A stretch of DNA of 36,506 nucleotides, from positions 1-36,506 of the forward strand of contig VGCA01000007.1 of NCBI GenBank assembly GCA_016870245.1, written 5' to 3'. Position numbers and translations under genes: made by a program. The notes beneath the pieces were generated by a model that was not told the origin of the DNA, did no database searches, and worked only from the letters and a program-made list of their open reading frames with translations. The stretch is from Actinomycetota bacterium (lineage in GTDB: Bacteria > Actinomycetota > Acidimicrobiia > IMCC26256 > PALSA-555). Below, piece after piece: positions 1-36,506 of this stretch (position 1 is its first letter; the number at the start of each line of letters is the position of its first letter).

Positions 1-28
1 GCCGGTTCCGGCTCCCGCGCCCGAGGCG

Positions 29-1168
29 GTGGGGCCGCCGGGACCCACGGCACCGGAGCGCCGACCCGTCGGGTCCCTTTTGCGTCGCCCTCGCAACGTC
101 CTCGTCGCCGTCCTGGTGGTCTGCACGCTCGTGGCCGCGGGCCTGGGCATGCGTCAGGTGGCCGACGGCGAGTCCTCGGTCGAGGTCCGGGTCGACGGTC
201 GGCGGGTGTCGGCCGCCTCCGGTGCGGCCACGGTGGCGGCGCTGCTGCGTGAGCGCGACGTGCGCCTGGGCGAGTTCGACCGCGTCGTGCCGGGGTCCGG
301 CGCGGCGCTGCGTGACGGCATGACCGTGACGGTGCTGCGGGCGTTCCCCATCCGTCGTGACCTCGACGGTCGGATCGAGACCGTGTACACGACCTACGCG
401 TCGCCGTCCGACTACCTGCGCCGGGAGGTCCCCGGCGGCAAGGCCCTGGCGTTCCGGAGCAAGCCCGACCGGCTCCAGGCCGGCTCCTTCATCATCCTGC
501 GCACCCCCCACACCGGCCGCCTCGCGGTGGACGGCGCCGAGGTCGACTATGACGTCCCCGCCCTCGACGTCGACGAGCTGCTCGCGCAGTACAGCATCGA
601 GCTCGGGCCCGAGGACTACGTGCTCGATGGCTCCGGTGCCGCGGCCGCCCGCGACACCCGCCTCGTCGACGGGCAGCAGTACTCCGTCGTGCGGGTCGGC
701 CGGGAGATCGTCCGGGAGGACGAGACCTACACCGCCCCCGACGAGCGCCGGGCCGACCACTCCATGAACGTCGGGGAGACCCGGGTCGAGCCCGGGTCGG
801 CGGGGATCATGAGCGTCTCGGCCGAGGTCACGCGCCGCAACGGCGAGGTCGTCGAGCGCAAGGTGATCTCGCGGATCCCGCGGGTCGTCGCCGTCCCCAT
901 GGTCACCCACTACGGCACGAAGGCCGACCCCATGTGGGACCGCATCGCCCAGTGCGAGACGGCCGGCAACTGGGGCATGCAGGGCCCGCTGTACTCGGGC
1001 GGGCTCGGCTTCTACAACGGCACCTGGGAATCGTTCGGTGGGCGCGACTTCGCCAACAACGCAGGCCAGGCCACCCGCGAGGAGCAGATCATCGTGGCCG
1101 AGCGGATCCGCTCGCGGGTCGGCATCGGGGGCTGGGGTTGCGCCCACACGCTCGGCTACGTCCGCTGA
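29..1168 (+). CDS. rpfB: Resuscitation-promoting factor (RpfB-like): TM anchor, DUF348/G5-like repeats, C-terminal transglycosylase-like Rpf domain; N-terminus may extend upstream of the window
   Basis: N-terminal TM segment VLVAVLVVCTLVAAGLGM; DUF348-like VEVRVDGRRVSAASGAATVAALLRERDV; Rpf motif MWDRIAQCETAGNW...GGLGFYNGTWESFGG; followed by ksgA-ispE. Frame is open to the window edge (PVPAPAPEAVGPP...). Confidence 0.88.
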   Translation: MGPPGPTAPERRPVGSLLRRPRNVLVAVLVVCTLVAAGLGMRQVADGESSVEVRVDGRRVSAASGAATVAALLRERDVRLGEFDRVVPGSGAALRDGMTVTVLRAFPIRRDLDGRIETVYTTYASPSDYLRREVPGGKALAFRSKPDRLQAGSFIILRTPHTGRLAVDGAEVDYDVPALDVDELLAQYSIELGPEDYVLDGSGAAAARDTRLVDGQQYSVVRVGREIVREDETYTAPDERRADHSMNVGETRVEPGSAGIMSVSAEVTRRNGEVVERKVISRIPRVVAVPMVTHYGTKADPMWDRIAQCETAGNWGMQGPLYSGGLGFYNGTWESFGGRDFANNAGQATREEQIIVAERIRSRVGIGGWGCAHTLGYVR

Positions 1169-1224
1169 GCCCGCCGGCACCGCTTCCCGTCGCCCCGACG
1201 CGCGGGCAGTAGCGTCCCCGCACC

Positions 1225-2061
1225 ATGCCGTCGCTGACTCCGGGGTCCGTCCGTGACCTGCTCGCCGCCCACGGGTGCCGCCCGAGCCGGGCGCTGGGTC
1301 AGCACTTCCTGGCCGACCCCAACCTCGCCCGGAAGATCGTGCGGCTCGCCGACGCCGCCGACGGCGACCTGGTCGTGGAGATCGGCCCGGGGATCGGGTC
1401 GCTCACCGTGGCCCTCGCCGAGGCGGGCACCCAGGTGGTCGCGCTCGAGCTCGACCGGCACCTGCTGCCCGTGCTCGCCGAGGTGCTGGCCGGGTCGAGC
1501 CACCCCGAGGCGGTCGAGGTCGTCCAGGGCGACGGCATGACCGCGGACTTCCGTGCGCTCACCGACGGGCGCCGGTGGGTGTGCGTGTCCAACCTCCCGT
1601 ACAACGTCGCCACACCGATGGTCGTGCGGCTGCTCGAGGAGTTCCCCGAGATGACCCGCTGCCTGGTGATGGTGCAGAAGGAGGTCGGTGAGCGGCTCGT
1701 CGCCGGCCCCGGCACCAAGGCCTACGGCGCGGTGTCGGTCAAGGTGGCGTACTACGCGCTGGCCCGGATGGTCGGTACCGTCGCGGCCACCGTGTTCGTC
1801 CCTCCGCCCAACGTCGCCTCCGCGCTGGTCCTCCTCGACCGCCGCGACACCCCTCCGGTCGACGTGCCGTCGCCCGAGGCGCTGTTCACGCTGGTGCGGG
1901 CCGGCTTCGGCCAGCGCCGCAAGACCCTGCGCCGGGCCCTCGCGGGCACGCTGGGCGAACGCACCGAGTCGGTGCTCGACGCCGCGGGCGTCGACCCGTC
2001 GGCCCGGGCGGAGACGCTCACGCTCGACGACTGGGCCCGCGTGTGCCGGGAGGCCGCGTGA
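1225..2061 (+). CDS. rsmA/ksgA: 16S rRNA (adenine1518-N6/adenine1519-N6)-dimethyltransferase
   Basis: ALGQHFLADPNLARKIV, VVEIGPGIGSLT, VSNLPYNVATPMV motifs; synteny with rpfB and ispE. Confidence 0.96.
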   Translation: MPSLTPGSVRDLLAAHGCRPSRALGQHFLADPNLARKIVRLADAADGDLVVEIGPGIGSLTVALAEAGTQVVALELDRHLLPVLAEVLAGSSHPEAVEVVQGDGMTADFRALTDGRRWVCVSNLPYNVATPMVVRLLEEFPEMTRCLVMVQKEVGERLVAGPGTKAYGAVSVKVAYYALARMVGTVAATVFVPPPNVASALVLLDRRDTPPVDVPSPEALFTLVRAGFGQRRKTLRRALAGTLGERTESVLDAAGVDPSARAETLTLDDWARVCREAA

Positions 2062-2948
2062 ACCGCCTGTCTCGGGTCCGGGCCAGCGCCTATCCGAAGC
2101 TCACCCTCTCGCTGCGGGTGCTGGGCCTGCGCAAGGACGGCTATCACGAGATCGAGGCGCTCACCGTCTCCCTCGGCCAGCCGAGCGATGTGGTCGAGCT
2201 CACCGCCGTGCCGCACCCGGGCGGGGTGTCGTTCGAGGTCCAGGGCGAGACCGAGCACGTGCCGACCGGCATGGACAACCTCGCGGCCCGGGCCGCCGAG
2301 GACGCGATGCTGCGCGCGGGCCGCTCCGGGCACGGCGTCAAGATGGTGCTCCGCAAGCGCATCCCCGCCGGTGCCGGGCTGGGCGGGGGCTCGGCCGACG
2401 CCGCCGCCACGCTCGTTGCCGTGCGCACGCTGCTCGAGCTCGAGCTGACCGACGACGACCTGCTCGAAATCGCAGCCAAGCTCGGCTCCGACGTCCCGTT
2501 CTGCCTCCAGGGCGGCGCGGCCTGGATGCGGGGCCGGGGCGAGATCCTCGAGCCGGTGCCCCTGCGCCCCGGGCTCGGGTTCCTGGTGGCGATCCCGCCC
2601 TTCCGCCTCGCCACGCCGCTCGTCTACAAGGCCTGGGACGACCTCGGCGGCCCCGAGGCCGCCCGCAGCGTGGAGGCCCAGGGCCCGGTGGCCCGGCTCA
2701 TCGGCGAGCTGGCCAACGACCTCGAGCCGGCGGCCGAGGCCGTGGAGCCGGGCCTGGCCGACTTCCGGCGCGCGCTCGAGCGTGCGGCCGGGCGTCCGGC
2801 GATCCTCGCGGGCTCGGGCTCGGCCTACGTGGTGCCGCTCGAGCGCGGGGTCGACCCCGCGGCGCTCGCCGAGGGGATCGGCCGCAAGCTGCGGGTGCCC
2901 GTCGCCGGAGCCCGCAGCACCGCCGTCGGCGTGCGCATCGGCAGCTGA
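2058..2948 (+). CDS. ispE: 4-diphosphocytidyl-2-C-methyl-D-erythritol kinase; GTG start giving a 4-nt GTGA overlap with ksgA (alternative ATG at 2043)
   Basis: AYPKLTLSLRVLGLRKDGYHEIEAL; KRIPAGAGLGGGSADAAATL; LGSDVPFCLQGGAAWMRGRGE GHMP-kinase motifs. Confidence 0.95.
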   Translation: MNRLSRVRASAYPKLTLSLRVLGLRKDGYHEIEALTVSLGQPSDVVELTAVPHPGGVSFEVQGETEHVPTGMDNLAARAAEDAMLRAGRSGHGVKMVLRKRIPAGAGLGGGSADAAATLVAVRTLLELELTDDDLLEIAAKLGSDVPFCLQGGAAWMRGRGEILEPVPLRPGLGFLVAIPPFRLATPLVYKAWDDLGGPEAARSVEAQGPVARLIGELANDLEPAAEAVEPGLADFRRALERAAGRPAILAGSGSAYVVPLERGVDPAALAEGIGRKLRVPVAGARSTAVGVRIGS

Positions 2949-2957
2949 CCCGGGAGT

Positions 2958-2979
2958 CAGGAGCGCAGCGAGCGTCCTG
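2958..2979. terminator. Inverted repeat CAGGAGCGC-AGCGA-GCGTCCTG between convergent ispE and the bS22-like gene; possible bidirectional terminator
   Basis: Arms CAGGA (2958-2962) and TCCTG (2975-2979) with GCG pairing inside; ten nt after the ispE stop; no U-tract. Confidence 0.35.
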
Positions 2980-3046
2980 GGTCGGGGCGCCGTGGACCGA
3001 CGGATGACGTTGTGGTGCAGCGAGCGCAGCGACCAGAAGTCAGGAG

Positions 3047-3148
3047 CTACTTGCCCTGCTGGCGACGCTGCCAGCGGGTCTTCTTCAGGAGCTTCTTGTG
3101 CTTCTTCTTCCGCATGCGCTTGCGGCGCTTCTTGATGAGAGACCCCAT
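3047..3148 (-). CDS. Very short basic ribosomal protein, bS22-like (AURKAIP1/COX24-domain family), 33 aa
   Basis: Reverse strand translates to MGSLIKKRRKRMRKKKHKKLLKKTRWQRRQQGK*, closely resembling mycobacterial bS22 (MGSVIKKRRKRM-KKKH-KLL--TR-QRR--GK); below the ORF-track length cutoff. Confidence 0.93.
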   Translation of the reverse strand: MGSLIKKRRKRMRKKKHKKLLKKTRWQRRQQGK

Positions 3149-3255
3149 GGCGGCGGGCACGGTAGTCGCTCGAACCCCCGATGTCACAGTCGCGTGAACG
3201 CGGCGCCAACCCTCGGGGGTCCGCGGGGGTGCGCGCAGTAGGGTCGGGGGACCCT

Positions 3256-3326
3256 TCGGGGGTGGTGTAACGGCAGCACGGGGTCCTTTGGAGTCCCAAG
3301 TCGAGGTTCGAAACCTCGCCCCCGAG
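3256..3326 (+). tRNA. tRNA-Gln(TTG)
   Basis: Acceptor TCGGGGG/CCCCCGA + G73; D-arm GTGTAACGGCAGCAC; anticodon loop CTTTGGA (TTG); T-arm CGAGG-TTCGAAA-CCTCG; CCA not encoded. Anticodon stem GGGTC/GTCCC contains one T-T mismatch. Confidence 0.93.
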
Positions 3327-3363
3327 CAACCACCGTCGGTGTGCGATGCGAGGAGACGCGGAG

Positions 3364-4815
3364 ATGCCCTACCGGCCCCTGTCGGCAGTGGTCCTGGCGG
3401 CGGGTGAGGGCACGCGGATGCGCTCCTCGCTCCCCAAGGTGCTGCACCCGCTGTGCGGGCGCCCGATGGTGCTGCACGTGCTCGACACCCTGGTGGCGCT
3501 GCCGCTCGCCCGGGTCGTGGTGGTGGTGGGCCACGAGGCCGAGGCGGTCACGAAGGCGATCCAGGCCGGGCTCGACACGGGCATCCCCGTCGAGTTCGTG
3601 GAGCAGCGGGTGCAGCGCGGCACCGGCGACGCCACCTCGGTGGCCCTCACCGCGTTCTCCGACGCGGTCGACGACGACGACGTCATCGTCTGCAGCGCCG
3701 ACATCCCCTTGCTGCGGCCCGAGACGCTCGCCGCGCTCGTCACGGAGCACCGCCACGCCGACGCCGCCGCGTCGCTGCTCACCGCGGTGTCCGATCCCAC
3801 GGGGTACGGCCGCATCGTGCGCGACGCCCGGGGCAACGTCGCTCGCATCGTCGAGCAGACCGACGCCACGGCCGAGGAGCTCGAGATCCGCGAGTGGAAC
3901 CCGTCGATCTACTGCTTCGGCCGGGCGTTCCTCGCGCCGGCCCTGCGCCGGGTGAGCCCGGAGAACGCGCAGGGCGAGTACTACCTCACCGACGTCATCG
4001 AGGTGCTGCGCGGCGCCGGGCACACCGTCGTCGCGATGCCGGCCGACGACCCGACCGAGGTCGTGGGGGTCAACGATCGGGCCCAGCTCGCCGAGGCCGA
4101 GACGGTGCTGCGCGACCGCATCAACACCGCCTGGATGAAGGCCGGCGTGACCATGGTCGACCCGTCCCGCACCTACGTCGACGCGACCGTCGAGCTCGCG
4201 CCCGACGTGCGCCTCCTGCCCGGCGTGATCCTCGAGGGCCGGACGGTCGTGGGGCGCGGCGCGGTCATCGGGCCCGACTCCCGCGTCGTCGATTCCACGG
4301 TGGGTGAGGGCGCGGAGGTCGCGTCGAGCGTGCTGCGCGACGCGACCGTCGGTCCCGACGTCCACGTCGGCCCGTTCGCCCACCTGCGCCCGGGGACCGT
4401 GCTCGCCCGCGACGCCCGGGTCGGCTCGTTCGTCGAGACCAAGAACGCCGACGTCGGCGCCGGCGCCAAGCTGCCGCACCTGTCATACGTGGGCGACGCC
4501 GAGGTGGGGCCGGGCGCCAACGTGGGGGCCGGGACGATCACCGCCAACTACGACGGGCGCGACAAGCACCGCACCTCGATCGGCGCCGGGGCCCGGACCG
4601 GCTCCAACAGCGTGCTGGTCGCCCCGGTCGAGCTGGGGCCGGGCGCATACACCGGCGCCGGCGCCGTGGTCACCCGTGACGTCCCCGCCGATGCGCTGGC
4701 GGTCGGCGTCCCCGCGAGAATCGTGGAAGGCTGGGTGAAGGCGCGCGACGCCGAGCCCACGGACCACGTCGGCGAGGCGAGCGACACGAACGAGGCGGGG
4801 GAGTCGGGGGACTGA
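3364..4815 (+). CDS. glmU: Bifunctional UDP-N-acetylglucosamine pyrophosphorylase / glucosamine-1-phosphate N-acetyltransferase (start chosen at the ATG with GAGGAG upstream)
   Basis: SAVVLAAGEGTRMRSSLPKVLHPLCGRPM; left-handed beta-helix hexapeptides; VGDAEVGPGANVGAGTITANYDGRDKHRT. Confidence 0.96.
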   Translation: MPYRPLSAVVLAAGEGTRMRSSLPKVLHPLCGRPMVLHVLDTLVALPLARVVVVVGHEAEAVTKAIQAGLDTGIPVEFVEQRVQRGTGDATSVALTAFSDAVDDDDVIVCSADIPLLRPETLAALVTEHRHADAAASLLTAVSDPTGYGRIVRDARGNVARIVEQTDATAEELEIREWNPSIYCFGRAFLAPALRRVSPENAQGEYYLTDVIEVLRGAGHTVVAMPADDPTEVVGVNDRAQLAEAETVLRDRINTAWMKAGVTMVDPSRTYVDATVELAPDVRLLPGVILEGRTVVGRGAVIGPDSRVVDSTVGEGAEVASSVLRDATVGPDVHVGPFAHLRPGTVLARDARVGSFVETKNADVGAGAKLPHLSYVGDAEVGPGANVGAGTITANYDGRDKHRTSIGAGARTGSNSVLVAPVELGPGAYTGAGAVVTRDVPADALAVGVPARIVEGWVKARDAEPTDHVGEASDTNEAGESGD

Positions 4816-5798
4816 TGGAGTTCACTCCGAAGAAGCGGCTGCTGCTGGTGGCGGGCCGGGGCAACCGCGAGCTGTCCGAGGAGATCGCCGCGTGCCTCCA
4901 GGAGCCGCTCGGCGAGATCATGCTGTCCACCTTCTCCAACGGCGAGCTGTACTGCCGCTACGGCGAGAGCGTGCGCGGCGCCGACGCGTTCGTGATCCAG
5001 AGCCACACCGATCCGATCAACGACCGGGTCATGGAGCAGCTGATCATGATCGACGCCGCGAAGCGGGCGTCGGCCAAGCGCATCACCGCCGTCTGCCCGT
5101 TCTACGGCTACGCGCGCCAGGACCGGAAGGCCGAGGGGCGCGAGCCGATCACCGCCCGGCTGGTGGCCGACATGCTCAGCGTCGCCGGCGCCGACCGCGT
5201 GGTCACCGTCGACCTCCACACGGGCCAGATCCAGGGCTTCTTCGACTTCCCGGTCGACCACCTCACCGCGGTGCCGCTGCTCGCCAAGCACATCGCCGAG
5301 ACGGTGGAGGGCGAGGTCACGGTGGTGTCGCCCGACGCCGGCGGCGGCAAGCTCGCCCGCCGCTACGCGAACCACTTCGCCGACTTCGGCATCGAGACCG
5401 AGCTCGCGTTCATCGACAAGCGCCGGCCCAAGGGCACCCAGAACGTCGCCGAGGCCGTGGAGGTCGTGGGCGAGGTGGAGGGCCGGGTCTGCGTGCTCGT
5501 CGACGACATGATCGACACCGCCGGGACGATCGCCAGCGCCGCCTCGCTGCTGAGCCAGCGGGGGGCCGTCGACGTCGTGGTGGCCGCCACCCACGGGGTC
5601 CTCTCGGGGCCGGCGGTCGACCGCCTGAAGAACGCCCCCATTCGGGAGGTCGTGGTCTCCAACACCCTCGAGATCCCCTCCGAGAAGCAGTGGGACGGTC
5701 TCCGGGTGGTCTCGATCGCCCCGGTGATCGCCGAGGCGCTGGCGGCGGTGTTCGCCGAGACCAGCGTCAGCGAGATCTTCCGCGGCGACAACGTCTAG
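4815..5798 (+). CDS. prs: Ribose-phosphate pyrophosphokinase
   Basis: SNGELYCRYGESVRGADAFVIQSH; CPFYGYARQDRK; VLVDDMIDTAGTIASAA PRPP motif; 1-nt overlap with glmU. Confidence 0.96.
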   Translation: MEFTPKKRLLLVAGRGNRELSEEIAACLQEPLGEIMLSTFSNGELYCRYGESVRGADAFVIQSHTDPINDRVMEQLIMIDAAKRASAKRITAVCPFYGYARQDRKAEGREPITARLVADMLSVAGADRVVTVDLHTGQIQGFFDFPVDHLTAVPLLAKHIAETVEGEVTVVSPDAGGGKLARRYANHFADFGIETELAFIDKRRPKGTQNVAEAVEVVGEVEGRVCVLVDDMIDTAGTIASAASLLSQRGAVDVVVAATHGVLSGPAVDRLKNAPIREVVVSNTLEIPSEKQWDGLRVVSIAPVIAEALAAVFAETSVSEIFRGDNV

Positions 5799-5899
5799 GC
5801 TTTCCGGGCTTCTGCGGTGCCGCGCCCGACCGGGCGCCGCCCGCACCCGACCGCACTCTCCGGCCACCCGCGCCGGAACCCACGGAAAGAACGTGCCCC

Positions 5900-6544
5900 A
5901 TGGCCGACGACGTCGTTGTGATCGCAGAGCCCCGCAGCGAACGGGGGTCCGGGCCGGCCGGCCGCCTCCGCCGGGAGGGCCGCACGCCGGCGGTCGTCTA
6001 CGGCCTGGGGGGTGAGACGACCGCGGTCACCGTGCCGACCCACGACCTCGACCTGATCCTGGCCAAGGGCGTCAACTCGCTGATCACCTTGCGCCTCGAC
6101 GGCGCCGACCAGCTGGCCCTGGCCCGCCAGGTCCAGCGTCACCCGGTGCGCGGCGACCTCGTGCACATCGACTTCGTGCGGGTCGACGTCAACGTCGCCA
6201 TCGCCGCCGACGTCGCCCTGGTCCTGAGCGGGGAGGCCGAGGGCGTGAAGTCGGGCGGTCTGCTCGACCAGCAGGTGTTCACCCTGCCGATCGAGGCGAA
6301 GCCGGAGGCCATCCCGGCGTCGATCGAGTTCGACGTGTCGAACATGGTCCTCGGCGACCAGCTCCGCGTGGGCGAGCTCACGTTCCCGGCCGGCGTCACC
6401 ACCACGCTCGACGACGACACCCTCCTCGCCGTGATCGCCGTCCCCCGTGGCCTCGGGTCGCAGGAGGAGGAAGAGGGCGAGGAGGGCGCCGAGGGCGACG
6501 AGGGCACCCCGGCCGCGGAGAGCGCCGGCGCCGACGAGGACTAG
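5900..6544 (+). CDS. rplY/ctc: 50S ribosomal protein L25/general stress protein Ctc
   Basis: RLRREGRTPAVVYGLGGETTAVTV; TL5/CTC C-terminal domain; acidic C-terminal tail; position between prs and pth. Confidence 0.93.
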   Translation: MADDVVVIAEPRSERGSGPAGRLRREGRTPAVVYGLGGETTAVTVPTHDLDLILAKGVNSLITLRLDGADQLALARQVQRHPVRGDLVHIDFVRVDVNVAIAADVALVLSGEAEGVKSGGLLDQQVFTLPIEAKPEAIPASIEFDVSNMVLGDQLRVGELTFPAGVTTTLDDDTLLAVIAVPRGLGSQEEEEGEEGAEGDEGTPAAESAGADED

Positions 6545-6547
6545 TCG

Positions 6548-7153
6548 GTGTTGCGCCGCGGTGCCCGCAGCGGGCCGCGGACGGGCACGCCGGCCGACCT
6601 GCTCGTGGTCGGCCTCGGGAACCCGGGTGCCGAGTACGCCCGCACGCGCCACAACGTCGGCGCCGAGGTCGTGGAGATCCTGGCCAAGCGCCACGGCGCC
6701 AAGCTCCGCAAGGGCAAGGAGCGCGCCGAGGTCGACGAGGTCGTGGTCGGCGGGTTGCGCCTCGCCCTCGCGATCCCGACCACCTACATGAACGACTCCG
6801 GCGCCGCGGTGCAGGCCCTGGCTCGGCGTCACGGCGTCGAGCCCGCCCGGATCGTGATCGTCCACGACGAGCTCGACCTGCCGGTCGCGGCGCTCAAGCT
6901 GAAGGTGGGTGGCGGCCTCGCCGGCCACAACGGGCTGCGGTCGGTGAAGGCGCACCTCAAGACCGACGAGTTCCTGCGGGTCCGCATCGGCGTGGGCAAG
7001 CCCCGCTCGAAGGAGCAGGGCGTCGATCACGTGCTCAACAAGTTCTCGAAGGCCGAGCGCGCCCAGATCGACGTGACGCTCGAGGAGGCGGCCGACGCGG
7101 TGGAGCTGATCCTCGCCGACGGCATCGATGCCGCCATGAACCGCGTCAACTGA
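6548..7153 (+). CDS. pth: Peptidyl-tRNA hydrolase (GTG start)
   Basis: LLVVGLGNPGAEYARTRHNVGAEVV; TTYMNDSG; VHDELDLPVAALKLKVGGGLAGHNGLRS. Confidence 0.95.
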   Translation: MLRRGARSGPRTGTPADLLVVGLGNPGAEYARTRHNVGAEVVEILAKRHGAKLRKGKERAEVDEVVVGGLRLALAIPTTYMNDSGAAVQALARRHGVEPARIVIVHDELDLPVAALKLKVGGGLAGHNGLRSVKAHLKTDEFLRVRIGVGKPRSKEQGVDHVLNKFSKAERAQIDVTLEEAADAVELILADGIDAAMNRVN

Positions 7154-7161
7154 ACCCACCC

Positions 7162-10100
7162 ATGCCCGCGACGCCGCCGCTCGCCCCCCTCGTCCCGCTC
7201 CTCGCCGAGGAGCCGGCCCTGCGCGCCGTCATCGCCCGGGAGCCGGTCGTCGCGGTGCCCGACCCGGCCCGGGCGCTGTTCGTCGCCGGGCTCGCTCACG
7301 CCACCACGCGCCGCCCGATCGTCGTGGCGGTGCCCACCCGCACCGAGGCCGAGCGGCTGGTGCACGACCTCGCCCAGCTGCTCCCGGCCGGCGCGATCGA
7401 GGAGTTCCCGGCGTGGGAGACCCTGCCGTTCGAGCGGGTGTCGCCGTCGGTCGAGACGATGGGCCGCCGGCTCCGGGTCATGTGGCGCCTCCGCTCGGGT
7501 GACCTCCCCGCCGTCTTGGTCGCTCCGGTGCGGGCGCTCGTGCAGCGCCTCGGGCCGCACGTGGAGGACGTCGAGCCGGTGGTGGTCGCCCCCGGCGCCC
7601 ACATCGACCGCGACGGTCTCGTGGCCACGCTCGTCGACATGGGCTACCGCCGGGAGTACCAGGTGGAGGCCCGGGGAGAGATCGCCGTGCGCGGCTCGAT
7701 CGTCGACGTCTACCCGTCGACCCTGGACCACCCGATCCGCATCGACCTCTGGGGCGACGAGGTCGACCGCCTGACAGCCTTCTCCGTGTCCGACCAGCGG
7801 ACCACCCACGACGTGCCCGAGGCCGTGATCTTCCCGGCCCGGGAGCTGCTCCCGACCGACGAGGTGCGCGAGCGGGCCGCGGCACTGGTGCGCGAGCAGC
7901 CGTGGGGGGCCGCGCACTGGGAGCGCCTGGCCGAGGGCCAGTCGTTCGATGGGATGGAGTCCTGGCTGCCGTTCCTCTGCGAGCAGGACCATCTCGTCTC
8001 CGACCTGCTGCCTGCCGAGGCGCTCGTGATCGTGTGCGAGCCCCGTCGCCTGCGCGACCGCGCGCAGGAGCTCCTCGACGACGAGGCCGCGATGGCCGCG
8101 ACCCTCGCCACGACGTGGGGCGCGTCGGGCGACGACGCCCCTCGGCTGTCGCTCCCGTTCGACCGCTTGCTCGCGCACACCTCGGCCGGCGTCACGAACG
8201 TGCTGCCCACCCCCGAGTCGCCGGCCACACCGTTGCTCCAGGCCACCGGGTTCGACCCCGTGGTCGGGTCCAACGAGCGCGTCGGCACCCGACTCGCGCA
8301 GCTGCGGGCCGACGGATTCCGGGTGGTCGTCGCCGCCGACGGTTCCGGCAGCGCCCAGCGGCTCGCCGACGTGCTCCACGAGGACGGCGTCGACAGCACC
8401 CGCGACGCGATCGCGCCGGGCGAGATCGGCATCGTGGTGGCGCCGCTCGAGCGGGGCGCGGTGCTGGGCGGCTCGAAGGTCGCGCTGGTCGCCGAGGCCG
8501 ACCTCACCGGGCGGCGCCGGGTGCACCGCCGGGCCCGCGGCGCCCGGAAGGCGATCGACCTCTACGAGGACCTCGCCAAGGGCGACTTCGTCGTGCACCA
8601 GACCCACGGCGTCGCTCGCTACGAAGGCATGGTCACCCGGGCGATCGGGGGATCCGAGCGCGACTACCTGCTGCTCGGGTACAAGGGCAGCGACAAGCTC
8701 TACGTGCCGACCGACCAGGTGGGCACCGTGCGCAAGTACACCGGTGGCGACACGCCGACCCTGCACCGAATGGGTGGCGCCGACTTCGAGAAGTCGAAGG
8801 CCCGCGTGCGCGCCGCGACCCGGGAGATCGCGCAGGAGCTCGTCGTCCTGTACCGCCGCCGCCTCGCGACGCCGGGCCACGCGTTCGCGCCCGACACGCC
8901 GTGGCAGCACGAGGTGGAGGAGGCGTTCCCGTTCGAGGAGACGCCCGATCAGCAGGCGGCGATCGACGCGGTCAAGGCCGACATGGAGGAGCCGGTCCCG
9001 ATGGACCGGCTCGTGTGCGGCGACGTCGGGTTCGGCAAGACCGAGGTGGCGGTGCGGGCCGCGTTCAAGGCGGTGCAGGACGGCAAGCAGGTGGCGGTGC
9101 TGGTGCCCACCACCCTCCTCGCCGACCAGCACGGCCAGACCTTCCGCGACCGCTTCGCCAACTATCCGGTACGGGTCGAGACGATCTCCCGCTTCCTCAC
9201 CGCCGGCGAGCAGAAGAAGGTCATCGCCGCGATCGCGGCGGGCGACGTCGACGTCGTCATCGGCACCCACCGGCTCCTGTCGGAGGACGTGCGGTTCAAG
9301 GACCTCGGGCTGCTCGTGGTCGACGAGGAGCAGCGCTTCGGCGTCACCCACAAGGAGCGCATCAAGGAGATGCGGGCCAACGTCGACGTGCTCACGTTGT
9401 CGGCGACGCCCATCCCCCGCACGCTCGAGCTCTCGATCACCGGCATCCGCGACATGTCGCTGGTCAACACGCCGCCCGAGGACCGCCAGCCGATCCTCAC
9501 CTACGTGGGTGAGTACGACGACCGTGTGGTGGGTGAGGCGATCCGCCGCGAGCTGCTGCGCGAGGGCCAGGTCTTCTTCGTGCACAACCGGGTGCAGGAC
9601 ATCGAGTTCGTCGCCGAGCACGTGAAGGAGCTCGTCCCCGAGGCCCGGGTCGCGATCGCGCACGGTCAGATGGACGAGGGCCGCCTCGAGCAGGTGGTCA
9701 TCGACTTCTGGGAGCGCAAGTACGACGTGCTCGTGAGCACGACCATCGTCGAGAGCGGGCTCGACATGCCGATGGTCAACACGTTGGTCGTCGATCGGGC
9801 CGACCTGCTCGGCCTCGCGCAGCTCTACCAGCTGCGCGGACGCGTGGGCCGCCGCGGACAGCGGGCGTACGCGTACCTGCTGCACCCGGCCGACCGCGCA
9901 CTCACCGAGGAGGCGTACGAGCGGCTGCGCACCATCGGCGAGTTCACCGAGCTGGGCTCCGGGTTCAAGATCGCGATGCGCGACCTCGAGATCCGCGGCG
10001 CCGGCAACCTGCTCGGCGGTGAGCAGTCGGGCCACATCGCCGCGGTCGGCTTCGACCTCTACTGCCAGCTCGTCACCGAGGCGGTGGCCGAGCTCAACGG

Positions 10101-10566
10101 CGTGACGCCCGAGGAGCCGGTGGAGGTCACCATCGAGATCCCGGTGCCCGCCCACCTCCCGGCCGAGTACGTGGCCCGCGACGACGTGCGCATGGAGGCG
10201 TACCGCCGCCTCGCCGCCGTCACCGACCTCCGGGACGTCGACGACGTGCGGGCCGAGTGGGAGGACCGCTACGGGCCGCCACCGCCGCCGGCCGAGGCGC
10301 TGCTCGCCATCGCCCGGCTGCGGGTGGAGTGCGTGCGCCTCGGCATCCGCAGCCTCACCCTCGCCCAGCGGGTCGTGCGCATCCGCGGGCTCGAGCTCAA
10401 GGCCTCGCAGCAGGTGCGACTCAACCGGTTCGCACCCGGGTCGAAGGCGGGAGCCGGCGAGATCATGATCCCGTGGCCCGGGAAGCCGGCGGCCGCGGCC
10501 GCCGAGCTGGCCGACCTGCTCGAGGCGGTGCTGCCCCGCGAGGTCGCCGCCGCGGCCGGGTCCTGA
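7162..10566 (+). CDS. mfd: Transcription-repair coupling factor
   Basis: 1134 aa; CarD/RID-like [64 protein letters not shown] C-terminal domain. Confidence 0.97.
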   Translation: [1134 protein letters not shown]

Positions 10567-10595
10567 CCCGGCGGGCTGGGTAGGCTCCGGCTCTC

Positions 10596-11168
10596 ATGAG
10601 CAGGCGCACCTCCAGCATCGTCGTCTTCGTCGTGATCCTCCTGGTGACGGCGGTCATCGTGGCGGCCGTCGGCCTCGGCACCGACGGCGCCACCGCCATC
10701 ACCGTCGGCGACCAGCGGATGTCGGCCAAGGCGGTCAACGACGAGCTGGCCGAATGGGCCGACTTCCCTCCGGCCGAGGCGCGGGCGACCGCGGGCTCGG
10801 TCAACGGTGCCGCGGGCGCGGGCTTCACCACCCAGATGGTGTACGAGATGCTCGCCGACGAGTACCTGGACCGCACGGGTGAGCAGGTGACCCGGGCCGA
10901 CCGGGCCAAGGCCCGGCGCTCGGTGGCCGGCGTCGAGGAGTTCCGGGAGCGGTCGGCGTGGTTCCGTGACCGCTACCTGCAGCGGGCCGCCACCTTCTCC
11001 GCGCTCACCCGCCTCGTGGGTGAGGACGACCAGGGGACCGTCGAGGTGCGGGTGCTGCGGCGCGAGGCCCGGCGGGTCGGCGTGACGGTCGATCCGGCGT
11101 ACGGTCGCTGGGCACCGGTCCGGGCGCGGGTCACGGAGTACCCCACGCCGTTCACGCCCCAGGGCTAG
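10596..11168 (+). CDS. SurA N-terminal-like membrane-anchored/secreted protein without a PPIase domain
   Basis: N-terminal TM helix SIVVFVVILLVTAVIVAAVG, then helical SurA-N-like region (ITVGDQRMSAKAVNDEL...YEMLADEYL); location between mfd and mazG. Confidence 0.6.
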   Translation: MSRRTSSIVVFVVILLVTAVIVAAVGLGTDGATAITVGDQRMSAKAVNDELAEWADFPPAEARATAGSVNGAAGAGFTTQMVYEMLADEYLDRTGEQVTRADRAKARRSVAGVEEFRERSAWFRDRYLQRAATFSALTRLVGEDDQGTVEVRVLRREARRVGVTVDPAYGRWAPVRARVTEYPTPFTPQG

Positions 11169-11180
11169 GCGGGTCCCACG

Positions 11181-12698
11181 ATGACGCGGGTCGTGGTCGT
11201 GGGGCTGGGGCCGGCGGGTGCCGATCTGCTCGTGCCGCGGGCGCGGGCGGAGATCGAGCGCGTCGCCGCGCGGTACGTGCGCACGGCGCGCCATCCGGCG
11301 GTCGACGAGCTCGCCGCCGACGGAATGACCTTCACCGCGTTCGACGCCGTCTACGACGCGGCCGACGCGATCGACGATGTGTACCCGCGCATCGTCGAGG
11401 CGCTGCTCGGTGCGGCCGCCGAGCACGGTGAGGTGCTGTACGCGGTGCCGGGGAACCCGGTCGTCGCCGAGCGCAGCGTGCAGCTGCTGCACGCGCGGGC
11501 CGCGTCCGGTGAGGTCGCGCTGACGGTGGTGCCGGGCGTGTCGTTCGCCGAGCTCGCATGGGCCCACGTCGGCGTCGACCCGCTGGGCGGCGCCCGCGTC
11601 CTCGACGGGCGAGCGCTCGACCCCGCCGATCTCGAGGCGGGCGGCCCGGTGCTCGTCGCTCAGGTCGACGGGGCGCTGGTCGCCTCCGACCTCAAGCTCG
11701 CGCTGCTCGAGCACACCGGCCCCGACACGCCGGTGGTCGTCCTCCAGCGGCTCGGCCTGCCCGACGAGGCGGTGACACGCCTGGCCCTGGTCGAGCTCGA
11801 CCGGGCCGTCGTCCCCGATCACCTCACCAGCGTGTTCGTCGACCTCCCGGTGGGCGCGGCCGACGCGTTCGGCGCGCTGGTCGCGCTCGCCCGGCGGCTC
11901 CGGGGCCCCGACGGCTGCCCGTGGGACGCGGAGCAGACCCACCACTCGCTCACGCGCTACGTCCTCGAGGAGGCCTACGAGGTCGTCGACGCGATCGAGG
12001 CCGTGCCCCGCGACGACGACCCCGACGCCCTCGGTCCCGACCCGGCGGTCGCGGCGGCCTACGCCGATCTCGCCGACGAGCTCGGTGACCTACTGTTCCA
12101 GGTGGTGTTCCACAGCGTCCTGGGTGAGGAGTCGGGCGACTTCACGACGGCAGCGGTCGCGTGCGGGATCCACGAGAAGCTCGTGCGCCGTCACCCCCAC
12201 GTCTTCGGCGACGTCGAGGCCGAGACCGCCGGTGACGTCGTGCGCAGCTGGGAGCAGATCAAGAAGGCGGAGAAGGACACCGACTCGCTGGTCGAGTCGA
12301 TCTCGCCGGGGCTCCCGGCCCTCCTCTACACGCACAAGCTGTTCCGGAAGGCGGCGGCGATCGGGCTCGCGCCGGCCGACCACACCGAAGCCGTGCGGAT
12401 GCTGACGGGGGCGGCGTCGGCCGCGGCCCTCGGCGACGCTGCTCCGGAGGGCCGTGAGGCCGTGCTCGGCGACGCGCTCGCCGCGGTGGTGCTCCTGGCG
12501 ATCGACGGCGGGCTGGACGCCGAGTCGGCCCTGCGCGGCTGGGCCGGCCGCTACCGGTCCCGGTTCCTGCGCATGGAGGCGCTCGCCCGCGCGCGCGGCG
12601 TCGACCTGCACGCGCTCGACCCCGACGCGGTGGCGGAGCTGTGGGACGACGCCGCGGTGCTGCCCGGGCCGGACCCCGACTCCGGAGCCGGCGCGTGA
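11181..12698 (+). CDS. mazG: N-terminal tetrapyrrole-methylase-like domain fused to MazG nucleotide pyrophosphohydrolase (YabN-like)
   Basis: MTRVVVVGLGPAGADLLVPRA...YAVPGNPVVAERSVQLL; MazG LRGPDGCPWDAEQTHHSLTRYVLEEAYEVVDAI. Confidence 0.92.
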   Translation: MTRVVVVGLGPAGADLLVPRARAEIERVAARYVRTARHPAVDELAADGMTFTAFDAVYDAADAIDDVYPRIVEALLGAAAEHGEVLYAVPGNPVVAERSVQLLHARAASGEVALTVVPGVSFAELAWAHVGVDPLGGARVLDGRALDPADLEAGGPVLVAQVDGALVASDLKLALLEHTGPDTPVVVLQRLGLPDEAVTRLALVELDRAVVPDHLTSVFVDLPVGAADAFGALVALARRLRGPDGCPWDAEQTHHSLTRYVLEEAYEVVDAIEAVPRDDDPDALGPDPAVAAAYADLADELGDLLFQVVFHSVLGEESGDFTTAAVACGIHEKLVRRHPHVFGDVEAETAGDVVRSWEQIKKAEKDTDSLVESISPGLPALLYTHKLFRKAAAIGLAPADHTEAVRMLTGAASAAALGDAAPEGREAVLGDALAAVVLLAIDGGLDAESALRGWAGRYRSRFLRMEALARARGVDLHALDPDAVAELWDDAAVLPGPDPDSGAGA

Positions 12699-13354
12699 CC
12701 GGCGGCCGGGTCCGCGCCATCACCGGTGGCGCCGGGCTCGCGGCCGTCATCCTCATGGTCATCGGCTGGGTCCTCGTGCCGGCGGACCCGCCGGGGCCCG
12801 CCGCGGTCGCCGAGCAGGTCGTGCGCTGGACGCTCGACGACCGGCGGCGCCTGCTCGCGGGCACGGTGACCATCGCCGCGGGACTCTCCCTCGCCGTCGT
12901 GTTCTTCGCCGGGATCCGTTCGCTGTGTGCGCGCGCCGAGGGCCCGCCGGGGATCGTCTCCACGATCGGCTGGGGGTCGATGCTCGTCGCCCTCGCCACC
13001 GCATTCGTGGGGATCGCGATGGCGCAGACCCAGGCCTTCCTCGTGCTCGACGGCGATCCCGCCACCGTCGAGGCGTTCCACACCGCGCGCCTGCTGCTCG
13101 TCAACCTGGCCGGGATGCCGGCCGCGGTCGGTCTGTGCGCGTTCGGCGTCACGATGTACCGCACGCGCTTCCCGGCCCGGTGGCTCGGCACGTTCGCGCT
13201 CGTGGCCGCCGTGACCCAGCTCTTCGGTGTGGTCGCGCTGTCTCGCGCCGGGTTCTTCGCGCCGTCGGGTGGCGCGTCGCTGCTCGGCGCCGTCGGGCTG
13301 GCCGCCTGGGTCGCGGCGCTGTCGATGTACCTGCTCGCCCGCCCGGGCGACTGA
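12695..13354 (+). CDS. Multi-pass membrane protein of unknown function (GTG start, 4-nt overlap with mazG)
   Basis: Repeated hydrophobic segments (GAGLAAVILMVIGWVLV, LAGTVTIAAGLSLAVVFFAG, LGTFALVAAVTQLFGVVAL). Confidence 0.65.
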   Translation: MTGGRVRAITGGAGLAAVILMVIGWVLVPADPPGPAAVAEQVVRWTLDDRRRLLAGTVTIAAGLSLAVVFFAGIRSLCARAEGPPGIVSTIGWGSMLVALATAFVGIAMAQTQAFLVLDGDPATVEAFHTARLLLVNLAGMPAAVGLCAFGVTMYRTRFPARWLGTFALVAAVTQLFGVVALSRAGFFAPSGGASLLGAVGLAAWVAALSMYLLARPGD

Positions 13355-13395
13355 CGACCCTCGCCGAATGCGGCGCCGAGCCGGGCCCTCGCGGG

Positions 13396-16088
<2,693 letters not shown>

Positions 16089-16097
16089 CCCTCGTCC

Positions 16098-16442
16098 ATG
16101 GCCGAGCAGCGGCGCCACGCCGCCCACGCCCAGCAGCACCGGGTCCGCCGGCGGCGCGGCGTGGTGGTGCTCGTGCTGCTCGGATTCGCCGTCGTGGTGG
16201 TGCTCTTCGCGTTCGTCTACCCGACCCGCACGTTCCTGTCGCAGCGGGAGGAGGTCAGCGCGGCCGAGCGGCGGCTCGAGGTGCTGGAGGAGAGCGCGAA
16301 GGCGCTCCGCCGCGACAACGCGCAGCTCCAGACCGACAGCGAGGTCGAGCGCCGCGCCCGCGAGGACTTCGGCATGGTCCGCCCCGGCGAGACCCCCTAC
16401 GTCCTCGTCCCCGCCCCGCCCCCCACCACCTGGCTCCCGTAG
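16098..16442 (+). CDS. FtsB/DivIC-family septum formation initiator
   Basis: Short protein with one TM helix (GVVVLVLLGFAVVVVLFAFVY) followed by a coiled coil and ...RAREDFGMVRPGETPYVLV; position eno-divIC-DUF501. Confidence 0.88.
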   Translation: MAEQRRHAAHAQQHRVRRRRGVVVLVLLGFAVVVVLFAFVYPTRTFLSQREEVSAAERRLEVLEESAKALRRDNAQLQTDSEVERRAREDFGMVRPGETPYVLVPAPPPTTWLP

Positions 16443-16460
16443 CTCCCCCGACACCCGTTG

Positions 16461-16528
16461 ATGCGTCCCTGAGCGACGCTCAGCGTCGGTCTGGGGACGC
16501 ATGGTCTGACCATGCGTCCCTGAGCGAC
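16461..16528. repeat. Mosaic palindromic (REP/BIME-like) element: ATGCGTCCC present three times in +,-,+ orientation
   Basis: ATGCGTCCCTGAGCGAC at 16461-16477 and 16512-16528; GGGACGCAT at 16494-16502; perfect 12-bp hairpin GGGACGCATGGT-CTG-ACCATGCGTCCC (16494-16520); inner CGACGC-TCA-GCGTCG (16474-16488). Confidence 0.8.
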
Positions 16529-16549
16529 ATCGGTCGTACACTCCGAGCC

Positions 16550-17059
16550 GTGCCGGCCACGCTCGAGGATCGTGACGCGGTCGCGGCCCTGCTCGGGCGG
16601 GAGCCGACGGCCGACTTCGACGTCGTGGTGCGACGCGCACACGGCGCGCCGGTCGTGATCCGCAACGCGCCGTTCACTCGCGACGGCACCCCGATGCCGA
16701 CGCGCTACTGGCTGGTCGACCCCGAGTGGAACCGCGCGGTCGGCCGTCTCGAGGCCGACGGCGGCGTCGACGAGGCCGAGGTCGAGATCGGACCGGAGGC
16801 GCTCGCGGCGGCGCACACCGCCTACGCCGCAGCACGCGACGCCGTGATCGCCGACGACCACGCCGGGCCCCGACCCTCCGGTGGCGTGGGTGGCACCCGC
16901 ATCGGGGTGAAGTGCCTCCACGCGCACGTCGCCTGGCGCCTCGCGGGGGGCGACGACCCGGTGGGCGACTGGGTGCTCGCTCGGCTCGACCCCACACTCC
17001 TCGCCGACACCCGTCCCGACGACCGCGCCGCGCCGGCCGCCGCGGGGGATCCGGCATGA
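16550..17059 (+). CDS. DUF501-family protein
   Basis: AALLGREPTADFDVVVRRAHGAPVVIRNAPFTRDGTPMPTRYWLVDPEWNRAVGRLEADGG; C-terminal GVGGTRIGVKCLHAHVAWRLAGGDDPVGDWV; synteny. Confidence 0.9.
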   Translation: MPATLEDRDAVAALLGREPTADFDVVVRRAHGAPVVIRNAPFTRDGTPMPTRYWLVDPEWNRAVGRLEADGGVDEAEVEIGPEALAAAHTAYAAARDAVIADDHAGPRPSGGVGGTRIGVKCLHAHVAWRLAGGDDPVGDWVLARLDPTLLADTRPDDRAAPAAAGDPA

Positions 17060-17997
17060 GCCGCCGTCTCGGCGCCGTCGACATCGGCACCAACTCGGTC
17101 CGCCTGCTCGTGGCCGATGTCGACGGCTCGGACGCCGACATGCGGGTCGCCACCCTCGAGCGGCTCATGACCATCACCCGGCTGGGGCAGGGCGTCGACG
17201 AGGAGCGCCGGCTCCACCCCGAAGCGATCGCCCGCACCCTCGCGGTCCTCGACCGCTACGGCGCGATCGCCCGCGACCTGGGCGTCGAGGCGTTGCGGGC
17301 CACGGCCACCAGCGCCGCGCGCGACGCCGCCAACCGCGACGACCTGTTCGATCCGGCCGAAGCCGCCCTCGGCGTGCGGCCCGAGCTGCTCAGCGGCGCC
17401 GAGGAGGCCCGGCTGTCGTTCCTCGGTGCGACGGCCTCGCTCGCCGACGTGGGCGCCACCCCGCCGTACCTCGTGGTCGACATCGGCGGCGGATCCACCG
17501 AGTTCGTGCTCGGCACCGACGCGCCCTCCGGCCTTCTCTCGGTCGACATGGGATGCGTGCGCATCACCGAGCAGTACCTGCACTCCGACCCTCCGGCACC
17601 CGAGGAGCTGTCGACCGCGGTGTCGATCGTGCGCGATCACCTGACCGACGTGGAGCGGGCGATCCCCGACCTGCGCGACGCCCGCACGCTCGTCGGTCTC
17701 GCCGGCACCGTCAGCGCCGTCGCCACGGTGGAGCAGGGTCTCCACGAGTACGACCGCGACCGCATCCATCACTTCCGGCTCACCCGGGCCGCGGTGGAGG
17801 ACGTGTTCCGCACCCTCGCCACCGAAGCGGCCGACGATCGCCGCCACAATCCGGGTCTCGAGGCCGAGCGGGTCGACGTCATCGTGGGCGGCGTGACGGT
17901 GCTCGCCACCGTGATGCGCACCTTCGGCTTCGACGAGCTGCTCGTGTCGGAGGAGGACATCCTCGACGGACTGGTGCGGGACCTCGCCGCCCGCTGA
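17056..17997 (+). CDS. ppx: Exopolyphosphatase / guanosine pentaphosphatase (Ppx/GppA)
   Basis: GAVDIGTNSVRLLVADVDG; VVDIGGGSTEFVLG; VGLAGTVSAVATVEQG; ATGA overlap with DUF501. Confidence 0.94.
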   Translation: MSRRLGAVDIGTNSVRLLVADVDGSDADMRVATLERLMTITRLGQGVDEERRLHPEAIARTLAVLDRYGAIARDLGVEALRATATSAARDAANRDDLFDPAEAALGVRPELLSGAEEARLSFLGATASLADVGATPPYLVVDIGGGSTEFVLGTDAPSGLLSVDMGCVRITEQYLHSDPPAPEELSTAVSIVRDHLTDVERAIPDLRDARTLVGLAGTVSAVATVEQGLHEYDRDRIHHFRLTRAAVEDVFRTLATEAADDRRHNPGLEAERVDVIVGGVTVLATVMRTFGFDELLVSEEDILDGLVRDLAAR

Positions 17998-18076
17998 CCT
18001 CACCGGACTGGAACCGGTTCTCCTTTCGGCCCGCGATATCCACCACTTCGGCGTCCGCGTTCAGCAGTATGCGCGG

Positions 18077-18442
18077 GTGGAGCTCACGGAGTTCGTCGCT
18101 GCCCTCGACCGTCTGACCGCCGACGACATCCGGCTCGTCGCGAAGTCGCTCGAGAACGAGACGTTCTCCGACGAGGTCGACTGGTGGCGGGCGACCATCG
18201 CCATCGACCGCGCGATCCGGCATGCACGCGTCGCCCGTCACGCGGCGCGTGCGGCCGCCCGGGCCGCCCAGATCGTGCAGGAGCGGGCCGAGCAGGGCGG
18301 CGTGATGCTCCCCGACGACGACGTCACCCGGGTGGCCCGGGCCGCGGCCGAGATCGCCCGTGGCCTCAGCGTGGGCCCGGCGACCCAGCCCATCGTGGTC
18401 CTCCTCATGGAACCCTGGGCAGCCGTCGTGCCCATCGTCTGA
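18077..18442 (+). CDS. Conserved-type hypothetical alpha-helical protein (GTG start)
   Basis: Ordered open frame MELTEFVAALDRLTADDIRLVAKSLENETFSDEVDWWRATIAIDRAIRHARVARHAARAAARAAQ...; no recognised domain. Confidence 0.65.
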   Translation: MELTEFVAALDRLTADDIRLVAKSLENETFSDEVDWWRATIAIDRAIRHARVARHAARAAARAAQIVQERAEQGGVMLPDDDVTRVARAAAEIARGLSVGPATQPIVVLLMEPWAAVVPIV

Positions 18443-18507
18443 CGCGTCTCGTCCCGACCCGCACGCGGGTCCCGCGTGGCTCGGCCCGCGTCCGTAGGAT
18501 GCGGTCC

Positions 18508-19602
18508 GTGACGACGACCGACCGACTGCTGCTGGGCCCCGGCCCCTCCAACCCCTACCCCGAGGCGGTGGCTGCGCTCGGCCGACCGATGCTCGGGCAC
18601 ATGGATCCCGAGTTCATCCTCGTCATGGACCAGACGATGGAGCGGCTGCGGGCGGTGTTCCGCACCGAGAACGAGCTCACGCTGCCGATCAGCGGCACCG
18701 GCTCGGCCGGCATGGAGACGTGCTTCGTCAACCTGCTCGAGCCGGGTGACACCGCGATCGTCGGGGCCAACGGCGTGTTCGGCGACCGGATGTGCGAGGT
18801 CGCCCGTCGTTGCGGTGCCGAGGTCGTGCGCATCGAGGAGGAGTGGGGCCGTGCGCTCGATCCGCAGCGCCTGCTCGACGCACAGCGCGCGCACCCGGAT
18901 GCGCGTCTCGTCGCCGTCGTCCACGCCGAGACGAGCACCGGCGTGGAGAACGACGTCGCGCCGCTACGAGCCCTCCAGGGCACCGACACGCTCTTCGTGC
19001 TCGACACGGTCACGTCGCTCGCCGGCATCCCGGTCGAGATCGACGGCTGGGGCGTCGACGCCGCGTACTCGGGCACGCAGAAGTGCCTCGGCGTGCCGCC
19101 GGGGCTCTCGCCGGTGACGTTCTCACCGCGCGCGGTCGAGCGCATCCAGTCGCGCGACACGTCCGCGCAGAGCTGGTACCTCGACCTCGGCCTGATCGCG
19201 AGCTACGTGTCGGGCTCGTCGCGCGTGTACCACCACACCGCGCCGATCTCGATGGTGTTCTCGTTGCACGCCGCCCTCGGCGCGATCCTCGACGAGGGAC
19301 TCGACGCGGTGTGGCGACGCCACGCCGCGGTGGGCCTGCACCTGCACGAAGCGCTGCCTCGGCTCGGCTTCAGCCTCCTCGCCGAGGAGGGCCACCGTCT
19401 CCCCGAGCTCACGACCGCCTGGCTGCCCGAGGGCGCCGACGACGCCGCGCTGCGCAAGGCGCTGCTCAACGACTACGGCATCGAGGTCGGCGGGGGGCTC
19501 GGTCAGTTCGCCGGCAAGGCGTGGCGCATCGGCCTGATGGGTCACAGCGCACGCGAGCGCTCCGTCGTCACCCTCCTCGGCGCGCTCAACGACCTGCTCT
19601 AG
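18508..19602 (+). CDS. Class V aminotransferase (alanine-glyoxylate / serine-pyruvate aminotransferase family)
   Basis: LLLGPGPSNPYPEAVAALGRPMLGHMDPEF; ISGTGSAGMETCFVNLLEPGD; PLP region AAYSGTQKCLGVPPGLSPVTFS. GTG 18508 preferred because TAGGAT (18495-18500) sits at leaderless -10 distance. Confidence 0.92.
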   Translation: MTTTDRLLLGPGPSNPYPEAVAALGRPMLGHMDPEFILVMDQTMERLRAVFRTENELTLPISGTGSAGMETCFVNLLEPGDTAIVGANGVFGDRMCEVARRCGAEVVRIEEEWGRALDPQRLLDAQRAHPDARLVAVVHAETSTGVENDVAPLRALQGTDTLFVLDTVTSLAGIPVEIDGWGVDAAYSGTQKCLGVPPGLSPVTFSPRAVERIQSRDTSAQSWYLDLGLIASYVSGSSRVYHHTAPISMVFSLHAALGAILDEGLDAVWRRHAAVGLHLHEALPRLGFSLLAEEGHRLPELTTAWLPEGADDAALRKALLNDYGIEVGGGLGQFAGKAWRIGLMGHSARERSVVTLLGALNDLL

Positions 19603-19623
19603 CGTTCCGAGCCGGGCCGGGCC

Positions 19624-19641
19624 GCCGGTCGGATCACCGGC
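19624..19641. terminator. Inverted repeat GCCGGT-CGGATC-ACCGGC between convergent aminotransferase and orn
   Basis: Perfect 6-bp arms in a 54-bp convergent intergenic gap; no U-tract. Confidence 0.35.
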
Positions 19642-19656
19642 AGTCGCCCTTCTCCG

Positions 19657-20256
19657 CTATCGCTCGCCGAGGGTCAGGAAGTGGTCGCGGTAGTAGGCGA
19701 GCTCGGTGATGGAGTCGTGGACGTCGAGCAGGGCGCGGTGGGTCTCCTGCTTGGCCGGGCGGCGGCGATAGGTCTCGGGTGCCCAGCGGCGGCACAGCTC
19801 CTTGAGCGTCGACACGTCGATGCTGCGGTAGTGCAGGTACTCCTCGAGCCGGGGCAGGTGCGCGTCGAGGAAGCGGCGGTCCACCCCGATCGAGTTGCCG
19901 CACAGCGGCGCGGTACGGGGCGTGTCGACGTGCTGTTGCACGTAGGCCAGTGCCTGCGCGCCGGCGTCGGACAACGGCAGGGTCGACGCCTCGATCGCCG
20001 CGAGCAGGCCCGATCGGGTGTGCATCTTCTGCACGAAGTCGTCCATCTCGGCGAGTGCGGCGGCATCCTGGTGCACGACGAGGTCGATGCCGTCGTCGAG
20101 CGGGGTGAGCGCGGCATCGGTCACGAGCACCGCGATCTCGACGATCACGTGCCGGCGCACGTCGAGCCCGGTCATCTCCAGATCGAGCCAGACCAGACGG
20201 TCCGCGCCGGCACCGTTCCCGTTGGATGCTTCGGCGCCGGACGCGTTTGCTGACAT
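19657..20256 (-). CDS. orn: Oligoribonuclease
   Basis: RLVWLDLEMTGLDVRRHVIVEIAVLVTD; PLCGNSIGVDRRFLDAHLPRLEEYLHYRSIDVSTLKELCRRW; HRALLDVHDSITELAYYR. Confidence 0.96.
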   Translation of the reverse strand: MSANASGAEASNGNGAGADRLVWLDLEMTGLDVRRHVIVEIAVLVTDAALTPLDDGIDLVVHQDAAALAEMDDFVQKMHTRSGLLAAIEASTLPLSDAGAQALAYVQQHVDTPRTAPLCGNSIGVDRRFLDAHLPRLEEYLHYRSIDVSTLKELCRRWAPETYRRRPAKQETHRALLDVHDSITELAYYRDHFLTLGER

Positions 20257-20320
20257 GCGTGTCACGCTAGACGCCCGGCACTTGTGCGCTTCGGCGCGGT
20301 GATGGATTACCGTCCCGCGC

Positions 20321-20956
20321 GTGCGGCGTGCTCCTTCGCTGACGGGACCTCGGGTCGAGCTCCGTGGTCTGCGCGCGGACGACTGGGAGCAGTGGCGAGC
20401 GGTGCGGTTGCGCAGCCGGCACTGGCTCGAGCAGTGGGAGCCGCTCCCCGACGTCGGTGCGCCCGATCCGGTCGGCGATCGCGAAGCGTTCCGAGCCCGC
20501 TGTGGCGCATGGGAGCGCCAGCGTGCGTTCGACAGCGCGTACGGCTTCGGGATCTTTCTGCGGCGCGGCGAGTTCATCGGGGAGGTGAGCCTCGGCACGG
20601 TGCAGCGCGGCCCGTTCCAGTCGGCGTTCGTCGGCTACTGGGTCGACGAGGCCCACGCGGGCAACGGCTTCGTGCCGGAGGCCGTCGTCCTCACGTTGCG
20701 GTACGCGTTCGAGGAGCTCGGGTTGCACCGCGTCGAGGCGGTGATCGTTCCCCGCAACGACCGCAGCCGTCGCGTCGCCGCGAAGCTCGGTCTGCGCGAG
20801 GAGGGCATCGCCGCACGGTTGCTCCAGATCCAGGGCGTGTGGGAGGACCACGTGCGCTACGCGATCACCCGCGAGGAGTGGGAGGCGCGGCGCGAGGACT
20901 ACGAGCGCACGTTCCTGGGTCGGCGGCGGGTCACGGCCGTCGAACGCGCTCGTTGA
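20321..20956 (+). CDS. GNAT family N-acetyltransferase (RimJ/RimL-like; GTG start)
   Basis: LTGPRVELRGLRADDWEQW; GYWVDEAHAGNGFVPEAVVLTLRYAFEELGLHRVEAVIVPRNDRSRRVAAKLGLREEGIA. Confidence 0.93.
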   Translation: MRRAPSLTGPRVELRGLRADDWEQWRAVRLRSRHWLEQWEPLPDVGAPDPVGDREAFRARCGAWERQRAFDSAYGFGIFLRRGEFIGEVSLGTVQRGPFQSAFVGYWVDEAHAGNGFVPEAVVLTLRYAFEELGLHRVEAVIVPRNDRSRRVAAKLGLREEGIAARLLQIQGVWEDHVRYAITREEWEARREDYERTFLGRRRVTAVERAR

Positions 20957-21677
20957 GGTAGCCCTGCGCGAACGACCACGCCTGGCGGTCGAGCTCGGTG
21001 GTCACCGCCGCCTCGAAGTCGGGCTGCCACGGCGCATCCCGCAGCGTCTGCTTCACCCTGGTCATCAGGTCTCGTGGCACGCTCGCGGCGCGCGTGGCCA
21101 TCGCGACGGCGGTGTCGACCAGCACGTCGGCGTCGACGCAGCTCCACGCGAGTCCGAGGTCGACGGCGCGCGTGCCGTCGACCCGCTCGCCGAACAGCGC
21201 CATCGCCGCCGTGGTCTGCGGGCCGGCGAGGCGGTCGAGCATCCACACGTGTCCACCGCCGGGGTGCAGTCCGATCTGCGCGAAGCGGGTGTCGAAGCGC
21301 GCGGCGGGACAGGTGATGCGCACGTCGCACACGAGGGCGAGGTTCATCCCGGCGCCCACGGCGGGGCCGTTGACTGCGGCGATCGTCGGCAGCGGCGAGT
21401 CGCGGAAAGCGAGGAAGCCGTCGTAGATCGCGCGCACCTCGGTGGGGTCGCCGCCCTCGGCGGCGGTGAGCTTGACGAGGTTGCCGAGGTCGGCGCCCGA
21501 GCAGAACGCGGACCCCGCGCCGGTCACCACCAGCGCGCCGACCGATTCGTCGTCGTTCAGGCGGCCGACGGTCGAGACGATGGCGTCGACCATCTCGGGG
21601 CTGAGCGCGTTCTTGCGGTCGGGGTCGTCGATGGTGAGCACGGCCACGCGGTCGTGCTGCTCCACGAGCAAGGGCAT
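20931..21677 (-). CDS. Enoyl-CoA hydratase/isomerase family protein
   Basis: MPLLVEQHDRVAVLTIDDPDRKNALSPEM; GAGSAFCSGADLGNL; PTIAAVNGPAVGAGMNLALVCDVRI; FAQIGLHPGGGH. Real CDS is the C-terminal part of the 742-aa ORF. Confidence 0.93.
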   Translation of the reverse strand: MPLLVEQHDRVAVLTIDDPDRKNALSPEMVDAIVSTVGRLNDDESVGALVVTGAGSAFCSGADLGNLVKLTAAEGGDPTEVRAIYDGFLAFRDSPLPTIAAVNGPAVGAGMNLALVCDVRITCPAARFDTRFAQIGLHPGGGHVWMLDRLAGPQTTAAMALFGERVDGTRAVDLGLAWSCVDADVLVDTAVAMATRAASVPRDLMTRVKQTLRDAPWQPDFEAAVTTELDRQAWSFAQGYLNERVRRP

Positions 21678-21715
21678 GGGCTCCTCCGGCGGTGGGTGAC
21701 GGTGGAGGCCCGACG

Positions 21716-23062
21716 CTACGCGGCCACGTGCTCCCAACGGGGACCCACGAACCGCCCGACCATGCCGACGGCGCGCGCGACCATCCAGGCGGCGATCGTG
21801 GCCCACAGTGCGAGGAGGCCCCCGCCGGCAAGGGCGACGAGCACGGCGAGCGGAGCGAAGACGCCGAACGACGCGACGACCATGGCCCAGGCGAGGTAGC
21901 GCTGGTCGCCGGCGCCGATCAGCACGCCGTCGAGCACGAACACCACGGCGGCGAGCGGTTGGAGCACGGCGACGACCAGGAGCACCTGGGCCGCGAGGTC
22001 GACCACGGCGTCGTCGTTCGTGAACAGGTCGGGGAACCACGGCGCGCTCACCGCGACGACCAGGCCGACGACGATCCCGCACCCGATGCCGAGCACGATC
22101 ATCCGCCGGCTGGCCGCCCGCGCCGCGACGGGTTCGCCCGCGCCCAGGTACCGCCCCACCATCGCCTGGGCGGCGATGGCGATCGCGTCGAGCGCGAGGG
22201 CGAGCAGGAGGTTCACCTGGAACGCGATCTGGTGCGCGGCGACGGCCACGTCGTCGATGCGGGCCGCGAGCGCGGTGACCGTGATCGAGACTGCGAGGAG
22301 CGAGCCGGTGCGGATCACCAGCGGACCGCCGATGACCGCGACCTGTCGCACGCCCGCCGCGTCGGGGCGCAGGCGGGCGCCGGTCGAGCGGGCGAAGCGA
22401 CGGATGATCCAGACGTAGGCGAGGGCCGCGCTCACCTGGGCGATCACCGTGCCCCAGGCCGAGCCGGCGATCCCGAGGTCGAGCCCGTAGACGAGCAGCA
22501 CCTCGAGCACGATGTTGACCACGTTGGCGGCGACCGCGATCACGAGCGTGGTGCGGGTGTCCTGCATGCCCCGCATGAACCCGGCCCCGGCCAGGGCCAG
22601 GAGGTAGGCCGGCGCACCCACCGCGCTGATCTGCAGGTAGGTGATCGCGTAGCCCCGGGCGCCCGACGACGCCCCCATCGCGTCGACCACGACCGGCGCG
22701 AGCACCACCCCCGCGACCATGAGGGCGAGGCCGAGCCCGAGCGCCAGCCACGCGGCGTCGACCCCGATGCCGGTGGCCTCCGCCCGCCGGCCGCCCCCGA
22801 GGCGGCGGGCCACCGCACCGGTCGTCGAGTAGGCCAGGAAGTTGAAGAGGGCGAACGCGGCGGTGAGCACGATGCCCGCCACGGCGAGGCCGGCGAGCTG
22901 GCGGGTGCCGAGGTGGCCGACGATCGCGGTGTCGGCGAGCACGTACAGCGGTTCGGCGATCAGCGCCCCGAGGGCGGGCACCGCCAGCCGCACGATCTCC
23001 CGGTCGTACGGGCTGCGCCACGTCGCCACCGGCTGGACCGTATCGGACCGGCGCCGCAGCAT
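21716..23062 (-). CDS. MATE family efflux transporter (DinF-like)
   Basis: DREIVRLAVPALGALIAEPLYVLADTAIVGHLGTRQLAGLAVAG and ~12 hydrophobic segments. Confidence 0.93.
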   Translation of the reverse strand: MLRRRSDTVQPVATWRSPYDREIVRLAVPALGALIAEPLYVLADTAIVGHLGTRQLAGLAVAGIVLTAAFALFNFLAYSTTGAVARRLGGGRRAEATGIGVDAAWLALGLGLALMVAGVVLAPVVVDAMGASSGARGYAITYLQISAVGAPAYLLALAGAGFMRGMQDTRTTLVIAVAANVVNIVLEVLLVYGLDLGIAGSAWGTVIAQVSAALAYVWIIRRFARSTGARLRPDAAGVRQVAVIGGPLVIRTGSLLAVSITVTALAARIDDVAVAAHQIAFQVNLLLALALDAIAIAAQAMVGRYLGAGEPVAARAASRRMIVLGIGCGIVVGLVVAVSAPWFPDLFTNDDAVVDLAAQVLLVVAVLQPLAAVVFVLDGVLIGAGDQRYLAWAMVVASFGVFAPLAVLVALAGGGLLALWATIAAWMVARAVGMVGRFVGPRWEHVAA

Positions 23063-23200
23063 CCGATCGCATTCCTCGCACCATGTTGCAGCCGGCGCCC
23101 TCCCGAGGGATCCACGGCCACATGAACGGCGCCACGTGATCCGGGCGGATAACTGTCACACCCGGGCGCGACGATCACCGACGTGGGTGGAGCCTTGGGT

Positions 23201-23581
23201 ATGAGTGCTCCCGGACCGACCGGGGTGGAGGGCTTCGCCACCGTCGCGCGCCGACTGGCCGAGGCGACCCGGGCGGCCGGCCTGGCCGTCCCTGCGTTCC
23301 GCTCGCCGCCCCGGGTCCCGGGCGCGGTGCGCACGCTGCGGCGCTACCCCGGGGGCACGGTGGTGTCGGTGCGCCTGCGCGACCGCCCGTTCGACGCGGT
23401 GATGACCGACATGGTCGAAGGGGTCATCGTCGCCAACCGGATGGGTGGTGAGGCGGCGCTGCGGGCCCGCACCTACCTCGCCGAGGCCGTGTCCGACCTC
23501 GGGATCGTCCCTGCCCCCGACGCGGGCGGCGTAGCCTCCGGCCAGGCTCGGGTGGTGGAACGGCAGACACAGGCGGCTTAA
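23201..23581 (+). CDS. Hypothetical protein (alternative GTG start at 23183) whose C-terminal 11 codons and stop lie inside tRNA-Leu
   Basis: MSAPGPTGVEGFATVARRLAEATRAAGLAVPAFRSPPRVPGAVRTLRRYPGGTVVSVRLRDRPFDAVMTDMVEGVIVANR...; coding-like GC3 pattern. Confidence 0.7.
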   Translation: MSAPGPTGVEGFATVARRLAEATRAAGLAVPAFRSPPRVPGAVRTLRRYPGGTVVSVRLRDRPFDAVMTDMVEGVIVANRMGGEAALRARTYLAEAVSDLGIVPAPDAGGVASGQARVVERQTQAA

Positions 23582-23630
23582 ACCCGCCTGCTCCGCAAGG
23601 GGCGTGAGGGTTCGACTCCCTCCCCGAGCA
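23546..23630 (+). tRNA. tRNA-Leu(TAA)
   Basis: Acceptor GCTCGGG/CCCGAGC + A73; anticodon stem-loop GGCGG-CTTAAAC-CCGCC; class II variable arm TGCTCCGCAAGGGGCGT; T-arm GAGGG-TTCGACT-CCCTC. Confidence 0.96.
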
Positions 23631-23742
23631 CCCGCTGGACTGGAATCATGGGCTCCGAAGGCGTGGGTGTCGGCGGTGCGCCGGCGTTTCGGTCACGCGA
23701 CCACCGGGGTCACCCTCGTTGTCGGCTGTGGGTGTCACGTGG

Positions 23743-24255
23743 TCAGGCGCGAGCGACGCGTCCGTCGATCGCCTCTCGGATCAGGTCCGCGTGACCGTTG
23801 TGCCGCGCGGTCTCTTCGATCATGTGCGTGAGGACCCAACGGAGCGGGAACTGGAGCCCACCGAGTTCCGGCGGTGACCCCGTGGACAGCTGGTCCAGGT
23901 CTCTGCTCGTCGCGACGATCTCGTCGGCAACCGCCCACTCGGCGCGGTACGCGCCGATCGCTTGTGCGAGGGTGTCGTTGCTGGTCGGGTTGAAGCAACG
24001 ATCGGGGTCCTCCGGGGTCGACCACTGGCTCTCGACGGCCTCTCCTGCGAATGCGATGCGGAACCACCAACGTTCTCCCTCGGCGAGGTGGCGGATCAGT
24101 CCCATGATCGACAAGGCAGACGGCGGATGGCGACGTCGAGCCTGGTCGTCCGTCAGACCGTCGGCCTGATCGACGAGGAGTCGGCGGTGGAAGTCGAGCC
24201 ATCCTCGAAGGGAGGCTCGCTCGTCCGGGTCGAACCCGGGGCGAATCGGACCCAT
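23743..24255 (-). CDS. DinB-superfamily protein (DUF664-like); alternative upstream start at 24327
   Basis: RASLRGWLDFHRRLLVDQADGLTDDQARRRHPPSALSIMGLIRHLAEGERWWFR; LRWVLTHMIEETARHNGHADLIREAIDG. Confidence 0.9.
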   Translation of the reverse strand: MGPIRPGFDPDERASLRGWLDFHRRLLVDQADGLTDDQARRRHPPSALSIMGLIRHLAEGERWWFRIAFAGEAVESQWSTPEDPDRCFNPTSNDTLAQAIGAYRAEWAVADEIVATSRDLDQLSTGSPPELGGLQFPLRWVLTHMIEETARHNGHADLIREAIDGRVARA

Positions 24256-24342
24256 GGGCAGAGATGCTTGCCGACACGGGGCCGGCCCGCCAGATCTGCC
24301 GGGCAGTGAAGCCCGTGTCGAAGCCATCCGGACGCGGAAGCC

Positions 24343-24897
24343 TCAACCCTCACCGGTCTGCCCGGATTCTCGCGCCGAGTCGTCGGCAGCGAGGAAGAAC
24401 TCCATCTCGGTCACGGCATCTCTGATGAGATCGGGCGCGCACAGGCGCGCCGCGGCCTGCCGGCGCTCCGCGTCCGTGAACGGGATTGCGGTGTAGGACC
24501 ATTCGACGACGTTGCCGTTGGGGTCTTCGGCGTAGATGGAAGGCCCGCGGGCGTGCGCCATTCCGACGACGTCGCATCCGAAGCGCAGCAAGCGGTCGCG
24601 CGCCGCGTGGAGCGCGTCGAGGCTGGCGGCGCGGAACGCGAGATGGTTGACCCAGCTCGGGAGGCCGAGACCGCGAGAGATCGCGAAGTCGACGCCCTCG
24701 GCGCGATCGTCGTGCAGCTCCTGGAACGCCAGGAGAGTGCCGTCGCCGGTGTCGTAGAACGCGTGGCGCAGCCAGCCGCCGGGCGCGTCGGTGTCCGCGC
24801 CTTCGACGTGCACGAGCTCGAAGCCCATCGCCTCGGTGTAGAAGCGATGCGTTGCCGTGAGGTCCCCGGTCGCGATTCCGATGTGCGCGTAGCCCAT
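24343..24897 (-). CDS. VOC-family (glyoxalase/bleomycin resistance-like) protein
   Basis: YAHIGIATGDLTATHRFYTEAMGFELVHVEG; VNHLAFRAASLDAL; SIYAEDPNGNVVEWSYT; SD AAGGAGG upstream. Confidence 0.92.
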   Translation of the reverse strand: MGYAHIGIATGDLTATHRFYTEAMGFELVHVEGADTDAPGGWLRHAFYDTGDGTLLAFQELHDDRAEGVDFAISRGLGLPSWVNHLAFRAASLDALHAARDRLLRFGCDVVGMAHARGPSIYAEDPNGNVVEWSYTAIPFTDAERRQAAARLCAPDLIRDAVTEMEFFLAADDSARESGQTGEG

Positions 24898-24912
24898 CGC
24901 AGCCCTCCTTCG

Positions 24913-24949
24913 CTACAGTGATACTGTAGTCACTACAGTGAGACTGTAT
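24913..24949. promoter_or_regulatory. Two tandem 17-bp palindromic operators, spaced 20 bp start to start, for the divergent TetR regulator
   Basis: CTACAGT-GAT-ACTGTAG (24913-24929, perfect), TCA, CTACAGT-GAG-ACTGTAT (24933-24949, 6/7), in the VOC/TetR divergent intergenic region. Confidence 0.85.
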
Positions 24950-24960
24950 AACCCCGGCCG

Positions 24961-25620
24961 GTGGACAGCAAGCAGACTGCGCGAATGGGCACGCGGGAGC
25001 GACAGCGAGCGGCGACTCGGACGGCGATCCTCGAGGCGGCACGCGCCGCGTTCGTCGAATCCGGCTACGCGGGCACGACCATCACCTCGGTCGCCCATCT
25101 CGCGGATGTGTCGCCCGAGAGCATCTATCTCATCTTCACCAGCAAGCGCGGGCTGTTCGGAGCCGTCATGGAGGCGGCTGCCGCGGGCGATCGAACGGCG
25201 GTCGTTGACGAGTCCTGGATCGATGGCGTGAGGGCCGAGCCGGACCAACGGCGCCGGCTCGCGCTGATGGCGGAATCGACGCGTGACGTCTTGCGGAACG
25301 TCGCCCCGCTCGACGAGGCCGCCCGCGCCGCAGCGCTGTCCGATCCCGAGATCGCGGCGATGTGGCAGCTTCACGAGGAGCAACGACTTCGCGATACGCG
25401 TGTGCTCGTCGAGCTGCTCGCCGAGGCCGGCCCACTCAGAGTGACCGTCGCGGATGGGGCGGACCTGATGTGGGCGCTTTCCCGAAGCACCGACCTCTAC
25501 CGCGCACTCACGAAGGACCGCGGGTGGGACGACGACAAGGCCTTCACGGTCCTCAACGACCTCCTTGCGCGAGTGCTCCTCCCCGACTCGCCGAACGGGG
25601 TCGGACCGAGAGAGCGGTAG
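24961..25620 (+). CDS. TetR/AcrR family transcriptional regulator (GTG start)
   Basis: RERQRAATRTAILEAARAAFVESGYAGTTITSVAHLADVSPESIYLIFTSKRGLFGAVM HTH. Confidence 0.94.
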   Translation: MDSKQTARMGTRERQRAATRTAILEAARAAFVESGYAGTTITSVAHLADVSPESIYLIFTSKRGLFGAVMEAAAAGDRTAVVDESWIDGVRAEPDQRRRLALMAESTRDVLRNVAPLDEAARAAALSDPEIAAMWQLHEEQRLRDTRVLVELLAEAGPLRVTVADGADLMWALSRSTDLYRALTKDRGWDDDKAFTVLNDLLARVLLPDSPNGVGPRER

Positions 25621-25665
25621 GACTCGGGCGCGAGCTCGCCGTCAGGCCGAACGCGGGCCCCGTGA

Positions 25666-26592
25666 TCAGTCGGAGACGTCGTCGAGGACGCCGCGCATCC
25701 GAGCGACGAACGCGGCGACGTTGTCGACGTCGACGGCACCCGCCTCGAAGGCCGTGAAGACGATCCGGTCGACGCCGAGCGCCGCCAGCTCACCCAGGAG
25801 CTCCGGGTCGGTGCCTCGCGAGTAGTCCCAGCTCCCCGGCCACACGGTGATCTCGATGGCGGCCGGGTCGCGGCCGGCGACGTCGGCGGCCCGGCGGATG
25901 GTCTCGATGCCTTCGGCCACCTCGGCGGGGCCGACGACGTAGGGGAACCAGCCGTCCCCGCGGGTGCCGGCGCGTCGGGCAGCGGCCGCCGATGATCCGC
26001 CGACGATGACGGGGACGCCGCCCGGCCGGACCGGCTTCGGGTCGACGTTCACGCGGGAGAAGGCGACGGTCGTCCCTGCGTAGCTCACGGGGTTCGGCGC
26101 CCAGCAGGCCCGCATGGCGTCGATGGTCTCGTCGAGGCGACGCCCCTTCCCCTCGTAGGGGACGTTGACGGCCCGGTACTCCTCGATCTGCCAGCCCATG
26201 CCGACGCCGAGGCGCACCCGGCCCGACGACATCCGATCGAGGGTCGCCACGGCTTTGGCGAGGATGAGCGCCGGGTGCTGGGTGGCGACGACGACGGAGG
26301 TGCCGAGCACCAAGCGCTCGGTGTGGGCGCCGACGAATGCGAGCACCTGCAGGGGATCGGGCATCAGTGCTGCGCCGCCGCCGGGCATGCGACCATCGGC
26401 CGAGTAGGGGTAGCGGGGCTCGTAGTCCTCGGCGACGAGGATGTGCTCGACCGCCCAGAACGACTCGGCTCCCGCGGCTTCGATCCCCGTGGCGAGCGCT
26501 TGGAGGTACGCGGGGTCACCGACGGTCTCGGGTGAGAAGGGGGGCAGCAGGCCGAGGCGCATCGCGCCGTCACGGGTTCCGGACGCCGTCAT
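25666..26592 (-). CDS. LLM-class (likely F420-dependent) flavin oxidoreductase
   Basis: LGLLPPFSPETVGDPAYLQALATGIEAAGAESFWAVEHILV; LVLGTSVVVATQHPALILAKAVATLDRMSSGRVRLGVGMGW. Confidence 0.92.
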   Translation of the reverse strand: MTASGTRDGAMRLGLLPPFSPETVGDPAYLQALATGIEAAGAESFWAVEHILVAEDYEPRYPYSADGRMPGGGAALMPDPLQVLAFVGAHTERLVLGTSVVVATQHPALILAKAVATLDRMSSGRVRLGVGMGWQIEEYRAVNVPYEGKGRRLDETIDAMRACWAPNPVSYAGTTVAFSRVNVDPKPVRPGGVPVIVGGSSAAAARRAGTRGDGWFPYVVGPAEVAEGIETIRRAADVAGRDPAAIEITVWPGSWDYSRGTDPELLGELAALGVDRIVFTAFEAGAVDVDNVAAFVARMRGVLDDVSD

Positions 26593-26595
26593 CGG

Positions 26596-27810
26596 TCAGC
26601 CCCTCTCTGCGGGAACGGGCAGGTCGTAGAGCCGGATCGCGTTGTCCGACATCACCCGCCGGCGGCTGAGCTCGGGGAGCGAACGGACGGCGTTCGATGC
26701 CACTGCGACGCTGTCGGGGAAGAGGCAGGTGGGGTGCGGGAAATCAGTCTCGAACATGACGTTCGTGTCGCCCAGTGCCGCCACCGCCTCGGCGACGCCC
26801 GCCTCCTCGAACCAGAAGCAGGCGTGCATCTGCCGCCGGAAGTACTCCGTGGGCGTCAGCGAGTAGCGCGTGCCGTAGGTGTCGGGAGTGCTCTGCGCCT
26901 GCTGGTAGTCGAGCGACTCCAGGAAGAACGGGATCCAACCGATGCCGCTCTCGACCGACACGAACTGCAGGGTCGGGTGCCGTTCGAGCACGCCGCCGAA
27001 GATCAGGTTGGCCATCACCGACGCGTTGGACAGGTACATCATCGCGGAGCCGATCGCGAGCTTGGTGTTCTCGTCGAACGAAGGCCACGGTGACGACCCG
27101 AACCACGAGAACGTGTCGGTGCTGGCGCCGATGTGGAAGTTCACCGGCATCGACAGCTCGGCGCAGGTGTCCCACAGCGGGTCCCAATGCGTCTGCCCGA
27201 GGTCGGGCAGACCGATGAGGTGCGGCCCGGTGCCACAGTTGACTCCGCGCATGCCCATCGCGTGGCAGCGGCGCACCTCGGCCGTCGACGCCTCCATGCT
27301 CCACCACGGCAGGATCACCATGCCGAAGAGCCGGTTGCCGGTGGCCTCCTGCATCTCGGCGGAGGCGTCGTTGTAGATCTGGACGGTCAGCAAGCGGAGG
27401 GCTTCGTCCTCCTGGGCGATGAGCCCCTGCCCGCCGAACCCGAACGTGTTCGGGTAGATGATCTGGGCCCAGATGCCCAGCTCGTCCATCAGCTTCACGC
27501 GCTCGTGGATGTCGAATGCCGCCGGGTGGATCTCGTCGAAGCTCATCCCGGCGAAGCTGAGGCCGAGATGCTTCCCGCCGTGCCGATCGACGACAGCCGA
27601 TGAACCGGCCGGGCCGACCAACGTGCCGTCGAACATCCACACGTTGCGGCCGTCGACGACCTCGACCCGCGGCACCCGGTCGGCGTAGGCGGCGGGCGCG
27701 CGAGACGTCCACAGGTCGCGGGGCTCGGTCAGATGGGTGTCGACGTCGATGATCGGGACGTCGATGGGGAGTCCCAGCGCCTCGTTGACCGAGGCGGGCG
27801 CGGTCGTCAT
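26596..27810 (-). CDS. Amidohydrolase family 2 (metal-dependent TIM-barrel hydrolase/decarboxylase-like)
   Basis: VPIIDVDTHLTEPRDLWTSRAP; VNFHIGAS; LIFGGVLERHPTLQFVSVESGIGWIPFFLESLD; VMFETDFPHPTCLFPD; RVMSDNAIRLYDLP. Confidence 0.92.
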   Translation of the reverse strand: MTTAPASVNEALGLPIDVPIIDVDTHLTEPRDLWTSRAPAAYADRVPRVEVVDGRNVWMFDGTLVGPAGSSAVVDRHGGKHLGLSFAGMSFDEIHPAAFDIHERVKLMDELGIWAQIIYPNTFGFGGQGLIAQEDEALRLLTVQIYNDASAEMQEATGNRLFGMVILPWWSMEASTAEVRRCHAMGMRGVNCGTGPHLIGLPDLGQTHWDPLWDTCAELSMPVNFHIGASTDTFSWFGSSPWPSFDENTKLAIGSAMMYLSNASVMANLIFGGVLERHPTLQFVSVESGIGWIPFFLESLDYQQAQSTPDTYGTRYSLTPTEYFRRQMHACFWFEEAGVAEAVAALGDTNVMFETDFPHPTCLFPDSVAVASNAVRSLPELSRRRVMSDNAIRLYDLPVPAERG

Positions 27811-27856
27811 GGGTGCACTCCTCGTGCGCTCTTCGGAGGGGGCGCCGTGGCCCACT

Positions 27857-27880
27857 AGTCAAGCGGGATTGACGTGTCGG
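27857..27880. promoter_or_regulatory. Copy 1 of a shared operator-like motif, GTCAA-GCGGGA-TTGAC plus conserved CGTGTCGG flank
   Basis: Line 27841-27881 reads ...actagtcaagcgggattgacgtgtcggtg; 21/28 identical to the 30458-region copy. Confidence 0.65.
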
Positions 27881-28088
27881 TGCAAGCCAGGGCACAAGGG
27901 AACCCGCCGAGATGGCGTCGCCACGGACTAGTTTTCCCGGCCGTGACCGGGGATCGGCGCGCCGCGACGCCGGCGGGCTGGTGTGCGAGCCGACGGCGTT
28001 CGGTCACCTCCACCTGGGCGCGCGGCAGCATCAGACCCTGCGACTTCGGGCGGAGGCCGGTGGCGAGTCCGACGAAGGGAGCACCGCG

Positions 28089-28874
28089 ATGAAGCTCGAC
28101 GGCAGGGTGGCGCTGATCTCGGGGGGCGCTCGGGGACTGGGTCTGGCGATGGCCGAGGCATTCGTGGCCGAGGGCGCTCGGGTGATGATCGCCGATGTGC
28201 TCGATGACGAAGCAGCGGGCGCATGCCGGCGGCTCGGCGACGATGCCGCGTGGGTCCACCTCGACGTGACCGAGGAGGCGGAATGGGACCGCGCGGTCGC
28301 CGCGACGGTCGAGCGCTTCGGGCATCTCGACGTGCTGGTCAACAACGCGGGCACGGCGGAGGGCGCGCCCCTGTGGGAGATGTCGGCGGAGAGCTACCGG
28401 CGCGTGATCGATGTGAACCAGGTGGGGGTGTTCCTCGGGATGAAGGCGGTCGTCGCGGCCATGACCGCGGCGGGTCGGGGCTCGATCATCAACATCTCGT
28501 CGATGGACGGCCTGGTGGGCGTGCCGCGCATCATCTCCTACGTGGCGAGCAAGTGGGCGGTGCGGGGCATGACGAAGGCTGCGGCGATGGAGCTGGCGCC
28601 GCGCAACATCCGGGTCAACTCGATCCACCCGGGGAACGTGCACACGCTGCTCGCCGCGGTTCCGGGGCAGGACCGTGCGCCCGTGCGTGCGATGATCGAG
28701 ACCGCGACGAAGCGTCACGCGCCCATGGGGCGGGTGGGCGAGGCATCCGAGATCGCGTCCATGGCGGTGTTCCTCGCGTCGGATGACAGCTCGTACTCGA
28801 CCGGGTCGGAGTTCGTCGCCGACGGCGGCTTCACCGCCGGCTATCCGGGTCCGGGGTCGGCCGACCCGTTCTGA
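28089..28874 (+). CDS. SDR-family oxidoreductase
   Basis: GRVALISGGARGLGLAMAEAFVAEGARVMIADV; LVNNAGTAEG; YVASKWAVRGMTKAAAMELAPRNIRVNSIHPG. The catalytic Ser appears to be in NISSMDG. Confidence 0.95.
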   Translation: MKLDGRVALISGGARGLGLAMAEAFVAEGARVMIADVLDDEAAGACRRLGDDAAWVHLDVTEEAEWDRAVAATVERFGHLDVLVNNAGTAEGAPLWEMSAESYRRVIDVNQVGVFLGMKAVVAAMTAAGRGSIINISSMDGLVGVPRIISYVASKWAVRGMTKAAAMELAPRNIRVNSIHPGNVHTLLAAVPGQDRAPVRAMIETATKRHAPMGRVGEASEIASMAVFLASDDSSYSTGSEFVADGGFTAGYPGPGSADPF

Positions 28875-28928
28875 TCCCGCGCTCACCGCGCTCACCGTGC
28901 TCGGCGGGCCAGTCGCGGTCAGGAGCGG

Positions 28929-30389
28929 TCAGCGCGCGGCAACGTCGTAGTCGGCCGGGTCGATGGTGGCGGTGCGGTCGTGGAACTCCGTCATCGAGAA
29001 GGGCCATTGGGTGACGATGCGGCCCGAAGGCGTGCGGTAGTAGCCGTTGCACCCGAAGTTCCACACCGGGATGTCGGCGATGGCCTGTTGGACCTCGGCG
29101 TTGAAGCGCGTCATCGGCTCCGGGCGTACGTCGACCCACGCGAGGTGCTCGTCGCGCAGCCGGCGGATGTGGGCGAGGATGTGCTCGACCTGATACTCGA
29201 TCATCGTGAGGATCGAGCCGTTGTTCGTGTTGGGTCCGTAGAGCATGAAGAGGTTGGGGAACCCGGCGGTGGTGATGCCCAGGTAGGCGGTCGCTCCGTC
29301 GCTCCACGCATCGTCGATGCTCGTCCCGTCCCGACCCACGACGTCGATCGCCGACAGGTACTTGGTCGCGGCGAAGCCCGTCGCGAGGACGATCGTGTCG
29401 ACGACCCTCTCCTGTCCGTCGTCGGTCACGACGCCGTTGGGCGTGATCCGGACGATGGGCTCGGTGACGAGCTCGAGGTTCGGTTCGTTGAACGCGGGGT
29501 AGTACACGTTCGACATCAGCGGTCGCTTGCAGCCGAAGGGATGCTGTGGGCGCAGCTTCTCCCGCACCACGGGGTCCTGCACCTGGTCGATCGCCTGGTT
29601 GACCGCGGTGACCGAGAGGGCGAGCTTCTCGGTGTTGGTGAAGGTCATGCCCTTGTTCATCGAGTCCTCGACCTCGCGACGGAACTCGAGGATCGGGGTC
29701 GGGTCGTCGCGGAACGCCGCGAGCTGCTCGTCGGTGTACGGCGTGTCGATCTTCGGTGTGACCCAGTTCGCGGTGCGCTGGAAGAGGTGCACCATGGCGG
29801 CCTGCTTGCGGATCTCGGGCACGAACTGCACCGCCGAGGCCGCGGCGCCGATCACCGCCACGCGTTCTCCGGTGAGGTCGTGGTCCCAGTTCCACTGGGC
29901 CGAGTGGAACATCGTTCCGGCGAAGTCGTCGAGCCCGTCGATGGCCGGCCAGGCCAGGTCGTTGAACATGCCGATCGCACTCACCACCACGTCGGCGGTG
30001 ACCGTGGCGCCGTCGTCGAGGGTGAGCGCCCACGTGGCCGACGTCTCGTCCCAGACGGCGCGCGTGACCCCGTTGCCCAGGCGGACGTGGGGGAGCACGC
30101 CGAACTTCTCGGCGACGTGCTCCATGTAGGCGAGGATCTCGGGCTGGGTCCCGTAGGGCTTGGACCAGTCGGCCTTGATCTCGAACGAGAACGAGTACAG
30201 GGCGGACTGCACGTCGCACTCGCACCCGGGGTAGCGATTCAGGTTCCAGGTGCCCCCGACGCCGTCGGACTTCTCGAGGAGCACGAAGTCGTCGAAGCCT
30301 TCGTCGAGCAGGCGTTTGCCCATGCAGAGCCCGCCCGGTCCCGCGCCGATGATGGCGACCTGGACACGATCCGTTCCGTGTGTGCTCAT
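28929..30389 (-). CDS. FAD/NAD(P)-dependent monooxygenase, type I Baeyer-Villiger-like
   Basis: VAIIGAGPGGLCMGKRLLDEGFDDFVLLEKSDGVGGTWNLNRYPGCECDV; FAGTMFHSAQWNWD (FxGxxxHxxxW fingerprint); ERVAVIGAAASAVQ; VLATGF. Confidence 0.92.
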   Translation of the reverse strand: MSTHGTDRVQVAIIGAGPGGLCMGKRLLDEGFDDFVLLEKSDGVGGTWNLNRYPGCECDVQSALYSFSFEIKADWSKPYGTQPEILAYMEHVAEKFGVLPHVRLGNGVTRAVWDETSATWALTLDDGATVTADVVVSAIGMFNDLAWPAIDGLDDFAGTMFHSAQWNWDHDLTGERVAVIGAAASAVQFVPEIRKQAAMVHLFQRTANWVTPKIDTPYTDEQLAAFRDDPTPILEFRREVEDSMNKGMTFTNTEKLALSVTAVNQAIDQVQDPVVREKLRPQHPFGCKRPLMSNVYYPAFNEPNLELVTEPIVRITPNGVVTDDGQERVVDTIVLATGFAATKYLSAIDVVGRDGTSIDDAWSDGATAYLGITTAGFPNLFMLYGPNTNNGSILTMIEYQVEHILAHIRRLRDEHLAWVDVRPEPMTRFNAEVQQAIADIPVWNFGCNGYYRTPSGRIVTQWPFSMTEFHDRTATIDPADYDVAAR

Positions 30390-30457
30390 CGAAGTCTCCC
30401 GTTGCGTTCCCGATCGTCCCTCACGGCAACGATCCCGGCCGGCCGTGCAGAGTAGAG

Positions 30458-30481
30458 TACTCAAGCAGAATTGACGAGTTG
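30458..30481. promoter_or_regulatory. Copy 2 of the shared operator-like motif, TCAA-GCAGAA-TTGA plus CGAGTTGG flank, in the BVMO/MarR divergent region
   Basis: gtactcaagcagaattgacgagttgggg; overlaps TAGAGT/TACTCT -10-like elements of both directions. Confidence 0.65.
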
Positions 30482-30489
30482 GGGTCGCG

Positions 30490-31623
30490 GTGGTTGAGTC
30501 AGAGCGCGAGGTCGAGCGGGGCTCGGAAACCCATCGCAGCGCGGACAATGTGGTGCACCACCTGATCGCGATCGCCAACGACCTGCGTCGTCACATCGAT
30601 CGCGTGCTGGCGGATTCCGGGTACGAGCACCGGCGTCCCGCGTTCGCTCCGCTGTTCTCGCTTCTGTGGAAGGGGGCGGTGCCCCAGGGCCGACTCGCGG
30701 AGGCCCTGGGCGTGAGTGCCCAGGCTGCCAGCCAGTCGGTCGGGTTCGCCGCCCGCGCGGGGTTCGTGGCGCGCGTCGCCAACCCCGACGACGGCCGGTC
30801 GAAGCTCGTGGAGCTCACGGATCTGGGGCGTGCCTTCGTGTCCGATGGCGCGGACGCCATCACCGAGCGCGCCCGCGACTACTCGGCCATCATCGGTCCT
30901 CGCCGCTTCGCCCGCTTCGATCTCGCGTTGCGCCGGCTGTCGACCGGGATGCGCCTCGGTGCCGACGGCGATCCCGTCGCCAGCCTCGCGCCACGGGCGT
31001 CGATCATGGCGGTCGTGGCGTTGGCCGATGAGGCGATGCGCTCGCTGCACGAGGTGATGCACGCGGCCGGTCATGGGTGGATCACTGCGGGCCAGAACCT
31101 CGTCCTCGTGTACGTCGGCCCCGACGGGGCGCGGTCCAGCGAGCTGGCGCGGGTCCAGCGGGTGAGTCGCCAGGCGGTCAGCGCAGTGCTCCACGAGCTC
31201 GAGGCACAGCGATGTGTGCGGCGTCGGAGCGACTCGAACGACGGGCGGGGAGTCGTGTTCGTGCCGACCGCGAAGGGTCGTCGGGTGCTCGCCGACTACG
31301 TCGCCGGCATCGATGACGTGGAAGCCCGGTACACGGAGATCCTCGGGGCCGCTCGGTTCGAGGAGCTGGCCGGCACCGCGCGGGATCTCAGCCGCATCCT
31401 GGTGCTCGAGCACGCGTTCTCCCTCCCGGCCGACCCGTCGTCGCTTCCCACCACTCCGACCGAACGCCGCCGAGGTGAGCTCGCCGACCTCGGGGTCGAG
31501 CTGCTGCGATGGCTGGGCGAAGCCGACGCGTGGTGGCTCGCGGCGCACCTGCGTGAGCAGGTGATCGCGCGTATCGAGGATCCCATGACTGGATCCGTCG
31601 ACGCGGACCGGCGCTCCGGCTGA
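30490..31623 (+). CDS. Tandem double-MarR-domain transcriptional regulator (GTG start, 377 aa)
   Basis: Two wHTH units: PQGRLAEALGVSAQAASQSVGFAARAGFVARVANPDDGRSKLVELTDLGR and RSSELARVQRVSRQAVSAVLHELEAQRCVRRRSDSNDGRGVVFVPTAKGR. Confidence 0.88.
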   Translation: MVESEREVERGSETHRSADNVVHHLIAIANDLRRHIDRVLADSGYEHRRPAFAPLFSLLWKGAVPQGRLAEALGVSAQAASQSVGFAARAGFVARVANPDDGRSKLVELTDLGRAFVSDGADAITERARDYSAIIGPRRFARFDLALRRLSTGMRLGADGDPVASLAPRASIMAVVALADEAMRSLHEVMHAAGHGWITAGQNLVLVYVGPDGARSSELARVQRVSRQAVSAVLHELEAQRCVRRRSDSNDGRGVVFVPTAKGRRVLADYVAGIDDVEARYTEILGAARFEELAGTARDLSRILVLEHAFSLPADPSSLPTTPTERRRGELADLGVELLRWLGEADAWWLAAHLREQVIARIEDPMTGSVDADRRSG

Positions 31624-31636
31624 CGAGGAGGACCCC

Positions 31637-31690
31637 ATGACCGGCGGAGCGAACGACCCGACCGCGGGCTGCACGCGACGGACCGGATGA
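31637..31690 (+). CDS. Possible 17-aa leader/upstream ORF translationally coupled to the CoA-transferase
   Basis: SD GAGGAGG (31626ff) then ATG 31637 -> MTGGANDPTAGCTRRTG*; stop TGA 31688-31690 overlaps the ATGATG start of the next CDS. Confidence 0.4.
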   Translation: MTGGANDPTAGCTRRTG

Positions 31691-34071
31691 TGGCGGCGCG
31701 CGTGGTCGACGAGTCCCGCCCGCTCGACGGCGTCCAGGTCATCGAGTGTGCGACGGGGATCTCGGGACCCCTCCTCGGCAAGCTGTTCGTCGATGCCGGT
31801 GCCGACGTCGTCAAGGTCGAGCCGCCCGGCGGCGACCCGCTCCGGCGGTTCGCGTCGACGGTGTCGGTGCCGGATGGTCACGATGGGGCGCTGTTCCGCT
31901 ACTTGAACCGGGGCAAGCGCTCGACCGTGGGTTCGGTCGTCGATGCTCGGGTTCGCGCCCTGCTGCCCGGCGCGGACCTGCTGATCGACGACGGTGATCC
32001 GGCCCTCGACATCGCGGCGCTCCGCCGTTCCTGCCCCCGGCTCGCGGTCGTGTCGATCTCCGCGTTCGGTCGCGGCGGACCCTGGTCGGGCCGGCCCGCC
32101 ACCGACCTGACCATCCAGGCGGAGTCGGGCGGGCTGCAGTTCCGCGGGCCGACCGACCGACCTCCGGTGCAGGCCGGGGGTCGGATCTCGGAGTTCCTCG
32201 GTGGCCTGTTCGCCGCGGCCCCGGCGCTGGCCGCGGTGCTGCACGCGCGTTCCGGCGGTGAAGGGACGCATCTCGACCTGTCCCTCCACGACGTGATGGC
32301 CCTCTCGGGCACCAATCACCTCGACCTCGTGCACCAGCTCACGGGCGCGCCGGACGTCGGGCCTCCCGTGCGCACGCTCGACACGCCCGGGATCGAGCAG
32401 GCGCGCGACGGGCTGGTCGCGTTCAACTGCAATGCCGGGCACATGATGCAGATGTTCCTGCTCCTGCTCGGTCGGCCCGATCTCATGGAGGACCCGCAGT
32501 ACCTGAGCCTGAATGCCCGGCTCGGGATGGGTGCGTCGTGGCAGGACGTGATCGACGCGTGGGTGTCGACTCGCACGGTGCGCGAGGTCATCGACGACGC
32601 GGTCGCGCTGCGGGTTCCGGTGGCGCCGTGCCACGACGGCGCGTCGGTGGGCCACGACGAGCAGCTCGTCGCCCGCGACGTCTTCGTCACGGCCGAGGAC
32701 GGGCAGGTGGGGCTGCGCCCACCGTATCGATTGGGTGGGCAGGCCATCGGCGTACCGCCCCGTGCGCCGCGCCTGGGCGAGCACGACGCCGACGTGCGAC
32801 CGCGCCCTGCGCCCGAGCGGTCCATGGCCGCGCTCGGGACGGATCCGGCTCGGCCGCTCACCGGGCTCCGGGTGGTGGATCTGACGGCGTGGTGGGTCGG
32901 CGCGCTCACGACCCAGATCCTCGGTCGCCTCGGCGCCGACGTGATCCACATCGAAGGGCCGGGCAATCCTGACGGCATGCGGCTCCTGGGCAAGGTGCTC
33001 GCGCGCTCGGACGACTGGTGGGAGTACGGGCATGTCTTCGCCGCGGTGGACACCGATCGCCGTGGCATCGCCGTCGATCTCGGGACCGACGAGGGCCTTG
33101 GCCTCCTGTGGCGCCTGATCGAGCAGGCCGATGTGCTCGTCGAGAACTTCGCGCCGAGGGTGGCCGAGGCCTGGGGACTCACCCACGACGCCGTGCTCGC
33201 CCGGAATCCCGACATCGTCTACCTCCGGATGCCGGCGTTCGGCCTCGACGGCCCGTGGCGCGACCGCCCGGCCTTCGCCCAGACGATCGAGCCGATGTCC
33301 ACGATGTCGTCGATCACGGGCTTCGCCGACGGCATGCCGGTCTCGAAGGGCGGGCTGCCCGACCCGGTGGGGGGTGCGACCGGCGCCTGGGCTGCGTTGG
33401 TGGGCCTCGCGCAGCGTGCACGCACGGGTGCGCCGGTGGCGGTGGAGTCGGTGATGCTCGAAGCCGCGCTGCACGTCGCGGCCCAGCCGATGCTCGAGCA
33501 CCGCGCGTACGGCACCACGATGGGCCGCGCGGGCAACCGGGCCGCCCACGCTGCGCCGCAGGGCGTCTACCGCACTGCGGCAGAAGGCGAGTGGCTCACC
33601 GTGAGCGTGACGACCGACGCGCAGTGGCAGGCGCTCGCCGCGCGTGTGGGGGATCCGGCGCTCGCTCGCGACCCCCGGTTCACCTCCCACGACGGACGGG
33701 TCGAGCACCACGACTCGCTGGACACGATCATCGGAGCGTGGGTTGCGACCCGTGACGCCTCGACGGCCGCCGACGAGCTGTGCGCGCTCGGCGTGCCGGC
33801 CGGCTGGTGCCGCGACCCGCGACTGATTCGCCATCACCCGCAGTACCGGGCGCGTGGTCTGTTCGAGCCGGTGGACCATCCCGTCCTCGGACGCATCGAG
33901 GTCCCGGGCCAGCCGTATCGGGCACCCGGTGTGAGCAAGTGGATCACGCGCCCCGCGCCGACCTTCGGGCAGCACACGCGCGAGGTCCTCGGCGAGCTCG
34001 GCGTCACCGCCGACGCGATCGACGACCTCTACCGGCGGGGTGTGGTCGCCGATCGGCCTCGCGATCTCTGA
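31687..34071 (+). CDS. Tandem fused CaiB/BaiF-family CoA-transferase (794 aa)
   Basis: Two copies of the family pattern: PLDGVQVIECATGISGPLLGKLFVDAGADVVKVEPPGGDPLR and PLTGLRVVDLTAWWVGALTTQILGRLGADVIHIEGPGNPDGMR; GVYRTAAEGEWLTVSVTTDAQW. Confidence 0.93.
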   Translation: MMAARVVDESRPLDGVQVIECATGISGPLLGKLFVDAGADVVKVEPPGGDPLRRFASTVSVPDGHDGALFRYLNRGKRSTVGSVVDARVRALLPGADLLIDDGDPALDIAALRRSCPRLAVVSISAFGRGGPWSGRPATDLTIQAESGGLQFRGPTDRPPVQAGGRISEFLGGLFAAAPALAAVLHARSGGEGTHLDLSLHDVMALSGTNHLDLVHQLTGAPDVGPPVRTLDTPGIEQARDGLVAFNCNAGHMMQMFLLLLGRPDLMEDPQYLSLNARLGMGASWQDVIDAWVSTRTVREVIDDAVALRVPVAPCHDGASVGHDEQLVARDVFVTAEDGQVGLRPPYRLGGQAIGVPPRAPRLGEHDADVRPRPAPERSMAALGTDPARPLTGLRVVDLTAWWVGALTTQILGRLGADVIHIEGPGNPDGMRLLGKVLARSDDWWEYGHVFAAVDTDRRGIAVDLGTDEGLGLLWRLIEQADVLVENFAPRVAEAWGLTHDAVLARNPDIVYLRMPAFGLDGPWRDRPAFAQTIEPMSTMSSITGFADGMPVSKGGLPDPVGGATGAWAALVGLAQRARTGAPVAVESVMLEAALHVAAQPMLEHRAYGTTMGRAGNRAAHAAPQGVYRTAAEGEWLTVSVTTDAQWQALAARVGDPALARDPRFTSHDGRVEHHDSLDTIIGAWVATRDASTAADELCALGVPAGWCRDPRLIRHHPQYRARGLFEPVDHPVLGRIEVPGQPYRAPGVSKWITRPAPTFGQHTREVLGELGVTADAIDDLYRRGVVADRPRDL

Positions 34072-34157
34072 CCGGTCCGCGACCTGCGCGTCTTCCGCCT
34101 CGACGGCCGTGAGGGCCGCCAGGCCGCGCGGATCCGCCCGCAGGTGCGTCGTGCTTC

Positions 34158-34913
34158 TCAGCCCACCAGGAGCCGGACGGCGGCGATGACACCGACGACG
34201 ACGACGGCGCCGCGCAGCCATGGGCCCGGGAGGCGACGGCCCACGTGCGCGCCGGCCTGGGCACCGACGATCGAGCCGATCGCGATGAGCGCGGACACCT
34301 CCCATACCACGTCGGCCGAGAACACGAAGATCAGCGCGGCCACGCCGTTGGCGATGAGGGCGAGCACGTTCTTCACGCCGTTGAGTCGCTGGAGCGAGTC
34401 GATGATGAAGATCCCGAGGAGCGACAGCAGGATCACGCCCTGGGCAGCTCCGAAGTAGCCGCCGTACACGCCCGTGAGCAGGATGCCGACCCACAGCACC
34501 GGCCCCCCGTGCTCCACGTGCGCCTCCCGGCGGCCGGCGACCCAGGCGCTGAGCCGGGGCTGCACGATCACCAGCGCGACCGCGAAGAGGATCAGCACGG
34601 GGACCACGGCGTCGAACACCGACGACGGCAGCGTGAGCAGGAGGATGCTGCCGGTGATCCCGCCGATGAGCGAAGCCGACCCGAGGAGCAGGAGCCGGCG
34701 CCGTTGGCCCCGCAGCTCCCGCCGGTAGCCCACGGCGCCGCTCAGCGAGCCGAACACGAGGCCCACGGTGTTGCTCACGTTGGCGGTGACCGGCGAGTAC
34801 CCGAACGCCAGCAGCGTGGGGAAGGTGATGAGCGAGCCGGAGCCCACGATGGTGTTCACCATCCCCGCGAGGAGGCCGACCCCGAGGATCGCGACCGCCT
34901 CCCAGACCGACAT
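34158..34913 (-). CDS. TauE/SafE-family sulfite exporter-like membrane protein
   Basis: ILGVGLLAGMVNTIVGSGSLITFPTLLAFGYSPVTANVSNTVGLVFGSLSGAVGYRRELRGQRRRLL; GVYGGYFGAAQGVILL. Confidence 0.94.
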   Translation of the reverse strand: MSVWEAVAILGVGLLAGMVNTIVGSGSLITFPTLLAFGYSPVTANVSNTVGLVFGSLSGAVGYRRELRGQRRRLLLLGSASLIGGITGSILLLTLPSSVFDAVVPVLILFAVALVIVQPRLSAWVAGRREAHVEHGGPVLWVGILLTGVYGGYFGAAQGVILLSLLGIFIIDSLQRLNGVKNVLALIANGVAALIFVFSADVVWEVSALIAIGSIVGAQAGAHVGRRLPGPWLRGAVVVVGVIAAVRLLVG

Positions 34914-34928
34914 GCCGCACGGAGCCTA

Positions 34929-34952
34929 GAGGCGCCCGTCGACGGGCGCCTC
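34929..34952. repeat. Perfect 24-bp palindrome GAGGCGCCCGTC|GACGGGCGCCTC
   Basis: Exact self-reverse-complement in the TauE/MoxR divergent intergenic region. Confidence 0.9.
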
Positions 34953-35007
34953 GACCGTTCGTGCCGTCGCGGTCCGGACCCCGTCGGCGACCTGCCACTA
35001 TGCCGGG

Positions 35008-35949
35008 ATGGAGCAGGGCAGTGCGGCGGCGGTCGCCCGGGCGCTGATCGACAACGTCGAGCGGGCGGTCCTCGGCAAGGGCGATGTGGTCCGCATCGTC
35101 GTCGCGGCGCTCCTCGCGGGCGGCCACGTGCTCATCGAGGACGCGCCGGGCACCGGCAAGACGCTGCTCGCCAAGGCGCTCGCCCGTTCGATCGGTGGCA
35201 CTGTCGGCCGGGTCCAGGGCACCGCCGACCTCCTGCCGTCCGACGTCACCGGCGTGACGATCTTCGACCCGGAGCGCCGTGAGTGGGAGTTCCGGGCCGG
35301 GCCGGTGATGCACAACGTGCTGCTCGTCGACGAGATCAACCGGGCCACGCCCCGGGCCCAGGCCGCGCTGCTCGAGGCGATGGCCGAGCGTCAGGTCACG
35401 GTCGACGGCGTGACCCGGCCGCTTCCCGACCCGTTCTTCGTGCTCGCGACCCAGAACCCCCACGGCGAGGGCGGCACGTTCCCGCTGGTCGCCGGCGAGT
35501 ACGACCGCTTCGCCGTGCGCGTGCACCTCGGCGCGTCCGACCGCGAGAGCGAGCGGCGGCTCCTGCGCGGGGAGGGCGGACTCGGCGGGCTCGACAGCCT
35601 GGTGCCCGTCGGCACTCCCGAGGGCATCGCGCGGGCCCGGTCCGAGGTGGCGCGCCTGCACGTGGCGCGCGGGGTCGAGGACTACGTGCTCGACCTGGCC
35701 GCGGCCGCCCGGACCGACGCCGCGATCCCGCGCGGCATCAGCACCCGAGCGGTCCAGATGCTCCTCGGGGTGGCGAAGGGCCATGCCGCGGTCGCAGGGC
35801 GGGACTTCGTCACCCCCGACGACGTGCAGGCGGTCGCCGTCGCAGTCCTCGCCCACCGTGTCGACGACGCGGGCGGCCTGGCGTCGACCGCGGCGGGTCG
35901 TGCCGCGGTCGAGCGGCTGCTCACGTCGGTCTCGGTCCCGGTGGCGTAG
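35008..35949 (+). CDS. MoxR-family AAA+ ATPase
   Basis: HVLIEDAPGTGKTLLAKALARSIGGTVGRVQGTADLLPSDVTGV; LLVDEINRATPRAQAALLEAMAERQVTVDG; LATQNPHGEGGTFPL. Confidence 0.96.
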   Translation: MEQGSAAAVARALIDNVERAVLGKGDVVRIVVAALLAGGHVLIEDAPGTGKTLLAKALARSIGGTVGRVQGTADLLPSDVTGVTIFDPERREWEFRAGPVMHNVLLVDEINRATPRAQAALLEAMAERQVTVDGVTRPLPDPFFVLATQNPHGEGGTFPLVAGEYDRFAVRVHLGASDRESERRLLRGEGGLGGLDSLVPVGTPEGIARARSEVARLHVARGVEDYVLDLAAAARTDAAIPRGISTRAVQMLLGVAKGHAAVAGRDFVTPDDVQAVAVAVLAHRVDDAGGLASTAAGRAAVERLLTSVSVPVA

Positions 35950-35958
35950 GCGGCACCC

Positions 35959-36506
35959 GTGCCCGGGCCCCGCCCGTCGTCCCGCCTGCACCCCCACCCG
36001 CTGCTCCTGCTGGCGGTGGTCGGCTGGTTCCTGCTCGCCCGGGCCGACGACGTCCTGCTCGCCCGGGGCCTGCGCCTCGCGATGCTCCTCATCGTCGCGG
36101 CCGACGTCGTCTGGGCGGTGGTGCGCACACGACGGGCGTCGGTGCGGATCGTCGACCAGCCCACCTCGGCCTTCGTGGGTGACGAGATCGCCCTCGACGT
36201 CGAGGTCACCGGTGCCGGCCGCGGCATCACGGTCGGGATGACGTCGTCGCCCGGCGCGCCGTGGGTGGTGGCGGTGGGCGACGGCGTGGGTCGCCTCCCC
36301 GGCACGGCAAACTTCCGCGGGGTGGCCCGCCTGGTCACCGTGCAGCTGCGCGGGCACGGTCCGCTCGGCCTCGTCGGCTTCTCGCACTCCTCCTCGCTGC
36401 CCATCCGGCCCCTGTGGATCGCCCCCCGACCGGTCGCGCCGCCGGCCGAGCTCCGCCTGGGCGCCGGCCACGGCGACGAGTCGGGACCGCCCGACCTGGG
36501 CGACGC
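35959..36506 (+). CDS. DUF58-family-type protein, partial (runs off window end; GTG start)
   Basis: Open frame VPGPRPSSRLHPHPLLLLAVVGWFLLARADDVLLARGLRLAMLLIVAADVVWAVVRTRRASVRIVDQPTSAFVGDEIALDVEV...; directly downstream of moxR as in MoxR-DUF58 operons. Confidence 0.72.
   Translation, partial: MPGPRPSSRLHPHPLLLLAVVGWFLLARADDVLLARGLRLAMLLIVAADVVWAVVRTRRASVRIVDQPTSAFVGDEIALDVEVTGAGRGITVGMTSSPGAPWVVAVGDGVGRLPGTANFRGVARLVTVQLRGHGPLGLVGFSHSSSLPIRPLWIAPRPVAPPAELRLGAGHGDESGPPDLGD

Follow-up and report, generated by a model that had tools for sequence, protein, structure and literature searches.

The two intergenic sequences described here are highly likely to be operators of a regulator with two MarR domains in a single chain, which would act as a pseudo-dimer repressor released by a pathway compound. 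Both lie within a stretch of 36,506 nucleotides of actinobacterial DNA (the window), the regulator being encoded at 30490–31623 between the BVMO and CoA-transferase genes (Table 1). The double-MarR regulator and both sites very probably form a small regulon, because a second species has the same pair of sites and distant bacteria have the site before their double-MarR genes.

Table 1. Features of the window around the two predicted operators
Feature	Position	Strand	Remarks
Operator 1 (predicted), GTCAAGCGGGATTGAC (GTCAA-N6-TTGAC)	27858–27873		Between amidohydrolase (−) and SDR (+); orthologous site before G453 amidohydrolase
Operator 2 (predicted), CTCAAGCAGAATTGAC (TCAA-N6-TTGAC)	30460–30475		Between BVMO (−) and double-MarR (+); conserved in G002, L106 and Myxococcota-side loci
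LLM class F420-dependent oxidoreductase	25666–26592	−	3 bp behind amidohydrolase
Amidohydrolase (Amidohydro_2), 404 aa	26596–27810	−	Nearest PDB chains DitZ and PtmU3
P450 C-terminus remnant	27978–28052	+	18/25 residues identical to end of G002 P450 preceding SDR
SDR oxidoreductase	28089–28874	+	Regulon membership uncertain; 95% in G002, 84% in G453
Short Baeyer–Villiger-type flavin monooxygenase (BVMO), 486 aa	28929–30389	−	FMO-like; PDB matches are cyclohexanone/steroid monooxygenases; FxGxxxHxxxW at 156
TAGAGT, −10-like hexamer for MarR gene (inferred)	30453–30458	+	Just upstream of operator 2; TAGGGT in G002, TAGAGT in L106
TACTCT, −10-like hexamer for BVMO (inferred)	30454–30459	−	Abuts operator 2; TACCCT in G002, TACTCT in L106
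Double-MarR regulator, 377 aa, two winged-helix domains	30490–31623	+	Pfam MarR_2 and MarR; AlphaFold model; best PDB match SarS 1p4x
Family III CoA-transferase (two matched stretches)	31687–34071	+	63 bp behind MarR; 87% in G002, same place

The two sites and their rarity

The two 28-mers, at 27855–27882 (site 1) and 30457–30484 (site 2) in plus-strand coordinates, are identical at 21 of 28 positions, exactly as an earlier sequence-only reading of this DNA had claimed, although its coordinates were about 2 bases off. That reading was also borne out in placing a TCAA-N6-TTGA dyad in both gaps (GTCAA-N6-TTGAC in site 1 and TCAA-N6-TTGAC in site 2), both facing the same way with respect to the minus-strand genes. 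On the minus strand, 48 bp separate the core of site 1 from the start of the Amidohydro_2 gene, and 71 bp separate that of site 2 from the start of the BVMO gene. On the plus-strand side, the SDR start is about 210 bp from site 1, and the GTG of the double-MarR gene comes 15 nt after the core of site 2.

With at most 3 mismatches, TCAAGCRGRATTGACGWGTYGG had two matches in the window versus none expected from 100 dinucleotide shuffles, and a genome scan with this 22-bp sequence at the same threshold returned only the same two places in 3,363,940 bases. In pattern searches of the genome, TCAA-N6-TTGAC was likewise confined to these two places across 3.36 Mb, site 1 being counted twice because GTCAA-N6-TTGAC is a full palindrome; at 95% completeness, in 385 contigs, the assembly may lack a third site. 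The extended pattern ACWCGTCAA-N6-TTGASTA, derived from the five sites in the window's genome (G000), another actinobacterial genome (G453) and a congener (G002), matched without mismatch at only these targets in the three genomes. No matches with 1–2 mismatches were found in them, the next best having 3, and relaxing the pattern to 3 mismatches as a route to a larger set of regulon sites was abandoned, as it brought scattered matches only. Among 397 genomes spread across Actinomycetota, a match was found in the window's genome only.

Conservation of the sites in related genomes

Phylogenetic footprinting of both gaps largely supported the regulon, with the two-target pattern recurring in the independent genome G453. 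This genome encodes a full-length double-MarR protein that is 68% identical to that of the window (locus L106), with a divergent BVMO gene and the dyad between them, and a whole-genome search located TCAA-N6-TTGAC at exactly two places, namely in this gap and upstream of an amidohydrolase gene. The latter site is 32 bp upstream of a gene whose product is 84% identical to the window's amidohydrolase and which is on a different contig from the MarR locus. Read on the amidohydrolase strand, the sites are ACACGTCAATCCCGCTTGACTA in the window and ACACGTCAATCGCACTTGACTA in G453, in the same orientation.

Site 1 could in principle be a functionless recent copy of a piece of the BVMO/MarR promoter, as the P450 remnant abutting the amidohydrolase block marks a past deletion or rearrangement, and it was a rearrangement that joined this block and site 1 to the SDR gene. 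However, the likeness between the two gaps is limited to the motif, and G453 has a counterpart of site 1, oriented alike, before the orthologous amidohydrolase, making such a copy extremely improbable.

The gene order SDR-BVMO-MarR-CoA-transferase of the window is found in G002 (SDR 95%, BVMO 91%, CoA-transferase 87%), where the BVMO/MarR gap retains TCAAGCAAAGTTGACGAGT. No close amidohydrolase was found in G002 (best 55%), the site being at BVMO/MarR only; the region upstream of its P450 and SDR genes, the latter 34 bp behind the former, is without the site. A second match in G002 (C80:6691), when read by eye, turned out to lie within a longer, unrelated palindrome in front of an ArsR-like gene and was rejected.

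All five regulator-linked sites scored 16/16, and the upstream regions of 13 controls, which were BVMO, amidohydrolase or SDR homologs unlinked to the regulator and included the BVMO paralog of the window's own genome, scored at most 10/16. Where a genome lacks the regulator, its BVMO and amidohydrolase homologs thus also lack the site. The sites might instead be operators of another regulator, such as the TetR protein encoded at 24961–25620, about 2 kb from site 1, or a distant factor. This is very unlikely, given that the dyad accompanies the double-MarR gene across two phyla and is missing at homologous genes in genomes without that gene.

Membership of the probable regulon

The sequence-only reading had placed the LLM, amidohydrolase, SDR, BVMO and double-MarR genes in a single regulon. 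As predicted members, the amidohydrolase, BVMO and double-MarR genes are strong. The LLM gene plausibly belongs only through its apparent co-transcription with the amidohydrolase gene across the 3-bp gap; an LLM gene was looked for next to the amidohydrolase in G453 and was absent. The membership of the SDR gene is uncertain because about 210 bp, including the P450 C-terminal remnant, separate its ATG from site 1, although its G453 ortholog closes a run of genes leading away from the equivalent site. The CoA-transferase gene, which was missing from that list, is possibly co-transcribed behind the MarR gene at a distance of 63 bp and is a probable member by that route.

The BVMO has fingerprints of the type I family, FAGTMFHSAQW at 156 and GAGPGG (GxGxxG) at 15; the W is followed by N instead of P/D, and the Baeyer–Villiger activity is putative. 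In G453, the genes divergent from the amidohydrolase (L178:654–5444, −) encode a 286-aa protein that matched no Pfam or NCBIfam family, another BVMO-like protein and two SDRs, and this run is likely to be a catabolic operon. Its last gene, which reads away from the amidohydrolase site, is the ortholog of the window SDR gene (84%).

Structure of the double-MarR protein

Pfam searches with the double-MarR protein matched MarR_2 (7e-19, two stretches) and MarR (7e-11), and its Pfam and NCBIfam matches included no SarA model. In an AlphaFold model based on a four-sequence alignment (mean pLDDT 74.8, pTM 0.68), the MarR order of helices and wing is seen twice, with recognition helices at about 77–89 and 227–239 and the wing motif D-x-R in both domains. 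Comparison of double-MarR proteins indicated that the recognition helices and wings are kept in both domains, most strongly in domain 2. The nearest solved fold was SarS (1p4x; E 1e-4, 9% identity), followed by MarR chains.

The G002 regulator (L104:13817–14518, −) is a single-headed chimera of the domain-1 winged helix and the domain-2 C-terminal helices, and the operator next to it is unchanged. It looks as if this chimera arose by recombination between the two repeats. Because the site is kept although one winged helix is lost, a single-chain dimer appears not to be indispensable, and the G002 regulator, if it works, must act as an ordinary dimer.

The dyad at distant double-MarR loci

A search of the phylum to which G455, a Myxococcales relative, belongs with a profile built from four double-MarR proteins covered 379 genomes and identified 23 loci in 18 of them. 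The set in which the dyad was then analysed also comprised 23 loci, 3 of them actinobacterial and 20 from the Myxococcota-side profile search. In 19 of the 23, the 250 bp preceding the double-MarR gene contained an exact TCAA-N6-TTGA, whereas after mononucleotide shuffling it occurred in 0.03 loci on average and in no more than 1. At spacings of 3–5 and 7–12, no upstream dyad was found at any of the 23 loci, and a spacing of 2 occurred in two; the remainder of the loci (94 kb) contained no TCAA/TTGA dyad at spacing 6. Many Myxococcota-side loci have a third half-site, giving TTGAC-N6-GTCAA-N6-TTGA with an 11-bp period, and within the Myxococcota-side genomes this array of three half-sites is almost only at the double-MarR locus.

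The four loci without the exact dyad have TTGC (three) or TTGT (one) as the right half. In the clade L198–L200, domain 1 has an altered wing and an altered recognition helix, with K in place of Q82, and the right half-site is TTGC, not TTGA, which points to domain 1 as the probable reader of the right half-site; this change counts as one event because the three loci form one clade.

The dyad may alternatively be a pair of TTGACA-like −35 boxes that stand back to back and serve divergent promoters, kept for RNA polymerase rather than as an operator. All 16 Myxococcota-side loci with an exact dyad have a TANNNT −10 element at 17 or 18 bp from the right arm and a start codon just behind it, and their left arm is often TTGACA, with a weaker −10 element on the opposite strand. 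However, the window BVMO/MarR site and both amidohydrolase sites have no TANNNT 16–19 bp from either arm, and their arms are still kept; in the window, the MarR start codon is 15 nt behind the dyad, too close for a −10 element to fit between. The exact N6 spacing with variable filling and the match between the right half-site and the domain-1 changes would also be unexpected for unrelated −35 boxes. An origin as promoter boxes only is thus unlikely, and the Myxococcota operator likely also contains −35 boxes, its arms doubling as both. The double-MarR genes of L181–L197 look leaderless, with TANNNT 17–18 bp behind the right arm and only a few bases between it and the start codon.

The window sites themselves had been described as overlapping promoter-like elements, a claim that did not hold, as a sigma-70 scan passed no −35/−10 pair in either gap. 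The sole promoter-like element is a TANNNT −10-like hexamer abutting the dyad in the BVMO/MarR gap, and for the TAGAGT hexamer of the MarR gene the scan of this gap gave no −35 partner.

Proposed mechanism and significance

We propose that the two fused MarR domains may constitute a built-in dimer, in which one winged helix would contact each TCAA or TTGA half-site. The distance of about one helical turn between the half-sites suits such a single-chain pseudo-dimer, which would place one head on each of them. From the position of the sites we infer repression by promoter blocking. At 30460–30475, the regulator would block the divergent BVMO and MarR(-CoA-transferase) promoters and thereby regulate its own gene, and at 27858–27873 it would block the amidohydrolase(-LLM) promoter and perhaps also transcription towards the SDR gene. 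Release may be caused by a pathway substrate or intermediate, probably a cyclic ketone, lactone or acyl-CoA.

A broader reading, which we put forward tentatively and hold to be somewhat less probable than not, is that a single-chain double-MarR family common to Actinomycetota and Myxococcota uses 11-bp-phased half-site arrays whose reading is split between the two heads. The right half-site (TTGA, or TTGC in a single clade) would fall to domain 1 and the left one (TCAA) to domain 2, so that half-site specificity could evolve one head at a time.

The present analysis provides a candidate, testable regulator–operator pair and regulon for an oxidative pathway of an uncultured actinobacterium. Furthermore, it describes a family of fused MarR regulators that spans two phyla and allows protein heads to be paired with DNA half-sites. 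G002, with one head lost and the operator kept, is a natural experiment on the reason for the fusion.

Comparison with known systems

CouR and HpaR are examples of autoregulated, divergent MarR-family repressors of catabolic genes. The window resembles these systems in having a winged-helix regulator beside a divergent catabolic gene and a short inverted-repeat operator in the common gap. It differs from them in having two MarR domains per chain, the predicted operator TCAA-N6-TTGA and a second site at a separate amidohydrolase promoter. A literature search on the regulation of BVMO genes by MarR proteins returned nothing directly relevant, and SarS was the only tandem or double MarR protein covered by the papers searched, which is not proof of absence. 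SarS of Staphylococcus aureus, a two-headed regulator of the SarA family, has two homologous winged-helix halves (PMC10715151). The double-MarR protein shares with SarS, the best fold match of its model, the two winged-helix halves in one polypeptide; unlike SarS, to which it is 9% identical, it belongs to other organisms, has other targets and is associated with a short, defined palindrome at catabolic genes. The closest counterparts are the Myxococcota-side arrays (e.g. L181, L182, L184 and L185), which have a homologous regulator, the same core dyad and often a divergent BVMO gene, but which differ from the window in their extra half-site and in arms that double as −35 boxes, whereas the window sites consist of the core dyad only.
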